From: Lachnospiraceae bacterium
Lineage (GTDB): Bacteria > Bacillota > Clostridia > Lachnospirales > Lachnospiraceae
NCBI GenBank assembly: GCA_902363825.1
Contig: CABJBK010000006.1
Location: 1 to 64,000 of the forward strand
Reading direction: 5' to 3'
Length of the DNA stretch: 64,000 nt
This document shows, one piece after another, positions 1 through 64,000 of this stretch (the stretch's first letter is position 1; every line of letters begins with the position of its first letter). The notes beneath the pieces were generated by a model. It was not told the origin of the DNA. It was given only the letters and a program-made list of their open reading frames with translations, and did not search any database. The position numbers and the translations under genes are program-made.

Positions 1-87
1 CACTTTATTATACCATCTTTGAGCAGAAAACACAGTAAAATCAATAGTTTTAAGCTCATTTTCTTTTAATCAGCAGACACTATTTAG

Positions 88-116
88 AGGAAACTTCATG
101 GAAGTTTCCTTTTTTA
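88..116 (+). terminator. Hairpin with T-run before repeat A copy 1
   Basis: A perfect 10-bp inverted repeat (88-97 with 101-110, three-base loop) runs straight into a T-run. It has the form of an intrinsic terminator reading rightward. Repeat A copy 1 begins inside its T-run. Positions 1-87 are AT-rich and I see nothing in them. Confidence 0.6.
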
Positions 117-216
117 TATGTTGAAACGGGGCTCGAACAAGTTCTCGCTTCTTTGCTCCGCTTCGGTCCGCGCAATACCGAGGTCCACCGGACCTCGTGC
201 GCCGTCTATCGCTTTT
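109..216. repeat. Repeat A, copy 1 (108 bp)
   Basis: This is the first of two tandem copies of a 108-bp sequence (104 of 108 positions identical to 242-349; period 133 bp). It can fold: a strong stem lies around the two arms of the cgaggtcc/ggacctcg dyad near 181-198, extended by gcgc/gcgc outer pairs. On the minus strand it has an open frame that ends in residues FEPRFNI and a stop, with no convincing start codon. It abuts a terminator-like hairpin. It is not an IS, since no transposase is nearby apart from the Rpn-type nuclease gene. Confidence 0.8.
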
Positions 217-221
217 TTAAA

Positions 222-248
222 AGAAGCTTTGAGAAAAGCTTCTTTTTT
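222..248 (+). terminator. Hairpin with T-run between the repeat A copies
   Basis: A perfect 9-bp stem (222-230 with 235-243) with loop gaga is followed by six T. On the minus strand the flank also holds T-rich sequence, so it may terminate both ways. Its arms differ in sequence from the hairpin at 88-110, yet it occupies the same place relative to the repeat unit. Confidence 0.6.
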
Positions 249-349
249 ATATGTTGAAACGGGGCTCGAACGAGTTCTCGCTTCTTTGCTCCGCTTCGGT
301 CCGCGCAAGGCCGAGGTCCACCAGACCTCGTGCGCCGTCTATCGCTTTT
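242..349. repeat. Repeat A, copy 2, overlapping the 3' end of the nuclease gene
   Basis: This is the second tandem copy of repeat A, with four mismatches to copy 1. Its right end supplies the last two codons and the TAG stop of the leftward Rpn-type gene, whose reading frame differs from the open frame of the repeat itself. The repeat therefore appears to have been added to, or to have replaced, the original gene end. Confidence 0.8.
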
Positions 350-1277
350 GTTTTTCTATTTCTTCATAGACCGATCTCCAGTCATATTCCGGTGCAAACG
401 CCGCTGCTGCTTCACAAATCGCTTTTACTCTCGGAAGGTCTTCTTCCAGCTCCTCCGCTATGGTCTCCGGCGTTTTTCCTTTTTTCAGTTTTGTGCAGAT
501 TTTTCGAAGAAGCATCTGTTCCTCTCCAACCGCAACGCCTTCCTCATAGCTCTGCTGCCCCAGCTGACGCAGGGTCTCTTCCTCATCATATTCAAAGATA
601 CACATCTCTATGGCCTCCTCCCTGTATTTTAACAGGAAATCCCTCAGAATTCCTTCTCTGATGCAGGCATCTACCGTATGCTTCACCGCTTCTTCCCGTC
701 CCATGCTCTTCTCACAGGTTCTGAGCCGGTCAACAAACTGCGCGTACTCAAGCAGTGTATGGCACTGTTCCATCAGTTCTTTATTTCTGCCGAGGTTGAT
801 GTTTAACATCACAACTTTCAGCTCCAGTGCCGGATCTTCCTCCGGGTTCATAAATGCGTCGGACAGCTTTAACACCTGCCGTTCCGGCTGCATATCCCTT
901 CCGTTATAAAACACGAAAAAGCGCGGTGTCGGTATCTTTACCAGCTGCCTGCCATAAATCGTCCGACCACCGCTCCAGCTTCGCAGCTCCTTTGCCACAT
1001 AATGCAGGTTGCGGAGCGGAATGTTCGGGTTATAGGTGCTCTGATGCTCGTACAGATTCATGTAAAAATCCATAACCACTGCCAGATCATTCTTCATGTT
1101 CATGTAAATGGCATTTTCCAGTGTCACGACGGTAAGCGCCTCCGGATCGGTGTAGGACGTACCGTTCACTGCATTATACAGCCCGAGCAGCTCTTTTTTC
1201 TCCCGGAACACCATGCGGAACAACCGGTCTTTGTAACTGCGGTATACCTGATTTCCTGTTTCTTTTGTTTTGTCCAT
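339..1277 (-). CDS. Rpn-family recombination-promoting nuclease / PD-(D/E)XK transposase-like protein
   Basis: A 312-residue protein of the Rpn / PD-(D/E)XK nuclease family that is abundant in Lachnospiraceae; family members are DNA endonucleases linked to recombination and often annotated as transposases. The N-terminal part starts DKTKETGNQVYRSYKDRLFRM, as usual for the family, followed by a nuclease core with the stretch AVVMDFYMNLYEHQS and the motif PRFFVFYNGRD. The C-terminal 100 residues are charged and helical (LRQLGQQSYEEG, then QMLLRKICTKLKKGKTPETIAEEL), as in many Rpn proteins. The ATG at 1277 is preceded by an aggagg-like site. The last codons and stop lie inside repeat A copy 2. 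Family assignment is from recognisable sequence character; activity is not shown. Confidence 0.8.
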   Translation of the reverse strand: MDKTKETGNQVYRSYKDRLFRMVFREKKELLGLYNAVNGTSYTDPEALTVVTLENAIYMNMKNDLAVVMDFYMNLYEHQSTYNPNIPLRNLHYVAKELRSWSGGRTIYGRQLVKIPTPRFFVFYNGRDMQPERQVLKLSDAFMNPEEDPALELKVVMLNINLGRNKELMEQCHTLLEYAQFVDRLRTCEKSMGREEAVKHTVDACIREGILRDFLLKYREEAIEMCIFEYDEEETLRQLGQQSYEEGVAVGEEQMLLRKICTKLKKGKTPETIAEELEEDLPRVKAICEAAAAFAPEYDWRSVYEEIEKQKR

Positions 1278-1493
1278 ATTTTATTTTCCTCCTGTTGGCG
1301 CAGGAGTAATTTCTTCGAAAACCCCTGCTTTTTGATTGTGAAAAAGCATGAATTTTCTGAAATAACAAGAATGTTTAGAACCGCCGGACGGCGGACAGAC
1401 GGACTGTTGTCCAATAGAAAATATGCTTTTATACATTTATCTTAGCACACGCCGATTATTGGGACAAATTAAATTATTATAAACTATTGATTA

Positions 1494-1532
1494 CTAAAAA
1501 ACCGGCGCACAGGTATTTCCCATGCACCGGTT
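1494..1532 (-). terminator. Terminator of the secreted repeat protein gene
   Basis: On the minus strand a 9-bp stem (accggtgca/tgcgccggt, one G-T pair) encloses a 13-base loop and ends in a run of six T. It lies 36 bases downstream of the stop codon at 1568. The remainder of 1278-1493 holds only the nuclease gene leader and a GC-rich dyad near 1382-1395. Confidence 0.75.
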
Positions 1533-1567
1533 TCAATTCCACTTCTGTTTTTCAATTCAGTTTCTAA

Positions 1568-3256
1568 TTACTGCACCGGAAACTGTCCAAGGTAATGTCC
1601 ATCTGTCGTGTCCATGTTGTAATAGTAGGCACCATCCGTAATCAGCCCTCTCGCTACCATTCCGTTCCAGTGATAAAACACCGTTCTGCCGTACGGATCC
1701 GCAGAGAACCCTGTCGTGATCAAAGTACCGTCACCATTTGCCCATCCATAATCCAGACCATTTGCAAACTGGAACCAACCATTCTGTTCCAGCGCTCCAT
1801 TGGCATTCAGATAATATGTCTTGTCTCCCACAAACGTGATCTGATCCTTATAAAGATATCCCTGGGAATCAAAGTAACAGATATAATCCACGCTCGGGCA
1901 ATACTGGAAATTGGCAAACACTTCATGCCCCTCGGTATCAAGATAGATGATATGCTCTCCGTCCGGATGGTAGGTCAGCCGGTCTTTCATCGGAGTTCCG
2001 TCTGCCTGCATATAATAGGTATACATTCCGTCAAATTTGAATTCATTGGTAACTAACTTGCCGTTTTCATAGCAGCGCAGATTTCCATCATCGCCCTGAT
2101 AAAAGGTATCATTTCCGTAAGTTGCCACCTTAGTTCCCGATGGTGTTGCCGGGGTCGGGTCGCTCGGCTTTGGCGTATCCGGTTTTGGTGTATCCGGCTT
2201 TGGCCCGGGCTTTTCCGACAGCGGTTTTGCGGTAATTTTACTATTCGCACTTTTTGTCTCTAAAATCTCGTCAATATTCACATCGTCCGCATAATAAATC
2301 GTAAGCCCATCCCCTTCGGTGGCCGCATTTTCAAACATACCTACATTATATTCTTTCCCTGCATAATACCAATGGTATAATTTCTGTATTCTCCCCGAAA
2401 TTTCCATGCTTCCTGACAATTTTGAACAATCCTCAAACATAGCACTTGCATCTTCTATACTTTCCGGCAGGTTCGGTGCTTTCACCAGCTCACTGCAGTC
2501 ACTAAACATTCTGTTAGCGTCTGTCACTCTTAACGGGATGTCCGGAGCTTCCACGATACTTTTGCAGTACGCAAACATCATCTGACACCTTTCCACACCT
2601 GATGGGATTTCCGGTGCCTTTGCCATTTTTTCGCAGTGATAAAACATCAAATTACAATTTACCACTCCTGACGGGATTTCCGGTGGTTCTTCCAGGTTCT
2701 CGCAGTAAGCGAACATGGATTTACACTCTGTCACTCCCGCCGGGATCGTCGGTGTTTCCACCAAACTTGTACATTTCTCAAACATACTGGTACAATCCGT
2801 CACTCCCGACGGAATATTTGCTTTCTTTAAATTGCAACAATCTTTAAACAGATATCTGAAATCTCCGGTAATTCCGTCTTCTAAAAATACCTCTTTCACT
2901 AAATTGTGTTTTGAGAATACTCCCTCTTCGTTTAAATAATCTTTTCTTTTCAATGTAAATTTAACTTTGTATTTCGTTCCGTCAATCATATATGCTGCAG
3001 GAACTTTTATGTATGAATCAAATCCTCTATAGTCCTTGATCAATAAAATCTTATTGGCATCATCTTTCGTGTAATCCCAGTCTTTCAGTTCCGGAATAAC
3101 CAGTCCGGTCTCCGAATCTATGTTTTTTCCTGCGGTATTTGTCTCATCTTCCGTGCTTTCCATTATCACTTCGGCTGCGCCGACCGTATCCGGAAATACC
3201 ACGGCGGTCCCAAGTGCAGCAACCAGTGAAAGCATTATAAATACTTGTTTTTTCAT
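1568..3256 (-). CDS. Secreted BspA-like repeat protein with C-terminal cell-wall-binding modules
   Basis: A 562-residue exported protein. Residues 1-28 form a signal peptide (MKKQVFIMLSLVAALG, then cleavage near VGAAE). Residues ~130-265 hold about six repeats of ~23 residues of the type 'xxMFxxCxxLxxxPxIPxGVxxC', resembling BspA-type leucine-rich/DUF285 repeats but with conserved Cys in each unit. A Pro/Lys/Thr-rich linker (PKPDTPKPSDPTP) follows near 345-375. The last ~185 residues carry aromatic Gly-rich repeats (YYMQADG, TYYLNANGAL, GWANGDGTL) typical of choline/cell-wall-binding modules. A role in surface attachment or host/microbe binding is inferred. ATG at 3256 has gaggaaag upstream. 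The gene is monocistronic, between its own promoter and terminator. Confidence 0.8.
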   Translation of the reverse strand: MKKQVFIMLSLVAALGTAVVFPDTVGAAEVIMESTEDETNTAGKNIDSETGLVIPELKDWDYTKDDANKILLIKDYRGFDSYIKVPAAYMIDGTKYKVKFTLKRKDYLNEEGVFSKHNLVKEVFLEDGITGDFRYLFKDCCNLKKANIPSGVTDCTSMFEKCTSLVETPTIPAGVTECKSMFAYCENLEEPPEIPSGVVNCNLMFYHCEKMAKAPEIPSGVERCQMMFAYCKSIVEAPDIPLRVTDANRMFSDCSELVKAPNLPESIEDASAMFEDCSKLSGSMEISGRIQKLYHWYYAGKEYNVGMFENAATEGDGLTIYYADDVNIDEILETKSANSKITAKPLSEKPGPKPDTPKPDTPKPSDPTPATPSGTKVATYGNDTFYQGDDGNLRCYENGKLVTNEFKFDGMYTYYMQADGTPMKDRLTYHPDGEHIIYLDTEGHEVFANFQYCPSVDYICYFDSQGYLYKDQITFVGDKTYYLNANGALEQNGWFQFANGLDYGWANGDGTLITTGFSADPYGRTVFYHWNGMVARGLITDGAYYYNMDTTDGHYLGQFPVQ

Positions 3257-3334
3257 AACTTTCCTCTCTCTCTTATATTTGCAGCTGCCCGATATCCCAA
3301 TCGATATTCTCGTAACAGTGTGACATGCTTTTTT

Positions 3335-3363
3335 ATTGTATCCCTATCACCTGATAAAATCAA
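3335..3363 (-). promoter_or_regulatory. Sigma-A promoter for the secreted repeat protein
   Basis: On the minus strand TTGATT (3358-3363), a 17-base spacer and TACAAT (3335-3340) form a plausible promoter about 80 bases upstream of the start codon. Confidence 0.5.
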
Positions 3364-3390
3364 GCAGGAAAACACCAACAGCGCCCGGCG

Positions 3391-3428
3391 CAAAAAAAGC
3401 AGACACTACGATTTCGTAATGCCTGCTT
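3391..3428 (-). terminator. Terminator of the PPK2 gene
   Basis: On the minus strand a long imperfect stem (aagcaggcattacga with tcgtagtgtctgctt) is followed by a run of seven T. It begins 16 bases after the stop codon of the gene ending at 3444. Confidence 0.75.
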
Positions 3429-3443
3429 CACTTTTCCTGTAAA

Positions 3444-4922
3444 TTATTTTCTCTCCTTCAGTGCCTTTTCCACCTCGTCCACAACGATCTTAAGCGCCTT
3501 CACGCGCGCGTATTTCTTATCATTGGACTCCAGGATATGCCACGGCGCATAGCTTGTACTGGTCTTTTTTAACATTTCGTTGACCGCTTCCTCATACTGA
3601 TCCCACTTGTCGCGATTGCGCCAGTCCTCATCTGTGATCTTCCAGCGCTTTTCCGGCGTACCTTCCCGGTCTTTAAAGCGTTCCAGCTGGGTATCTTTAT
3701 CGATCTGTACCCAGAATTTGATCACAACCGCACCCCAGTCGGAGAGTTCCTTTTCAAACTCATTGATCTCATTGTAAGCGCGCTGCCAGTCATTTTCACT
3801 GCAAAATCCCTCCAGGCGCTCCACCATGACCCTTCCGTACCAGGTTCTGTCAAAGATTGCAACATGCCCGGTCTTTGGCAGACGGTTCCAGAAACGCCAG
3901 AGATAATGTCTCGCTTTCTCATGCGGCTCCGGGCTCGCGATCGGATGTACCTCAAATCCTCTCGGATCAAGCGCCTCGGTGATCCGCTTGATATTTCCGC
4001 CCTTGCCTGCGGCATCCCATCCCTCATAGGCAATGATCACCGGAATTTTTTTGCGGTAAAGCTCATTGTGCAGTTCCCGCAGACGCTTCTGATATTTCTC
4101 CAGCTTTTCTTTATATTCCTCCTGCGTCAGTTCCTTATCCAGTTTTACTTCCGAAAGCTTCGGTGCCTGCTCAAGCGGGAACGGATTCTGCAAAAGCGGC
4201 ACGGCAAGACTCGCGTTTTTCAGTGCGGTATCGATACTGCTCACCAGCGTCTCCAACACCTGAAGCTCCGCCCACTTTTTATCCTTCGCGTCGATCAGAT
4301 ACCACGGTGCCTGGGACGCATTCGTGTCACACAGATACTGCTCAAACACATCCATGCACTGCGCATAGTGTTTATTTTGCCAGCTGTCATCCTGGTTTAC
4401 ACGCCACTTTGTGTTCTTGTCATCCTTTAACAGCTCCAGACGTTTTTTCTGTTCCTTTTCACTGATCTGGAAAAAGAATTTCACCACGAGATAACCATTA
4501 TCGGTCAGCTGACGCTCAAACCTCCGCACGCTCTCGATCTGTTCCTTATAATGCTCCTCATCCGTCTTTTTGTACAGCACCGCCTGCGTGATCTCGTCCA
4601 TCCAGCCGCCATCTAAAAATTTAAATTTTCCTGCCTCCGGGATCTGGACAAAATACCGGTATAAAAATGGCTTTCTCGCCTCTTCCTCGGTCGGCTTCCC
4701 CATCGTTGCCACCTGAAAAAAGCGCGGATCAATGTTCCTTATCACCTTGCCAAGCACACTGCCCTTGCCTGCGGCTCCCCAGCCCTCAAACAAAATGAGC
4801 ACCGGAAGCTTCTTTTCTTTGATCTGCATCTGCTGTACCGTAAGGCGCTCACGCGCTGCCTTTAATCGCGTCAAAAGTTCCTCTTCTTCCGGGCATCTTG
4901 GCTTATTCCAGTTTTTTAACAT
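3444..4922 (-). CDS. pap: Tandem-domain PPK2-type polyphosphate kinase / polyphosphate:AMP phosphotransferase
   Basis: A 492-residue cytoplasmic enzyme with two PPK2 domains, the layout of polyphosphate:AMP phosphotransferase, which uses polyphosphate to phosphorylate nucleotides. Each half has a P-loop: FEGWGAAGKGSV near residue 45 and YEGWDAAGKGGNIKR near 300. The second half keeps the lid/Walker B element FDRTWYGR, while the matching place in the first half reads LDGGWMDE. The C-terminal domain is thus probably the catalytic one, as in other fused PPK2 proteins. The ATG at 4922 was chosen because aaggagaagggg lies just upstream; an in-frame ATG at 4979 has no ribosome site. It stands alone with its own terminator. 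Confidence 0.88.
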   Translation of the reverse strand: MLKNWNKPRCPEEEELLTRLKAARERLTVQQMQIKEKKLPVLILFEGWGAAGKGSVLGKVIRNIDPRFFQVATMGKPTEEEARKPFLYRYFVQIPEAGKFKFLDGGWMDEITQAVLYKKTDEEHYKEQIESVRRFERQLTDNGYLVVKFFFQISEKEQKKRLELLKDDKNTKWRVNQDDSWQNKHYAQCMDVFEQYLCDTNASQAPWYLIDAKDKKWAELQVLETLVSSIDTALKNASLAVPLLQNPFPLEQAPKLSEVKLDKELTQEEYKEKLEKYQKRLRELHNELYRKKIPVIIAYEGWDAAGKGGNIKRITEALDPRGFEVHPIASPEPHEKARHYLWRFWNRLPKTGHVAIFDRTWYGRVMVERLEGFCSENDWQRAYNEINEFEKELSDWGAVVIKFWVQIDKDTQLERFKDREGTPEKRWKITDEDWRNRDKWDQYEEAVNEMLKKTSTSYAPWHILESNDKKYARVKALKIVVDEVEKALKERK

Positions 4923-5101
4923 ATTCCCCTTCTCCTTTCCGTATTTTCCATAGATTGCTATGGTTCTATTATACCGCATTTTTGATAAATTGATGATAAA
5001 ATATATAAAAAAAGAACGTCATGCGCTGTCTCCTTTGTCCCGAAAAACTTCTGCCTTTCGGACTTCTTTAACAGACCGCATAACGCCCATCCTCTTTTGT
5101 T

Positions 5102-5938
5102 TTATACCGCTACGATCACACCACCGTCATTTGCGTACATGGTGCTGACTCCCGCCGTATCCACAACGATAATATCTTTGAATTTTGCCAGCTTTTCAAT
5201 TTTTTCCCGCATGGACTGCGCACGTTTCGGACAATTACAATGCGCGATCGCAAGCACACGCTCCTCGGTATTTTTCGTCTTCTCAAGCATATCCTGTATC
5301 AGCTTATCCAGCGCCTTTGTCATGCCGCGTGCCTGACCGAGCTGGCAGATCGTTCCCTCCGGAGTAGATCCCATCACCGGCTTTATGCTGAGCGCGCTTG
5401 CAACGACCGCCTTCAAATTACTGAGTCTGCCGTTTTTGCGCAGGGTATCCAGTGTCTCAAGCACAAAAAATGTATTCTGCTCATTGATATAGGCTTCTGT
5501 CTGCATCACAACGCTGTCAAAATCCAGTCCTTTTTCTTCCAGTTCCTGTACCTTCAGACCGATCAGTGTCTCCCCGACCGAAGCGGAGCGGGAATCAAAC
5601 ACATGGATATCCGCATCCGGATGCTCCTCACTATAAATGTTCTTTGCAAGTTCCGCACTGTTGTAAGAGCCGCTCAGATTGGAAGAAAGCGTGATCATAT
5701 AGATACGCTCGGCATCCCCGAACGCCTCCATATAGCTCTCCGGAGACGGGCAGGAAGACTTCGGGCAGTTCTTGCTCTCCTTTACCCGGCGAAGAAAATC
5801 CGCCTGGTCAAACGTCTCATCATCCGTGATGTGATGATCGTCTACACTCAGTTCCAGCGCGACATTACAGAAATGTTCATTCTGCTTCATCACATCGGTA
5901 AGTTCTCCACAACTGTCAATTATAATTTTATATGTCAT
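5102..5938 (-). CDS. DegV family fatty-acid-binding protein
   Basis: A 278-residue DegV/EDD-fold protein. Members bind a single fatty acid and can feed the FakA fatty-acid kinase; which lipid is bound here cannot be told. Family motifs seen are the N-terminal YKIIIDSCGEL, the Ser-rich ITLSSNLSGSYNSA motif near residue 80, HVFDSRSASVGE near 115, and LRKNGRLSNLKA near 165. Length is typical (about 280). The ATG at 5938 follows an aggaaaag site. The gene is single; FakA/FakB partners are not in the window. The leader contains a 10-bp inverted repeat right after the -10 element (see 5954-5984). Confidence 0.88.
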   Translation of the reverse strand: MTYKIIIDSCGELTDVMKQNEHFCNVALELSVDDHHITDDETFDQADFLRRVKESKNCPKSSCPSPESYMEAFGDAERIYMITLSSNLSGSYNSAELAKNIYSEEHPDADIHVFDSRSASVGETLIGLKVQELEEKGLDFDSVVMQTEAYINEQNTFFVLETLDTLRKNGRLSNLKAVVASALSIKPVMGSTPEGTICQLGQARGMTKALDKLIQDMLEKTKNTEERVLAIAHCNCPKRAQSMREKIEKLAKFKDIIVVDTAGVSTMYANDGGVIVAV

Positions 5939-5953
5939 TTTCTTTTCCTCTGC

Positions 5954-5984
5954 ATCATGTAGTTTTTATTACTACATGATAGTA
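5954..5984 (-). promoter_or_regulatory. Candidate -10 element and overlapping operator-like inverted repeat for degV
   Basis: A perfect 10-bp inverted repeat (5954-5963 with 5971-5980, arms atcatgtagt/actacatgat, 7-base spacer) touches an extended -10 (TGC TACTAT, minus strand, 5979-5984). The position is right for a repressor site or an early RNA hairpin. The binding protein is unknown. Confidence 0.4.
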
Positions 5985-6035
5985 GCACAAATATTACCAG
6001 TTGAAAAGAGTTATTTTATAAAAAAACGCAAAAGT

Positions 6036-7235
6036 TTACGAAAAATATACTGTAAGTACGCCAAGATCCTGATTTTCGCGGTATCGGAATGATTTTAATC
6101 CATCACAGAAATCCCCGATATGCTGATCTGTGATAAAATAGTCCTTTGCCTCCGCATACAGCGCCGAATCCGCAAATTTCACCGCGACCGGCCCGGTTTT
6201 GTTTTCCCACGCCGCGCGGTAAAGCGCCCCGATCTCATCCGGATACCAGTCAACATAATAGCGGCCTTCCCTCACATAATAGTTATCTTCCATCGCGGTA
6301 CAGTCCGGCAGCGGGAAATCGACCGTCATCGTATGTGTCCGCGTGATCTCCGATGTCGTCAGGTTCAGGTAATCATAGTTGACCTCTTTTTCATCCTCCC
6401 CCGCGTTGGCATAGGTCGGATCTCCCCAGGTCGTATCGATATAATAGTAATTTCCGTCGAGGAGCACCAGATTCCAGGCGTGGTTCTGTCCGTTCGCCAT
6501 ACCGGTCACGATCACGCCCGGAACATCTAAGAGATTTAACAGATACTGGGTCGCACAGGCATAGCCCTGACATACAGTCTGTCCGGTCAGAAATACACTG
6601 ATAATGTTCTGATTATTGTCGGCATCCGGCACATAATCGACATTCTGTATCAGCTTTTCATAGACATATTTTGCCTTATCGTAATCACTGTCCGCCGGCG
6701 AGATACCCGAAAGGATCTGTTCCACACTTGCGTCGATCGCCGCCTGCGTGCCCTGTCTTTCCTCATAGCTCATCGTATACCGGGGTGAAAACGCGAGACC
6801 GGTCTGCTGCTCTCCTAACAGATACTGGGTATACTGATAACCGGACACCCAGAAAAGTCCGCCGTAATCGGCATTGACCGCGCGATACGCCTGATCGAGC
6901 ACCTTTTCATCCAGTGTGGAAACCATCACGCTCTCACGCTGCTCCAGGATCGCCGCCAGCACCTCATCATATACTTTTTTTGTTTCTCCATCCAGACACT
7001 CATACACATATTTTCCGTCCGAGATCCCGTTCACATCCGCCGTCCCGTTTTCCGTTCCCTGCTCCGTTCCGGCTGCTTCGGTTTCGGTATCCTGCACAAC
7101 GAGTCTTTCCGCCGTAGATAAAATACTGTCCTTCACACTACGGATCTCATCCACTTTTACGGAAGCACACCCGCTTGTCATAAGAAACAGCGCCGCAAGT
7201 GCGGATAGCATCCATTTTTTTCTATTCAAACGCAT
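6036..7235 (-). CDS. Lipoprotein with transglutaminase-like cysteine protease domain
   Basis: A 399-residue exported lipoprotein. The signal peptide ends in lipobox LMTSGC (Cys near residue 23). A Thr/Glu/Gly-rich linker follows. The transglutaminase-like core shows a Cys-His-Asp triad order: GQTVCQGYA near residue 220, NGQNHAWN near 250 and YYIDTTWGDP near 265. Such proteins act as surface proteases or crosslinking-fold enzymes; the substrate is unknown. The gene starts 21 bases after the M18 peptidase stop, so the two are probably co-transcribed. ATG at 7235 lies after a weak purine-rich site. Confidence 0.82.
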   Translation of the reverse strand: MRLNRKKWMLSALAALFLMTSGCASVKVDEIRSVKDSILSTAERLVVQDTETEAAGTEQGTENGTADVNGISDGKYVYECLDGETKKVYDEVLAAILEQRESVMVSTLDEKVLDQAYRAVNADYGGLFWVSGYQYTQYLLGEQQTGLAFSPRYTMSYEERQGTQAAIDASVEQILSGISPADSDYDKAKYVYEKLIQNVDYVPDADNNQNIISVFLTGQTVCQGYACATQYLLNLLDVPGVIVTGMANGQNHAWNLVLLDGNYYYIDTTWGDPTYANAGEDEKEVNYDYLNLTTSEITRTHTMTVDFPLPDCTAMEDNYYVREGRYYVDWYPDEIGALYRAAWENKTGPVAVKFADSALYAEAKDYFITDQHIGDFCDGLKSFRYRENQDLGVLTVYFS

Positions 7236-7256
7236 GTTGTCCCTCTTATCTGTTTT

Positions 7257-8540
7257 CTACTTTCTGCCTGACTGACAAACTGAGAAAAATTCACGGACAC
7301 AGTCACACAATGCTTTCTGATCCTCTTTTCCCATGAGTTCCCTTGCGGAATGCATCGCGAGAAGCGGCAGTCCGATATCAACCGTCTTGACCGGAAGCAG
7401 AGCGGACGCGATCGATCCTAATGTACTTCCTCCCGGGATATCCGAACGGTTCACAAATTTCTGATACGGGATCTTTTTTGCCTCGCACAGCTGCTGCACG
7501 ACAGCGATCGCCTCACAGTCTGTCGCGTAGGACTGGGAACACGCCTCTTTGATGCAGAGTCCCTTCCCGGTCACCGGCTGATTCGTGATATCCATCTTGC
7601 CCATCTGGTTTGGATGCAGGGCATGCGCCACATCAACCGAAAGCATCATACTGTTATACTTTGCCTCTTTCACCGCAACCGGATCCATTCCCATTCCAAG
7701 CAGGATCTTGTCTAAAAGCTCATTCAGCATGAACGACCCGGCGCCCTGCTTTGTCCGGCTGCCGATCTCCTCATGATCAAACAACGCGATCACATTCAGA
7801 CCGTTTCGCTTCCCTGCTTTGCAGATTGCCCGGCTTAAGGCTGCCACACTCGTTAAGTTATCCAGACGCGGCGATGAGATAAATTCTTCCGCTCCGCCGA
7901 CAAAAAGCGGTTTCTCCGCGCAGTAGATATAAAGCTCAAAATCAAGGATATCCTCCTCTTTTACCGAAAGCTCCTTCGCCAGATACGACAGAAATGACGT
8001 TTCCATCCCAAAGACCGGGATCATATCGATCTGTTTATTGAGCTCCACTCCTTTATTCACTTCACGGTTCATATGGATCGCCAGGTTCGGAATCGTAAAG
8101 ACCGGTTTTTTAAGATCCACATAACGGATATCCGGTTTTAAGATCTCCCCGCTCTTTACCGCCACACGGCCGGCTGCGCTGAGCGGACGGTCCAGCCAGG
8201 TATTTAAGATCGCTCCGCCGTATACTTCCACATTGACCCCGGCGTATGAAGCGTTCTTTACATCGGGATTCGGTTTGATCCTGAGACACGGGAAGTCGGT
8301 GTGCGCCGCCGCTATGCGGATATCCCCCATCCGCTCTGCCCGCTCCGGCATCGTAAACGCAAAGATCGTGGAGCCATGGTGGTTTACATAATATTTTTCT
8401 CCCAGAGCAAGATCCCATGGCTCTCCAAAGGAAAGTCCAAAAAATCCTGCCTTTTTTAAATAGTCCTCTGTATGTGATACAACCTGATACGGAGAAGTTC
8501 CCTCCTCCAGCAACGAAAATAATTCTTCTAATTCTTTCAT
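7257..8540 (-). CDS. M18 family metallo-aminopeptidase
   Basis: A 427-residue cytoplasmic zinc aminopeptidase of family M18 (aspartyl aminopeptidase / ApeB type), releasing N-terminal residues from peptides. Metal and catalytic motifs visible: AAHTDFPCLRIKP near residue 80, NTWLDRPLSAAGR near 115, FDHEEIGSRTKQGAGS near 250, and VDVAHALHPN near 300. The N-terminus MKELEELFSLLEEGTSPYQVV fits the family. The start at 8540 has aggagg eight bases upstream; an in-frame ATG 45 bases earlier has none. The transglutaminase lipoprotein gene follows in the same direction. Confidence 0.9.
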   Translation of the reverse strand: MKELEELFSLLEEGTSPYQVVSHTEDYLKKAGFFGLSFGEPWDLALGEKYYVNHHGSTIFAFTMPERAERMGDIRIAAAHTDFPCLRIKPNPDVKNASYAGVNVEVYGGAILNTWLDRPLSAAGRVAVKSGEILKPDIRYVDLKKPVFTIPNLAIHMNREVNKGVELNKQIDMIPVFGMETSFLSYLAKELSVKEEDILDFELYIYCAEKPLFVGGAEEFISSPRLDNLTSVAALSRAICKAGKRNGLNVIALFDHEEIGSRTKQGAGSFMLNELLDKILLGMGMDPVAVKEAKYNSMMLSVDVAHALHPNQMGKMDITNQPVTGKGLCIKEACSQSYATDCEAIAVVQQLCEAKKIPYQKFVNRSDIPGGSTLGSIASALLPVKTVDIGLPLLAMHSARELMGKEDQKALCDCVREFFSVCQSGRK

Positions 8541-8614
8541 ATTCCTGATTCCTCCTGTTTTGTATTCTACTATATTTTTGTTCATTTTTCGAGTATGTGA
8601 AAAAATCTTTTAAA

Positions 8615-8643
8615 TTGCATTCGGCATTTCAAACCGCTATAAT
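8615..8643 (+). promoter_or_regulatory. Sigma-A promoter for the DUF5721-like gene
   Basis: TTGCAT (8615-8620), a 17-base spacer and TATAAT (8638-8643). It lies 22 bases before the start codon. Confidence 0.75.
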
Positions 8644-8664
8644 GAGAAAAGCAGGAGGAATTTT

Positions 8665-9171
8665 ATGATTTCATTACAGATTACGGACGTCAAAGATTTT
8701 ATGGCAAAGCTCTTAAAAACAGATTTATTTGATCATTTTCTCATGCCGGAGGCCGTGATCACCACCTCCGTCACCTGTCACATTGACGGCACGTTAAATA
8801 CTTCCTTTTTCACGACGGACGAACTCGACATCCTCGGACTGAACGGACTCTCGACCGCGCCGTTTTCCCTGTTCCGGTCGAACTGTTTTGACCTGATCAA
8901 AGGGAAGCACACCCCTTCTTATTTTAAATTTGTATTCATGCTCTCTCCGGAAAATTTAAAAAATACACTCGTTCATTCTGGAAGTTCTCTTTCCGAGAAT
9001 GACATTTCGGGCGCTTATCTGAATCTGCATTTTAAGGATCAGGTACTCACCTGTACGACAGGGGTCTCCTACCGCGTCTTTTCCATGGATCGTTCCTTTG
9101 AAAATGCGTGGGACGAACTGGTCTGCCGTTTTCTGAAAAATCACGGAATCTGCCACGAAATACTTTCTTAA
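8665..9171 (+). CDS. DUF5721 family protein
   Basis: A 168-residue protein that I recognise as the DUF5721 type found in Lachnospiraceae; its function is not known. It starts MISLQITDVKDFMAKLL, then a Thr/Ser-rich stretch (TTSVTCHIDGTLNTSFF). It has no signal peptide or membrane segment, so it is cytoplasmic. Near the C-terminus is DRSFENAWDELVCRFLKNHGI. The ATG at 8665 follows gcaggaggaatttt. It has its own promoter and is followed by a cold-shock gene 82 bases later with a separate promoter. Family name is from memory of the N-terminal pattern. Confidence 0.7.
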   Translation: MISLQITDVKDFMAKLLKTDLFDHFLMPEAVITTSVTCHIDGTLNTSFFTTDELDILGLNGLSTAPFSLFRSNCFDLIKGKHTPSYFKFVFMLSPENLKNTLVHSGSSLSENDISGAYLNLHFKDQVLTCTTGVSYRVFSMDRSFENAWDELVCRFLKNHGICHEILS

Positions 9172-9176
9172 TTTCC

Positions 9177-9205
9177 TTTACTTTTGGAATGATGTATGCT
9201 ATTCT
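9177..9205 (+). promoter_or_regulatory. Promoter for the cold-shock protein gene
   Basis: TTTACT (9177-9182), a 17-base spacer and an extended -10 TGC TATTCT (9200-9205). The leader to the start codon is about 45 bases, much shorter than the cspA leader of enterics. Confidence 0.5.
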
Positions 9206-9253
9206 GAACCTGTGTCAAAAATGGCATGATATATTAATTTTGGAGGTACTGAA

Positions 9254-9451
9254 ATGAAAGGTACAGTTAAGTGGTTCAACAATCAGAAGGGTTACGGATT
9301 CATTTCCGACGAAGAAGGAAAAGATGTATTCGTACACTACTCAGGACTGAACATGGAAGGATTCAAATCCTTAGAAGAGGGCGCTAACGTAGAATTCGAT
9401 GTTACAGAAGGCGCAAAAGGTCCTCAGGCTGTCAACGTAACAGTCTGCTAA
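9254..9451 (+). CDS. Cold-shock domain protein (CspA family)
   Basis: A 65-residue single cold-shock domain, the usual length. It binds single-stranded RNA/DNA and melts RNA secondary structure. RNP1 (KGYGFIS, residues ~16-22) and RNP2 (DVFVHYSGL, ~29-37) are intact. It starts [15 protein letters not shown], as in the family. ATG at 9254 has tggaggt seven bases upstream. It is monocistronic, with a strong bidirectional terminator at 9554-9606 after ~100 bases of AT-rich sequence. Confidence 0.96.
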
Positions 9452-9553
9452 ACAATTTTAATCAGCCCGTTTTTTTCAATGTACCTTTCTCTGTAATATA
9501 GAATTTCGATTTTTTATTAGGACTAAGATATAAGGAACAAAAATGTGATTAAT

Positions 9554-9606
9554 AAAAAAAGGCTTTGCCACTCCGGTTTGAAACCGGATGACAAACGCCT
9601 TTTTTT
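9554..9606. terminator. Bidirectional terminator between csp and lspA
   Basis: A long hairpin (aggctttg..ccggttt/aaaccgg..caaacgcct) has A-run and T-run flanks on both sides, serving the rightward cold-shock gene and the leftward lspA gene, whose stop it overlaps. Confidence 0.85.
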
Positions 9607-10060
9607 ATTTTTCCTTTTTCCCGAACAGCACAAGCAGCAGAGCCCCCGCGAACACGAAGAAATCCGATACATTAAAGATAATGCCGGACAGCCGCCTGGA
9701 TCTGGTTTTAAAACTAAAATAGTCCACAACATGTCCTTTTTTCACGCGGTCATAAAGGTTGCTCGCGCCTCCCCCAAGTATCATGGCGAGCGCCGTTTTC
9801 ACGCCTTTGTCCCCTCTTCTTGATAACAGGGTAAAAAAGCTCCCTCCTGCCGCCGCCATAAGCAGGGTCTGGATCTGCCGCATACGCTCCGGCTTTTTTG
9901 CCAGGAAATTAAGTGCGGCTCCCTTGTTATAATACTTACGGATAATGACCTTTCCTTTTAAAATGGGAGTCTCTTCCATCAGCTCGCGGTTCTTATCCAC
10001 ATAACGTTTGATAAAACAGTCAAGCCCGAAAATGCCTGCTATGATCCCGAGATATATCAT
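9605..10060 (-). CDS. lspA: Signal peptidase II-like protein (LspA family)
   Basis: A 151-residue membrane protein of the lipoprotein signal peptidase family, which cuts signal peptides before the lipobox Cys. Motifs are recognisable but divergent: YYNKGAALNF near residue 55 (family NxGAAF), GGGASNLYDRVKKGHVVDYF near 100 (first catalytic Asp in LYDR) and FNVSDFFVFAGALL near 127 (second Asp). The start at 10060 was chosen because aggaggga precedes it and the ATG overlaps the MYG1 stop (ATGA), implying translational coupling. Only three clear membrane segments are visible, fewer than the usual four. It could be a second, specialised LspA. Confidence 0.8.
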   Translation of the reverse strand: MIYLGIIAGIFGLDCFIKRYVDKNRELMEETPILKGKVIIRKYYNKGAALNFLAKKPERMRQIQTLLMAAAGGSFFTLLSRRGDKGVKTALAMILGGGASNLYDRVKKGHVVDYFSFKTRSRRLSGIIFNVSDFFVFAGALLLVLFGKKEK

Positions 10061-10989
10061 CTGACGTCCCTCCTGCTCTTCTTCTTTCGAAATGCCTTTT
10101 TTACGCGCATCCAGAAGATCCGGCTCTTTTTCTCCTTCTCCCTGCTCACGCGGCACGCAAGAATGGCGTCCTCTTTTTCATCAGCTGTCAGCATAAAGCC
10201 GGTCTTATGACAGAAGCGCAGCGATGCGATCCCGGAAATTTCCGCAAGCTCCTTATCGCGCTTTCCGTACCACTCCGCGGGAAACGGACATTTGGTTTCC
10301 TTTAAGACGGAATCTTTGACGCTCATCGCGCAATAGCCTCCGCGGTTGGACGGAAATACCACAAACGCGATTCCCTCTTCTTTCTCCACCGCCTTTTTCC
10401 ACGGAAGATACTGATCCATCACAAGGATCCCGTCCGATGCCTGCGCCAGATACGGTTTTACCGCCTCGTCCGCGCGTATATTGCTCTTAATATAAGAGAA
10501 CTTTCGTTCCAGGATCTGCTCCGCGAAATCTGCCGCCCGAAGGAACGCGGCATCCGTATCCTCGTCTGCATCCCAGACCGGATTAAAATCCGCAATCAGA
10601 GAAGCGATCTCATCCGGCTCTCCGGTATTGTCGTTTTGATCCAGGGGCTGGACAAAACGGAAATCAAATTTTTCCGCCTGCTTCTCATCTCCGAGTACCG
10701 CCGTGCCAAGCTGCTGCCACAACAGCCCAAACGCGGCATACGGCACACCGTTTTCCCTCTTTTTCTCATCGTTCCCATGGTGGTCAAACGCGCCTCCTCC
10801 GATATCAAAGACGATCCCGGTAAAATCCTGTGGCACCTCATTGCCGCGTCTCACGAGAAGTCCCGGATGGATCATGCGAAGCAGCGCATAGGAAAACACA
10901 TCATCCGCATGAAATTTTCCTCCGTGTGTGAATACGCAGTCGGTCTGCCTTAACTGTTCTGTCAGCTCATTTTCCATATATAATTCCAT
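10057..10989 (-). CDS. MYG1 family protein (predicted metal-dependent hydrolase)
   Basis: A 310-residue protein of the MYG1/UPF0160 family, related to DHH phosphoesterases; eukaryotic MYG1 is a 3'-5' RNA exonuclease. Visible motifs: FTHGGKFHADDVFSYALLR near residue 20 and VFDIGGGAFDHHG near 60, the metal-binding His/Asp set. The central region has QPLDQNDNTGEPDEIA, also typical. The C-terminal 30 residues are very basic (RVKKAFRKKKSRRD). The start at 10989 has ggaagag upstream. The stop overlaps the lspA start by four bases. Confidence 0.85.
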   Translation of the reverse strand: MELYMENELTEQLRQTDCVFTHGGKFHADDVFSYALLRMIHPGLLVRRGNEVPQDFTGIVFDIGGGAFDHHGNDEKKRENGVPYAAFGLLWQQLGTAVLGDEKQAEKFDFRFVQPLDQNDNTGEPDEIASLIADFNPVWDADEDTDAAFLRAADFAEQILERKFSYIKSNIRADEAVKPYLAQASDGILVMDQYLPWKKAVEKEEGIAFVVFPSNRGGYCAMSVKDSVLKETKCPFPAEWYGKRDKELAEISGIASLRFCHKTGFMLTADEKEDAILACRVSREKEKKSRIFWMRVKKAFRKKKSRRDVR

Positions 10990-11011
10990 TTTTTCTCTTC
11001 CTTTGTCTTAC

Positions 11012-12706
11012 CTAAAGTACCCTTAGTTTATTCAAGGCTTCGTAGATATCCAGCACCCCGTACCCCCACTCTTTGTTCGGATAGGTTCTGCCCTCTTCCC
11101 GCCTCGCTCCACGCAGGATATAATTTTTAATATTTACACTGTTGACATTTCTGGCATACTGCCGTTTGATCGCCCACTCGAGCAAAAGCGCGCTTCCTCC
11201 CGCCGCGACTGCCGCCGCCGCGGAAGTGCCGGTTCTTGTCGTATAGCGGTTTCTAAGATCCGGTCCGTATACATTTACCCCGGGTGCCACATAATCCGGC
11301 TTGATGTCACCTACCGCAGTAAATCCTCTGCTTGAATCCAAAAACAGGCTTCCCGTCTGTACATCATAAGCACCCGCTGTCATCGGTACTTCCGCTGTGG
11401 ACGGCACTGTAAGCGTCACATCGGGACTGGAACGCAGAAAGATCACGTCACCGCTCATAAACTGCCTGAGCGGAAGCCAGATATGATAATGTCCCTCCAC
11501 GATGCTGTCCTCCGCATAGACCACGATCTCCCAGAGTCCGCGCGTTGGGCGGTCAAACCGGAAAAACACCAGCAGATCGCCGCTCCGCACTCCGACCATC
11601 TGATATTCCACGCTGACCACCGTCTCTTCAAAAATGAACTGGTACTCCACGCGGTTGCGCTGCATGACCGGGATCCGCCGGATCTGTTCCCCGGTCGGCG
11701 ATATGATCGCGACGGAATAAAGCTCCGGTGCTTTCGCCCAGAGTTCCGCCGTGAATCCCCGGACATTTTCTCCCACATTGACCTCAACGGTCTCGGAATC
11801 CCCATGTTTCATGATCGTTCCGTAGTAATGATGTCTCGCGTTCGCTTCATTTCCTGCCGCGATCACCACGACATGATTTTTCAGGGTCGCAATCTCGTTT
11901 AGATACATGCAAAGCGGGCTGGTTCCGCCATGGCTTCCCATACTCGTGCCAAGCCCGATACAGAGCACCAGCGGACGGTTTTCTTCTAACGCCAGTTTAT
12001 TCAGATACGCGATCGCTGCCATCACATCATTTTCCTGATATGCGACCGCGTCAGACGGGATAAAATAAAAATCACGGATGTTCTGCTTTGCCGGCTTTAA
12101 CTTTACCACTGCGATATCCGCATAGGGCGCCGCACCGGAAAAATCGCCCGGCACATCCTCCGATCCCGCCGCAACTCCGGCAAGAAACGTTCCGTGCCCA
12201 TCCTCGTCTACCGACGGCACGAAAGCAAGCGGATCTTCACTGCGAAGCGCCGCATTGATCTCCTCCGTCCGATACTCGCTTCCATACAAAAAGCCCTCCG
12301 GCTGCCTGCCATCCCGGATCGTCTGATCCCAGATACTCACAATGCGGCTGCTTGCCGGTCCGTTTTGAAACACCGGATTCTGATAATCGATCCCGGTGTC
12401 CAGAAAGCCGAGAAGGATACCCTCTCCTTTCAGCGAAAGCGTTGGCTGATTCTGCACCTTTAAGATCCCGCTGCCAGATAACGCCGCGTCATCCATTAGC
12501 GTAAAGCACTGCGGGATGGCGGAATAGGTATAATCCGTAATATTTAAATCCGGCAGACGCTCTCTGTTGAAATATCCGATACTGTACGCAACATTGATCT
12601 CCTGCCTGCAGTCCGCCGGGATCACCGATGTATTGGCACCGATACTCCCGTACTCTATGATAAGGTCATAATAATCCTCCGAATAAACTGCCTCTTTGCA
12701 ATCCAT
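11012..12706 (-). CDS. S8 family serine peptidase (subtilisin-like)
   Basis: A 564-residue subtilisin-family protein without a signal peptide. All three catalytic positions are present: Asp in LGFLDTGIDY near residue 105, His in DEDGHGTFLAG near 175, and Ser in TRTGTSAAAAVAAGG near 500. The last motif replaces the usual GTSMAAP with GTSAAAA. The oxyanion Asn is in VVIAAGNEANA. A ~120-residue insertion between His and Ser regions makes it resemble the Csp-type clostridial S8 proteins connected with spore germination, but catalysis seems intact here. It lies 22 bases upstream of the MYG1 gene, in the same direction. Start ATG at 12706 is inferred; no strong ribosome site is seen. Confidence 0.85.
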   Translation of the reverse strand: MDCKEAVYSEDYYDLIIEYGSIGANTSVIPADCRQEINVAYSIGYFNRERLPDLNITDYTYSAIPQCFTLMDDAALSGSGILKVQNQPTLSLKGEGILLGFLDTGIDYQNPVFQNGPASSRIVSIWDQTIRDGRQPEGFLYGSEYRTEEINAALRSEDPLAFVPSVDEDGHGTFLAGVAAGSEDVPGDFSGAAPYADIAVVKLKPAKQNIRDFYFIPSDAVAYQENDVMAAIAYLNKLALEENRPLVLCIGLGTSMGSHGGTSPLCMYLNEIATLKNHVVVIAAGNEANARHHYYGTIMKHGDSETVEVNVGENVRGFTAELWAKAPELYSVAIISPTGEQIRRIPVMQRNRVEYQFIFEETVVSVEYQMVGVRSGDLLVFFRFDRPTRGLWEIVVYAEDSIVEGHYHIWLPLRQFMSGDVIFLRSSPDVTLTVPSTAEVPMTAGAYDVQTGSLFLDSSRGFTAVGDIKPDYVAPGVNVYGPDLRNRYTTRTGTSAAAAVAAGGSALLLEWAIKRQYARNVNSVNIKNYILRGARREEGRTYPNKEWGYGVLDIYEALNKLRVL

Positions 12707-12781
12707 ACACGCCGTTTCCTTTTTTGCAACCTGCTCTCCTATGTATATGTATGCAGAAGCGAAAAAAAGTGAACCGGCTTT

Positions 12782-14377
12782 TTACACCTGGCAGATGACT
12801 AACACGTCTCCCTCTTTGATCTTCGTGGAACCGTTTGGAATGATGACCTCCTCGCCCCGCTTCAAAAGCAGCACCAGTTTTTCTTCCCCGAGCTTTAACG
12901 CCGCGATCGTCTCTCCGATCAGCGAACTGTCCTTTTCGATCGTCCGCTCCGCAAGGCACAGGCCCAGATTTTCCTCCGGCGAAAGCGCACTCAATACCAC
13001 AATATCTCCCGACAGAAGAACGGTACTTCCATTCGGCACGATACGCTCTTCCCCGCGCAGAACGAGCACCACTAACACATCCGGCAGCGAAAGGATATCC
13101 ATGATCTTTTTGCCTGCCCACGGATGGTTTTTGCGTATCGCGATCTTGATAAATTCCACCGGCATCTCATCCGAATAGTCACTGAATGTCTTCATGACGT
13201 TGCCCGTATCATCGATCATGTCAAGCTTCTTTGCGACCAGTCCGAGCAGCGAGCCCTGGATGCTGATGGAAAAGAGCACGATAAAGATCACAATATGGAA
13301 TACATCATTTTTGGTATATGCCGGACTCACCGTTGCCATGATCGCGAATACGATGGACGCCGCGCCGCGAAGTCCCGACCACGAAACCAGAAGCTGCTGG
13401 CGGATCGGTGCCTTAAACGGCGAAAGGATCGCGAACACCGAAACCGGTCTTGCCACGAAGGTCAGAAATACCGCGATCGCAAGCGCATACGGCAGGATCT
13501 GCGGCAGCTGCGACGGGAACGATAAAAGTCCGAGCAGAAAGAAGATCAGCATCTGCATCAGCCCGGTGATCCCGTCAAAAAAATGCACCAGGGATTTTTT
13601 GTTGGTGAGCGGCTGATTCCCAAGGATGATACCCGCTATATAAGTGCTTAAATATCCGTTTCCTCCAAGCAGCGACGCAAGCGCGTACGCCACAAGTGCC
13701 ATGCAAAAGACAAAGATCGTATCAAATCCGTCTGTCGCAAACTGCACTTTCTTTAAGATAAACGCTGCGCCAAGCGCCACAAGTACTCCGACGCATATTC
13801 CAAACACAAGCTGCGCAAATATCATCCATACCAGTTCACCCCCGCTGAATTTTCCACTCATGACCGTCAGAATGATCACGGTCATCATATACGAGCAGGG
13901 ATCATTGCTTCCGCTCTCAACTTCCAGCATGGAAGCGGTATTATATTTTAAGTTCAGCCTTTTGGAACGGAGGATGGAAAACACGGACGCCGCATCGGTG
14001 GAACTTATGACGGCTCCGATCAGCATGCTTTCTAAAAATTCAAAGTGAAGCAGATAATGGCAGAACAGCCCAACCAGAAGTGCCGTCAGAAATACCCCGG
14101 CTGTTGAAAGCAGCACCGCCCTTCCTGCCACCGGCCTCGCCTGCTTAAAACTTGTTCCGAAACCACCGTAAAACATGATAAAGATGAGCGATATGGAACA
14201 CACCTGTTCCGCGATCTCAAAATTGTCAAACGGGATCTTCAAAATTCCATCCGTGCCAAACAACATGCCAAGCAGAATAAATGCCAAAAGCATCGGCACC
14301 CCGATCTTTCCGGACAGTTTATTGAGCGAAAGGCATAACAGTATGACTGCTGCAACTAATAAAATATAATCTGTCAT
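12782..14377 (-). CDS. Potassium/proton antiporter (CvrA/NhaP2 type) with C-terminal TrkA-C domains
   Basis: A 531-residue inner-membrane cation/H+ antiporter. Residues ~1-395 contain about 12 hydrophobic segments, with the acidic transport-site motif SSTDAASVFSILRSK near 130 and ESGSNDPCSYMM near 155, as in CPA-family exchangers. Residues ~400-531 form two RCK_C/TrkA-C modules (WAGKKIMDILSLPDVLVVLV and SLIGETIAALKLGEEKLVLL), each ending in 'G(S)T..L..GD', the usual ligand-regulated gate. K+/H+ or Na+/H+ specificity cannot be decided. The ATG at 14377 is preceded by gggggaaatg. It starts 75 bases after the clpX stop, separated by a hairpin. Confidence 0.88.
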   Translation of the reverse strand: MTDYILLVAAVILLCLSLNKLSGKIGVPMLLAFILLGMLFGTDGILKIPFDNFEIAEQVCSISLIFIMFYGGFGTSFKQARPVAGRAVLLSTAGVFLTALLVGLFCHYLLHFEFLESMLIGAVISSTDAASVFSILRSKRLNLKYNTASMLEVESGSNDPCSYMMTVIILTVMSGKFSGGELVWMIFAQLVFGICVGVLVALGAAFILKKVQFATDGFDTIFVFCMALVAYALASLLGGNGYLSTYIAGIILGNQPLTNKKSLVHFFDGITGLMQMLIFFLLGLLSFPSQLPQILPYALAIAVFLTFVARPVSVFAILSPFKAPIRQQLLVSWSGLRGAASIVFAIMATVSPAYTKNDVFHIVIFIVLFSISIQGSLLGLVAKKLDMIDDTGNVMKTFSDYSDEMPVEFIKIAIRKNHPWAGKKIMDILSLPDVLVVLVLRGEERIVPNGSTVLLSGDIVVLSALSPEENLGLCLAERTIEKDSSLIGETIAALKLGEEKLVLLLKRGEEVIIPNGSTKIKEGDVLVICQV

Positions 14378-14410
14378 TCATTTCCCCCTTTTTGTTTTTT
14401 AGTATAACAT

Positions 14411-14450
14411 AAGCCGCAGGGGCTCTGCAAATGCCTCCTGCGGCTTTTTT
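14411..14450. terminator. Hairpin between clpX and the antiporter gene
   Basis: A 9-bp GC-rich stem (14412-14420 with 14437-14445). The T-run is on the plus strand; on the minus strand, where clpX transcription arrives, the stem is followed only by ttatgttat. It is a weak terminator or an RNA stabiliser for clpX mRNA. Confidence 0.45.
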
Positions 14451-14452
14451 CT

Positions 14453-15892
14453 TTACATATTATGATCTTCAAGCTCCGCGCATCCACGCATCGCGATCAG
14501 CGGACCACCCTTTTTTTCCACATAATCTCTGGTGATCGTGACTTTTCCAATGTTGTCGTCTTTCGGAACCTCATACATGATGTCCAGCATAAATTCCTCG
14601 ATGATCGCACGCAGCGCCCGCGCGCCGACTTTCTTTTCCTTCGCCTTCTTTGCGATCGCATAAAGCGCGTCATCCTCAAAGGAGAGTTCCACTTCATCGA
14701 GCGCAAGCAGTTTTCTGTACTGCTTTAAGATCGCGTTTTTCGGCTCCTTCAGGATCCGGACTAACATTTCTTCGGTCAGCGCGTCCAACGTAAAGATGAC
14801 CGGCAGACGTCCGATGAATTCCGGGATCATTCCAAATTTGCGGATATCCTCCACCGTTACCTGGCGGAGCAGATTCTCATCCTCATCATATTTGTCCTTC
14901 AGATCTGCCTTAAATCCGATCGATGCCTCTTTGTTCAGACGTTCTTTGATGACATCTTCCAGTCCCGGGAACGCACCGCCGCAGATAAAGAGGATGTTTT
15001 TGGTGTTTACCATGGTCATCGGAACCATCGCATTTTTGCTGCTCGCTCCGACCGGAACTTCCACTTCCGCTCCCTCTAAGAGCTTTAACATTCCCTGCTG
15101 TACGGATTCCCCGCTGACATCTCTCTGGTTGGTATTTTTCTTTTTCGCGATCTTATCGATCTCGTCGATAAAGATGATCCCGCGTTCCGCCTTGTCCACA
15201 TCATTTCCGGCTGCGGCAAGCAGTTTTGAGACAACGCTTTCGATATCATCACCGATATAGCCGGCTTCTGTCAGGGAAGTCGCGTCCGTGATTGCAAGCG
15301 GCACATCTAGGAGCTTTGCGAGCGTCTTTACCAGATAGGTTTTTCCACATCCGGTCGGTCCGATCATAAGCATGTTGGATTTTTCGATCTCAATCTCGTC
15401 TTTGGTATCTGCCGCAACACGCTTATAGTGATTGTACACCGCAACAGAAATGACTTTCTTCGCGTGCTCCTGTCCCACCACATACTCGTCAAGCTTTGCC
15501 TTGATCTTGTGCGGCGCCGGGATCGCGTGGATATCAAGCACCGGTTCGCTCTGTTCTTTCGGCTTTTTCTTTTTTACCTTCTGGTTATTCGGCATAAATC
15601 CCTGCATATCCGCCAGATTGATCATTCCAATGTTTGGCATGCCGCCACCCATGTTCATAAAATCGTTCATGTTAAGACCGGAGCCATTCATGCTGTCGAA
15701 TGTCTTTTGCATACAGTCCTGACAGATACAGATATTACTCGGGATATGGATCATCTTGCCTGCCACGCTCTCCGGGCGGCGGCAGATATAGCAGATGTCT
15801 TCATACTCGTCTTTGTCTTTGTTCGTATTGTCATTTGGTATATCGTTATGATCTGTATGGATCAGATCATCTTTGTTTTCATTTTCACTCAT
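14453..15892 (-). CDS. clpX: ATP-dependent Clp protease ATP-binding subunit ClpX
   Basis: A 479-residue AAA+ unfoldase, about 55 residues longer than usual ClpX. The N-terminal C4 zinc finger (CYICRR, then CICQDCMQK) is spread over ~30 residues. A Met/Gly/Asn-rich linker (MNDFMNMGGGMPNIGM) accounts for the extra length. The AAA+ core has Walker A GPTGCGKTYL, pore loop AGYIGDDIES and Walker B GIIFIDEIDK. The ClpP-docking IGF tripeptide is present in NKEASIGFKAD, so partnership with ClpP is expected, though clpP is not adjacent. lepB lies 34 bases upstream in the same direction. The Cys in Walker A (usual form GPTGSGKT) is a small oddity. Confidence 0.9.
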   Translation of the reverse strand: MSENENKDDLIHTDHNDIPNDNTNKDKDEYEDICYICRRPESVAGKMIHIPSNICICQDCMQKTFDSMNGSGLNMNDFMNMGGGMPNIGMINLADMQGFMPNNQKVKKKKPKEQSEPVLDIHAIPAPHKIKAKLDEYVVGQEHAKKVISVAVYNHYKRVAADTKDEIEIEKSNMLMIGPTGCGKTYLVKTLAKLLDVPLAITDATSLTEAGYIGDDIESVVSKLLAAAGNDVDKAERGIIFIDEIDKIAKKKNTNQRDVSGESVQQGMLKLLEGAEVEVPVGASSKNAMVPMTMVNTKNILFICGGAFPGLEDVIKERLNKEASIGFKADLKDKYDEDENLLRQVTVEDIRKFGMIPEFIGRLPVIFTLDALTEEMLVRILKEPKNAILKQYRKLLALDEVELSFEDDALYAIAKKAKEKKVGARALRAIIEEFMLDIMYEVPKDDNIGKVTITRDYVEKKGGPLIAMRGCAELEDHNM

Positions 15893-15926
15893 TCCAAGTA
15901 CCTCCAGTTTTCCTGCATGTTATGTT

Positions 15927-16571
15927 TTATCGGATCCATCCTACTTTAGGCCAGTATTTAAATTCTGCTTTTCCAAGGATCGCGTCCCTGCTCACATAGG
16001 AATACTTCTCCGCTTCCGACTCGGTCGCCGCGACGCCGTACTCCATCGCCTCATCTGCCCAGTACCGCGCATCCAGAGAAACATTTCTGTTATCCCCAAG
16101 CACCAGATAGGAGTCGTCCGGCACCTGAAACACATAGCCGTCGTTGTTTACGGTCCATTCCTCTTTCAGGTAATCCTCTTCCAGTGGCTCGCTTGCCCCA
16201 TCGATATAGATCCTGCCCTCGCGGATCTCCACGGTCTCGCCTGGAAGTCCGATCACGCGCTTGATAAAGCTCTGCGATTCATCCACCGGATAACGGAAGA
16301 TAATGACATCAAAACGCTTTGGTTCTTCCTTTAAATATGCCATCCTAAATCCAACCAGCCGGTCTCCCGGTTCAATCAGATTTTCCATGGAGGATGACGG
16401 CACTTCCGCATTTACGATAACGTATCTGCGCAAAAGAAAAGTACAGATCAAAATGATGAGGATCAGCTTGATCCAGCTTAGGATCTCTGTCTTAATCTCC
16501 TCGGCTGTCCATCTCTTTTTTCCGTTTTCACTGGTTTTTGGCTCGTTTTCGTATTCCTTCGTTTTTTTCAT
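15927..16571 (-). CDS. lepB: Signal peptidase I
   Basis: A 214-residue type I signal peptidase, cleaving Sec signal peptides outside the membrane. After a charged N-terminus there is one membrane segment (SWIKLILIILICTFLL, residues ~32-48). The catalytic Ser is in VPSSSMENLI and the general-base Lys in SFIKRVIGLPGE. The conserved LVLGDNRNVSLDARYW box follows. The start at 16571 was chosen since aggtg stands upstream and a basic N-terminus results; a 25-residue longer form has no ribosome site. It probably shares an mRNA with clpX. Confidence 0.92.
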   Translation of the reverse strand: MKKTKEYENEPKTSENGKKRWTAEEIKTEILSWIKLILIILICTFLLRRYVIVNAEVPSSSMENLIEPGDRLVGFRMAYLKEEPKRFDVIIFRYPVDESQSFIKRVIGLPGETVEIREGRIYIDGASEPLEEDYLKEEWTVNNDGYVFQVPDDSYLVLGDNRNVSLDARYWADEAMEYGVAATESEAEKYSYVSRDAILGKAEFKYWPKVGWIR

Positions 16572-16664
16572 ATTTGCACCTGATTCCCATCCAATAACCC
16601 TTTTCCCCAATTCCTGTCTTTCTATTATCACACAAAACCATGGCATTGTCTACGGAAAGAATGG

Positions 16665-16711
16665 AAAAGAAAATCGGACAGGCCGGTAATTTTTTCCGGT
16701 TTCTGTCCGAT
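16665..16711 (-). terminator. Terminator of the aspS-gatCAB operon
   Basis: On the minus strand atcggacag...ctgtccgat with an inner ccgg pair forms a long stem followed by T-rich sequence, about 40 bases after the gatB stop. Confidence 0.75.
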
Positions 16712-16749
16712 CTTCCATTTTTCTTTTTATTCTTTCTTCTTATTATATA

Positions 16750-18180
16750 CTATAAGAGTTCTTTTAAGATCTGATTTACCATCGCAGGGTTCGCTTTTCC
16801 CTTCATCGCTTTCATGGTCTGTCCTACTAAAAATCCGATGGCTTTTTCCTTACCATTATGGTAATCCTCCACAGACTGTGGATTGTCCTTTATGATCTGT
16901 TCGATCGTCGTGCGGAGGGCGCCCTCATCATTTACGGTCTTTAAGCCCTTCTCCTCCACATATTTTTCCGGATCGATATCATTTTTAAATACTTCCTCGA
17001 AAACTTCCTTTGCCACGCTGCTGTTTATGGTTCCCGCATCGGCAAGATCGATGAGCTTCGCAAGGTTGCCCGGTGAAAACCTGATATCTTCCGGCTCCAT
17101 ATCGTTTTCTTTTAAGAGACGCATCGTCTCAACCATCAGCCAGTTGGATACTTTTTTCGGTTTGCCGCAGAGTTCCGTGGTCGCCTCAAAAATATCCGCC
17201 AGTCTCTTATGGCTCGTGATGATCTCCGCATCGTAATCCGGAATGTCATACTCTTTTTTGTAACGTTCCAGTTTTGCGGTACGAAGCTCCGGCTCTCTCG
17301 CTTTAACCTCAGCCAGCCATTCGTCCGATATCACGATCGGCACAAGATCCGGCTCCGGAAAATAACGGTAATCCTGTGCATCCTCTTTCGAACGCATCGC
17401 AAAGGAAGATTCCTTGTTGTCATCCCATCTTCTGGTTTCCTGCACAACGGATTTTCCCATCTCGATCAGTTCGATCTGACGCTCTCTTTCTCCTTCGATG
17501 GCTCTCGCGATCGCCTTAAAGGAGTTTAAGTTCTTCATCTCGGTACGGGTACCGAACTCGGTCGCTCCGACCTCGCGCACGGAGAGGTTGACGTCGGCAC
17601 GCATGGAGCCTTCGTTCAATTTACAGTCGGAAGCGCCAAGGTACTGGATGATCATGCGCAGTTTCTCAAGATAGGCAATGACCTCATCCGCGGAACGCAT
17701 ATCCGGCTCGGATACGATCTCAATAAGCGGCACACCGGAACGGTTATAATCGACAATGGAAACATCTTCCCACTCATCATGCACCAGTTTTCCGGCATCC
17801 TCCTCCATATGGATCTCATGGATCCCGATCGTCTTTTTGCCTCCGGCTGTCTCGATCTCGACGCCGCCATTCCGGCAGATCGGCAGATACAGCTGGGAGA
17901 TCTGATAGTTCTGTGGATTATCCGGGTAAAAATAATTCTTCCGGTCAAATTTGCAGTACTGGGTGATCGTACAGTTTGTTGCCAGTCCCACTGCGATCGC
18001 ATATTCCACAACCTGTTTGTTTAAGACAGGCAGGGAACCCGGCATTCCGGTGCAGACCGGGCAGGTATGGGTATTTGGCGCTCCGCCGAACTCTGTGGAG
18101 CAGGCGCAGAAGATCTTCGTCTTGGTTGCAAGTTCTACATGGACTTCCAGTCCGATCACGGTTTCATATTCTTTACGCAT
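16750..18180 (-). CDS. gatB: Asp/Glu-tRNA amidotransferase subunit B
   Basis: A 476-residue GatB, the kinase/transamidase subunit of GatCAB that activates misacylated Asp-tRNA(Asn) or Glu-tRNA(Gln) and amidates it with ammonia from GatA. Family motifs: YETVIGLEVHVEL at the start, the zinc-site region CACSTEFGGAPNTHTCPVCTGMPG, DRKNYFYPDNPQNYQISQ, and the EIVSEPD and YRYFPEPDLVP boxes. The C-terminal YqeY-like tail domain (residues ~330-476) ends GKANPAMVNQILKELL. Start at 18180 follows gggaggagga. It is the last gene of the aspS-gatC-gatA-gatB operon, 18 bases after gatA. Confidence 0.97.
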   Translation of the reverse strand: MRKEYETVIGLEVHVELATKTKIFCACSTEFGGAPNTHTCPVCTGMPGSLPVLNKQVVEYAIAVGLATNCTITQYCKFDRKNYFYPDNPQNYQISQLYLPICRNGGVEIETAGGKKTIGIHEIHMEEDAGKLVHDEWEDVSIVDYNRSGVPLIEIVSEPDMRSADEVIAYLEKLRMIIQYLGASDCKLNEGSMRADVNLSVREVGATEFGTRTEMKNLNSFKAIARAIEGERERQIELIEMGKSVVQETRRWDDNKESSFAMRSKEDAQDYRYFPEPDLVPIVISDEWLAEVKAREPELRTAKLERYKKEYDIPDYDAEIITSHKRLADIFEATTELCGKPKKVSNWLMVETMRLLKENDMEPEDIRFSPGNLAKLIDLADAGTINSSVAKEVFEEVFKNDIDPEKYVEEKGLKTVNDEGALRTTIEQIIKDNPQSVEDYHNGKEKAIGFLVGQTMKAMKGKANPAMVNQILKELL

Positions 18181-18198
18181 TCTCTTCTCCTCCTCCCC

Positions 18199-19665
18199 TT
18201 AATCCTGTTCTGCAAGCGGGCTGTGTTCATAGCTTCTCGTCTGCTCGAACGCATATGCCGCGCGGATGATATTTTTCTCTTTGAAACAGTCTCCGATCAG
18301 CTGCAGTCCGATCGGCAGTCCGTTTTTGTCTTTTCCGCATGGAAGTGAGATTCCGGGCAGTCCTGCAAGATTGACGGAGATCGTATAGATATCGCCGAGG
18401 TACATCTTGATCGGGTCGCTTAAGGATGCTCCGATCTTCGGTGCGGTCGTCGGTGCCGCCGGTCCGAGGATCACGTCATATTTCGCAAACGCTTCATCAA
18501 ACGCCTTTTTGATCAGCGCCTTCGTGCGCAGTGCCTTTAAATAATAGGCATCATAATAACCGCTGCTGAGAACGAAAGAACCGAGCATGATACGCCGTTT
18601 TACTTCCGGTCCGAAGCCTTCGGAACGTGTCTTTTTATACATATTGTGCAGTCCGTCATATGCTTCGGTGCGGTATCCGTATTTTACACCGTCAAAGCGG
18701 GCAAGGTTCGAGCTTGCTTCCGCGCAGGCGATGACATAGTAAGCCGGGATCGCGTATTCGACAAGACTCAAGTCAAATTCCTCCACGATTGCGCCTTTTT
18801 CTTCTAATTTCTTTGCCGCGCCAAGCACCGCTTCTTTGACCTCCGGATCCAATCCTTCTCCGAAATAATCCTTCGGGATTCCGATCTTCATGCCCTTCAC
18901 GTCATCCACAAGCGCTGACGTAAAATCCAGATCTTCTCTCCGAATCGAAGTAGAATCCTTCTCATCATAGGAAGCGATCGTCTCCAAGATCGTCGCGCAG
19001 TCCGTCACATTTTTTGCGACCGGTCCGATCTGATCCAGGGAGGAACCGTAAGCGATCAGTCCATAACGGGAAACCGTGCCGTAGGTCGGCTTGATTCCGG
19101 TCACACCGCAAAAGGAACTCGGCTGACGGATCGATCCGCCGGTATCCGATCCGAGTGCAAAGGAGCACTCCTCTGCCGCTACCGCCGCGCAGGATCCACC
19201 GGAGGAACCACCCGGCACATGCTCCGTGTTCCACGGATTTTTTGTCACGCCGTAAGCAGAGGTCTCTGTCGTACTTCCCATGGCAAATTCATCCATGTTG
19301 GTTTTTCCGAGGATGACCGCGCCGGCTTCCTCTAAATTTTTTACCGCCTCCGCAGTATAGGTCGGTTTGAAATTGTATAAGATCTTAGAAGAACAGGTCG
19401 TACGCATGCCCTTCGTACACATATTATCCTTGATCGCCACCGGGACACCCGCAAGCGGTCCCGTCAGGGTACCGTCATCGATCTGTTTTTGTACTTCCTC
19501 CGCGCGCTTTAAGGCGCCCTCTCTGTCCACCGTCACAAAACTGCCGACGGTCTTTTCTTTTTTTTCGATCGCGTCTAAAGCTTCCGTGACTGCTTCCTTT
19601 ACGGTCACTTCACCCGCTTTTATCTTCTTTCCCAGCTCAACGGCTGTCAAACTCATTAAACTCAT
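18199..19665 (-). CDS. gatA: Asp/Glu-tRNA amidotransferase subunit A
   Basis: A 488-residue amidase-signature glutaminase that makes ammonia for GatB. The Ser-cisSer-Lys triad is visible: VAIKDNMCTKG (Lys near 78), the Gly/Ser box VPGGSSGGSCAAVAAE near 150, and LGSDTGGSIRQPSSFCG near 175 with the nucleophile. Length is standard. Start at 19665 has aggagg six bases upstream. It lies between gatC and gatB in the operon. Confidence 0.97.
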   Translation of the reverse strand: MSLMSLTAVELGKKIKAGEVTVKEAVTEALDAIEKKEKTVGSFVTVDREGALKRAEEVQKQIDDGTLTGPLAGVPVAIKDNMCTKGMRTTCSSKILYNFKPTYTAEAVKNLEEAGAVILGKTNMDEFAMGSTTETSAYGVTKNPWNTEHVPGGSSGGSCAAVAAEECSFALGSDTGGSIRQPSSFCGVTGIKPTYGTVSRYGLIAYGSSLDQIGPVAKNVTDCATILETIASYDEKDSTSIRREDLDFTSALVDDVKGMKIGIPKDYFGEGLDPEVKEAVLGAAKKLEEKGAIVEEFDLSLVEYAIPAYYVIACAEASSNLARFDGVKYGYRTEAYDGLHNMYKKTRSEGFGPEVKRRIMLGSFVLSSGYYDAYYLKALRTKALIKKAFDEAFAKYDVILGPAAPTTAPKIGASLSDPIKMYLGDIYTISVNLAGLPGISLPCGKDKNGLPIGLQLIGDCFKEKNIIRAAYAFEQTRSYEHSPLAEQD

Positions 19666-19679
19666 GTCATTCCTCCTGC

Positions 19680-19979
19680 CTAACCGATCGTCTTTGGAAC
19701 CTTAAAGCCGCCGTCTTTCATAACCGGGGCATTGGCAAGCGTATCTTTGCTGCCATCCCCGTTTGTGACAACGTCCTCGCGGAACACATTGTTTACCGGG
19801 AACACATGGGACATCGGCTCTACGCCTGACGTGTCCAGTTCATTCAATTTATCGATATAATCGAGCATGTCGCCCATATCCTTTTTGGCGCGCTCTTTTT
19901 CTTCGTCATTTAATTCCAGTTTTGCAAGGATTCCGACGTATTCGATCGTTTCATCGGAAATCATATTTTTTTCACTCAT
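19680..19979 (-). CDS. gatC: Asp/Glu-tRNA amidotransferase subunit C
   Basis: A 99-residue GatC, which wraps around GatA and joins it to GatB. Recognisable features are the [22 protein letters not shown]-terminus, [26 protein letters not shown] in the centre and the short hook VFREDVV. Start at 19979 follows aaaggagcag. It lies 21 bases after aspS and 14 before gatA. Confidence 0.95.
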
Positions 19980-20000
19980 GGATCTGCTCCTTTCTTTTTC

Positions 20001-21332
20001 CTACGGTTCCAGACGGCTTAAATCTCTCGGGAAAAGAGTGGTCTCACGGACATTGTCCTCTCCGACAAGCTGCATCGTCAGACGCTCCAAACCGATACCA
20101 AGTCCACCATGCGGCGGCATTCCATGCTTGAACGCGCTTAAATACTGTTCCATACCCTCGGTCGTCATGCCGCGCTTTTCGATCTTCGCAAGAAGCTCGT
20201 TATAATCATGGATACGCTGTCCGCCGGTCGTGATCTCAAGTCCGTGGAACAGAAGGTCAAAACTCAATGTATAGGTTGCATCCTCCGGGTCATCCATCGC
20301 GTAAAACGGTCTTTTCTTGGATGGATAATGTGTGATGAACACGAAATCCGCGCCGCACTCTTCTTTGTAATATTTTCCGATCAGCGCTTCCTCTTCCGGC
20401 TCAAGATCGTAAGGGTTGCGGATCTTTCTGCCGTATTTTTCGGAAACTTTCTGTTTTGCCTCATCAAAACGCACCGCCGGGATCTTATCCACATTCGGGA
20501 GCGTGATGTTTAACATTTTCAACTCTTTTGCATATTCTTTTGACAGGAGTTCCATCGTGTACTGTAAAAATCCGGTCTCCATCGCCATGATATCCTCATA
20601 GCCGTCAATATAGCCCATCTCAAAGTCAAGACTGGTGTACTCATTCAGATGACGCTTGGTATTGTGTTTCTCCGCACGGAACACCGGCGCTGTCTCAAAG
20701 ACGCGGTCAAAGACGCCGACCATCATCTGTTTATAAAACTGCGGGCTCTGCTGTAAGATCGCCGGTCTGTGGAAATACTCGAGTTTAAAGAGGTTTGCTC
20801 CGCCCTCCGCGCTCTTTGCGCCAAGCTTCGGGGTGTGGATCTCGGTAAATCCCTCTTTGTACAGGAAATCACGGAATCCTCTCACGATGCCTTCCTGGAT
20901 ACGGAACTTCGCGCGTTCTCTCACATTTCTGAGGGAGATCGCACGGTAATTTAAGTTTGCTTCCAGGGAGGTGTTTAATTTCCACTTGGAAATCGCAAGC
21001 GGCATCGGCTCTACCGGCTCAGACAATACATGAATCTCCGATAACCGGATCTCGATCCCGTTCGGGGCACGGTCTTCTTTTGATACAACGCCCTTTACTT
21101 CCACGGTCGCGCCCTCTTTTAAATCCTTTAAGTCAAAGTTTGTCTTTCCCTCTTCATATACGCACTGAAGAAGTCCCTCTCTCTTTCGCAGGATCACGAA
21201 AGCGACCTCGCCCATGTCACGGATGGCATGCACGGCTCCGTTTACTCTGACTGTCTCTCCGGTGAGATCCCCTGCAAGCAGTTCACTGATCTCTAATGTT
21301 TCTTTTTTGGTTACTCCTGTCACAAAATCCAT
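20001..21332 (-). CDS. aspS: Aspartate--tRNA(Asp/Asn) ligase, archaeal type
   Basis: A 443-residue class II synthetase. It lacks the bacterial GAD insertion, so it is the short archaeal/eukaryal-type AspRS. This kind is usually non-discriminating, charging tRNA(Asn) with Asp for GatCAB to amidate. An N-terminal OB fold (residues ~20-110) is followed by class II motif 2 (FRAEKHNTKRHLNEYTSLDFE near 220) and motif 3 (GGLGIGLERLTM near 415). It leads the gatCAB operon and sits behind a T-box whose specifier appears to be an Asn codon, which fits that job. Start at 21332 has aaggagcg upstream. Confidence 0.93.
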   Translation of the reverse strand: MDFVTGVTKKETLEISELLAGDLTGETVRVNGAVHAIRDMGEVAFVILRKREGLLQCVYEEGKTNFDLKDLKEGATVEVKGVVSKEDRAPNGIEIRLSEIHVLSEPVEPMPLAISKWKLNTSLEANLNYRAISLRNVRERAKFRIQEGIVRGFRDFLYKEGFTEIHTPKLGAKSAEGGANLFKLEYFHRPAILQQSPQFYKQMMVGVFDRVFETAPVFRAEKHNTKRHLNEYTSLDFEMGYIDGYEDIMAMETGFLQYTMELLSKEYAKELKMLNITLPNVDKIPAVRFDEAKQKVSEKYGRKIRNPYDLEPEEEALIGKYYKEECGADFVFITHYPSKKRPFYAMDDPEDATYTLSFDLLFHGLEITTGGQRIHDYNELLAKIEKRGMTTEGMEQYLSAFKHGMPPHGGLGIGLERLTMQLVGEDNVRETTLFPRDLSRLEP

Positions 21333-21393
21333 ATTTTTGTACGCTCCTTTTCTATCCGCCTTTTGCGGTGTGTCGATAGGTGCGGGACGGGAT

Positions 21394-21668
21394 AAAAAAA
21401 CGCCCCGGAATCCAAAGATTCCAGGGCGAGAATGTCAAATATCCCGCGGTACCACCCGCATTGAGAAAGGCTGTGCCTTCTCCACTTTATGCGCGTAACG
21501 TGCGCTCTCCGGGTAAACCTACTTGCATCCGGTCTTTTCGATCCGGGGTTCAATCTACCAGCTCCAGAGTGTTCCCGCTATCTCCTCTTTCGGACAGCGC
21601 TCTCAGTCGGTGACGCCGTGTTCCTGTCGAGGTCTGAAGATAGGAGTCTCTTTCTTCGCTTTTTTCTT
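21394..21668 (-). ncRNA. T-box leader of the aspS-gatCAB operon, Asn specifier
   Basis: On the minus strand the conserved T-box core gggtggtaccgcggg lies at 21443-21459, followed by the terminator stem cgccctggaatc/gattccggggcg and seven T (21394-21428). Upstream, a stem I base (agag/ctct) encloses an internal loop whose 3' side reads gggaaca at 21570-21576. The triplet AAC (Asn), followed by the customary purine, is the best specifier. The overlapping triplet GAA (Glu) is also present. Uncharged tRNA(Asn) should switch the operon on. Confidence 0.9.
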
Positions 21669-21676
21669 TGTTTCAC

Positions 21677-21705
21677 ATACTATCACATATCATTTTTCTT
21701 GGCAA
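21677..21705 (-). promoter_or_regulatory. Promoter of the T-box / aspS operon
   Basis: On the minus strand TTGCCA (21700-21705), 17-base spacer and TAGTAT (21677-21682). It overlaps the stop region of the upstream Cys-Ala-tail gene (ends 21690), so the two operons abut. Confidence 0.65.
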
Positions 21706-22649
21706 GAATTTTTTTCATAATTTAAAATCGCCTGTCTGACTTTTAACGTTTCAAGCCTGGTTCCGTAGAAATCTTTTCTCGCGCAGCCGGCTCTTCCTCC
21801 ACCGGCACATGCACAGGCACACGCGCAGGCACAGCCGCCTCCGCCGCCATGTCCTCCGGAACGATGGCTGCCCACATAAGTGCTTCCCATTCCCCGGTCA
21901 GCCGTATAATGATCTTTCCCTGCAACCCGTTTCCGGAAGATCAGTGCCAGGACGCAAATCAGTACCGGAACCGCAACCACAAGCGCGATCAGCACAACGT
22001 CTGTTGCCTGTCTTGCGCTCTTTGCGGCATCATCCTGCTCCGTAAATACCCCTGCCGGGTAATAAACTCTGATATAATAGCGGTCTCCCGGATCCAGGGC
22101 TGTCTCCCAGAAATAGTCATCTTTATCCTCCACCGCTTTATACGGAAGTGAATCCACCCCTGTTTTATCCCAGTAAACCGCCAGACGATCTACTGCAATC
22201 TCATCAAACCAGCCCGGGGTAAATTCATAAGTACGTCCCTCTCCCGCCATTTCATACATATGATGCTGATGAATGGAAAAATCAATGTCAACCACTTCAC
22301 CCGCGTAATATTTCCGGTCGAGATCCACCCGCACATAGTCCCCGCCGTCATAGCTCTTATACTTTGCGCTCTTTACGCTGTCACTGAGTGGACGCACATC
22401 CTCCACATATTCATTCGGGATGCCGATCTTTACCCAGGTAAGCGCGCCCTCACTCTCGTCATCCAGCACCTTCCACGCAATATGGTAGGTCATATACAAG
22501 GAACCATCTGATGCCGGTTTTATCTTTATCTCATAATCTTCGATCTCATCTAACGCATCCGAATATGCCATAACACGTTCTTTGGTTCCAAGCAGACAGA
22601 TCAAAACAAGTGCAAGCAATGCGCAGATTTTCCATGTGTATTTTCTCAT
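21690..22649 (-). CDS. Membrane protein with an alternating Cys-Ala C-terminal tail, partner of a radical SAM protein
   Basis: A 319-residue protein; function not known. Residues 1-28 form a signal peptide. Residues ~30-205 form an extracytoplasmic beta-rich domain resembling DUF2207 N-terminal regions (YEIKIKPASDGSLYMTYHI; low-confidence match). A membrane segment (VVLIALVVAVPVLICVLALI) lies at ~222-242. The cytoplasmic tail has GGHGGGGG, then five Cys alternating with Ala (residues 273-282, bases 21804-21833), GGGRAGC and a conserved-looking KDFYGTR. The Cys and Ala codons are mixed, so selection is on protein, not a DNA repeat. The start overlaps the radical SAM stop (ATGA). The tail looks like a target for modification by that enzyme; this is inference. 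Confidence 0.75.
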   Translation of the reverse strand: MRKYTWKICALLALVLICLLGTKERVMAYSDALDEIEDYEIKIKPASDGSLYMTYHIAWKVLDDESEGALTWVKIGIPNEYVEDVRPLSDSVKSAKYKSYDGGDYVRVDLDRKYYAGEVVDIDFSIHQHHMYEMAGEGRTYEFTPGWFDEIAVDRLAVYWDKTGVDSLPYKAVEDKDDYFWETALDPGDRYYIRVYYPAGVFTEQDDAAKSARQATDVVLIALVVAVPVLICVLALIFRKRVAGKDHYTADRGMGSTYVGSHRSGGHGGGGGCACACACACAGGGRAGCARKDFYGTRLETLKVRQAILNYEKNSCQEK

Positions 22650-24016
22650 CTCTTTTTTTCTCCCCTTTCCTTTAGCGGGCAGCTCTTTTTATTTTTCGAA
22701 GCGTATGCCCGGTGCCTTCTGCTCGCGGCACGGTTCCAGATCTTTTTAAAACTTTCCGTCCGCATATCTCCAAGCGGTTTTTCTTCCAGCCAGCTCTGAC
22801 ACGGTATGACCCTGCCATCGGGTGCGATCGCCATATTGCTCAGACACGCGCCGCAGGACGGCACCGAAAGTCCGATCGCGAGCAGTTTTTCTTCTGCGAT
22901 CCAACCCGGCGAGGTAAACGCGATCTCCATCCCGTTCGCATAGCAGTACGCCGCCGCGTCTTCTAAGATCCGATACAGTTCTTCCTCCGCAAGCTGCGTC
23001 CGCTCCGACTCCGCCTTTCTCGCGTTTCCGGTAATAATGAGCCCGGAGCAGGTCACATAGGTAACACCAAGCCCGTGTAGAAACGCGAGCGTATCCCGGT
23101 ATTCCCGGTTCTTCGTGCAAAGCGGCGTATTGATACTCAGATTAAGTCCCGCCGCAAGCGCGTTTTTGATTCCGTCCACCGTCTTTTTATAATTGTCCGC
23201 CCCGACCAGCTCATTATGTACCGCTTCTTTGTCCGAATAAAACGTCACCTGGACGCTGTCCAGCTCCGCTTCTTTCAAATCCGCGCAAAGCTCCGGCGAG
23301 AGCAGCACGCCGTTCGTGTTTAATCTTGTGACAAACCAGCGCGCCTCCTTTATCAGCTCACAGAGATCCGCCCGGAGTGTCGGTTCCCCGCCGGTAAACG
23401 TCAGCTGCGGGATCCTCGCCTTCCTGCAGGCGGCAATGATTTTTTTCCACTCTCCGGTCGAAAGCTCCGGCACCTCCGACAGCTTCTGATCCGCCGCGTA
23501 ACAGTGCAGGCATTTCTGATTGCAGTGCCATGCGCCGTTTACCGTCATTGCCGATACCATAAGATCCATCCGGTGCGGCGCGGTCATATTTTTCGCGTAC
23601 CCGGCAAGCGACAGCCCTCCGATCTCCACTTCCGGGATCTCACCGCGCGCCACTGTGCGGAATGTATCCGTGATCGCGAGCAGATCCTCTTTTAGCATCT
23701 CATCCGTTGCCTGCGGATACACTTTTTTTACCCCGGCGAAGGTGCGGTCCAGAATCCCTGCCAGATCCTCTTCGCTCATTTCTCCCGCTCCATGCGCGTT
23801 TACCGCATTGGCAAACTCCGTAAACAGGATCGCCCATGCCTCATTTAGCGGCAGCAGCTCCTGCCCGTTTAAGATCGCTATGGACGGCACCTTGCGAAAC
23901 GGCAGGAAACGCGGCGGCACCATATGGATTCGGATCACTTCCGAGCTGCCCGGATCCCATGTCATATGGATCACCGACCGCCAGTTTTTTCTCTCATATT
24001 GTTTTTCCCGTAACAT
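22646..24016 (-). CDS. Radical SAM protein with SPASM-like C-terminus
   Basis: A 456-residue radical SAM enzyme. The [4Fe-4S] motif CNQKCLHC is at residues 165-172, the SAM-binding TFTGGEPTLR near 204, and later strands (FVTRLNTNGVLL, SVQVTFYSDK) complete the barrel. Near the C-terminus CGACLSNMAIAPDGRVIPCQSW resembles the SPASM/twitch auxiliary-cluster region, with another Cys in KKSCPL. The N-terminal ~150 residues are unusual: an alpha-rich domain (LPLNEAWAILFTEFANAV) without a clear RRE. SPASM enzymes typically modify peptides at Cys or other side chains. The gene is sandwiched in a tight operon, nine bases from the upstream gene and overlapping the downstream Cys-Ala-tail gene by four. 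Start at 24016 follows agaggaaag. Confidence 0.87.
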   Translation of the reverse strand: MLREKQYERKNWRSVIHMTWDPGSSEVIRIHMVPPRFLPFRKVPSIAILNGQELLPLNEAWAILFTEFANAVNAHGAGEMSEEDLAGILDRTFAGVKKVYPQATDEMLKEDLLAITDTFRTVARGEIPEVEIGGLSLAGYAKNMTAPHRMDLMVSAMTVNGAWHCNQKCLHCYAADQKLSEVPELSTGEWKKIIAACRKARIPQLTFTGGEPTLRADLCELIKEARWFVTRLNTNGVLLSPELCADLKEAELDSVQVTFYSDKEAVHNELVGADNYKKTVDGIKNALAAGLNLSINTPLCTKNREYRDTLAFLHGLGVTYVTCSGLIITGNARKAESERTQLAEEELYRILEDAAAYCYANGMEIAFTSPGWIAEEKLLAIGLSVPSCGACLSNMAIAPDGRVIPCQSWLEEKPLGDMRTESFKKIWNRAASRRHRAYASKNKKSCPLKERGEKKR

Positions 24017-24025
24017 ATCTTTCCT

Positions 24026-24922
24026 CTATTCTCCCGCAAAAAGGATGATCATAAGCATGACAAATATCCAGAAACCCGTTTCGATCCAGAACACGATCCA
24101 GCCCATATACGGATTTCCCTGTACATGGCTCCAGCAGTCCGGCAGTTTTTTCTTTAAATCATCCCAAACTTTCTGTTCGAGTACCGCGTCCTTAAAAATA
24201 TAGTAAAGCGCAATACTTGCGATCGCGCCGACAACCGCCCCGCAGACCCCCGCCTGGCCAATACGTGTAATATCGGATCTGAGTCCCCAGAACACAAGCG
24301 TGGTGACCCAGAGGATCGCGCTGTGTATCCTGCGGTTCTTCCGGTAAAAATATTTCCGGTCCAGCACCCCGCAGCAGGAATAATAGGTTGGCATTTTTTC
24401 GTTCAGATACGATCTCAACCGCTTGTGAAAGTCATGGACATGATTCTTCGCCTTCTGGTTTCCGATCTCATACGGAAAGCAGAGTTTATCCCTCCCTTTT
24501 CCGATCTGAAAACAGGAATCTTTGTAGTAGTATTTTTCCTCGCACAGCAGCCCGTCGTAATAGCTGTACGGCAGCATCCTTGTTCCGCCAAAGAATAACT
24601 CCTGCTCGATCCCTTCCTGCCGCAGCCAGAAGCCAAGCATCTTTTTCCTTTTTAAGACGCGGCCGCACGGCCAGATCACATAGATCACGACTGCTATGCT
24701 AAAAAATGCCACCATGTTCCATCCTGCGGAATAAAACGCTCTCTCCTCCGCCGCGAGAAAAGCTTCGATCCCGATAAACGCGCAGATGAATCCCCAGATA
24801 AGTCTGCTTTTTCCCCTTCCCGCGAAGTAACGCTCGGAATATTTTGGCAGAAATCCCTCTGCTTCCCGCCTTTTTACTATCTCGTCTTTTTTGCTTTTTT
24901 CTTTTTCATTCTTTTTTCCCAT
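24026..24922 (-). CDS. Multi-spanning membrane protein of the radical SAM operon
   Basis: A 298-residue membrane protein that I do not recognise. The N-terminus is very Lys/Glu-rich (MGKKNEKEKSKKDEI). Hydrophobic segments lie at ~42-60, 66-85, 200-218, 222-245 and 270-292. A cytoplasmic-type middle domain (LRQEGIEQELFFGGTRMLPYSY, FPYEIGNQKAKNHVHDF) resembles the YcxB-like or PH-like domains of small membrane proteins. Several Cys are scattered in it, including a CC pair in YYSCCGVL. Start at 24922 was chosen for aaggaag upstream. It is the first gene of the three-gene operon with its own promoter, which suggests a shared function with the radical SAM protein and its putative target. Confidence 0.7.
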   Translation of the reverse strand: MGKKNEKEKSKKDEIVKRREAEGFLPKYSERYFAGRGKSRLIWGFICAFIGIEAFLAAEERAFYSAGWNMVAFFSIAVVIYVIWPCGRVLKRKKMLGFWLRQEGIEQELFFGGTRMLPYSYYDGLLCEEKYYYKDSCFQIGKGRDKLCFPYEIGNQKAKNHVHDFHKRLRSYLNEKMPTYYSCCGVLDRKYFYRKNRRIHSAILWVTTLVFWGLRSDITRIGQAGVCGAVVGAIASIALYYIFKDAVLEQKVWDDLKKKLPDCWSHVQGNPYMGWIVFWIETGFWIFVMLMIILFAGE

Positions 24923-24955
24923 TCTGCTCTTCCTTACTCCCCCGGTTTTCTTTTC

Positions 24956-24984
24956 AGTATACCATATCAAATTTCTTTGCACAA
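24956..24984 (-). promoter_or_regulatory. Promoter of the radical SAM operon
   Basis: On the minus strand TTGTGC (24979-24984), 17-base spacer and extended -10 TGG TATACT (24956-24961), about 35 bases before the first start codon. Confidence 0.6.
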
Positions 24985-24999
24985 ATATCTGCACAATCA

Positions 25000-25028
25000 T
25001 TGAAAAACAAAAACGAGATTGCTATAAT
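25000..25028 (+). promoter_or_regulatory. Promoter of asnA
   Basis: TTGAAA (25000-25005), 17-base spacer ending TGC, and TATAAT (25023-25028). It is back-to-back with the promoter of the radical SAM operon. Confidence 0.75.
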
Positions 25029-25077
25029 AAATTAGGAAAAATCCAAGAACCCTATACAGAATCGAGGAAAAAACATA

Positions 25078-26088
25078 ATGGATCATTTAATTATACCGAA
25101 AGATTACCATTCGGAACTGAATCTGCATGACACACAGATCGCGATCAAGACGGTAAAAGATTTCTTCCAGAATCTTTTAGCGCTGCGCTTAAATCTGTCC
25201 CGTGTCTCGGCACCGCTTTTCGTAGATCCGCTCTCCGGATTGAACGATGAGTTAAACGGCGTGGAGCGTCCGGTCTCCTTTGGCATTCTTGAGCAGAATG
25301 ATAAAGAAGCACAGGTCGTACACTCTCTCGCAAAGTGGAAACGCTACGCACTTGGAAAATACGGCTTTTCCTGCGGTGAAGGTCTTTACACGGACATGAA
25401 CGCGATCCGCAGGGACGAGACAACCGACAATATCCACTCTATTTTCGTGGATCAGTGGGACTGGGAAAAGATCATCCGAAAAGAAGACCGTACGGAAGAA
25501 TATTTAAAAGATACCGTGCGCACGGTTTACAAAGTCTTACGCAAGACCGAAAAGTATATGTCCATTCAATATGATTACATACATGAGATCCTTCCGGAAG
25601 AGATCTTCTTTATCACTTCCCAGGAGCTTGAGGATATGTTCCCGGAATACACACCGAAGGAACGTGAATTTTACATCACCAAGACCAAAGGCGCTGTGTG
25701 CATCTTAAAGATCGGTGACACGTTGGAATCCGGCGAGAAACACGACGGCAGAGCCCCGGATTATGATGACTGGGCGTTAAATGCCGATATCTTAGTTTAT
25801 TATCCGGTTCTTGACATCGCGCTTGAGCTTTCTTCCATGGGTATCCGTGTAGACAAGAAGGCTCTCCTTTCCCAGCTTGACAAGGCAGGCTGCCCGGAAC
25901 GCGCAAAGCTTCCGTTCCAGAAAGCGGTCATTGACGAGAAACTTCCATACACGATCGGCGGCGGTATCGGTCAGTCCCGTATCTGTATGTTCTTTTTACG
26001 AAAGGCTCATATCGGAGAGGTTCAGTCTTCGATCTGGAAACCGGACGACATCAAAGCATTAGAAAAAGCAGGCATCCAGTTGTTATAA
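25078..26088 (+). CDS. asnA: Aspartate--ammonia ligase
   Basis: A 336-residue ammonia-dependent asparagine synthetase, a class II synthetase-like fold that makes Asn from Asp, NH3 and ATP. Characteristic stretches: [14 protein letters not shown] near residue 38, [15 protein letters not shown] near 60, [11 protein letters not shown] near 120, and [23 protein letters not shown] at the C-terminus. Length fits AsnA (about 330). Start at 25078 has gaggaaaa upstream. It is monocistronic. With the Asn-tRNA amidation operon in this window, the cell has two visible ways to obtain Asn or Asn-tRNA. Confidence 0.96.
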
Positions 26089-26118
26089 ACTGGACCCTGC
26101 TTCTTTTATTTTTTCTTT
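26066..26118 (+). terminator. Terminator of asnA
   Basis: A long stem (agcagg..tccagtt/aactgga..cctgct) starts within the last codons of asnA and is followed by T-rich sequence. It lies between convergent asnA and dapB. Confidence 0.8.
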
Positions 26119-26125
26119 TTCCTTC

Positions 26126-26884
26126 TTATCCCCGGATCACGTCACTCATATCATAACGTCCCGCCGGCTTTCCATTTAAGAATTTCGCCGCTTCGATCGC
26201 GCCTTTTCCAAAGATGGCTCTCGAATATGCCGTATGCTTCACTTCGATCACTTCATCCATTCCGGCAAAGATGATCTCATGCTCACCGACAATACTGCCG
26301 CCACGGACCGCGGAAATGCCGATCTCATTTTTTTCTCTCTTCTTGCGCTCTTTCGTGCGGTCATATTTATATTCATATTCTCCACCCACTGCGTCGTTCA
26401 GACAGTCCGCAAGCGCAAGCGCAGTACCGCTCGGTGCGTCCAACTTCTGGTTATGGTGTTTTTCCACGATCTCCATATCAAAGCCTGCCGGTGCGAGGAT
26501 CTTTACGATCTTTGGCAGGATCTCAAGCAGCGTGTTGACGCCAAGTGACATGTTTGCAGACTTTAACACTGCCACTTTTTTGCTGCTCTCCTCCACTTTT
26601 TTTAACTGCTCTTCCGAAAGCCCGGTACTGCACAAAACCACCGGGATCTGACGCTTCACGCAATAATCAAGCAGGCCGTCCACTGCTGCCGCATTGGAGA
26701 AATCGATCACCGCATCTGCCTCGACCTCGCAGTCCTCGATCGAAGCGTAGACCGGATAATCGTTTTTGATCCCGTCATACTGATCGATCCCTGCCACGAT
26801 CTCAACCGTTTCATCCTGCTCTATGAGGCCCGTAATGACCTGCCCCATTCTTCCGTTACATCCGTTCATGATCACTTTTGTCAT
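26126..26884 (-). CDS. dapB: 4-hydroxy-tetrahydrodipicolinate reductase
   Basis: A 252-residue DapB, reducing the dapA product to tetrahydrodipicolinate with NAD(P)H in lysine/DAP synthesis. The nucleotide-binding N-terminus MTKVIMNGCNGRMGQV, the catalytic EIVEKHHNQKLDAPSGTAL and the C-terminal EVKHTAYSRAIFGKGA are clear. The ATG at 26884 is chosen, with aaaggtg nine bases upstream; the longer frame would need a GTG with no ribosome site. It lies 51 bases after dapA, in one operon under the lysine riboswitch. Confidence 0.95.
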   Translation of the reverse strand: MTKVIMNGCNGRMGQVITGLIEQDETVEIVAGIDQYDGIKNDYPVYASIEDCEVEADAVIDFSNAAAVDGLLDYCVKRQIPVVLCSTGLSEEQLKKVEESSKKVAVLKSANMSLGVNTLLEILPKIVKILAPAGFDMEIVEKHHNQKLDAPSGTALALADCLNDAVGGEYEYKYDRTKERKKREKNEIGISAVRGGSIVGEHEIIFAGMDEVIEVKHTAYSRAIFGKGAIEAAKFLNGKPAGRYDMSDVIRG

Positions 26885-26935
26885 TTTTTTATACACCTTT
26901 ATCTTTCCGGTTCTTCCCTGCCTGTTGCCAAATTC

Positions 26936-27826
26936 CTATGCCAGCTTTATGCCATACGCTTTCATGACCTCTGCTAACTTCTTCGCGTTTTCCTCTCCCA
27001 TTTCACAGAGTGGGGAACGCAGACCTCCGACATTCATTCCCATCAGGTTCATCGCCTTCTTTACCGGGATCGGATTGACCTCGGAGAAGAGCGCATCCAC
27101 AAGCGGAAGTGCCTCTCTTTGCAGTTTCATCGCCTTTTTGGTATCTCCTGCGAGATAGCTTGCCACCATATCATGCACTTTCTGCGGTGCCACATTGGAC
27201 CAGACAGAGATCACACCGATTCCTCCGATGGAAAGTAACGGAACAACCAGTCCGTCTTCTCCGGAGTACAGATCCAGTTTTCCGTCTGTCAGATACATGG
27301 TCTTGGATGCCTGCGCGACATTTCCGGTCGCTTCCTTTAAGCCCACGATATTTTCCTCATGTTCAAACAGGTACGCGGTTGTCTCCGGCAGCATGTTGCA
27401 TCCGGTTCTTCCCGGTACGTTGTACATGATGATCGGTGTCTTTACCGCCTGCGCGATCTGGGAATAATGTGAGATCAGTCCGTTCTGGGTCGCTTTGTTA
27501 TAGTACGGTGTTACCACGAGCAGGCCATCCACTCCTGCCTCTTCGGCTTCCTGGGAAAGCTGAATCGCTGTTTTTGTGCAGTTCGAACCGGTTCCCGCAA
27601 CAACCGGAACACGATGTTTGGTAAATTCCACTGCCGCACGGATCACCGCTGCGTGTTCCTCCATGGTAAGTGTCGATCCCTCGCCGGTCGTTCCTGCGAT
27701 CACGATACAGTCTGTACCGTTTGTGATCTGGTAATTGATGATCTCCTCAAGTTTTTCGTAATTCACATCCAGATTTTCCTTCATCGGTGTGACGATCGCA
27801 ACTCCTGCTCCTTTAAAAATAGCCAT
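26936..27826 (-). CDS. dapA: 4-hydroxy-tetrahydrodipicolinate synthase
   Basis: A 296-residue DapA aldolase, condensing pyruvate and aspartate semialdehyde in the first committed step to DAP and lysine. Motifs: AIFKGAGVAIVTPM at the N-terminus, VIAGTTGEGSTLTMEE near residue 44, MYNVPGRTGCNMLPET near 133, and the Schiff-base Lys in GLKEATGN near 162. The start at 27826 has aggagg upstream; a longer in-frame extension to 27898 would read into repeat B and is rejected. The leader has a lysine riboswitch, terminator and repeat B copy 1. Confidence 0.96.
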   Translation of the reverse strand: MAIFKGAGVAIVTPMKENLDVNYEKLEEIINYQITNGTDCIVIAGTTGEGSTLTMEEHAAVIRAAVEFTKHRVPVVAGTGSNCTKTAIQLSQEAEEAGVDGLLVVTPYYNKATQNGLISHYSQIAQAVKTPIIMYNVPGRTGCNMLPETTAYLFEHEENIVGLKEATGNVAQASKTMYLTDGKLDLYSGEDGLVVPLLSIGGIGVISVWSNVAPQKVHDMVASYLAGDTKKAMKLQREALPLVDALFSEVNPIPVKKAMNLMGMNVGGLRSPLCEMGEENAKKLAEVMKAYGIKLA

Positions 27827-27872
27827 AACATTTTCCTCCTGTATGTAATATATGGTAATTCTCTTTCTTATG

Positions 27873-28004
27873 AAATAAAGTGTGCGCTTACCGCACACTT
27901 TCGCGCGCGAGCGGTATGTTCAACATAAACTTCATCTCCGCGAGCTGCGCATCCCCGCGGAGCGTTTTTAAATCATAGGAAGGAATTTCCTATGGTTTGA
28001 AAAA
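27873..28004 (-). repeat. Repeat B, copy 1, in the dapA leader (132 bp)
   Basis: It matches 42093-42224 with only three differences in 132 bp, exactly 14,220 bp away and in the same orientation. It can form three hairpins: aagtgtgcg/cgcacactt, ctccgcg/cgcggag and a catagga/tcctatg stem. On the minus strand it has a frame of about 33 codons after a TAG, reading ...YDLKTLRGDAQLAEMKF... and ending RESVR-stop. It starts at the T-run of the riboswitch terminator and ends about 45 bases before dapA, so it is part of the dapA mRNA. No transposase is near. Confidence 0.85.
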
Positions 28005-28025
28005 GACCGGCCCCATGGACCGGTC
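28000..28025 (-). terminator. Regulatory terminator of the lysine riboswitch
   Basis: On the minus strand gaccggtcc/gggccggtc (one G-T pair, loop atg) is followed by a T-run. It comes about 30 bases after the aptamer and is the likely expression platform. Confidence 0.85.
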
Positions 28026-28053
28026 AAAAGCTTCTTCTTGTATTACCCAAACC

Positions 28054-28225
28054 TCTGATAGCGCCCCATCCGTTGCCAGATGACAGTCAAATGGCTGTTC
28101 GCCAAGTGCCCAAGGAATATGCCTGTCAGGTAACATACCCTTTCGGCGTTCTCTCCTTTCACCCGTCGTCTCCTGTTCCTGCCACATCAGACCGGCTACT
28201 CATAGATCACGCAACCTCTATCTTC
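28054..28225 (-). ncRNA. Lysine riboswitch (L-box) aptamer upstream of dapA
   Basis: On the minus strand gatagaggttgcg at the 5' end pairs with the gcgctatc 3' end to close P1. Inside are the conserved tgagtag, gtgaaagg, cgccgaaagggt and ggcaacggatgggg elements of the L-box. Its length of about 170 bases is typical. Lysine binding should favour the terminator at 28000-28025 and turn off dapA-dapB. Confidence 0.93.
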
Positions 28226-28246
28226 ACATTTTTACTTGTTAAATTT

Positions 28247-28275
28247 ACTATATCACTGACAAATATCTCTGTCAA
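28247..28275 (-). promoter_or_regulatory. Promoter of the dapAB operon
   Basis: On the minus strand TTGACA (28270-28275), 17-base spacer and TATAGT (28247-28252). It starts seven bases past the stop of the adenosyltransferase gene. Confidence 0.75.
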
Positions 28276-28281
28276 CTGTCA

Positions 28282-28764
28282 TTACTTCTCCGAAGTAATA
28301 TTGTAGATCTCATCGACGTACGGACGGATCTCTTCTTTTAATACACGCCCGGTAAGGATCAGATCGACATCATCTTCCTTCTCACGGATCAGAAGCTCCA
28401 ATTCTTCCACCGAAACGATCCCGTTATCCACAAGTCCGAGCACCTCATCCAGGATCAGCATGTCGCACTCTCTGGTCGTTAATACCTTTCTCGCGAAGTT
28501 GATGCCGTTTCGCATATTGATCTTTTCTTCTTCCTGTTCCGCTTCCGACAGTTCGTCATAATATCCGGTTGCTTTCTCAAAGCAGAATACCTTGATCTCC
28601 GGCTCTAACCTTTCATAATAGGCACTGCTCTCGCCCTTGCCTTTTAAGAATTTTATGACGTACGCATTTCTGCCTTCACTTGCAGCACGCAGCGCATTTC
28701 CAAGTGCGGCATTTGTTTTTCCCCGCCCCGCACCATAGTAAACCTGAACATGTCCTGTACCCAA
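28282..28764 (-). CDS. cobO: Cob(I)yrinic acid a,c-diamide / corrinoid adenosyltransferase
   Basis: A 160-residue CobA/CobO/BtuR-type ATP:corrinoid adenosyltransferase, adding the upper adenosyl ligand to cobalamin precursors. The P-loop is GAGRGKTNAALG near residue 11 (usual form GxGKGKTTAA), followed by YVIKFLKGKG. The Walker B-like DMLILDEV is near 103. The C-terminus is short and lacks the usual RHPFxxGIxAQ tail. The start codon is TTG at 28764, supported by ggaggaggc seven bases upstream; no better ATG exists. It stands alone without other cobalamin genes. Confidence 0.85.
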   Translation of the reverse strand: MGTGHVQVYYGAGRGKTNAALGNALRAASEGRNAYVIKFLKGKGESSAYYERLEPEIKVFCFEKATGYYDELSEAEQEEEKINMRNGINFARKVLTTRECDMLILDEVLGLVDNGIVSVEELELLIREKEDDVDLILTGRVLKEEIRPYVDEIYNITSEK

Positions 28765-28849
28765 TTTTGGCCTCCTCCGCTTTTTTCAAGCATCGTATCA
28801 TATTATCAGATTTCTTTAAAATACCACAATACCGCAAAAAAAGCAAATT

Positions 28850-29476
28850 TTATTCCAGGAACTCGATCTTGCTGACCGAAATCTCATACGCCATCCGCTT
28901 CTCTGTCTCCGTCTCGCTGATCTTTTTTATGTACTCACGGCTCTGTATCCTGCCCCAGATCTGTACATGTCCGCCAACCGCGAATCCGGAAGCGAAGCGC
29001 GCGTTTCTTCCCCAGCAGATACATGGGATATAATCGGATTTTCCATAGGACCGGTTTACTGCGATCAAAAGATCCGCGATCTCACGTCCGAGCGGTGTCT
29101 TCCGGTAGATCGGTGCCTTACAGATATAACCGTCCAGAAAGATCTGGTTGCTCTTTACCTCGTCGCTCACTTCATCCACAAATTCCAGTTCCCGCACAAA
29201 AACAGAGAGCACAAGGCGGTTTTTCTTTTCCTCGTGGCGGTTGTAGGAACGAAACTGTCCGGTCACATAGATCTTCTGTCCGATGTAGTTTTGTTTCGTG
29301 TCCACCAGCCGTTCGGAAACCATGAGCGGTATGTAATCCATATAATTGCTCAACCGGTTCACCGCGATCTCTACCATATAAAAGCCTTCTCCGTAAACCT
29401 CGTGACTGAACGTGAAATCCGAAACGATCTCCCCTACCATTGATACCTGATTGTTTTCAAAAATTTTATCTGCCAT
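28850..29476 (-). CDS. Single-stranded DNA-binding protein with two OB folds
   Basis: A 208-residue protein with two tandem OB-fold units of SSB type: residues ~7-100 (NNQVSMVGEIVSDFTFSHEVYGEGFY, RQ-like NYIGQKIYVTGQFRSYNR) and ~110-205 (SNQIFLDGYICKAPIYRKTPLGREIADLLIAVNR, GHVQIWGRIQSREY). This duplicated form is seen in Lachnospiraceae and lacks the acidic DDDIPF-like tail of housekeeping SSB. The start at 29476 is chosen for gaagggag upstream; the frame is open for 49 more codons to 29623, but no ribosome site was seen. The role may be replication, repair or competence; it cannot be decided. Confidence 0.75.
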   Translation of the reverse strand: MADKIFENNQVSMVGEIVSDFTFSHEVYGEGFYMVEIAVNRLSNYMDYIPLMVSERLVDTKQNYIGQKIYVTGQFRSYNRHEEKKNRLVLSVFVRELEFVDEVSDEVKSNQIFLDGYICKAPIYRKTPLGREIADLLIAVNRSYGKSDYIPCICWGRNARFASGFAVGGHVQIWGRIQSREYIKKISETETEKRMAYEISVSKIEFLE

Positions 29477-29749
29477 GAATTTTTCTCCCTTCCTCTCGCC
29501 CGGCGCTTTTTCTTCTGCTGCCCGTCGGCTCATGTACATCGATGGCATATCGACTTGTATCCTGCTATATGTGTATTCCATGTCTTTGTTATTTAGAACT
29601 CCCTTCTGCATTGGTCTTCCCATTCCCCGGAATGGTTATTAAGTTATCACGCCGCGCACTCAAAATGTGCTTCAATTTGTCGATAACATTTCTTTTCTCT
29701 CTTCCACGCCCGCGATCCCCGGTATCCCCCGATATTTCACGAAAACTGC

Positions 29750-29777
29750 TTGCGTATTGAAAAAAATGTGATAAAAT
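29750..29777 (+). promoter_or_regulatory. Promoter of typA
   Basis: TTGCGT (29750-29755), 16-base spacer and extended -10 TGA TAAAAT (29772-29777). The rest of the 339-bp gap 29477-29815 holds an AT/GC mix with a small ccattcc/ggaatgg dyad near 29620-29636, but no other feature. Confidence 0.6.
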
Positions 29778-29778
29778 A

Positions 29779-29809
29779 AAAAGGTCGGTCATTTATAGAC
29801 CCTTTTTTT
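29779..29809 (+). terminator. Small hairpin with T-run in the typA leader
   Basis: aaaggtc pairs with gaccc-ttt around an 11-base loop and is followed by seven T, starting at or near the transcription start. It is weak but has the shape of an attenuator. Confidence 0.35.
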
Positions 29810-29851
29810 GAACTGTTGTTTTTTCTTCTATATAGAAAGAGGTACAAATTT

Positions 29852-31684
29852 ATGAAAATAAAACGAGAAGACGTTCGTAACATCGCCATCATTGCACACG
29901 TTGACCACGGTAAGACCACTCTGGTAGACGGTCTGTTAAAGCAAAGCGGTGTCTTCCGTGACAACCAGGAAGTACAGGAACGTGTTATGGACTCCAACGA
30001 CATTGAGCGTGAAAGAGGTATCACCATCCTTTCCAAAAACACTGCCGTATATTACAAGGATACCAAGATCAACATCATCGATACTCCGGGACATGCGGAT
30101 TTCGGTGGCGAGGTAGAGCGTATCTTAAAGATGGTAAACGGCGTTGTTCTGTTAGTCGATGCCTTTGAAGGTGTTATGCCGCAGACCAAATTCGTACTGA
30201 TGAAAGCACTGGCTTTGAATCTTCCGGTCATTGTATGCTTAAACAAGATCGACCGTCCGGAAGCAAGACCTGCCGAAGTTGTGGACGAAGTGCTGGAATT
30301 ATTCATGGATCTGGATGCTTCTGACGAACAGCTCGACTGCCCGTTCCTTTATGCTTCCGCCAGAGAAGGCTATGCCATGAAGGATTTAAATGATGAAAAG
30401 AAAGATATGACGCCTCTCTTTGAGACGATCGTTAATTATATCCCGGCTCCGGAAGGCGATCCGGATGCCAATACCCAGGTACTGATCAGTACCATCGACT
30501 ACAACGAGTACGTTGGACGTATCGGTGTCGGCAAGATTGATAACGGATGCTTAAAAGTCAATCAGGAAGCTGTTGTGGTAAACCACCACGAACCGGACAA
30601 AAAAGAGCGTGTCCGCATCAGCAAGCTGTATGAATTTGACGGATTAAATAAAGTAGAAGTGACCGAGGCAAAGATCGGTGCGATCGTTGCGATCTCCGGT
30701 ATCGCTGATATCCACATCGGAGATACGATCTGCGCACCGGAAAACCCGGAGGCGATTCCGTTCCAGAAGATCTCCGAGCCTACGATCTCCATGAACTTTA
30801 TCGTAAACGACTCTCCGCTTGCCGGACAGGAAGGTAAGTATGTCACCTCCCGCCACATCAGAGACCGTCTGTTCCGCGAGCTGAACACCGACGTTTCCCT
30901 GCGTGTCGAAGAGACCGAGAGCCCGGACTGCTACAAGGTTTCCGGCCGTGGCGAGCTTCACTTATCCGTTCTGATCGAGAACATGCGCCGTGAAGGCTAT
31001 GAATTCGCAGTCAGCAAAGCGGAAGTTCTCTACAAGACAGACGAAAACGGCAAACGCCTTGAGCCTATGGAGATCGCTTATGTCGATGTCCCGGATGATT
31101 TCACCGGAGCCGTAATCCAGAAGCTCAGCCAGAGAAAAGGTGAATTACAGAATATGGGACCGATCAGCGGTGGTTACACCCGTATCCAGTTCCGTATCCC
31201 GTCCCGTGGACTGATCGGTTATCGTGGTGAGTTCTTAACCGATACCAAGGGAAATGGTATCATCAACACCATCTTCGACGGCTATGACGCTTACCGCGGT
31301 GATATCGAATATCGTCCGACCGGTTCCCTGATCGCGTTCGAGACCGGCGAATCCGTAACTTACGGTCTGTTTGCCGCACAGGATCGTGGTACCCTCTTTA
31401 TCGGACCTGGCGAAAAGGTTTATGCCGGAATGGTCATCGGCCAGAGTTCCCGCGCGGAAGACATCGAGATCAACGTATGCAAGAAGAAGCACCTGACCAA
31501 CACACGTTCTTCTTCCGCAGACGAAGCGCTGACACTGGTTCCGCCTAAGATTTTAAGTCTGGAACAGGCGATCGACTTTATCGACACGGACGAGCTTCTT
31601 GAGGTAACACCGGAAAATCTCCGTATCCGCAAACGTATCCTTGACCCGACCCTCCGCAAGAGAGCAGGTTTTAAGAAAAACTAA
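29852..31684 (+). CDS. typA: Ribosome-associated GTPase TypA/BipA
   Basis: A 610-residue translational GTPase that binds the ribosome and aids 50S assembly and stress adaptation. G motifs: [12 protein letters not shown] (G1), RGITILSKN (G2), [14 protein letters not shown] (G3) and NKIDRPEA (G4). BipA-specific stretches are [18 protein letters not shown] and the C-terminal [15 protein letters not shown]. The start at 29852 has aaagagg upstream; 12 further N-terminal codons are possible but lack one. It is monocistronic with a strong terminator. Confidence 0.96.
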
Positions 31685-31692
31685 GAGATGAA

Positions 31693-31734
31693 AAATGCTG
31701 CCGCACAGTAAAAACTGCACGGCAGCATTTTTTT
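31693..31734 (+). terminator. Terminator of typA
   Basis: An 11-bp stem aaatgctgccg/cggcagcattt with inner cag/ctg pairs and a T-run. Confidence 0.9.
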
Positions 31735-31743
31735 ACGGAACAT

Positions 31744-33258
31744 TTATGGGATGCGCCCATTCTCATCATAAAGTGCCTTCCATGGAATATTCCTCGGCAG
31801 CATTCCAAAATCTTTTCTCTGATACTCCGTCACAACGGTTCCTTTATCGATCCGCACCAGCCTGTCTGCCAAAGACAGCGCGTCCGCCATATTCACGGCA
31901 AGTATCACGACCGCGATCCCTTTTCGCAGCAGCTTCTCCTGCAGCTCCCAGATGTGGATCCGATGCCTTAGATCCGCACCCTTAAACGGCTGCACACAAA
32001 AGACGATCTTCGGTTTCTGGAGCATGATCCTTGTATAGACCAGATCATATTTTTCCATTTCGGTAAGTTCCTGCATCCTTTTGTCAAATACATTCTCTCC
32101 GAGGATCTCCTCAAAATCCGCCCGGATGCACCGTTTCATCTTACGGTTTCCCCAGATATTTTTTACTCTGTGATCCATGGCAATACAGAGATTATCCATG
32201 TAACTCATGTCATAAAAAAGCATCGTTTCCGTCGGTTCCTCCCGGATAAACGCAATGCCACGGTCGCCACAGATCTTCGTCGCCCTGCCCTCCAGATAAC
32301 AGGTTCCCGGATGGATCTCATCCTGTTTTTCCCCCTGAAAAAGCAGATACAGATCCCGGAAGATCCCCTCCTCCAGACTCTGGATCACCACGCACTCGCC
32401 CTGTGCCACTTTTAAATTAAAATTAAAAATGACATCTCCGCATAAGTGCCTTCCCTCAAAAACGATCTTGTTGGACTGTCTCTCTTTCAGGCTTTCGATA
32501 TGATGTCTGACCTTCGCATTGTATTCTTCCGAATAGAAGTTCAATGTCTGCGCCTGCATCTGCTCTCCCGCCAGCGCTTTTATGACCTTTCCGTTGCTCA
32601 TCACGACTGCCCTGCCGCAGATCTGAAGGATCTCCTCAAAATGCGGACTGATATAGAGAAACGAAAATCCCTGTTTCGCGTAATGTTTCATAAACGCATG
32701 GATCTTTTCGAGTTCTCCCTCATTGACCAGCGTTCCGATCTCGCGCATCACGATCAGACGGTAATCCGCGACGACCGCCCGGAGCAGTTCCACCACGAGC
32801 CGTTCAAACGAAGACAGTTTTTCGACTAACGTATCCGCCTCAATCTCCACTTCGATCTCATCCAAAAACGGCTGCAGCTGGCTTTTCAGCAGTTTTTTGC
32901 GGATCAGCTCCTGCCTAAATCCCTGGCGCAGGATAAAGATATTCGTAAGAACACTCTGTCCCTCCACAAGAGACGTCTGATCTGAGATCACCGCGATCCG
33001 TTTGTCATAATTTTTTCCCGCCTGCCACGAATTCGAATTCTGCCACGAATTGACCAGCCTCTCCTTGTAATACATATAACCCGCATACAGCAGCGGATTT
33101 TCCCGCAACACGGAAAGCAGCTGCGGAAGCCCGTACGCGTTCACCGGAAGTAGCCCTACGATCTCCCCGGAAAAAACATTCAGTTCAAAATCTTTTAAGT
33201 ACGTTGTCTCCTCCTCTTTGTAGGTCACGCGCTCCATTCGTAAGATCTCTTTTTTCAT
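31744..33258 (-). CDS. Degenerate RbsA-like tandem ABC ATPase (pseudo-ATPase) in a two-component operon
   Basis: A 504-residue protein with the double ABC layout of RbsA/MglA, aligning along its length with the intact RbsA at 38131-39639. The nucleotide-binding residues are lost in both halves. The Walker A place reads LLPVNAYGLPQLL instead of LLGENGAGKSTL in half 1 and QSLEEGIFRDLY instead of GLMGAGRTETTR in half 2. The first signature reads LSSFERLVVEL, Walker B VMREIG (Asp to Arg), and the H-loop YISPHFEE instead of YISHRLEE. It is unlikely to hydrolyse ATP. The ATG follows directly on the stop of the histidine kinase gene, so it is co-translated. A signalling or adaptor role is inferred. 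The frame is open and intact, so this is not a decaying pseudogene. Confidence 0.85.
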   Translation of the reverse strand: MKKEILRMERVTYKEEETTYLKDFELNVFSGEIVGLLPVNAYGLPQLLSVLRENPLLYAGYMYYKERLVNSWQNSNSWQAGKNYDKRIAVISDQTSLVEGQSVLTNIFILRQGFRQELIRKKLLKSQLQPFLDEIEVEIEADTLVEKLSSFERLVVELLRAVVADYRLIVMREIGTLVNEGELEKIHAFMKHYAKQGFSFLYISPHFEEILQICGRAVVMSNGKVIKALAGEQMQAQTLNFYSEEYNAKVRHHIESLKERQSNKIVFEGRHLCGDVIFNFNLKVAQGECVVIQSLEEGIFRDLYLLFQGEKQDEIHPGTCYLEGRATKICGDRGIAFIREEPTETMLFYDMSYMDNLCIAMDHRVKNIWGNRKMKRCIRADFEEILGENVFDKRMQELTEMEKYDLVYTRIMLQKPKIVFCVQPFKGADLRHRIHIWELQEKLLRKGIAVVILAVNMADALSLADRLVRIDKGTVVTEYQRKDFGMLPRNIPWKALYDENGRIP

Positions 33259-34308
33259 CTACACACTCCGCTTCTTCCATTCTCTCTCGTTTTTGATGAT
33301 CGGGATCGTGATCTCAACCTCTGTCCCGACACCTTCCATCGAAAAGATATGCATCCCGTATTCCTTCCCGAACAAAAGCTGGATCCGGTTATTTACATTT
33401 ACCAGGGCGATCCCGCCGCTCTCCTCATTTTTCTGGAGATCAAACTGCTCAACGGTCTTTCCGAGTTTTTCATTTAACCGCTCTAGGGTCTGCTCATCCA
33501 TGCCTACCCCATCATCGGAGATCTTGATGAGCAGTCTGGTCTGCGTCAGTCCCAGGCGGATCGTGAGATTTCCGGTTCCGATCTTTAATTCCGTTCCGTG
33601 AATGATACTGTTTTCCAGGATCGGCTGTAAGGTGAGTTTCGGTATCCGGCACCGCAGAATGCTCTCCCGGTCTTCCTCGTCACATTCGATGTGGAGTCTT
33701 AGCCGGTCCCCAAAACGATACTGCTGGATCTTAAAATAGGTCTTGCAGTTATCCAGCTCCTCCTCCACGGCTACCATATTCTCCGTTTTGCTGATCGTAT
33801 ACCGGAAAAACGCCGCAAGCGCCTCTGTCATCTCCGCAACACTCTCCACGCCGGCGATCAGCGCCTCGCTCCTTATCCCGTCCAAGGTGTTGTATAAAAA
33901 ATGCGGATTGATCTGGTTTTGCAGGGCGAGATACTGCGCCTGCCGCTTGTTCAAGTTTACCACCTGCGTAGAATTTAAGATCTCGCTGATCTTTTTTTCT
34001 TCCAGATAGGTATAGGGCGTGAGCATGATATCCTGGCTGTCGATCTCCTCAAACGGAAGATAGCCGTCCAAAAACTGCTCAACCTTATGCCTCCAGCGCA
34101 GATACGGACGCGCGATCCCGAAATACGCAAAGGAGATAAGAAGCAGGAAGCAGGCCGTCATGACCACAAACGGTACGATCGCCGCTCCCTTCCTCACTGC
34201 CTGGTAAAAATAGCTGCCGGTCATAAAGATCCCGAGCAGACCTGCCGCCACCGTAAACGCCACGATCCGGTTGGAGATAAAAGACATTTTTTTGAATTGT
34301 TTTCCCAT
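33259..34308 (-). CDS. Sensor histidine kinase, YesM/LytS type, with two membrane segments
   Basis: A 349-residue kinase. Two membrane segments (residues ~14-35 and ~44-66) are joined by a loop of about nine residues, so there is no extracytoplasmic sensor domain, the design of intramembrane-sensing kinases. The His-kinase box QINPHFLYNTLDGIRS (His near 137) belongs to the YesM/LytS class. ATP-binding motifs LTLQPILENSIIHG (N box) and ISDDGVGMD (G1 box), plus GGIALVNVNNRI, follow. It stands between the response regulator gene (25 bases upstream) and the pseudo-RbsA gene. Confidence 0.92.
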   Translation of the reverse strand: MGKQFKKMSFISNRIVAFTVAAGLLGIFMTGSYFYQAVRKGAAIVPFVVMTACFLLLISFAYFGIARPYLRWRHKVEQFLDGYLPFEEIDSQDIMLTPYTYLEEKKISEILNSTQVVNLNKRQAQYLALQNQINPHFLYNTLDGIRSEALIAGVESVAEMTEALAAFFRYTISKTENMVAVEEELDNCKTYFKIQQYRFGDRLRLHIECDEEDRESILRCRIPKLTLQPILENSIIHGTELKIGTGNLTIRLGLTQTRLLIKISDDGVGMDEQTLERLNEKLGKTVEQFDLQKNEESGGIALVNVNNRIQLLFGKEYGMHIFSMEGVGTEVEITIPIIKNEREWKKRSV

Positions 34309-34333
34309 GTGTTATTCCAAGCTCCTTTTTCGA

Positions 34334-35923
34334 TCATCCATACAGTTTCCGGTATACCGCAGGTTTTACTCCCGCGAGCTTCTCAAAGGTATGTGTAAAA
34401 TGTTTGAGGTCGTTGTACCCGACTTTTTTGCAGATTCCTGCCACCGGAAGGTTGGTCTCCCGAAGCAGCGTCTTTGCCTGCTCCATGCGCACATTCATTA
34501 GGTATTTCGCAAAGCCGACCTCCGTCTCCTTTTTAAAGAGGACACTGAAATATGCCGTGCTCAGTCCAACCTCCGCGCTGACCTCCTCAAGCGTGATCTG
34601 CTCCCCGTAATGGTTCTTTATGTAACACTTTGCCTTGCGCACCGGTCTTGCTGAATCCGCCTCGCGCACTTTTAATATTTCCAGGATCTGTGCTTTCTCA
34701 AACTGCTCCAGCTTCTGAAAGAGTTCCTCCGCGTTCGAGGCCGCATCACAGTTTTCTTTCAAATTTTTCATCAGTTTTTCTTTCTCTTTGACATCTAACT
34801 GCATGACAAAGATATTTCCAGCCGCACAGACCAGCTCAAACAATTCAAAGCCATGCACGTTCGGAGTGTCCACTGCTGCCTGGAACAGCTCATGCACCGC
34901 CTGTTTCATTTCCTCTATGTTTAAGATCTCAAGCGCATGCCCAATCCGCCTCGTATATTTGTCTAACAGCCGCTGTTCGTACAATACCGGCGTATGCTCG
35001 ATATTTTCAAGCAGGATTCCGCTTCCGCACAAAAAGCGCTCCTGCACGGCCAAAAGCGCCTCCTCCATCGAAGCCTGCAATTCCGGCGAGGTCTTTTTGC
35101 TTCCCCCGAGCCCCAGGGAAAATACCCGCACACCGATCAGGTGCTTTGCCGCCTCTAACTGATTCAGGCAGTCCCGCATCATCTTCCGCACTTCTTCGAC
35201 CTGTCTGGCATCATAATTCATGACTCCGTACAAAAAGCAGTCATGCCAGTATAAGATCCATTCCTCGCTGAAACGCTCCAGTCCGCTCTTTATGATCTTT
35301 TCCGTCCGTTTCCACACCAGCTCTTCCGGTCTGTCTTTTTCTTCTTTCGCCTCATGATCCAGGCGCAGGGCAAACGCCTGACACACCCCGTTTTTCGCGG
35401 AAAAATGATACTGCGCCTCCATTTCTTCTTCCGTAGACGCCTTCACCTGTCCCGAGAGAAGATCCTGGATCAGCACATTCCGCAGCCGCTTCCTGTCATT
35501 GGTACGCTCCTCCGCCAGGGAAGCATCCGCTTCCTTCTGCTCCTGTTCCAGACGGATCTCCGCCGCCACCTTCTGCAGCGATGCCATCAGCTCTTTCTGA
35601 TTGATCGGCTTTAGGAGATAATCCTTTACCCCATACGCCAGCGCGGTCTTTGCATATTCAAAATGCGCATATCCACTGATAATAATCATGCAGATGGACG
35701 GACATATGCTCCGCGCCTGCTTGATCAGATCGATCCCGCTCGCTCCCGGCATACGGATATCGGTAATGAGAATGTCCGGGCGCTCCTTACGCACCATCAT
35801 AAGCGCCTCAATCCCATTTGACGCGATGCCCGCGATCTCCATCCCAAGCGCGTCCCAGTCCACCAGCACTTTGATCAGCTGACAGATCCTCGCTTCATCA
35901 TCTGCTATGACTACCTTTATCAT
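34334..35923 (-). CDS. Response regulator with AraC-type DNA-binding domain (YesN type)
   Basis: A 529-residue regulator. The receiver domain is at residues 1-120 (MIKVVIADDEARICQLIK; phospho-acceptor Asp in DILITDIRMP near 55; Lys in YLLKPINQKEL). A long central helical region is followed by an AraC/XylS double HTH at ~430-529 (ITLEEVSAEVGLSTAYFSVLFKKE, GICKKVGYNDLKHFTHTFEK). The start at 35923 has ggaggggg upstream. It likely activates the sugar importer operon in which it lies; a pair of 11-bp direct repeats spaced 21 bp precedes that operon at 39724-39755. Confidence 0.93.
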   Translation of the reverse strand: MIKVVIADDEARICQLIKVLVDWDALGMEIAGIASNGIEALMMVRKERPDILITDIRMPGASGIDLIKQARSICPSICMIIISGYAHFEYAKTALAYGVKDYLLKPINQKELMASLQKVAAEIRLEQEQKEADASLAEERTNDRKRLRNVLIQDLLSGQVKASTEEEMEAQYHFSAKNGVCQAFALRLDHEAKEEKDRPEELVWKRTEKIIKSGLERFSEEWILYWHDCFLYGVMNYDARQVEEVRKMMRDCLNQLEAAKHLIGVRVFSLGLGGSKKTSPELQASMEEALLAVQERFLCGSGILLENIEHTPVLYEQRLLDKYTRRIGHALEILNIEEMKQAVHELFQAAVDTPNVHGFELFELVCAAGNIFVMQLDVKEKEKLMKNLKENCDAASNAEELFQKLEQFEKAQILEILKVREADSARPVRKAKCYIKNHYGEQITLEEVSAEVGLSTAYFSVLFKKETEVGFAKYLMNVRMEQAKTLLRETNLPVAGICKKVGYNDLKHFTHTFEKLAGVKPAVYRKLYG

Positions 35924-35961
35924 AAAATCCCCCTCCTGTACAAATGCGAAATACGCCATTA

Positions 35962-35982
35962 GCCGCCGGATGATCCGGCGGC
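35962..35982. other. GC-rich hairpin between rbsB-like and regulator genes
   Basis: A perfect 9-bp stem gccgccgga/tccggcggc with a 3-base loop but no T-run on either side. It could stabilise the 3' end of the transporter mRNA or cause uneven expression of the signalling genes behind it. Confidence 0.55.
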
Positions 35983-36019
35983 CTGGCGCAGTTTCTATCA
36001 AGTTTTACTGATTGATTTC

Positions 36020-37018
36020 TTACTCTTTTTTCAGAACGGAAACACCGGTATCTACAACTTCACCACCGAGGTCTTTTCCGTTTAGCGCATCCACGCAGGC
36101 ATCCACACCCTTTTGTCCCATGACATCCGGATTCTGTGCCATTGTGCAGAGTAAATATCCGTCGTCGATCAGGCTTAAGATCGCGTCAGACTTATCAAAA
36201 CCAACACCGATAATGTCTGTTTTTCCGGATGCTTTGATCGCGTTTCCCGCACCTGTTGTGGAACCTTCGTTACATCCGAAGATACCTACCACACCCTGGG
36301 TGATATAGTTTTCCGCGATACTCTGTGATTTTGCAGCATCACCTTCCCCGTACTGGGTCTCTAACAACGTATAATCTGTTCCGTCGAATGCGCTGCGGAA
36401 TCCTTCCTCACGCGCAACACAGGAATCGGTCGCTGCGTTGACATTGATTACTCCGATATCACCGGATGTAATGCCAGCTTCCTCTAATGCCTTTATCATT
36501 TCCTCACCGGCTGTTTTTCCTGCCGCTTCGTTATCTGTTGAAAATGTTGCCTCTGCCTCTACGTTTGCAGGAGAATCAACATATACGATCTTTACTCCGG
36601 CTGCGGATGCATCTTTTAATGCGGATGAGATCGCGTCCGGTCCGTTTGCCGCTACCATGATCGCGCCATATCCACCTGCAACCGCATTGTTTACACACTC
36701 GATCTGCTGTGCGTCATCTTTGGTATTCGGAGACATGAAAGTGACTGTCACGCCAAGCTTCTTTGCTTCCTCCTGCGCGCCTTCATTCATCGTTACCCAG
36801 TGCTGATCTATGGAATCCATCGTGATCAGTGCGATCTTGCAGTCTGTTCCACTGCCCGACGCATCGCTCTCGGTCGAAGCCGTGCTGCCCTGTGTTGTCG
36901 TGCTGGTCTCTGCTGTATCCCCACTTGTGTCCGTCGCATTTTCTTTTGCGCCACACCCTGCCATCATTGCCGCTGCCATTGTCGCGCAGCATAATACGGA
37001 TAACAATTTTCTCTTCAT
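36020..37018 (-). CDS. Sugar ABC transporter substrate-binding lipoprotein (RbsB-like)
   Basis: A 332-residue periplasmic-binding-protein-type lipoprotein of the ribose/galactose class. The signal peptide ends AAAMMAGC (Cys near 21), followed by a Thr/Ser-rich linker. The mature domain begins CKIALITMDSIDQHWVTMNEGAQEEAKK. Further family stretches are ECVNNAVAGGYGAIMVAANGPDAIS and VVGIFGCNEGSTTGAGNAIK. The sugar is unknown. Start at 37018 follows aaaggagg. It is third after rbsA- and rbsC-like genes and precedes the regulator gene. Confidence 0.92.
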   Translation of the reverse strand: MKRKLLSVLCCATMAAAMMAGCGAKENATDTSGDTAETSTTTQGSTASTESDASGSGTDCKIALITMDSIDQHWVTMNEGAQEEAKKLGVTVTFMSPNTKDDAQQIECVNNAVAGGYGAIMVAANGPDAISSALKDASAAGVKIVYVDSPANVEAEATFSTDNEAAGKTAGEEMIKALEEAGITSGDIGVINVNAATDSCVAREEGFRSAFDGTDYTLLETQYGEGDAAKSQSIAENYITQGVVGIFGCNEGSTTGAGNAIKASGKTDIIGVGFDKSDAILSLIDDGYLLCTMAQNPDVMGQKGVDACVDALNGKDLGGEVVDTGVSVLKKE

Positions 37019-37085
37019 TTCTACTTCCTCCTTTAATTTAAAATGAAACATTTATTTAACAAACCGGCCCCCGACCGGAAATGTC

Positions 37086-38108
37086 CTATTTATTACGGTT
37101 CTTTTTGCCGATCCCTTTTCCGTTTCTTACTACAACATCCAGTAATACCGCAAGCACTACGATGATTCCGATCACAAGTCTCTGGATACCAACCTGCGCA
37201 CCGATCATGTTAAGACCATTTTCCAGTGTCTGCCATACTGCAGCACCTGCAAGTGTTCCAAGTAAGAGACCGGATCCTCCGAGCGGTGATACACCACCGA
37301 TAACACCGGCTGCAACGCCATACATCTCATACATGTTTCCGGCTTCCATATTTCCCATTCCCGCCTGTGCGCAGAGGATAAATCCAACGACTGCCGAGCA
37401 GACCGCACTGACGAGATATGCCTTGATCGTGGTGGAAACCACATTGACACCGGAAAGCTTTGCCGCTTCCACATTAGAACCGATCGCGTAGATATGACGT
37501 CCGGTCCTTGTCTTTGCAAGCAGGAAGAAAAATACTGCAAACAAAATCATTGCGATCCAGAATGTATTGTAGATCCCGAGTGTCTTTCCATAGTAAAAGA
37601 AATTCTGGAAGGTATCCGCTTTTTCTTTTCCGATCGCCGATGCGATCGCATCTGTATTTCGATTGCCGTTTACAATATACGCGATACCTCTTGCCCCAAA
37701 CATGGTACCGAGTGTTGCGATAAACGGCGGCAGTTTGAATTTTCCTACCAGGATACCATTGATCACACCGATCACCAGCGCTACAAGCAGTGTAACGATG
37801 ATCGCGACGATCGGGCTTACCCCGTGTGTCATCAGTGTTGCCGATATCATAGCACTCATACCGACGACCGCACCGATGGAAAGATCAATGTTACTTGTGA
37901 TCATTACAAAACTCTGTCCCACACCGATCAAAAGATATTTGGACATCGAACGCAGCAGGTTTTGTACATTCTGCCCGGAAAATACTGTGCTGTTGATCAG
38001 ACCGAACGCTATGTAAATGATGATCAGTCCGCAAAACGCGGTAAGCGCTCCCCCCATTCCCTTGATCTCAAGGAATTGTTTTAACCGACTCTGTTTTTTT
38101 GCTCCCAT
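37086..38108 (-). CDS. Sugar ABC transporter permease (RbsC-like)
   Basis: A 340-residue membrane permease of the RbsC/branched-chain-like BPD_transp_2 family with about nine hydrophobic segments. Visible are the SNIDLSIGAVVGMSAMISATL motif and the cytoplasmic ATPase-contact loop GSNVEAAKLSGVNV near residue 215. It lies 22 bases after the rbsA-like gene and 67 before the binding-protein gene. Confidence 0.92.
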   Translation of the reverse strand: MGAKKQSRLKQFLEIKGMGGALTAFCGLIIIYIAFGLINSTVFSGQNVQNLLRSMSKYLLIGVGQSFVMITSNIDLSIGAVVGMSAMISATLMTHGVSPIVAIIVTLLVALVIGVINGILVGKFKLPPFIATLGTMFGARGIAYIVNGNRNTDAIASAIGKEKADTFQNFFYYGKTLGIYNTFWIAMILFAVFFFLLAKTRTGRHIYAIGSNVEAAKLSGVNVVSTTIKAYLVSAVCSAVVGFILCAQAGMGNMEAGNMYEMYGVAAGVIGGVSPLGGSGLLLGTLAGAAVWQTLENGLNMIGAQVGIQRLVIGIIVVLAVLLDVVVRNGKGIGKKNRNK

Positions 38109-38130
38109 TTATTTAACCTCCACACTAGAA

Positions 38131-39639
38131 CTATTCTGCTTTCATCTTGTTTTCAAATGCTGTCGCGTATGTCAGGATCTCATTCTGCGATGTGTTCTTC
38201 GCATCGACTTCCCCCGTGATCCTTCCATCGCACATGACGATGATCCGGTCCGCGATCCCCATGACCTCCGGCATCTCCGAAGATACGAACATTACCGCGA
38301 TCCCCTGCTTTTTCAGCTCATTCATCAGATTGTAGATCTCAACCTTCGCTCCGATATCGATTCCTCTTGTCGGCTCATCAAAGATGACCACTCTCGAATT
38401 TCTCGCCAGCCATTTTCCGACTACGACCTTTTGCTGATTTCCACCGGATAATGTCGCCGCATCGACTTCAAGGTTTGCCGTTTTGATCTTCAGATCCGCT
38501 ACTGCCTTTTTGCAGAGCGCATCTTCCTTTTTACTGCTGATCACTCCCGCCCTGTCACAGACAAGATCGAGATTTGGAAGCGCAAGGTTCTGCCTGATGC
38601 TGAGCTTGGTACACAGTCCGTCTTTCTTTCGATCCTCCGGCGCAAGAACGATTCCGTTTTTGATCGCGTCTTTCGGTCCGGTGATCTTTACTTCACGGCC
38701 ATCGAGATAAATCTCCCCGGTCTCTTTTGGATCGACCCCAAAGATCGCCCTTGTCGTCTCGGTTCTTCCGGCACCCATCAGTCCCGCGAATCCGACGATC
38801 TCTCCCTCGTACAGCGAAAAATTGATGTCACGGACCAGCTTTCCAGCGTTTAAGTTTTTCACTTCAAAAATCTTTTTTCCTTTTTTGCATTCCACATGCG
38901 GGAATTTTTCTTTGATCTCCCTGCCGACCATATTTGCGATGATCTCATCCATGGTCATGTCTTTAAACTCCCCGGAACAGATATACTGACCATCCCGCAT
39001 GATCGTGACACGGTCGGTGATATGCTGTAATTCCTCCAGCCGGTGTGAGATATATACGATCCCGCATCCCTGGCTCTTTAACTGCTTTATGATGCGGAAC
39101 AGTTCTTCGATCTCTTTGGATGTCAGTGCCGATGTCGGCTCATCCATGATCAGTATCTTTGCGTGGATTGAAAGCGCTTTCGCGATCTCGATCATCTGCT
39201 GTTTGGAAACCGGAAGATCTCCGACGGTCTGCCGCGGATTGATGTCCACCCCAAGTTCATCTAATATCCGCTTTGCCTCCGCTTCCATTTCCGCATTTTT
39301 TAAGCAGAATTTTCCTCTTTTTTCCCTTCCAAGGAACATGTTCTCGGCAACCGATAAGTGCCTGCACATGTTTAACTCCTGATGGATGATTGCAACTCCT
39401 GCCTGCTGTGCCTGCTTTGGTGTAAAATCCCCATATTCTTTACCAAAGACCTCTACCTTTCCAGTGTCTCTGGTATAAACACCACTCAAAATCTTCATCA
39501 ATGTCGATTTTCCGGCACCGTTTTCCCCCAGCAATGCCATGACCTCTCCTGATCTTAGTTCGAATCGGACATGGTCAAGGGCTTTCACTCCCGGGAATGT
39601 TTTGCTGATGTCTTCCATTGAGACAATTACTTCATTCAT
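38131..39639 (-). CDS. Sugar ABC transporter ATP-binding protein (RbsA-like)
   Basis: A 502-residue double ABC ATPase energising the importer. Half 1 has LLGENGAGKSTLMKIL, signature LPVSKQQMIEIAKAL, Walker B ILIMDEPTSAL and YISHRLEE. Half 2 has GLMGAGRTETTRA, LSGGNQQKVVVGKWLA and VVIFDEPTRGID. It serves as the intact reference for the degenerate paralogue in the same operon. The ATG at 39639 is preferred, with aggtgg eight bases upstream, over a GTG four codons earlier. It is the first gene of the operon. Confidence 0.94.
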   Translation of the reverse strand: MNEVIVSMEDISKTFPGVKALDHVRFELRSGEVMALLGENGAGKSTLMKILSGVYTRDTGKVEVFGKEYGDFTPKQAQQAGVAIIHQELNMCRHLSVAENMFLGREKRGKFCLKNAEMEAEAKRILDELGVDINPRQTVGDLPVSKQQMIEIAKALSIHAKILIMDEPTSALTSKEIEELFRIIKQLKSQGCGIVYISHRLEELQHITDRVTIMRDGQYICSGEFKDMTMDEIIANMVGREIKEKFPHVECKKGKKIFEVKNLNAGKLVRDINFSLYEGEIVGFAGLMGAGRTETTRAIFGVDPKETGEIYLDGREVKITGPKDAIKNGIVLAPEDRKKDGLCTKLSIRQNLALPNLDLVCDRAGVISSKKEDALCKKAVADLKIKTANLEVDAATLSGGNQQKVVVGKWLARNSRVVIFDEPTRGIDIGAKVEIYNLMNELKKQGIAVMFVSSEMPEVMGIADRIIVMCDGRITGEVDAKNTSQNEILTYATAFENKMKAE

Positions 39640-39694
39640 TGTGATTACCACCTGTCTTTCCGAAATTATTTGAGAACCATTTCTTTATAATTCC

Positions 39695-39755
39695 ATTATA
39701 CGGTTTTCTTTTTGTGCAAAAAGGGTGGTAAATTTTGTTTTTTAGGTGGTAAATT
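39695..39755 (-). promoter_or_regulatory. Activator-type promoter of the sugar importer operon with two direct repeats
   Basis: On the minus strand the perfect -10 TATAAT (39695-39700) has no -35 at the normal spacing (CTTTTT). Just upstream lie two identical 11-bp direct repeats, aatttaccacc, at 39724-39734 and 39745-39755, 21 bp apart, i.e. two helical turns on the same face. This is what an AraC-type activator such as the YesN-like regulator of this operon would use. Downstream to 39860 the gap is AT-rich without other features. Confidence 0.6.
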
Positions 39756-39854
39756 ATATATTTTCACTATTCTGCTTAAATAAGTATACCTTATTTATAG
39801 TTTAAATGTACATATTTTTTGCCTAATTTTTTGATTAATTTTTATCTGCTTTAA

Positions 39855-39890
39855 AATAAAAAAAGAACACCTGCTTTTTACAGATGTTCT
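39855..39890 (-). terminator. Terminator of the glucokinase gene
   Basis: On the minus strand agaacatctg/caggtgttct (one wobble) with a 7-base loop is followed by seven T. Confidence 0.85.
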
Positions 39891-39926
39891 TCTTCCTGTT
39901 CTTTCCTGTATTTTATGCGGTTTTCG

Positions 39927-40868
39927 TTACAGATTCGCGGCTCCGATGATGCCGGCGCTGTTTCCGAGGATCGCACACCGCACCTCCGGGATAAATGCCT
40001 TTTCTCCGGCGAAGCACACGGTTTTTATGTATGCTGTCAGCGGTCCTGTCAGTTTCTCCTTCTGGTTGCACACACCTCCGGAAAGCAGTACCACATCCGG
40101 GCGGAAAATATTGACATAGTTGGCGATCGCCTCACCCAGGTAGGTAATGTAATCATCCACCACTGCCATTGCCGCCTCGTCTTTCTGCTCTGCCGCGTCA
40201 AACGGGATCTTTCCATTCATCGCCGAAAGGTCTCCGCCGCACAGCTCGTTCATGAGCGAATCTTTCTTCTGCTCTGCGGCTCTTCTCGCCTGCCGGATCA
40301 GTCCTGTCGCGGAAACATATGCCTCCACACAGCCCTTTCTGCCGCAGGTACAGGGTTCTCCGCCAAAGATCAGGCTTGTATGCCCAAGCTCCGCGCCGCC
40401 CGCATGCGCCCCCTCAAACACTTTTCCGTCGATGATCACTCCGCCGCCGACTCCGGTGCCGAGTGTCAAAAGAATCGCGTTTTTGGTCTCTTTTGCCGCG
40501 CCTGCCTTGACCTCGCCGAGTGCCGCGCAGTTCGCGTCATTGGAAATATGGATCGGACAGGTAAAATAAGTTCCGAGTTCTTCCGCCAGCGGGATATTCT
40601 CCCAGCCAAAGTTGTTGGAATACCGCACCATTCCGCTCTCGGCATCCACCGTTCCGGGACTTCCGACTCCCACGCTGGAAAGCTCGCGCTCCTCTGCCCC
40701 GATCTTTCCAAGCAGATCTTTCACCAGATCCGCCATATCTTTTATAATCTCCTGATAAGGACGTTTTACCATTGTCGGCACGGAACCCTCCGCCAGGATC
40801 TTCTGATCCTCATCCACGATTCCTGCCTTAATATTCGTTCCTCCTAAATCAATTCCCGCTCTGTACAT
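39927..40868 (-). CDS. glcK: ROK family glucokinase
   Basis: A 313-residue ROK sugar kinase, most likely ATP-dependent glucokinase. ATP-binding AGIDLGGTNIKAGIVD at the N-terminus, catalytic ISNDANCAALGE (Asp near 107), LLTLGTGVGGGVIIDG and the zinc-binding CTCGRKGCVEAY near residue 175 are all present. There is no N-terminal HTH, so it is an enzyme rather than a repressor. The start at 40868 is taken from the family N-terminus. It may act on glucose from the neighbouring importer, though each has separate signals. Confidence 0.92.
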   Translation of the reverse strand: MYRAGIDLGGTNIKAGIVDEDQKILAEGSVPTMVKRPYQEIIKDMADLVKDLLGKIGAEERELSSVGVGSPGTVDAESGMVRYSNNFGWENIPLAEELGTYFTCPIHISNDANCAALGEVKAGAAKETKNAILLTLGTGVGGGVIIDGKVFEGAHAGGAELGHTSLIFGGEPCTCGRKGCVEAYVSATGLIRQARRAAEQKKDSLMNELCGGDLSAMNGKIPFDAAEQKDEAAMAVVDDYITYLGEAIANYVNIFRPDVVLLSGGVCNQKEKLTGPLTAYIKTVCFAGEKAFIPEVRCAILGNSAGIIGAANL

Positions 40869-40919
40869 ATTTTCTCACCTCATCATTTTAGTAAAAACAG
40901 TTCTCATGCATTATTTATA

Positions 40920-42014
40920 TCAGTTCCCCCCGGAATTGTAAAGAGATTTTTTCATATCATAGCAGCGTTCCCACTCTTTGGTGCCATCGATCTTGCGCAC
41001 TTCCATCTGATTCTTCTTTAAAAATCGGGTAAGTTCATAGCAGCTGACCCAGATCTCGTTGTCACTGTCCTTCTGCGATTCATCAAAGATCAGCTCCAGC
41101 CCGAAATGCAGATGCACTTCATCGATGTTATTGACATTCTCCGTCGTGCTGTAGCCCGTGTGCCCCATATAGCCGATCACATCCCCCGCCTTCACGGTGC
41201 CACCCTCTTTCAGCCACTCCGCATACGGATAGTCCTGCCGCAGATGCGCGTAATAGTAATAGCGCTTATGGTCAAAGCTGCGGATCCCGATGCGCCAGCC
41301 TCCATACTGGTTCCAGCCGAGCGCCTCCACATAGCCGGATTCCACGGCGATCACAGGTGTGCCGATCTGCCCCATCATGTCATGCCCCAGATGCTCCCGC
41401 TCAAACCCATAAGTGCGCGACACGCCAAAATCATCATAATCCCGGTACTCAAATCCCTTCGCGATCGGGGAAAAACCTTTTAACCCATACGCTTTCCGGT
41501 ATGGAGCCGTCCCGTCCTTTTCGGGCTTCTGCATCTCATATTCTCCCACCAGTCCGCCAAGCACCGCCGTATAGGCATCCCGGTAATAGTTATAATATTT
41601 TAACGTTTCCGCCTCCGTTTTTAATTTCGTCGTTCCGTCCGCAAGCTTTTGTGCCAGCGCATCCATGTCCGCCACCGCGCTTTCCGAAAAATCCCCGCCG
41701 CACTTTGCCGCCTCAAGCGCCAGAAGGTCGATCCAGTTGATATGGATATCCGCTCCGTAAGTGTTCACGTCCCATTCATACGCGGTATCAAGCGCTTCAC
41801 ATGTCACCGTAAAATCCACCCAGCGGATGAAATCTTTTTTCCCGGCATTTTCTTCCGTACTCTCTGTGCTCTCCGTGCCCTCTGTACTCTGCCTGTACAT
41901 CGTCGGCACCGTCCGTTTATACATATAATTTCTGCCCGCCGCAACACACAGGACGACCACAAAAATGACTAACTCCACAAGTATCCCCATTTTCATTTTT
42001 TCTGACTTTTTCAT
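40920..42014 (-). CDS. Membrane-anchored M23 family metallopeptidase
   Basis: A 364-residue protein with a single N-terminal membrane anchor (residues ~10-28) and a Glu/Thr/Ser repeat linker (TEGTESTESTEE). The LytM/M23 zinc sites are intact: HLGHDMMGQIGTPV (HxxxD) near 205, and HLHFGLELI (HxH) near 300. These enzymes cut peptidoglycan cross-bridges or activate hydrolases. A ~130-residue domain before the peptidase (WIDLLALEAAKCGGD) is of a kind seen in Lachnospiraceae M23 proteins. It lies between glucokinase and repeat B copy 2. Confidence 0.87.
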   Translation of the reverse strand: MKKSEKMKMGILVELVIFVVVLCVAAGRNYMYKRTVPTMYRQSTEGTESTESTEENAGKKDFIRWVDFTVTCEALDTAYEWDVNTYGADIHINWIDLLALEAAKCGGDFSESAVADMDALAQKLADGTTKLKTEAETLKYYNYYRDAYTAVLGGLVGEYEMQKPEKDGTAPYRKAYGLKGFSPIAKGFEYRDYDDFGVSRTYGFEREHLGHDMMGQIGTPVIAVESGYVEALGWNQYGGWRIGIRSFDHKRYYYYAHLRQDYPYAEWLKEGGTVKAGDVIGYMGHTGYSTTENVNNIDEVHLHFGLELIFDESQKDSDNEIWVSCYELTRFLKKNQMEVRKIDGTKEWERCYDMKKSLYNSGGN

Positions 42015-42092
42015 AAAACAGCTTCCGTTTCAAATCTGTCCGTTCCCGTTTTCTCTTTATATGTATGCAGTCCGCCGCCCTCTTATCCCAAA

Positions 42093-42224
42093 AAATAAAG
42101 TGTGCGCTTACCGCACACTTTCGCGTGCGAGCGGTATGTTCAACATAAACTTCATCTCCGCGAGCTGCGCATCCCCGCGGAGCGTTTTTAAATCATAGGA
42201 CGGAATTTCCTATGATTTGAAAAA
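42093..42224 (-). repeat. Repeat B, copy 2, downstream of dapL (132 bp)
   Basis: It matches 27873-28004 at 129 of 132 positions. It starts at the T-run of the dapL terminator and extends toward the M23 gene. The 11-bp stem aaatcatagga/tcctatgattt is perfect here; copy 1 has one changed base that keeps a G-T pair on the plus strand. Relative to the minus-strand frame, two of three differences are synonymous and the third lies before the TAG that opens the frame. Confidence 0.85.
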
Positions 42225-42262
42225 GCCGGAGAGACACTTCTTTCGCATCTCTCCGGCACTTT
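42220..42262. terminator. Terminator of dapL
   Basis: A 10-bp stem gccggagaga/tctctccggc with T-runs on both sides. It terminates dapL on the minus strand and abuts repeat B copy 2. Confidence 0.9.
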
Positions 42263-42280
42263 TTTTATTTATCTTTTTAA

Positions 42281-43495
42281 TTATAACGCTTTGATACGCT
42301 CTAACGCCGCAACGGTATTTTCGTAGCTGCCGAATGCAGTCAGACGGAAATATCCTTCTCCGCTCGGGCCGAAACCACAGCCCGGAGTTCCGACTACATT
42401 TGCCTTCTCAAGCAGGTAATCGAAGAAATCCCAGGAAGTCATCTTCTCCGGTGTCTTTAACCAGATGTACGGTGCGTTGACACCACCGTATACTTCATAT
42501 CCGGCATCTTTTAAGCCTTCCTTGATGGTCTTTGCGTTCTTCATGTAGTAGCCTACCTGATCTTTTAACTGCGCTTTTCCGGCTGCGGAATATACTGCTT
42601 CTCCGGCTCTCTGCACGATATACGGCGCGCCATTGAACTTGGTGCCATGGCGGCGTGCCCACATGTCATGTAAGGATACGTTTCCGCATTTTAATTCCTT
42701 CGGGACAACCGTGTAGCCCAGACGCACACCGGTAAATCCGGCATTTTTGGAAAAGCTCTTGAGCTCGATCGCACAGGTCTTTGCTCCTTCGCACTCATAA
42801 ATGGAATGTGCCACGTCATCTTCGGAGATATATGCTTCATACGCTCCGTCATAGATGATGACTGCGCCCACTTTATTCGCGTAATCTACCCATTCCTGTA
42901 ACTGCGCCTTTGTGATCGTCGTTCCGGTCGGGTTGTTCGGCAGACACAGATAGATCATATCCGGTGTCTCCTTCGGGAATTCCGGTACAAAGTTGTTCTC
43001 TCTGGTGCACGGCATGTAGATCACATTGCTCCACATCTGGGATGCCGCATCGTAAGTACCGCATCTTCCCGCCATAACGTTGGAATCCACATAAACCGGG
43101 TAAACCGGGTCACACACCGCGATGCGGTTGTCAAGGGAAAAGATCTCCTGGATATTTCCGGAATCACTCTTTGCTCCGTCGGAAACAAAGATCTCATCTG
43201 CCGCGATGTCGCATCCTCTTGCCTTGTAATCATTCTCTGCGATCGCGTTACGCAGAAATTCATAACCAAGATCCGGCGCATAGCCGTGGAAAGTCTCTGC
43301 CTTTGCCATCTCATCCACTGCTCCATGCAGTGCGTCAATGATCGCCGGTACGAGCGGCTGGGTCACATCTCCGATTCCGAGACGGATGATCTTCGCATCC
43401 GGGTTCGCGTCGGAAAACGCCTTTACTTTCTTTGCAATATCACTGAACAGATAGCTGCCCGGTAATTTCTGGTAATTGTCATTGATCTGATACAT
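42281..43495 (-). CDS. dapL: LL-diaminopimelate aminotransferase
   Basis: A 404-residue PLP enzyme converting tetrahydrodipicolinate directly to LL-DAP with glutamate, the shortcut of the lysine pathway. It starts [21 protein letters not shown], as DapL does. The PLP Lys is in [16 protein letters not shown] near residue 250, with [15 protein letters not shown] near 190. The C-terminus has [21 protein letters not shown]. With dapA and dapB this explains lysine and DAP supply. It has its own promoter, with no riboswitch seen in the 87-base leader. Confidence 0.96.
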
Positions 43496-43582
43496 GATCG
43501 TAACTGCCCCTTTCTTTTTCTTCTATTGATCTTTTAAAAATTTATTAGTATTCCTCATTGGTACTACTATTTTCATGTTCGT

Positions 43583-43611
43583 AGTATAACAAAAAAGAAG
43601 TACCTTGTAAA
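43583..43611 (-). promoter_or_regulatory. dapL promoter embedded in the upstream terminator
   Basis: On the minus strand TTTACA (43606-43611), 17-base spacer and extended -10 TGT TATACT (43583-43588). The spacer is the 3' arm and T-run of the terminator hairpin of the ANTAR gene. Confidence 0.6.
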
Positions 43612-43622
43612 GTACTTCTTTT
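43588..43622 (-). terminator. Terminator of the hisA-glnA-ANTAR operon
   Basis: On the minus strand aagaagtac/gtacttctt is followed by six T. It is 17 bases after the ANTAR gene stop. Confidence 0.85.
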
Positions 43623-43638
43623 CCTCATTTTTTCTCAT

Positions 43639-44187
43639 TTAGCCGTCCATCAGGCTAAGGATCATCTGCGCCGTCTCCACCATATCCGTTCCGTTATTCA
43701 TGCTCCGTTTCTGGATATAGCGGTGCGCCTCCTCTTCCGTCAGATTATTGCGGCTCATCAGTACGGATTTTGCCTCCAGAATGATGTTTCTTTCCGCTTC
43801 ACTTCTCTGCTTTGGCTGCGCGCGCATCTTTTTCCGCTTCCGTGCGATGGTGTACTCCATCATCTCTACCGTCTGCACCAGCTCATGCACTTTGAGCGGC
43901 ATGGAAAGACAGACGATGTCCGCAATCTCTCTTTCGCTGCAGACCGCGGGGGACGCAACCAGAAGCATCTGAAACTGAGGTGGGAGATATTCATATAATT
44001 CCTGGTACATCATGTCGATAAAATGATGGCTGCAGATGACGATGCCGCCTTCAAGCGTATTCGCGCTCTGTAAGGTCTGTGCTCCTGTCGTACAGACGGC
44101 AGCGACATCATATCCGCTTTTGACCAGTATATTTTTTATACTCTTCGCATTTTCCAATTTCGGGAACGCAACAATTACATTACTCAC
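43639..44187 (-). CDS. ANTAR-domain antiterminator with degenerate receiver
   Basis: A 182-residue protein. Residues ~1-110 form a receiver-like domain without a phospho-acceptor Asp (GGIVICSHHFIDM at the expected strand). Residues ~128-180 form an ANTAR RNA-binding domain (ERNIILEAKSVLMSRNNLTEEEAHRYIQ). ANTAR proteins prevent termination by binding paired hairpins with six-base loops. It is co-transcribed 20 bases after glnA, the arrangement of nitrogen-responsive ANTAR regulators in clostridia. A candidate target hairpin lies before amtB at 59555-59592. Confidence 0.9.
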   Translation of the reverse strand: MSNVIVAFPKLENAKSIKNILVKSGYDVAAVCTTGAQTLQSANTLEGGIVICSHHFIDMMYQELYEYLPPQFQMLLVASPAVCSEREIADIVCLSMPLKVHELVQTVEMMEYTIARKRKKMRAQPKQRSEAERNIILEAKSVLMSRNNLTEEEAHRYIQKRSMNNGTDMVETAQMILSLMDG

Positions 44188-44207
44188 AACGCCTCACCCT
44201 GACAACA

Positions 44208-45539
44208 TCAAATTTTATAGAGATACTCATCGATCTCCCACTGGGTTACCTGCGAACGGTACGCAGTCCAGTCGGCTCTCTTGGCTGTGATATATTTTTC
44301 TGTGATATGTGTGCCCAGTACGTTCTTTACGAATTCGTCTTTTTCCAGTTCTTCTACTGCTGCCTCGAGATCCTGCGGCAATGCCTCGATCCCCAGTCTC
44401 TCACGCTCTGCCTCTCCCATGGAAAATACATTTTCATGCACATCTTCCGGCGGCTCGATCTTTCCACGGATTCCATCCAGTCCGGCTGCAAGGCAGATTG
44501 CAAGCACAAGATACGGATTGGCTGCCGGATCCGGGCTGCGCAGTTCCACTCTGGTGGATTCCCCTCTCGATGCCGGGATCCGGATCAACGGACTCCGGTT
44601 CGTTGCGGACCACGCGATAAAGATCGGCGCCTCAAATCCCGGAACCATACGTTTATAGGAATTGACCAGCGGATTCGTGATCGCTGTCATCCCTTTCATA
44701 TGTTTCATGATACCGCCGATAAAATAATATGCTTCCCTGCTCAGTCCGAGCTTGTCCTTCTCATCCACGAAAATATTTTTTCCGTCTTTAAACAAAGACA
44801 TATTTACATGCATCCCGGAACCCGCGATACCATGCTTCGGCTTTGGCATAAAGCTCGCAAACAGACCGTGGCGTTTCGCAATCGTCTTGACCGCAAGCTT
44901 AAAGGTCATGATATTATCCGCGGTGATCAGTGCCTCGTCGTATTTAAAATCGATCTCATGCTGCGCCGGTGCCACCTCATGGTGGGACGCTTCGATCTCA
45001 AAGCCCATATCTTCCAGCGTAAGGACCATATCACGTCTCGCGTTCTCTCCGAGATCGACCGGTCCAAGGTCAAAGTATCCTGCCTTTTCATGGGAGATCG
45101 TAGTCGGCTGTCCGTCATCATCGGTATGGAACAGGAAAAATTCGCACTCCGGTCCGACATTGAACGTATAACCCATCTCTGCCGCCTCTGCGATCACTTT
45201 CTTTAAGATGTAACGCGGATCGCCCTCAAACGGTGTCTGATCCGTGCAGTATACATCACAGATGATACGCGCAACTTTTCCCTGCTGCGGACGCCACGGA
45301 AAGATCGTAAATGTGTCGAGATCCGGATGCAGATACATATCCGATTCCTCAATGCGCACGAATCCCTCGATCGCGGAACCGTCAAACATGCACTGGTTAT
45401 TCAACGCTTTTTCCAGCTGGCTCGCCGTGATCGCCACATTCTTCAATGTTCCGAAAATATCTGTAAACTGAAGACGGATAAACTCAACGTCCTCTTCGTC
45501 TACCATACGAATAATATCCTTTTTGGTATACTTGCTCAT
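44208..45539 (-). CDS. glnA: Type I glutamine synthetase
   Basis: A 443-residue GSI-alpha glutamine synthetase, assimilating ammonia into glutamine. Motifs: [14 protein letters not shown] near residue 25, [15 protein letters not shown] (latch), GPECEFFLF, the ATP site [18 protein letters not shown], and [25 protein letters not shown]. The length fits the short alpha type without the adenylylation site. The ribosome site aaggag lies in the last codons of hisA, three bases between stop and start region. It is followed by the ANTAR regulator. Confidence 0.97.
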
Positions 45540-45542
45540 CTT

Positions 45543-46331
45543 TTACACTCCTTTATCTGCTTTCATATAATCCACTACTTCGCGATAGGAAAGTTTCCCG
45601 CCGAACAGATCGAGCGCGCTGCCGATCGTCACATTGAGCCGGTTCTTTCCCAGTTCCTTCAACTTCTCAATATCGGAAAAATCCCTGACGCCGCCCGCAT
45701 AGGTGAGCGGGATCTTTCCCCAGCTTCCAAGCATCTCCGCAAGCGGTTCTTCGATTCCGTCTGCTTTGCCCTCCACATCCACCGCGTGTACCAGAAATTC
45801 ATCCGCGTAGGACGCAAGTTCATCCAAAAGCGCCGGCGTCACCTTTTCCTCGGTAAATTTCTGCCACCGGTCCGTAACGATATAATAGTCATCGTCCCGT
45901 TTCCTGCAGCTTAAATCCAGAACCAGATGATCCTTTCCGGTCTCCGATGCCAGACGCCTCAGATTTCCGTAATCGATCTTTCCGTTCCGGAACACATAGG
46001 AGGTCACGATCACATGGCTGGCTCCCGCGTCAAGAAACTCCGCCGCGTTCTCGTCCGTGATGCCGCCGCCTGCCTGCAAACCGCCCGGATAGGTCTTTAA
46101 TGCCAGAAATGCCTGCGCTTTCGTGTCATTATAATAGGAAGAATCCCTCGCGTTTAACAGGATGATGTGTCCGCCACGGATCCCGTCCTTTTTGTAGAAT
46201 TCCGCATAAAACGAGGCATCACAGTCCGCAACGAAATTTTCCTTCGCGGTATCGCCCTGATCCCGCAGGGAACTGCCGACGATCTGCTTTACTTTTCCAT
46301 TATGGATATCAATACAAGGCCGAAATTCCAT
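45543..46331 (-). CDS. hisA: Eukaryote-type HisA isomerase
   Basis: A 262-residue phosphoribosylformimino-AICAR ribotide isomerase of the eukaryote-like branch (fungal HIS6 type). This shows in MEFRPCIDIHNGKVKQIVGSSL at the start, GGHIILLNARDSS, LQAGGGITDENAAEFLDAGASHVIVTSYVF and LTYAGGVRDFSDI. The catalytic acids are in CIDIHNG and LTYAGGVRD regions. It stands apart from any other histidine gene and forms the head of a glnA-ANTAR operon. The ribosome site gggagag is upstream of the ATG. Confidence 0.88.
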   Translation of the reverse strand: MEFRPCIDIHNGKVKQIVGSSLRDQGDTAKENFVADCDASFYAEFYKKDGIRGGHIILLNARDSSYYNDTKAQAFLALKTYPGGLQAGGGITDENAAEFLDAGASHVIVTSYVFRNGKIDYGNLRRLASETGKDHLVLDLSCRKRDDDYYIVTDRWQKFTEEKVTPALLDELASYADEFLVHAVDVEGKADGIEEPLAEMLGSWGKIPLTYAGGVRDFSDIEKLKELGKNRLNVTIGSALDLFGGKLSYREVVDYMKADKGV

Positions 46332-46537
46332 TTTTTCTCTCCCGTATGATTTATAATATTTATTAATCTTAATTATTAGCTGAATTTATAACGCATTTCC
46401 GCTTTTTCAGGCGTTTATACGAAAAAGGACAGAGTTCTCCCACTAAAACCCCGTCGTTTGATAAAAGAATACCACACCATGAATAAAAATAAAATACCCA
46501 AATCCATTTTTTGCTTTTCTTTTTCCCGCCACCCGCA

Positions 46538-46566
46538 TTGACAACCCCGGTTATTTTTGCTAGAAT
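46538..46566 (+). promoter_or_regulatory. Promoter of guaB
   Basis: Perfect TTGACA (46538-46543), 17-base spacer ending TGC, and TAGAAT (46561-46566). The leader is about 50 bases, with no purine riboswitch. The rest of 46332-46537 is AT-rich; a minus-strand promoter for hisA could not be fixed. Confidence 0.85.
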
Positions 46567-46588
46567 TGAAAAAATTATTAAAAGTTAA

Positions 46589-48079
<1,491 letters not shown>

Positions 48080-48103
48080 GATCGGCTTTTAAAAGCAAAA
48101 ATA

Positions 48104-48150
48104 AAAGGTGTCTTTAAAACCTGTTCCGGTTTTAAGGGCACCTCTTTTTT
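48104..48150 (+). terminator. Terminator of guaB
   Basis: A long stem aggtgtctttaaaacc with cggttttaagggcacct followed by six T. Confidence 0.9.
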
Positions 48151-48158
48151 GCTCTTTC

Positions 48159-48575
48159 CTAGCGCGCGTTCGCTGCGGCTCCTTCTCTCACGCCGTTTGC
48201 GTTTCCGTTTGCCGCTGTATCGTTTGCGGTTGCATTGTCTGTCGCGTTTTCCACGGTGTTTCCGATATCATTTGCCACATCATCCGCAGTATCTATCACA
48301 TCATTTCCGACATCTGCCGCTCCGTCCACGACGTCTCTTCCTGCCTCGGTGGTTCCGTCTACCACATCATCCACGGCACCATTTCCGTTGGTTCCGTTCA
48401 TTCCTGTGGTTTCCGTTCCGGTCGTTGCATCATTCACATTTTCATCCCGGTTCGTCTCTGTCTCCGTCGCATTGGTATTATCCTCCGCCCTGTTATTATT
48501 CGTTCCACAGGCAGCAGCCATAGATACCGCAAGTGTCATAACACAGCAAAGTGCAATTCTTTTTAAGTTCTTCAT
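48159..48575 (-). CDS. Small lipoprotein with amphipathic Asp/Val/Ala repeats
   Basis: A 138-residue exported lipoprotein, function unknown. The signal peptide ends AVSMAAAC (Cys near 23). An Asn/Thr/Glu-rich stretch follows (TNNNRAEDNTNATETET). Residues ~68-118 hold irregular 7-11-residue repeats of the type 'DDVVDGT', 'GRDVVDGAADVGNDVIDTADD', predicted to form amphipathic helix like LEA or YtxH-type proteins. The composition resembles YhcN-type spore lipoproteins, and spoVAE and spoVAD lie next to it, so a spore role is conceivable. ATG at 48575 has aaaggag upstream. Confidence 0.65.
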   Translation of the reverse strand: MKNLKRIALCCVMTLAVSMAAACGTNNNRAEDNTNATETETNRDENVNDATTGTETTGMNGTNGNGAVDDVVDGTTEAGRDVVDGAADVGNDVIDTADDVANDIGNTVENATDNATANDTAANGNANGVREGAAANAR

Positions 48576-48654
48576 CTTTATTTCTCCTTTTATATGTTGT
48601 TTTTATTTTTATATCCTTAATATGAGTCAATCCAGACGCTTTTATGCATGCATT

Positions 48655-49011
48655 TTACTTTTTCATCTTGGGGTCAAATAAGAGTGACGCCAGATAGCCA
48701 AACACCAGAGCGGCTGAGATTCCGACGGCGCTCGCCTTGAATCCGCCCATAAAAATACCGATAAAGCCAAATTCATCCACCGCCTCTTTCACGCCCTTAA
48801 AGAGGGTGTTTCCAAAGCCAAGCAGCGGTACACTCGCGCCCGCGCCTGCGAATTCCACAAACGGCGGATAGATCGCCACTGCTCCAAGCAGCGCGCCGGT
48901 ACATACCAAAAGCACCATGATCCGTCCCGGCAGCATTTTCGTTTTTTCCATCAGGATCTGTACCAGCGCGCAGATCACGCCTCCGACCCAGAATGCATTG
49001 ATATAGTCCAT
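48655..49011 (-). CDS. spoVAE: Stage V sporulation protein AE
   Basis: A 118-residue membrane protein of the SpoVAE (SpoVAEb) family, part of the channel that moves Ca-dipicolinate into the forespore and out on germination. It has four hydrophobic segments. Typical stretches are FWVGGVICALVQILMEKTKMLPGRIMV, FVEFAGAGASVPLLGFGNTL and FGFIGIFMGGFKASAVGISAAL. It lies 24 bases after spoVAD. Length is standard. Confidence 0.94.
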   Translation of the reverse strand: MDYINAFWVGGVICALVQILMEKTKMLPGRIMVLLVCTGALLGAVAIYPPFVEFAGAGASVPLLGFGNTLFKGVKEAVDEFGFIGIFMGGFKASAVGISAALVFGYLASLLFDPKMKK

Positions 49012-49035
49012 GTCTTCCCTTCTTCCTTTTCTTTT

Positions 49036-50097
49036 TTATTCTTCGTGCTCGATCACCACCGCGTGCGCGATCCCCGGCACATTCTGTCCCTCATTAAAGC
49101 TGACCGTGGAAAGCAGCGCGCCGGTCGGAACAAACAGGATCTTTTTCCATTCTCCCTGCGCAATTTTTTTCAGGAAATGGGCGCTGAGCGTCACTGCCGC
49201 GCAGCCACAGCCGGATCCACCGGAATCCGTCCCCTGTGTCTGCCTGTCAAAAATTTCGATCCCGCAGTCCGTATGCACACCGCTTATGTCATAACCCTTG
49301 TCCAAAAGTAGCTTAATTAGAATCTCCTGTCCCACATACCCGAGATCCCCGGTAATGATCTTGTCGTAATCCTCCGGCTTGGTGCCAAAATCGCAGAAAT
49401 GGTGGTAGATCGTATCGCACGCCGCTGGTGCCATGGCAGCACCCATATTCATGGAATCCCGGACTCCGTAATCCACGATCCGCCCGGGCGTAAGCCCCGT
49501 GATCTTAATATCTGATTTTTTCGTCCCGAGGATATATGCCCCGCTTCCCGTAACCGTCCAGGTCGCCGACACCGGTCTCTGATTGGCGTATTCCAGTGGA
49601 TAACGGAACTGTTTTTCCGCGCTCGCAAAATGGCTCGAGGTCACGGTGAGTACATGATCCGCATAACCGCCCGCCACACACATCGCGCCAAGCGCCATGG
49701 ATTCTCCCGCCGTGGAACACGCCCCATACAGTCCAAAAAGCGGGATCTGATAATCCATCAGGCCAAACGAAGTCGCGATCGTCTGCCCTAACAGATCCCC
49801 CGCAAAGATGTAGCGGATGTCCTCCGGCGCAAGCCCCGATTTCCCAAGCGCAAGTGCCGTCGATTCCTTCTGCAGGGAGCTCTCCGCCTCCTCCCAGGTA
49901 TCCTCTCCAAATTTGTCCGTATCGCATATCATGTCAAATTCATTTCCAATCGGCCCTTCTCCTTCCTTTTTTCCGACCACTGACGCGCTTGCAAGAATGT
50001 AGGGCGCCTGTGTGAAATGAATACTCTGCGTGCCAATTATCTGCAACTTTTTGTCCTCCTTCTTTTTGTGTAGAAATCCATATTCTCTGTTTTCCAT
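49036..50097 (-). CDS. spoVAD: Stage V sporulation protein AD
   Basis: A 353-residue SpoVAD, a thiolase-fold protein that binds dipicolinic acid in the SpoVA complex. Motifs: GTQSIHFTQAPYILASASVVGKKEG-type N-terminus, IFAGDLLGQTIATSFG, GLYGACSTAGESMALG (Cys of the thiolase fold) and GGSGCGCAAVTLSAHFL. The N-terminal ~15 residues (MENREYGFLHKKKED) are a short extension, and the start at 50097 lacks a strong ribosome site. It is followed by spoVAE, while spoVAC is 13.6 kb away. Confidence 0.94.
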   Translation of the reverse strand: MENREYGFLHKKKEDKKLQIIGTQSIHFTQAPYILASASVVGKKEGEGPIGNEFDMICDTDKFGEDTWEEAESSLQKESTALALGKSGLAPEDIRYIFAGDLLGQTIATSFGLMDYQIPLFGLYGACSTAGESMALGAMCVAGGYADHVLTVTSSHFASAEKQFRYPLEYANQRPVSATWTVTGSGAYILGTKKSDIKITGLTPGRIVDYGVRDSMNMGAAMAPAACDTIYHHFCDFGTKPEDYDKIITGDLGYVGQEILIKLLLDKGYDISGVHTDCGIEIFDRQTQGTDSGGSGCGCAAVTLSAHFLKKIAQGEWKKILFVPTGALLSTVSFNEGQNVPGIAHAVVIEHEE

Positions 50098-50108
50098 TCA
50101 CGTTTCAA

Positions 50109-50139
50109 AGTATTGTTTCTGTTTCTTCTCTTAATATGC
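50109..50139 (-). promoter_or_regulatory. Candidate forespore (sigma-G/F) promoter of spoVAD
   Basis: On the minus strand GCATATT (50133-50139), 17-base spacer and CAATACT (50109-50115) resemble the sigma-G pattern (GnATA ... CATnnTA). The match is partial. Confidence 0.35.
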
Positions 50140-50202
50140 TCGGACAAAACAGTTTTTATACCAATAGGAGATGAAATGCGCTTTGCGCAGGCAAAGAACA
50201 AA

Positions 50203-50268
50203 AAAAACATGCCAGGCATCTGCGGCTCCGGAAACTTTTCCGCGAAGCAAATACCTGACATGCTTTTT
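50203..50268. terminator. Terminator of queT
   Basis: A long hairpin catgccaggcat/atacctgacatg with a GC-rich inner arm. Poly-T on both strands suggests bidirectional action between queT and the spoVAD leader. Confidence 0.85.
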
Positions 50269-50275
50269 TGTTTTA

Positions 50276-50767
50276 TTAGTCTTCTTTAAAAATGTGTTCT
50301 TTATATCGATCCAGCACACGATGCAGAATACTTCCCAGCAGATAGCAGGAGATCACTTCTCCGATCCCTACGGTCAGCATGAAAAACGGGATGGTTCCCT
50401 CTGCCAGATACACATACCGCAGTACAAACGGTACAATGATCGTATTCGCAACGATCGGCGGCAGTGGTGCCAGCCATTTGTGTTTGCGCAGCGCGTAGGT
50501 TCCGCAGGCTCCGATCAGTGTTGCCAGACTGCCGAATACCACATCAAGCGGCATACAGCCGGTCACCAGATTACTGATCAGGCATCCGAGGAAAAGTCCC
50601 GGGATCGCTGCCGGTGTAAAGACCGGTAAGATCGTGAGCGCTTCGGATATGCGCACCTGAATGGCTCCGCTCGCCAGATTAAATGCGCTGATAAAGACCG
50701 TCAGTACGACATAGATCGCAGCGATCATCGCTGCCTGGGTGATTCGTAACACTTTTTTGTTTCTCAT
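50276..50767 (-). CDS. queT: QueT family queuosine-precursor transporter (ECF S component)
   Basis: A 163-residue membrane protein with five or six hydrophobic segments, resembling QueT, the substrate-binding subunit of an energy-coupling-factor importer for preQ0/preQ1 or other queuosine precursors. Features: ITQAAMIAAIYVVLTVF, SGAIQVRISEALTILP, PAAIPGLFLGCLISNLVTG and LDVVFGSLATLIG. Start at 50767 has aaaggag upstream. The structured ~95-base leader supports regulation by a preQ1-type riboswitch. The shared ECF ATPase and T subunits are not in the window. Confidence 0.87.
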   Translation of the reverse strand: MRNKKVLRITQAAMIAAIYVVLTVFISAFNLASGAIQVRISEALTILPVFTPAAIPGLFLGCLISNLVTGCMPLDVVFGSLATLIGACGTYALRKHKWLAPLPPIVANTIIVPFVLRYVYLAEGTIPFFMLTVGIGEVISCYLLGSILHRVLDRYKEHIFKED

Positions 50768-50779
50768 ATGAAATTCTCC

Positions 50780-50863
50780 TTTAGTTTTGTTTTACGAGTG
50801 GAAGGTCTCGAACACTCGGTATTTCGCCCTGAAAAGACCTTGGTTTTTGGGCTTTTTGCAACG
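50780..50863 (-). ncRNA. Structured queT leader, candidate preQ1 riboswitch
   Basis: On the minus strand three complementary pairs interleave: gccc/gggc, aaggtct/agacctt and cgagtg/cactcg, so the leader can form a nested pseudoknot between the promoter and aaaggag. It does not match the short preQ1-I pattern. Given the gene, a preQ1-II/III-like or novel queuosine sensor is likely. Confidence 0.55.
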
Positions 50864-50869
50864 TCAGTC

Positions 50870-50898
50870 AGTATAACACAGATTTTTTTTCAATGCAA
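50870..50898 (-). promoter_or_regulatory. Promoter of queT
   Basis: On the minus strand TTGCAT (50893-50898), 17-base spacer and extended -10 TGT TATACT (50870-50875). Confidence 0.75.
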
Positions 50899-50942
50899 GA
50901 AAAAAACAGAAGATTGCCTTCTGCCTGCTATATACGTATCGT

Positions 50943-51152
50943 TTACGCCTCCTCCTCTACCCGCTCAAATAAATCTCCAACGGAACAATCTAATATGGCG
51001 CACAGTTTGTCAAGATTTTCATAACGAATCGAATTTGTTTCATTCATGATCATTCGATTAAAATTCTGATAACTTAAATCCATCTGCTTATAGAGCCAAT
51101 ATTTCGTATGCTGCTGTTCCTCTAAAATATGCAAAACCCGCAAACGTACCAT
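50943..51152 (-). CDS. Small XRE-family HTH regulator
   Basis: A 69-residue protein that is essentially one Cro/CI-type HTH domain: VRLRVLHILEEQQHTKYWLYKQMDLSYQNFNRMI, then SIRYENLDKLCAILDCSVGDLFE. The start at 51152 follows gggaggtg. The family also appears as antitoxin-less transcription regulators. It is divergent from the acyltransferase gene; their promoters overlap and a palindrome lies at the acyltransferase start site, which suggests local regulation. Confidence 0.85.
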   Translation of the reverse strand: MVRLRVLHILEEQQHTKYWLYKQMDLSYQNFNRMIMNETNSIRYENLDKLCAILDCSVGDLFERVEEEA

Positions 51153-51179
51153 GTGTACACCTCCCAAATTTATGTAGAG

Positions 51180-51270
51180 ATTATAACTGAAAACAAATGC
51201 TTGCATAAATGATGTGCACATAGTATAATGTTCCCATTATCTAATGTATGCATTAGATAATGGGAACATT
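51180..51270. promoter_or_regulatory. Overlapping divergent promoters and 20-bp perfect palindrome
   Basis: Rightward: TTGCAT (51201-51206), 17 bases, TATAAT (51224-51229). Leftward: TTATGC (51203-51208), 17 bases, TATAAT (51180-51185). A perfect 20-bp inverted repeat (51227-51246 with 51251-51270, spacer tatg) covers the rightward start site, and a 10-bp palindrome atgtgcacat lies at 51212-51221. This is a typical place for repressor operators. Confidence 0.65.
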
Positions 51271-51335
51271 GGATTTCACGTAAAGATCTGTGAAATTCCA
51301 AAACTATATCAATACTTAGAAAGAAGAGTTTACAA

Positions 51336-52505
51336 ATGAAAAATGAACGTCTAACCTGGATCGACGGCCTGCGAGGTCTTGCATGCATCCTTATTTTTAC
51401 CCATCATTTTCTGGTTTCTTTTTTTCCTTCCAGTTATAACGGAGATCCAAACACCTCACGAATGATCTATGGACTGGATGTTAAGTGGGCTAATTCTCCA
51501 CTGTCTTTTATTATCTGTGGTAATTTCTGGGTAAGTGTTTTCTGCCTGGTCAGCGGACTGGTACTCGGCTATCAGATTTACCGCGCAAAAACTACAAATG
51601 AAGTCTCCTCTATGGTTTTAAAACGTTATCCAAGACTTTGTTTCCCGCTTGCCGTTGTCTCCTTCGCCGCATGGATCATGATGCAATTTTCACTTTTTCC
51701 AACTGCTGAAGTTCAAAAGCTCTCCACTTCATCCTGGATCGTTTCCGCATATGGAGACAAGCCCAGTTTTCTTCAATTTTTAAATACAACTTTTGTAGCA
51801 ACCTGGCTGAATGGAGATCATACATATTCTCCTGCTTTCTGGCTGATGAATATTTTTCTCAGTGGCTCCTTTCTCGCGTATCTGCTTTCACTTATGACCA
51901 AAAACCGGAAACTGCCATCCATCCTTGTTTTTATCTGCTTCACCGCTTTCTTTCTCTATACCGATGCACTGTTTAATTTGGCATTCACGCTCGGTGTTGC
52001 ACTCGCTTACCGTATTTTCTACTTTGAACCGGAAAAATATGCAAAATATTTCGGTGTACTGTTTGTTCTTCTCGGGCTGTATCTGGGCGGCTATCCGTCC
52101 GAGGCTTATCCACAGGGCTTTTACCTGTGGCTCGGTGTCAATGTCAATCAGCGCTACGCACCGGTCTATCAGTTTTTTCACATTGTAGGAGCACTATTTC
52201 TCGTATGGGGTATCTACTGTCTGAAATCGCTTTGCACCCTTTTTAGCACCAAATTGTTTCGTTTTCTCGGAAAAATATCTTATGCCGTATTTTTAATCCA
52301 CTGTCCGGTTATTTTTTCATGGTCCTGCTTTCTATTCTTAAAGCTGTATCACGCGTGCGGCAGATACATGGTTTCAGCTGCGGCAAGTTTTCTTACCTCC
52401 ACAATTCTGCTGATTCTTTTATCCACGCTGTTCCAAAAATATGTGGAAGCTCCGCTTGGAAATCTGATAAAAAAGCTGGATCATTGGCTGTTTCTTTCGG
52501 AATAG
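51336..52505 (+). CDS. Acyltransferase 3 family membrane protein
   Basis: A 389-residue integral membrane protein with about ten hydrophobic segments, of the acyltransferase-3 (OafA/YrhL/NodX) family that O-acylates surface glycans or lipids. The hallmark TWIDGLRGLACILIFTHHFL is at the N-terminus, with the His pair of the active site. Further stretches: GNFWVSVFCLVSGLVLGYQIYR and FLGKISYAVFLIHCPVIF near 320. The substrate is unknown. The gene appears somewhat AT-richer than its neighbours and may be a later arrival. Start at 51336 has agaaagaag upstream. Confidence 0.88.
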   Translation: MKNERLTWIDGLRGLACILIFTHHFLVSFFPSSYNGDPNTSRMIYGLDVKWANSPLSFIICGNFWVSVFCLVSGLVLGYQIYRAKTTNEVSSMVLKRYPRLCFPLAVVSFAAWIMMQFSLFPTAEVQKLSTSSWIVSAYGDKPSFLQFLNTTFVATWLNGDHTYSPAFWLMNIFLSGSFLAYLLSLMTKNRKLPSILVFICFTAFFLYTDALFNLAFTLGVALAYRIFYFEPEKYAKYFGVLFVLLGLYLGGYPSEAYPQGFYLWLGVNVNQRYAPVYQFFHIVGALFLVWGIYCLKSLCTLFSTKLFRFLGKISYAVFLIHCPVIFSWSCFLFLKLYHACGRYMVSAAASFLTSTILLILLSTLFQKYVEAPLGNLIKKLDHWLFLSE

Positions 52506-52525
52506 CCTTATGCAAATATTCCATA

Positions 52526-52563
52526 AAAAACTGGCTGTGAATCCGCTCACAGCCAGTTTTTAT
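52526..52563. terminator. Bidirectional terminator after the acyltransferase gene
   Basis: A perfect 13-bp stem (52528-52540 with 52547-52559) with A-run and T-run flanks, shared with the convergent serine hydrolase gene. Confidence 0.92.
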
Positions 52564-52578
52564 TTTCTCTCTACTATT

Positions 52579-54051
52579 CTATTTATCTGATCTTCCTCTA
52601 AATATATACTCCATCTTGCGATCCATACAGCGGCTCTTCTTTGCCGTGATCTCTACTGCTCCATCCCGGAAACGCAGCTCCGCCGTCACCCCGAGCGGAT
52701 TGTTCGGATAACACAGCTTCAGTTTTAACGTATCCTTTTCCCAGGAAAACGCCCCTGCCGTATTCACAATGCGGATATCGGCGCAGGTATAATAATGGGA
52801 AAAACGGACACTTGGCAGATCATTGCACTCCCAGTGGCGGAATCCATAGAAAAGTGTCCGCTCTTTTCCATCTTTCCACACACAGGTGATCGCAACGGTA
52901 TCTTCCGTCTTTCCTGCTTCCACCTGTATCTTTTCCAGCTGATCCTCATTTTCTTCGAGCAGATACGTTCCCACGACACCGGAAATCCGCTCTTTATTTT
53001 TCGCGCCTTCGATATCATCCCCTTCCGGAAACGCAACCGTAAACTGCTCCTTTTTTGATGTTCCGTCAGGATCCGGCGCAATATCCACATCCGCGCACGC
53101 CGGAAGCAGATGTTTCCACATTTCTGCCATCAGCCCGGACATATCCTCGGTGCCGGTGAGCGTTGCGATCACAAGATCCTTCTCCGGTGCCACGATAGCA
53201 AACTGTCCGTATGCGCCATCGCCACGGTACACGCCCTTTGGAATGCACTGCCAGATCTGGTAGCCATAGCCGACGCCCCAGTCATTTCCGTCGCTGTACA
53301 CCTCTCCGCCGGAAGAATCCACGAGATTTGAGGTCATCCGCTCCATCCACGCGCGGTTCAAAAGCTGCTTTCCATTCCACATGCCCTGCTGTTTTAAAAA
53401 GACGCCGAGCTTTGCCACCGTCTCGATTGTCACGTTCAGTCCGATCCCGCCAAGTGAATTTCCCTGCGGGGACTCATCCCAGTAATAATCTTCCACGCCA
53501 AGCGGTTCGAAAAAGCGCGGTGTCAGATAATCCACCAGCTTTTCTCCGGTCACCTTCGTTATGATCGCGGAAAGCACATAGGTTGCCGTTGTATCATAGA
53601 AAAAATGCGTTCCCGGTTCATAGGATGGCTCGATCTCCAGAAATTTTTCGACCCAGTTTCCCTCAAACGCATAGTTTAAGATCGGCGGCTCCGTTTCCTG
53701 TCCGGTACACATGGTAAGCAGATGTTCCACCGCGATCCGTTTCGCGCGTTCTCCGATCGTATCCGGAAGTTCCTCCTTAAAAAAGGAGTATACGGTATCT
53801 TCCACCACAAACAGCCCTTCCTGCACGGCAAATCCGACTCCGACCGCGGTAAATGCCTTGCTGAGCGAATAGAGCATGTGCAACCTGTCCTCCCCATACG
53901 GATACCAGGACGCTTCATAGCACACCTTCCCGCCGCGCACTATCATCAGATCATGCAGTTCGATCCCACGCTCCCTGACTCCTTCTAAAAAGCCTTTGAT
54001 CCCTTCTTCCGAAATGCCTGCTGCCGCAGGACTTATCCTTGGCAAATTCAT
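52579..54051 (-). CDS. Serine hydrolase of the beta-lactamase / penicillin-binding protein superfamily
   Basis: A 490-residue protein without signal peptide. The SxxK motif is in LYSLSKAFTA (residues ~67-76), the second motif in FFYDTTATYVLS (Tyr, with Thr/Asp replacing the usual SN), and the third near GDGAYGQFAIV (HTG/KTG place). This class C-like fold includes esterases and D-aminopeptidases; lack of an export signal argues against beta-lactamase. A ~150-residue C-terminal beta domain follows. It lies behind the carbohydrate importer genes but after a terminator, so it may be only partly co-expressed. Confidence 0.85.
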   Translation of the reverse strand: MNLPRISPAAAGISEEGIKGFLEGVRERGIELHDLMIVRGGKVCYEASWYPYGEDRLHMLYSLSKAFTAVGVGFAVQEGLFVVEDTVYSFFKEELPDTIGERAKRIAVEHLLTMCTGQETEPPILNYAFEGNWVEKFLEIEPSYEPGTHFFYDTTATYVLSAIITKVTGEKLVDYLTPRFFEPLGVEDYYWDESPQGNSLGGIGLNVTIETVAKLGVFLKQQGMWNGKQLLNRAWMERMTSNLVDSSGGEVYSDGNDWGVGYGYQIWQCIPKGVYRGDGAYGQFAIVAPEKDLVIATLTGTEDMSGLMAEMWKHLLPACADVDIAPDPDGTSKKEQFTVAFPEGDDIEGAKNKERISGVVGTYLLEENEDQLEKIQVEAGKTEDTVAITCVWKDGKERTLFYGFRHWECNDLPSVRFSHYYTCADIRIVNTAGAFSWEKDTLKLKLCYPNNPLGVTAELRFRDGAVEITAKKSRCMDRKMEYIFRGRSDK

Positions 54052-54120
54052 GTCCGTTCCTCCTCATTTTGTCTTTCACACTTTGTTATCATTATAAAAA
54101 GGATCCATAAAAATGTAAAG

Positions 54121-54167
54121 AAAAAAGAGCCTCCGTCCCACAGATACCTTCTGTGTAACAAAGACTC
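54121..54167 (-). terminator. Terminator of the carbohydrate importer operon
   Basis: On the minus strand a 17-base arm pairs at 16 positions (several G-T) with its partner and is followed by six T. Confidence 0.7.
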
Positions 54168-54181
54168 TCTCTCGTTCTTTT

Positions 54182-55057
54182 TTAGCCCTTTACCGCTCCT
54201 GCGACCATACCTTTGATGATCTCTTTGCTGAATACAAAATACAGGATCACGATCGGTGCCATCGTAACTAACATTGCCGCCATGATCTTCGGATAGTCTG
54301 AGTTGAACTGTCCGGTGAACTGCGTCAGTGCCAGCGGAACCGTCTGCAATGCCTGATTCTTGATAAGGATCAAAGCGAAGGAGAACTCATTCCAGCATCC
54401 GAAGGACTGGATGATCGCAACCGTAACCATGATCGGACGGCAGATCGGCATGATGATAGAAAACATCGTCTTGGAAAATCCGCAGCCATCGATCGCTGCA
54501 GCCTGTTCAAGCTCCGTCGGGATCGTCTTTACGAATCCTTCCACAAGGAAGATCGCGATCGGAAGTCCGAATGCCACATACGGGATCACAAGTGTGAACC
54601 AGTGGTTGGAAAGTCCGAATTTCTTAAATACAACATAGATCGGTACCAGCAGGGAATGCTGCGGGATCAGCATACCGGTAAGGAATACACCAAACAGCAG
54701 GCGGTTTCCCTTGAATTTTACACGCGCCAGAATGTATCCAACGATAAAACCGAACAGTACGATAAAGAATACGGAAAGGATCGTTGTTCTCGCGCTGTTC
54801 CAGATCGACTGGCCCAGATGATAGTTTGCGTTGCTCAAAATATTGATAAAATTGTCCAGTGTCGGGGACTTTACAATCCCGATGATATCCGCATTAAACT
54901 CTCTTTTCTGTTTCAGTGCGGAGTTTAACATCCAAAACAGTGGGAAAATACAGCTGATTGAAAACAGAATCAAAATTGCGTTTAATACAACTGCAAGTAC
55001 GCCCTGCGCCGGTCCCATCTTTGCTTTTCTTTTTCCTGCAACTTTTACTTCAGCCAT
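54182..55057 (-). CDS. Carbohydrate ABC transporter permease (MalG type)
   Basis: A 291-residue membrane permease of the CUT1 importers with six hydrophobic segments. The ATPase-contact EAA loop reads EQAAAIDGCGFSKTMFSIIMPICRP near 185. It lies one base after the partner permease gene. Its start at 55057 has gggggtgg upstream. The importer's sugar is unknown, and no ATPase gene is nearby, so a shared MsmK/UgpC-type ATPase must serve it. Confidence 0.93.
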   Translation of the reverse strand: MAEVKVAGKRKAKMGPAQGVLAVVLNAILILFSISCIFPLFWMLNSALKQKREFNADIIGIVKSPTLDNFINILSNANYHLGQSIWNSARTTILSVFFIVLFGFIVGYILARVKFKGNRLLFGVFLTGMLIPQHSLLVPIYVVFKKFGLSNHWFTLVIPYVAFGLPIAIFLVEGFVKTIPTELEQAAAIDGCGFSKTMFSIIMPICRPIMVTVAIIQSFGCWNEFSFALILIKNQALQTVPLALTQFTGQFNSDYPKIMAAMLVTMAPIVILYFVFSKEIIKGMVAGAVKG

Positions 55058-55058
55058 A

Positions 55059-55958
55059 TTATTCCACCCCCTTGTCTTTCAAAAGGAAATTAAACAGCTT
55101 CTGCGCACCACCGATAACGATCAGGCTGAGAATGAAGATCGCAACCGAGATACAGCATCCATATCCCATGTTGTTCTGCTTGAACGATACGGTGTATCCG
55201 TATAATGCCATAACCATGGAAGATGTTCCAGGTCCACCGGATGTCATAACATAGATGTTATCAAATGCTTTCATGTTTCCTGCGATACAAAGTATGATAC
55301 AGATCAATAATGTATTTTTGATCAATGGGAATACGATATAGATTGCTCTCTGCACTGCGTTTGCGCCGTCAATCTCCGCACTCTCAAAAATTTCCTTGTC
55401 AATAGAAGCGATACCGGATAACAGGATTACCATATAATATCCGATATACTGCCAGATCAGCGGTATGGATACGAGTAACATAACTTTGTCCGGTTCATTT
55501 AACCATACCTTTGCTGCGTCCGCGTGTCCGATCAGTTTTAAAAACCAGTTCAAGATACCGCGGTTATAGTCATAGATCATTTTCCAGATAAATCCTACAC
55601 ATACAGCGGATATCGTACTCGGGAAGAATCCGAAGGTACGATGCATTCCTTTTAATTTTACCAGTTTCGAATCGATCATTAATACGAAGATAAATGCGAT
55701 TCCGATCTGCCCCACAATACAAATTGCTACCAGATAAATATTATGCCAGAATGACTGCCAGAATGTTGTATCCTGAAACAGTGTGATGTAATTTTGTATT
55801 CCGTTAAATGTTTTCTGCGGTCCGCCTTTCCACTCAAAGAAACTGTCGACAAAGGCTGTGATCAGAGGTACAAACACTGAAAAAACGTATACGATAAGTG
55901 GTACTAAAAGATACAGTGCGACAACTCTTTTTTTCGCACGCATGGATTTTTGTAACAT
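55059..55958 (-). CDS. Carbohydrate ABC transporter permease (MalF type)
   Basis: A 299-residue membrane permease with six hydrophobic segments. The EAA loop is ESAEIDGANAVQRAIYIVFPLIK near 195. The N-terminus is basic (MLQKSMRAKKRVVALYLL). Ribosome site ggagggggt precedes the ATG. It lies 115 bases after the binding-protein gene, in the same operon. Confidence 0.93.
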   Translation of the reverse strand: MLQKSMRAKKRVVALYLLVPLIVYVFSVFVPLITAFVDSFFEWKGGPQKTFNGIQNYITLFQDTTFWQSFWHNIYLVAICIVGQIGIAFIFVLMIDSKLVKLKGMHRTFGFFPSTISAVCVGFIWKMIYDYNRGILNWFLKLIGHADAAKVWLNEPDKVMLLVSIPLIWQYIGYYMVILLSGIASIDKEIFESAEIDGANAVQRAIYIVFPLIKNTLLICIILCIAGNMKAFDNIYVMTSGGPGTSSMVMALYGYTVSFKQNNMGYGCCISVAIFILSLIVIGGAQKLFNFLLKDKGVE

Positions 55959-56073
55959 AAAACCCCCTCCTTGCTCTTACAGGCTGCTCTTTTCTGATTT
56001 AAGGAAGGCTGCTCCAAAACTCATACTTCCCTGTCTTGAAACAGCCTCACCTGAAATTCTTACTTATTCTGCT

Positions 56074-57513
56074 TTAGTAATTTGCTTCATAAGCTGCCTG
56101 TGCGTCTGCTGCCACTTCTTCCGGTGTCTTGTCACCATTTACCATATCCTGAAGATCTGTGTTTACTACACTCCAGATATCGCTGGATAAGTAGGAATCA
56201 TAGATTTCACACGGTGTGGTATCTACATAAGAGTAGTTGTAGAAGTCCTGAGTGAACTGGTCAAATTTGCTTAAATCAACATCAGATACTGTGGTAAGTC
56301 CGCCTAATGCATATTTGTCTGCTACAAAACTTGCAAATTCCGGTCCGGTGATGTACTCAGCAAGGTCGATCGCTGCTGCGAGTTTGTCCGGATCATCTTT
56401 TAATTTCGCATTGATCGCTACAGCGTAGCCAAGACCGATGTTCTGGCTGTCTGCGTCATAAGTTGCGTCAGCCGGCTGCGGTAATACTGCGAATTTTGTT
56501 GTATCATAGAGATCTGTTCCTTCCAGAGAAGCCTGAATATAGGAAACATCCCAGTTACCACCGATGAATGCAGGTGCATCACCGGAAATGTAATACTCAC
56601 GCGCATCTTCATTGGAGATTGCGTTAAAGTCTTTGTTAAAGATATCGGTATCCTTGAATAATCTCTGTGTTTCGGTAAGCGCTGCTACAAATTCCGGATC
56701 TTCGAAAGATGCGCCACCTTTGTTGATCATGGACTGGAACCAGTCTTTTCCGGTATATCTGTCACCTAATGTGGAAAGGAAGCAGGAGTTCATCTGCCAC
56801 TGTGCATTGTTACCAAATGCGATCGCTTCCTGATATCCGGCATCCTGTAACTTCGGAATTGCTGCTTCTACGTCATCCCATGTCTCCGGGAATTTGTCGT
56901 ATCCAGCTGCTTCCCATGCTGCGGAATCATAAACAACTACGGTACAGGTTCCACCGGTCAGTACCGGGAATCCGTAGATCTTTCCGTCTGCATCCTTAAA
57001 CGGTGTGAAATAATCCTGTTTGTAATCTGCTGCATACGGAGAACTGTTGATCGTATCGGTCAGGTCGAGGATCAGTCCCTGATCTGCCCATGCTTTTACG
57101 TTCATACCCTGGATCAGGAATACATCCGGAAGGTCGTCCGCGTTTGCAAGTGTCTGGATCTGTGTCTTGTAATCTGTGTTTGCGAGAACGGTCTGTGTCA
57201 GTGTGATATCCGGGTTTGCGTCATCCCACTGCTGTAATACAGTACGCATACCATCGGAACCACCATTTCCCTGAGATTCCTCTTCTGTTGAGAAGTGCAT
57301 GATCTCAAGATCTCCTGTGTAAGCAAGTGAGCCTGAGCTTGAACCGCCTGCGCTCTCTGTGCTGTCTGTTGAGCTGCCCATGCTCTCGGTAGAAGCTGCT
57401 GCATCGTTTCCGGTGCTTGCTGTTGTGCTGCTGTCGCTTGAACTTCCGCATCCTGCAACCATGGATGCTAACATTGATGCACACAATAAGGTACTAATCA
57501 CTTTTTTCTTCAT
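56074..57513 (-). CDS. Extracellular carbohydrate-binding lipoprotein of the importer
   Basis: A 479-residue family 1 solute-binding lipoprotein. The signal peptide ends SMVAGC (Cys near 22), followed by a ~45-residue Ser/Thr/Gly linker. The mature part starts [21 protein letters not shown], with [22 protein letters not shown] and [26 protein letters not shown], as in oligosaccharide-binding proteins. It is the first gene of the operon; the two permeases follow. ATG at 57513 has aggaggg upstream. Confidence 0.93.
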
Positions 57514-57556
57514 AAAAACACCCTCCTGCTTTTTACTTAATCGTTTTCGTACTCTT

Positions 57557-57584
57557 ATAATACCATTTATCGAAAAAAATGCAA
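57557..57584 (-). promoter_or_regulatory. Promoter of the carbohydrate importer operon
   Basis: On the minus strand TTGCAT (57579-57584), 16-base spacer and extended -10 TGG TATTAT (57557-57562). No clear LacI-type operator was found; 57585-57700 is AT-rich without other features. Confidence 0.6.
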
Positions 57585-57699
57585 GAGTGTTTTGGTCATT
57601 TCGTCAATTTTAATGAAGCAGTTGTGCTGTTTTTGGATGTTTTGACCAATTTCCGTGTGTTTTTTCGAAAATTTTAGGTTTTTAGTTTCGCTGAAAAAT

Positions 57700-57747
57700 G
57701 TCCAAAAAACACGCAAAAGCGGGCTGTGCAACTGCGCAGCCCGCTTA
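57700..57747 (-). terminator. Terminator of amtB
   Basis: On the minus strand agcgggctg/cagcccgct around a 10-base loop is followed by tttt, gcg and a further T-run. Confidence 0.8.
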
Positions 57748-57768
57748 TTTCCTGTACTCTATATGATT

Positions 57769-59484
57769 TTACTCAACGTCCTTCAATGCCGCAAGGTCTT
57801 CCTCACCGGTACGAACCTTAACAACTTTCGTAACATCATATACGAAAATCTTTCCGTCTCCGATATGTCCGGTGTAAAGTGCCTTCTTGGCTGCTTCCAC
57901 TACCGCGTCCACAGACAGATTTCCGATAATGACATCTACCTTGACTTTCGGAAGAAGGGTCGCATCCATTTCAACACCACGGTAATACTCTCCGGCGCCT
58001 TTCTGGATACCACAGCCCATAACCTGTGTAACCGTCATTCCGGTAACACCGAGGTCATTTAACGCTTTCTTTAAGGTATCAAATTTGGAAAGCTTAACCA
58101 CAATGGATACTTTGTGCATTCCGCTGGATGCTGCCCCACCGATGGTGGTCTGTTTTACCACTTTGACTGCTGCATCAACCTGTGACGGAGTTGCCTTCTC
58201 GACATCATCCTCCCCTAAATCTGTGTTTTCGTTGACATCAAGCGCTCCGGAGATCTCTGTGATCTCAAATCCGGAATATGCACTTGCAAGGCCATGTTCA
58301 TGGATATCAAGACCATCGATCTCAACTTCTGCCGGTACCCGTAAGCCAACTGTTTTGTCGATCACTTTGTAAATAATGAGCATTGTTACTACCACCCATG
58401 CGATCACGGATACCATACCAAGAAGCTGTACTAAGAAATAATGGATACCGCCGCCATAGAAAAGTCCGCCGTCTGTGGAGAAAAGTCCGACACACAGGGT
58501 TCCAAGCGCTCCACACGCTCCGTGTACGGAGATCGCTCCGACCGGATCGTCGATCTTTACTACTTTATCAAAGAATTCTACGGAAAATACAACCAGGATA
58601 CCTGCAAGCAGTCCGATAAAGAATGCGCCGACCGGTGTTACCTGATCACAGCCTGCGGTGATCGCTACCAGACCTGCAAGCGCTCCGTTTAATGTCATGG
58701 AAACATCCGGTTTTTTGTAACGGATCCATGTTACGATCATTACGGTACAGGTTGAAACTGCTGCCGCAAGGTTTGTTGTCATAAAGATGCTGGATGCTGA
58801 TATGAGATCCGCGTCTGTACTCATTGCTGTGGTAGAACCACCGTTGAAACCAAACCAGCAGAACCATAAGATGAATACGCCAAGTGCTGCCAGTGCAAGG
58901 TTGTGTCCCGGAATTGCACGCGGTTTTCCGTTCTTGTCATATTTACCGATACGCGGTCCTAAGATCGCTGCTCCGACGCATGCTGCCGTACCACCTACCA
59001 TATGTACTGCGGTACTTCCGGCAAAATCATGGAAGCCAAGCTGCGCAAGCCAGCCGCCGCCCCAGATCCAGTGACCGGAGATCGGATAAACCACTGCGGA
59101 GATCAGTAAACTGTACAGACAATACGCTACGAAATTTGTTCTCTCTGCCATACTTCCGGAAACGATCGTTGCTGCTGTCGCGCAGAACACGGTCTGGAAT
59201 ATTACATAGCACCAGGTCGGAAGTGTTCCGAAATCATAAGTTCCACGGATCAGCGGATCAAAACCGCCAATGAGCGCTCCGCTTCCGCCAAACATAATGC
59301 CAAATCCGATGAGCCAGTAGATCGGTGTCCCGATACAGAAGTCCATCATATTTTTCATTAATATATTACCTGTGTTTTTCGCTCTCGTCATACCTGCTTC
59401 ACACATTGCGAATCCGGCCTGCATAAAATAAACCATTGCCGCTGCAACAAGCGTCCAGATGACATCTGCTGATGAATAAGTCAT
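57769..59484 (-). CDS. amt: Ammonium transporter fused to a C-terminal PII signalling domain
   Basis: A 571-residue fusion. Residues ~1-405 form an Amt channel with 11 hydrophobic segments and family motifs (FAMCEAGMTRAKNTGNILMKN, HMVGGTAACVGAAILGPRIG, FWFGFNGGST-like stretch, SVHGACGALGTLCVGLF). After a ~55-residue acidic linker, residues ~460-560 form a GlnB/GlnK domain. It includes KLSKFDTLKKALNDLGVTGMTV, a T-loop with EYYRG, PKVKVDVII and the B-loop TGHIGDGKIFVYDV. Free PII proteins plug Amt channels; here the plug is tethered. The second ATG (59484) is chosen, with gaggagg seven bases upstream. Confidence 0.93.
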   Translation of the reverse strand: MTYSSADVIWTLVAAAMVYFMQAGFAMCEAGMTRAKNTGNILMKNMMDFCIGTPIYWLIGFGIMFGGSGALIGGFDPLIRGTYDFGTLPTWCYVIFQTVFCATAATIVSGSMAERTNFVAYCLYSLLISAVVYPISGHWIWGGGWLAQLGFHDFAGSTAVHMVGGTAACVGAAILGPRIGKYDKNGKPRAIPGHNLALAALGVFILWFCWFGFNGGSTTAMSTDADLISASSIFMTTNLAAAVSTCTVMIVTWIRYKKPDVSMTLNGALAGLVAITAGCDQVTPVGAFFIGLLAGILVVFSVEFFDKVVKIDDPVGAISVHGACGALGTLCVGLFSTDGGLFYGGGIHYFLVQLLGMVSVIAWVVVTMLIIYKVIDKTVGLRVPAEVEIDGLDIHEHGLASAYSGFEITEISGALDVNENTDLGEDDVEKATPSQVDAAVKVVKQTTIGGAASSGMHKVSIVVKLSKFDTLKKALNDLGVTGMTVTQVMGCGIQKGAGEYYRGVEMDATLLPKVKVDVIIGNLSVDAVVEAAKKALYTGHIGDGKIFVYDVTKVVKVRTGEEDLAALKDVE

Positions 59485-59554
59485 AATCATTCCTCCTCAA
59501 CTGAAACTAGTAGTATTACACAACATTCCACGCGTTAAAAACATTGCAAAGCAA

Positions 59555-59592
59555 CAAAAAAAGCGCCTAAGGATCTCTCCTTAAGCGCCTTT
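59555..59592 (-). terminator. Leader terminator of amt with an ANTAR-like hexaloop
   Basis: On the minus strand a 14-bp stem (two wobble pairs) ends in seven T, located between the amt promoter and start codon, so it should attenuate transcription. If the innermost a-t pairs open, the loop is AGAGAT (59573-59578), which has the A1/G4 pattern of ANTAR target loops. Confidence 0.75.
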
Positions 59593-59606
59593 GCTTTATG
59601 AACCTT

Positions 59607-59634
59607 ATTATATCCACTTTCTGACATTTGTCAA
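59607..59634 (-). promoter_or_regulatory. Promoter of amt
   Basis: On the minus strand perfect TTGACA (59629-59634), 16-base spacer and perfect TATAAT (59607-59612), just before the leader terminator. Confidence 0.88.
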
Positions 59635-59685
59635 TGCAAATTTTATAAATTTTTTATATTTTTTGCAAACGCAGTCCCACACCCC

Positions 59686-59714
59686 TTGAAACCTGCAGGA
59701 ATATGCTATAAAAT
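59686..59714 (+). promoter_or_regulatory. Promoter of the sigma-like membrane protein gene
   Basis: TTGAAA (59686-59691), 17-base spacer, TAAAAT (59709-59714). Confidence 0.6.
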
Positions 59715-59755
59715 ATTTTCATATCAAAAAATGACAGACAAAAGAGGTTTTTTAT

Positions 59756-60997
59756 ATGCTTGATCCTGAACTGGAAACTGCCATCCGCCAGATAAAGGGC
59801 GCGCAGCAGAACGGTTTTATTACATTTTATAACAAAACATTTCATTATGTTTACACAAGGGCAAAATATCTTTTTCCAAGCCTGATGGAATGCCGGGAAT
59901 TTATCAAGCAGGTCTATCTTTCCTGCTACTTACATATCGCGGAGCTCACGCCCGGCACCGACCTGGAAAAATGGCTGTCCGGACGCCTGCTGTCCCGTTA
60001 CCACAAGCTTCTTGTGGAAAACAGCATCGACGCGTTCGCGCAAGCGGCAAACAGCGAGGTCTTCTCTGTGTCCTTAGATCCCGGTGCGGAATCAGTTCTC
60101 GGATGCATGGATCTTGAGACCTGCTCGCATATCCTGCAGGGGCAGTTAAAAGAGCTTCCCGCGCTTCCGCGTATCTTATTTTTAAGTTTCTTTCACGACG
60201 GACTCTCAGCCCAGGAGCTGTCCGTCTGTTTTGAATGTCCGGAATCCGCGGTATTATGGGAATTAAACCGCACCAAAAACGTCCTGCAGAAAGCGTATCT
60301 CCAGTCGGCACCGGAAAACGGCCAAGTTCTATATCCGTTCAACTTAAAGCTGGTATACCACGCGCTGGAACTGCAAAACAAAAAGTTTGTGAGTACCACG
60401 GAATTTGCGCGGCTCGTATGGGATTCCATCGCATGTGAGCTGACGTTCAAAAAAGCTCCGAAAAAGAAAGTTCTGACGCTTCCGTTACTTCTGTGCTTCT
60501 CGGCGTTGATCCTGGCATTTATCGTGTGCGTGATGTATTCCCACGGATATTTTTCCTCTTCTGCCAGCACAAAAGAGAAACAGGATGCCGCAAACTCCGT
60601 CTACGAGAGCACGGAATCGAGTGTCTCTTTCCCGTACAGCGAGGATGACTTAAAGCCTTCTTCCACCACAACAATCAAGGATGAAAACGGAAATGTGACA
60701 ACTTATGATGAAAGCGGCAGTGAGATCCCAACTCCGCAGACAACAACTCCGAATACGGATTCAAATACCAGTTCAAATACTGGTTCAAGTGCCGGTTCCA
60801 ATACCGGTTCTACTTCTTCCGAAGAGACCGAGACCTCTGCTTCTTCGGGAAATACATCCAAAACCGCGCCCACGGTCGCTGCTCCTACGGTCACAGAGCC
60901 CACCGTAAACGCACCTACGGTAGCGGAACCATCCGTGGCAGAGCCATCGGTAAAGACACCGACGCCACCGGATGAGCCAAAGACTTCTTCCAATTAA
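59756..60997 (+). CDS. Membrane-anchored sigma-factor-like protein with long extracytoplasmic tail
   Basis: A 413-residue protein. Residues ~20-90 resemble sigma region 2 (FITFYNKTFHYVYTRAKYLF; KWLSGRLLSRYHKLL), and residues ~125-182 resemble region 4 (LPRILFLSFFHDGLSAQELSVCFECPESAVLWELNRTK), as in ECF sigma factors. A single membrane segment (residues ~239-262) follows a basic stretch KKAPKKKV. The outside tail (265-413) is Ser/Thr/Gly/Pro-rich, with TPNTDSNTSSNTGS-type repeats and 'TVxxPTV' repeats. It may be a membrane-held sigma-like regulator or a derived structural protein. RBS aagagg is upstream. It is a single gene. Confidence 0.7.
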   Translation: MLDPELETAIRQIKGAQQNGFITFYNKTFHYVYTRAKYLFPSLMECREFIKQVYLSCYLHIAELTPGTDLEKWLSGRLLSRYHKLLVENSIDAFAQAANSEVFSVSLDPGAESVLGCMDLETCSHILQGQLKELPALPRILFLSFFHDGLSAQELSVCFECPESAVLWELNRTKNVLQKAYLQSAPENGQVLYPFNLKLVYHALELQNKKFVSTTEFARLVWDSIACELTFKKAPKKKVLTLPLLLCFSALILAFIVCVMYSHGYFSSSASTKEKQDAANSVYESTESSVSFPYSEDDLKPSSTTTIKDENGNVTTYDESGSEIPTPQTTTPNTDSNTSSNTGSSAGSNTGSTSSEETETSASSGNTSKTAPTVAAPTVTEPTVNAPTVAEPSVAEPSVKTPTPPDEPKTSSN

Positions 60998-61021
60998 AAA
61001 GTTCCGGCATTACGCCGGAAC
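60996..61021 (-). terminator. Terminator overlapping the methyltransferase 3' end
   Basis: On the minus strand gttccggc/gccggaac with a short loop is followed by five T. The stem includes the last codons and stop of the gene ending at 61010. Confidence 0.8.
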
Positions 61022-61849
61022 AATATGAAGTACAGACATCTGATAGGTAATGCCCTGTGCGGTATCAAACGGCCAGCGCAGGGCAATCGATTCATCGATC
61101 AGACATTTTCCTGCGTCCTGACGGTCTATGGCGTCCTTTAACGCCTGACACGCGCCCTGGATGCCTCCGTCTCTGCCAATCCGCTTGCGCTCGCACGCAA
61201 GTACCGCCCCCTTTTTCACAGAACGGTAAAACGCCTCCTGAAAGCGGGGGATCACTTCTTCATTCTTTTGTTTTACATAGTCAAACACCGTAGTTTCCCA
61301 CGTTCCGACTGCTTCAAGATAGACCTGCCAGAGCCAGGCAAACATGTTGTTGATCTGACTGTGGACACCGGCGGCGATCGCGTAATCGTAGGTCTTTTCC
61401 CCGAAATCAAGCGGTCTTCGTTCCGCCCGCGCGTAAAGTTCCTTCATGCGGAGGATCGCATACTCCGCCACTTCCGACATATCGGTATCTTTTCCCTCTA
61501 CCTGGATCATACGAAGCACATCATCCGCGTATTCCCGGTATTCCGCCGGTGTGATCCCGAGAAAATCCGCCTCTTTTAATACCAGCGACGCATCCTCTCT
61601 TAACTGATAGGTATCAAGTGCCGCGAACATGCTCTCCTTCTGGCAGTCGATCAGCGTGATCTGTGAGAAATGTTCCCGAAGCATGCAAAGATCGAGGTCA
61701 TTGCAGCTGCCTGCCCCGAATACCGCAAGCGTACTTCCGGCATCGGTGACACCGGTCAGATACTCGGTCAGTTCTCTCCGGTACTCCGCCCAGTTTTCAT
61801 AGGCGTGCGGTATCGTCTGTGTCTTTAACAGCTCATCGTAAACCGACAT
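61010..61849 (-). CDS. Predicted class I SAM-dependent methyltransferase-like protein
   Basis: A 279-residue protein that I do not recognise as a named family. A Rossmann SAM-binding signature is visible: STLAVFGAGSCNDLDL (motif I, residues ~38-53), ITLIDCQKESM (acidic end of strand 2, ~68-78), and YDYAIAAGVHSQINNMFAW near 155. The remainder is helical. No membrane or export features. It starts two bases after the thioesterase stop, so the two genes are co-expressed; a linked metabolic role is possible but not shown. Confidence 0.6.
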   Translation of the reverse strand: MSVYDELLKTQTIPHAYENWAEYRRELTEYLTGVTDAGSTLAVFGAGSCNDLDLCMLREHFSQITLIDCQKESMFAALDTYQLREDASLVLKEADFLGITPAEYREYADDVLRMIQVEGKDTDMSEVAEYAILRMKELYARAERRPLDFGEKTYDYAIAAGVHSQINNMFAWLWQVYLEAVGTWETTVFDYVKQKNEEVIPRFQEAFYRSVKKGAVLACERKRIGRDGGIQGACQALKDAIDRQDAGKCLIDESIALRWPFDTAQGITYQMSVLHIVPA

Positions 61850-61851
61850 GC

Positions 61852-62241
61852 CTATTTCGTCCGTTTGCTGTCTGCTTTTGCCTGGAATTTCTCATTCTGG
61901 ATGATAAAACGTTCATGCTCGCCTTCTCCGATCACGCCGGTCTCATCCATCGCCTTTACATGGAATACCAGTCTGCGTCCGTCTATCTCGGTCAGCTCTG
62001 TCTCGCAGGTCACTTTCATGCCGACCGGTGTCGGTGCCATATGCTTAACGTTTAACAAAGTACCCACGGTTCCTGATCCTTCCTCAAGATACTCGGAAAC
62101 GCTCATCCAAGCGGTTTTTTCCATTAACGCTGTCATCGCCGGTGTCGCGAACACCTGAAGCGTTCCGCTTCCCATTGTCTTTGCTGTATTGCTTTCATCT
62201 ACCATAACCGTCTGTGTACCACGGATTCCTTTTTCCAACAT
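61852..62241 (-). CDS. Hotdog-fold thioesterase (FlK-like)
   Basis: A 129-residue acyl-CoA thioesterase-like protein of the FlK (fluoroacetyl-CoA thioesterase) type. Visible: VFATPAMTALMEKTAW near 30 (the catalytic Glu region), GTLLNVKHMAPTPVGMKVTCETEL near 60 and GEHERFIIQNEKF near 108. The start at 62241 has aaggagg upstream, and the protein then fits the family length. The methyltransferase-like gene follows after two bases. Confidence 0.85.
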   Translation of the reverse strand: MLEKGIRGTQTVMVDESNTAKTMGSGTLQVFATPAMTALMEKTAWMSVSEYLEEGSGTVGTLLNVKHMAPTPVGMKVTCETELTEIDGRRLVFHVKAMDETGVIGEGEHERFIIQNEKFQAKADSKRTK

Positions 62242-62293
62242 CTTTTTATCCTCCTTGTATGTCTGATGGTATCTTTTTGATCCTTTGTTTAGT

Positions 62294-62470
62294 TTACCAT
62301 GGAAAATCATCCGCGGCAATACCGCCCTGCCTCTCTTTTTGTTCCGGTTTGTAGACATTTTTTGACTGCGCGCGGTACATGCGCCCCGTCTCATCACGGA
62401 TACAGCCGTCTTCCTCGGACAGCGAAAAATGTTTTGCCCGGATTCCCGGCTTCCAGTCTTTTTGCTCCAT
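62294..62470 (-). CDS. Small 58-residue protein ending in an acidic-aromatic tip
   Basis: An open frame of 58 residues, MEQKDWKPGIRAKHFSLSEE at the start and AADDFPW at the end, on the minus strand 52 bases upstream of the thioesterase gene. It has balanced composition and no low-complexity stretches; an aagagag site lies just before the ATG, though close. The C-terminal DDFPW resembles the acidic-hydrophobic tips of SSB-type partners. I know no family. The rest of the 368-bp gap (62242-62609) holds the thioesterase ribosome site and an AT-rich leader for the AIM24 gene. Confidence 0.5.
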   Translation of the reverse strand: MEQKDWKPGIRAKHFSLSEEDGCIRDETGRMYRAQSKNVYKPEQKERQGGIAADDFPW

Positions 62471-62609
62471 ACTCTCTTATGACCCTTTCTTTTTTGCTAT
62501 TTTATTCAGATTTTCTTAATTTTTGCACTTTCCCTATACAGCCGGTAATATTTTCCTTTATAATGATTTCGGAGTTAGTTAAAATATTTATCTATATCAG
62601 GAGGTACCA

Positions 62610-63467
62610 ATGATATCACTTAACAATCTGGCAAATAATCCAAATATGACTGCCATCGCAAACAAAGGCGTGTTTACGGTATTCGAACATCAGAAAGATA
62701 TGAGTGTTTCCCCGGCATACGCGTCTGTTGCTTATTTTATGCACGAAATGAACGTGCGCAAACGTCAGGTTCTCTGTAACCTGAACAATTCCGCTGTCCG
62801 CATCCAGGCGGGTGCCATGCAGTGGGCCGCAGGTCAGGTCGAATCCGAGACCGGTGTAAAAGGTGTCGGTGATTTTATCGGCAAGGCATTCAAAGGTGCT
62901 GTCACCAACGAATCCGCTGTCAAACCGATCTACCGCGGATCCGGGTTTTTGATGTTAGAGCCGACTTACCGCTATATCATTTTAGAAGATATCGGCGCGT
63001 GGGAGGGCGGCATCGTATTGGACGATGGTCTGTTCCTTGCCTGTGACGCAAGTCTGGATGAAAAGATCGTATCCAGAACCAACGCTTCCTCTGCTTTCCT
63101 TGGCGGAGAGGGACTTTTTAATCTCTCACTGACCGGTCAGGGCATCGCGGTTTTGGAAAGCCCGGTTCCAAGAGAGGAGTTACTTGAGATCGAAGTACAA
63201 AACGATACCGTAAAGATCGATGGAAACATGGCGATCGCCTGGTCTTCCTCCCTGCAGTTTACCGTAGAGAAATCCTCCAAAAGCCTGATGGGCTCCGCGA
63301 TCAACGGCGAAGGATTTGTAAACGTATACCGTGGCACCGGAAAGATCCTGCTCGCGCCGACTATTAACGGCACGACCATGTCCTCCGCAAACGGACCGAA
63401 GGAGAGCAGCACCATCTCTTCCAAAGGCCTGGTATCCAGTGTGGTAAAAAGCGCGCTTGACCTTTAA
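62610..63467 (+). CDS. AIM24 family protein
   Basis: A 285-residue AIM24/DUF124 protein, a beta-helical TRAP-like fold whose bacterial role is not known; the mitochondrial relative affects inner-membrane organisation. Features: AIANKGVFTVFEHQKDMSV, the membrane-type middle AYFMHEMNVRKRQVLCNL, IYRGSGFLMLEPTYRYIILEDIG and GEGLFNLSLTGQGIAVLESPVPREELLE. Start at 62610 has aggaggt upstream. A TATAAT at about 62554-62559 may be the -10, with no good -35. It is monocistronic. Confidence 0.87.
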   Translation: MISLNNLANNPNMTAIANKGVFTVFEHQKDMSVSPAYASVAYFMHEMNVRKRQVLCNLNNSAVRIQAGAMQWAAGQVESETGVKGVGDFIGKAFKGAVTNESAVKPIYRGSGFLMLEPTYRYIILEDIGAWEGGIVLDDGLFLACDASLDEKIVSRTNASSAFLGGEGLFNLSLTGQGIAVLESPVPREELLEIEVQNDTVKIDGNMAIAWSSSLQFTVEKSSKSLMGSAINGEGFVNVYRGTGKILLAPTINGTTMSSANGPKESSTISSKGLVSSVVKSALDL

Positions 63468-63469
63468 AA

Positions 63470-63512
63470 AATACGCAGGGACTGTCGAACCGGCAGTTCC
63501 TGCGTTTCTTTT
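63470..63512. terminator. Terminator after the AIM24 gene
   Basis: Stem acgcagggactg/cagttcctgcgt with one wobble. T-rich on the plus side and a T-run on the minus side, so it can also serve the leftward small gene ending at 63534. Confidence 0.85.
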
Positions 63513-63533
63513 GTATTGTATCTGCGATCCCGT

Positions 63534-63728
63534 TTAAACCATCGCATCCAGATTTGCGATATCGTTCACCAGATTCTGCATCTCACGTTTGGAGCGCACA
63601 TTGCGTGCCGCCTCGATCACCTGATGCTTTTCTTCTTCTCCCATCGCGGAAAAATTATTCATTGCCTTTTCATTCATGGCAAGCCCGAATCCGAGTCCCA
63701 TCGGAAGTTCATTCTTATTGTCTAACAT
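63534..63728 (-). CDS. Small conserved-looking protein coupled to spoVAC
   Basis: A 64-residue cytoplasmic protein: MLDNKNELPMGLGFGLAMNE, then a helical region (EEEKHQVIEAARNVRSKREMQ). I recognise it as a type of small Firmicute protein, but no function is known. The ATG overlaps the spoVAC stop by one base (TAATG), with ggggtgat upstream inside spoVAC, so it is translationally coupled. That suggests sporulation-linked expression. Confidence 0.7.
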   Translation of the reverse strand: MLDNKNELPMGLGFGLAMNEKAMNNFSAMGEEEKHQVIEAARNVRSKREMQNLVNDIANLDAMV

Positions 63729-64000
63729 TACATCACCCCACATATTTTTAAGATCCAGTAAATAAATCCAAGCACCCAGCTCGAAAATATTCCATATAAG
63801 ATGACCGGTCCCGCGATCGTAAAGATCTTACAGCCGATCCCGAAAACCTGTCCCTCCTTTTTGAATTCGATCGCCGGAGCGGCAACGGAATTGGCAAAAC
63901 CGGTGATCGGGACGAGTGCGCCTGCGCCGCCGAATTTTGCGATCTGCGGATAAATATTAAAGCCTGTCAGAAGAACACTCAAAAGCACCAGAAGCATACT
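63728..64000 (-). CDS. spoVAC: Stage V sporulation protein AC (3' part; runs off the window)
   Basis: The C-terminal ~90 residues of SpoVAC, a mechanosensitive-type membrane subunit of the Ca-dipicolinate channel. Visible: IAKFGGAGALVPITGFANSVAAPAIEFKKEGQVFGIGCKIFTIAGPVILYG, the family signature, followed by a final membrane segment. The start lies beyond position 64000. In many Firmicutes spoVAC, spoVAD and spoVAE are contiguous; here spoVAD is 13.6 kb away. Confidence 0.93.
   Translation of the reverse strand, partial: SMLLVLLSVLLTGFNIYPQIAKFGGAGALVPITGFANSVAAPAIEFKKEGQVFGIGCKIFTIAGPVILYGIFSSWVLGFIYWILKICGVM

Follow-up and report, generated by a model that had tools for sequence, protein, structure and literature searches.

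Thioether chemistry by radical SAM enzymes is mostly known from small peptides, and a few protein substrates are known as well. The locus examined here raises the question of whether such an enzyme could act on the tail of a full-size membrane protein. The window (the whole stretch analyzed, 64,000 nt of a Lachnospiraceae bacterium contig) contains a gene for a radical SAM enzyme (rSAM) and, directly after it, a gene for a membrane protein with the C-terminal tail GGGGG-CACACACACA-GGGRAGC, written in mixed codons (Table 1). The four-base overlap of the two genes described in the earlier note is present as ATGA. Among the 58 related loci examined, 57 have an in-frame start of the tail gene between −11 and +3 relative to the stop of the rSAM gene. 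The gene ahead of the pair, which had been proposed as a membrane partner, was rejected as part of the system: it is an orphan with no homologue in any of 60 related loci within the flanks covered, and a search of 5.8 billion proteins gave three homologues among 418 candidates.

Table 1. Features of the rSAM/tail-protein locus (positions in the window; residue numbers refer to the encoded protein)
Feature	Position	Strand	Basis
First gene, ORF (frame open to 25000)	24026–24922	minus	
rSAM enzyme gene, 456 aa, proposed tail maturase	22646–24016	minus	
RRE-like (recognition-element-like) N-terminal domain, residues 16–123	23648–23971	minus	AF2 secondary structure, SkfB/SuiB alignments
CxxxCxxC radical SAM cluster motif, residues 165–172	23501–23524	minus	three Cys invariant, 55 aligned sequences
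Twitch-like C-terminal auxiliary-cluster region, residues 388–446	22679–22855	minus	Pfam SPASM; conserved Cys
ATGA overlap, rSAM stop and tail-gene ATG	22646–22649	minus	sequence; in-frame starts in relatives
Tail-bearing membrane protein gene, 319 aa, proposed substrate	21690–22649	minus	
Hydrophobic stretch at the N-terminus, either signal or anchor, residues 3–24	22578–22643	minus	hydropathy; AF2 helix 2–20
Outer beta domain, residues 34–197, predicted fold as in ribophorin I and the M1-aminopeptidase N-domain, with a remote likeness to DUF2207	22059–22550	minus	
Transmembrane helix, residues 214–242	21924–22010	minus	AF2 helix; basic residues toward tail
Cys-Ala core CACACACACAGGGRAGC, residues 273–289	21783–21833	minus	predicted cytosolic, disordered
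Follower after core, residues 290–319, [AS]-x-K-[DNE]-F-Y then helix 301–318	21693–21782	minus	conservation; AF2 helix

The radical SAM identity of the enzyme, which had been read from a CxxxCxxC motif (Cys at residues 165, 169, and 172), was confirmed by a Pfam Radical_SAM match with an E-value of 4e−21. Pfam SPASM matched residues 388–446 (E-value 1e−10), and a match to this family (PF13186) was present in all 27 rSAM members. In an alignment of 55 sequences, C388, C406, and C446 of the C-terminal domain were invariant and C391 was conserved in at least 90%. Because these conserved Cys are enough for one auxiliary cluster, the domain is probably twitch-like; the SPASM-like Cys of the earlier note would then belong to an auxiliary-cluster domain of this kind and not to a full SPASM domain. 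The enzyme reached no curated NCBIfam cut-off among the 25 best of the 64 families matched, the other 39 scoring lower, and its best match, TIGR04055, scored 101 bits against a cut-off of 500. Its AF2 model best resembled the RiPP maturases SkfB and SuiB in a Foldseek comparison, with CteB also among the closest solved folds.

The N-terminal domain of the enzyme is predicted to be RRE-like, the fold being favorable to this assignment and the sequence signal weak. In the AF2 model, strands are followed by three helices, in the order described for SkfB, and four structural alignments (one to SkfB and three to SuiB) begin at model residues 16–29. CteB, itself RRE-bearing, aligns to the model only from residue 142, and its RRE lies outside the alignment. 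When the domain was compared with PqqD using hhalign (28 of 30 PqqD loci fetched), a probability of 10.6% was obtained, with the third helix alone aligned, whereas the controls (the tail protein and three column shuffles) gave 0.1–0.3%. PF05402 matched none of the 27 members, and a PDB sequence search with the domain returned nothing relevant (best E-value 0.37). Neither this domain nor the conserved stretch after the core of the tail protein (S-x-K-[DN]-F-Y) appears in the earlier note.

The tail protein was encoded directly after the rSAM in all 59 evaluable loci of the 60 related rSAM loci, and the Cys-Ala tail was present in 55 of the 55 loci in which the sequence runs to the end of the tail protein. 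The related loci came from genomes labeled Lachnospiraceae, Oscillospiraceae, Gemmiger, and Bacilli, and the name of one tail-protein homologue also indicates Atopobiaceae. The pair is present in locus L023, from the cultured commensal Gemmiger formicilis ATCC 27749. In four draws of genomes, which overlap partly and each include a center genome picked for having the pair, the two families occurred together in 8/341, 22/250, 4/149, and 2/197 genomes (7/340, 21/249, 3/148, and 1/196 without the center genome), and the tail itself was read in 7/8, 22/22, 4/4, and 2/2 of these. In the draw of 250, the rSAM was found in 22 genomes and the tail-protein family in 23, the extra member having neither an rSAM nor a Cys tail. 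A tail that is common without the enzyme, which the earlier note would have held against its proposal, was seen in no genome of the four draws, within the sensitivity of a first look that limited the candidates scored per genome to 5–11 in some searches (6, 5, 6, 9, and 11), so that absence is not absolute. The distances of the rSAMs and the tail proteins were correlated (r = 0.92, n = 53), but joint vertical inheritance alone would give the same correlation, and co-occurrence would also be expected from it.

Some loci were arranged differently. In G253, two tail proteins, one with CACACAYACACA, lie upstream of the rSAM, and in G331 the two genes are approximately 2.1 kb apart. The locus in G208 is split over contigs, with a 137-aa tail-family fragment after the rSAM at the contig end and a tail protein on another contig; in G247, the rSAM frame contains a stop and the partner's tail is hidden, the contig ending in a Gly-rich tract. 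The cases of G247, G253, and G331 count against the reading favored below. One apparent rSAM-tail fusion (L052) was excluded as evidence, with a frame shift inside the rSAM match.

The Cys/Ala pattern with mixed codons held up: in the window and its relatives, the core was encoded in 55 distinct DNA versions among 56, and a DNA-level repeat was rejected as its origin. Of the 62 sequences examined, 56 (the window and 55 of 61 loci) carry the 13-residue core CACACA(GG/SS)GRAGC; the remaining six are truncated where a contig ends or, in one case (L061), do not belong to a relative. There were 1909 tail-protein homologues at an E-value of ≤1e−3; in the best 120 of these, which are no random sample, CACACACAGGGRAGC was near-invariant in 118, the other two being C-terminally short. 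In the follower after the core, K at +6 was present in 118/118 and F at +8 in 117/118 of the tail-bearing homologues. Judged from these sequences, the tail is conserved more than chance would allow. The tail was rejected as a module on other proteins, as the 10 tail-only pieces from a profile search (E-values 9e−20 to 4e−10) all lay, in 250 genomes, at the family gene itself. The letters GGGRAGC occurred in one open PMC paper, within a PCR primer.

The tail protein is predicted to be a single-pass protein with a cytosolic tail, the charge flanking the transmembrane helix being −2 before and +3 after. In 27 of 118 homologues, the charge around the helix was unfavorable to a cytosolic tail, which counts against this topology. 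The AF2 pLDDT is below 50 across residues 252–297, and the outer domain is conserved across the family. The tail protein of the window had no Pfam match at E ≤1, and weak matches to DUF2207 (PF09972) were found in 14 of 30 relatives (best E-value 1.3e−4). The outer domain would thus be remotely related to the DUF2207 membrane proteins, from which the protein differs in its Cys-Ala tail and its rSAM partner. One listed homologue carries the DUF2207 name from its source.

No further widely shared neighbor of the pair was found among the 25 largest neighbor clusters listed (clustered, unannotated), the largest after the pair comprising 16, 12, 12, and 11 loci. By eye, several clusters merely reflected antisense reading of the pair or its neighbors, and the rest occurred in narrow sets of related loci. 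From approximately 4.5 kb before to 2.5 kb after the core, 146 small ORFs (ATG starts only, 15–91 aa) had at least four Cys, and none was widely shared. The most recurrent came from 11 Gemmiger/Faecalibacterium-type loci, approximately 3–4 kb before the core and on the other strand; a hidden small peptide substrate was rejected, as the commonest ORFs look by eye like an antisense reading of another gene. The conserved partner of the rSAM is a full-size membrane protein, in contrast to the small precursor peptide of RiPP-type maturases.

The best explanation is that the two genes form a protein-modification cassette. Because the rSAM nearly always adjoins a protein with a near-unchanging Cys-Ala repeat, the tail is probably a substrate of the enzyme, if the alternatives in which it is also modified are included; the linkage and the tail proposed in the earlier note are borne out, and the substrate role is most likely. 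We favor, with a probability of roughly 0.6, a covalent change that involves the Cys and stays on the protein, and a thioether product would account for about half of the likelihood that the tail is a substrate. In the most likely course, the rSAM, with its RRE-like domain, radical SAM barrel, and twitch-like domain, would meet the Cys-Ala-Gly tail in the cytosol and abstract alpha-hydrogens from it, with Ala among the acceptors. Cysteine sulfurs would then form thioether bridges, and the laced, compact tail would remain on the protein at the inner membrane face. Recognition may be guided by the KDFY follower, the RRE-like domain, or both. The tail may be "crosslinked" and the membrane protein may be a "sensor," as the earlier note put it. 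A Cys-to-Ala alpha thioether is known from Ruminococcin C, in which Ala12 of RumC1 is the acceptor, as described in PMC8172795; the same paper reports that AlbA does not accept Ala as a substitute for the residues it naturally uses as acceptors, which counts against an Ala thioether.

Two further Cys of the rSAM barrel, C300 and C323, are invariant in the alignment of 55, and they are also compatible with an epimerase, which again counts against a thioether. The enzyme might then only flip the alpha-carbons of Ala (or other residues) to D, with an enzyme Cys as the hydrogen donor, and the free Cys thiols of the tail would remain and may bind a metal or cluster. This is improbable, in that it leaves the Cys at alternate tail positions unexplained and EpeE was placed below SkfB, SuiB, anSME, and CteB in the structural ranking. 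We give as little weight to an unmodified tail that binds metal or Fe-S or donates electrons, with the rSAM as its client or acting elsewhere. The RiPP-maturase-like fold of the rSAM argues against it, as do the lack of another widely shared neighbor as a possible target (in the clusters and the small-ORF search above) and the joint absence of enzyme and Cys tail in the single exceptional family member; nevertheless, five alternating Cys and one more could ligate metals, and auxiliary clusters need electrons. More unlikely still is an outsized leader, in which the tail would be modified and then released by cleavage as a free RiPP. The core with its conserved follower resembles RiPP precursors and a Gly-rich stretch lies ahead of it, but the outer domain is conserved family-wide, the tail is predicted to be cytosolic, and the 25 largest clusters listed, whose members are unannotated, gave no widely shared protease or exporter candidate.

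Thioethers within a protein subunit are made by the rSAM/SPASM enzyme QhpD, in the gamma subunit of quinohemoprotein amine dehydrogenase. This target differs from the tail of a membrane protein in being an enzyme subunit that is soluble and exported, and its acceptors are Asp/Glu. SkfB, the sporulation killing factor sactisynthase of B. subtilis, has an RRE/barrel/twitch plan according to PMC6231123, which gives its auxiliary ligands as CX33CXC, compared with C388/C391/C406/C446 here; its substrate is a small peptide, unlike the membrane protein here. SuiB and CteB are similar to the rSAM model in fold (Foldseek ranks 2–9), but they act on short peptides and, according to PMC6231123, have a SPASM domain with two auxiliary clusters, whereas the domain here is probably twitch-like. 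The Ruminococcin C sactipeptides, unlike the tail protein, are small antimicrobial peptides. The nearest published parallel is that of the TIGR04222 membrane proteins and MNIO (DUF692) enzymes, in which, as described in PMC12452194, the C-terminal Cys/Gly-rich tail of a full-size membrane protein is likewise proposed as the target of a neighboring enzyme. In that system, however, the enzyme class is different, the tail is predicted to be periplasmic, and the system occurs mostly in Actinomycetota, with about a third of genomes lacking the enzyme. The tail protein here matched no NCBIfam family at E ≤1, TIGR04222 included. No paper on the rSAM/tail-protein pair was found among open PMC papers.

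The predicted target is a tail on the inner side of the membrane, part of a full-size protein, and its sequence hardly varies across the genomes named above. It is possible, at slightly less than even odds, that the pair represents a widespread class in which an rSAM laces the cytosolic tail of single-pass DUF2207/ribophorin-like membrane proteins, thioether-bridged or otherwise Cys/Ala-modified, as permanent equipment and not as a released peptide. Its biological role could be envelope signaling or anchoring, although this is a guess. If true, resident membrane proteins would be added to the targets of RiPP-type chemistry, and the finding would point toward a so far unexplained function in the envelope of gut bacteria.

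The radical SAM gene in the window (rSAM) is joined by an ATGA overlap to the downstream gene for the tail protein. Its product carries CxxxCxxC at residues 165–172 and a Pfam SPASM match across residues 388–446, and the tail protein contains GGGGG-CACACACACA-GGGRAGC, with a brief KDFY-containing segment after it. The overlap, the cluster motif, and the Cys-rich tail agree with the earlier note, which had described overlapping genes for a radical SAM enzyme and a Cys-tailed membrane protein. Two further invariant Cys of rSAM, residues 300 and 323, lie within the barrel and outside the cluster motifs, and are possible candidates for catalytic residues.

Features of the window, with positions in nucleotides
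Feature	Position	Strand	Remark
Tail-protein gene	21690-22649	minus	319-aa membrane protein
rSAM gene	22646-24016	minus	456 aa
Predicted membrane ORF	24026-24922	minus	directly upstream of rSAM
ORF resembling dapB	26126-26896		named by eye
ORF resembling dapA	26936-27898		named by eye
Lysine riboswitch (RF00168)	28051-28228	minus	102 bits

The operon proposed in the earlier note also took in the upstream membrane ORF. This ORF was excluded from the system: within the flanking DNA available, it had a homologue in 0 of 60 rSAM-related loci, and a search of 5.8 billion proteins returned only three homologues, so we regard it as a local orphan. Elsewhere in the window, the ORFs resembling dapA and dapB lie downstream of the lysine riboswitch. 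Judging by named rSAM homologues, the window appears to come from the chromosome of a Lachnospiraceae-type bacterium.

A scan of genome contigs with rSAM yielded 61 loci, 60 of which were clear relatives (48–57% identity); the 61st, L061, was a match of 37 residues. A tail-protein homologue followed rSAM in 59/59 loci whose contig extends beyond the rSAM gene, and the tail was present in all 55 loci reaching it, the remaining four ending at a contig edge. An in-frame start of the tail gene lies close to the rSAM stop, at most 11 bases before or 3 bases after it, in 57 of the 58 loci checked; the sole exception is a locus whose rSAM has a frame shift (L052). The arrangement varies in a few genomes: approximately 2.1 kb separates the two genes in G331 (L144, 1663–5953), where both are nonetheless kept and the tail reads CACACACACACAVGGRVGCSERGYQ; two tandem tail proteins lie upstream of a single rSAM in G253 (L077, 476–3784); and the pair is divided between contigs in G208. 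By eye, the open frames between the two genes in G331 resemble a mobile element. Among the 25 largest neighbour clusters, no further neighbour was widely shared, nor was any small Cys-rich ORF widely shared around the pair. Downstream of the pair at one locus (L010, 8727–8750, minus strand), a reading with a hydrophobic stretch and then SSCGCGCANC was seen once and resembles FeoB-associated Cys-rich membrane proteins.

Profiles of the two proteins were run against four genome draws, each centred on a genome chosen for having the pair; the thresholds were E 1e-50 to 1e-80 for rSAM and E 1e-8 for the tail family. In the class draw, rSAM occurred in 8/341 genomes and the tail family in the same 8, with the tail itself read in seven; the eighth (G247) has a stop inside the rSAM frame, and its tail is not readable because the partner gene is cut at the contig end within a Gly-rich tract. 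rSAM was found in 22/250 genomes of the family draw, all 22 with the tail motif, versus 23/250 for the tail family; the extra genome (G432) has no rSAM and encodes a distant homologue that lacks any Cys tail. The second class draw (4/149) and the order draw (2/197) gave rSAM and the tail family in the same genomes, and the tails were read in every one. With the centre genomes left out, Fisher P values were 1e-14 (class), 1e-29 (family), and 2e-6 (second class draw). Because the draws partly overlap and the number of candidates scored in each genome at the first look was capped, we rate the co-occurrence as strong without being absolute. It argues against the alternative raised in the earlier note, namely a tail found widely in the absence of the enzyme.

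Among the best 120 of 1909 tail-protein homologues, 118 carried the core, whereas P0009 and P0010 end before its position. Identity to the window protein was 35–50% for most of them, in contrast to the near-fixed core: across the 118, every position of C-A-C-A-C-A-C-A-G-G-G-R-A-G-C was at least 98% conserved, and the K at +6 after it was invariant. The 13-residue core had 55 different DNA versions among 56 sequences, and, as judged from such comparisons, the tail is conserved at the protein level. Phe or Tyr replaces one tail Cys as a rare natural change (P0012 and G253), the Tyr in G253 sitting in the second of its tandem tail proteins. Extra CASS/CAHSS modules, variable in number, occur upstream of the core, and a distant clade (G322, G331) keeps CACACACACACA, with GRVGCSERGYQ after it.

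In the most likely mechanism, rSAM would bind the tail, perhaps via its RRE-like domain (resembling a recognition element) and the KDFY follower; residues in the Cys-Ala-Gly stretch would lose an alpha-hydrogen to the enzyme, and neighbouring Cys would close thioethers. QhpD provides a precedent for thioethers within a protein. As acceptor, Ala serves in ruminococcin C1 and is rejected by AlbA at that enzyme's own sites, according to excerpts of PMC8172795; RumMC2 is covered in PMC8188230. The main chemical rival is epimerisation using a Cys as donor (PMC8326336, in excerpt).

The tail protein matched 0 NCBIfam models at E ≤ 1, rSAM did not reach the curated cut-off of any of the 25 NCBIfam families listed, and our searches of open PMC papers found no description of the pair. 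The nearest published idea found, in excerpts of PMC12452194, concerns TIGR04222 integral membrane proteins, which carry Cys-rich segments at the C-terminus and are put forward as possible MNIO substrates. As described there, that proposal differs from the rSAM system in having a tail with a predicted periplasmic location, an enzyme of a class other than radical SAM, and a loose link, with the enzyme missing in 490/1372 genomes. The rSAM/tail-protein pair most likely represents RiPP-type radical SAM maturation aimed at a resident membrane protein.
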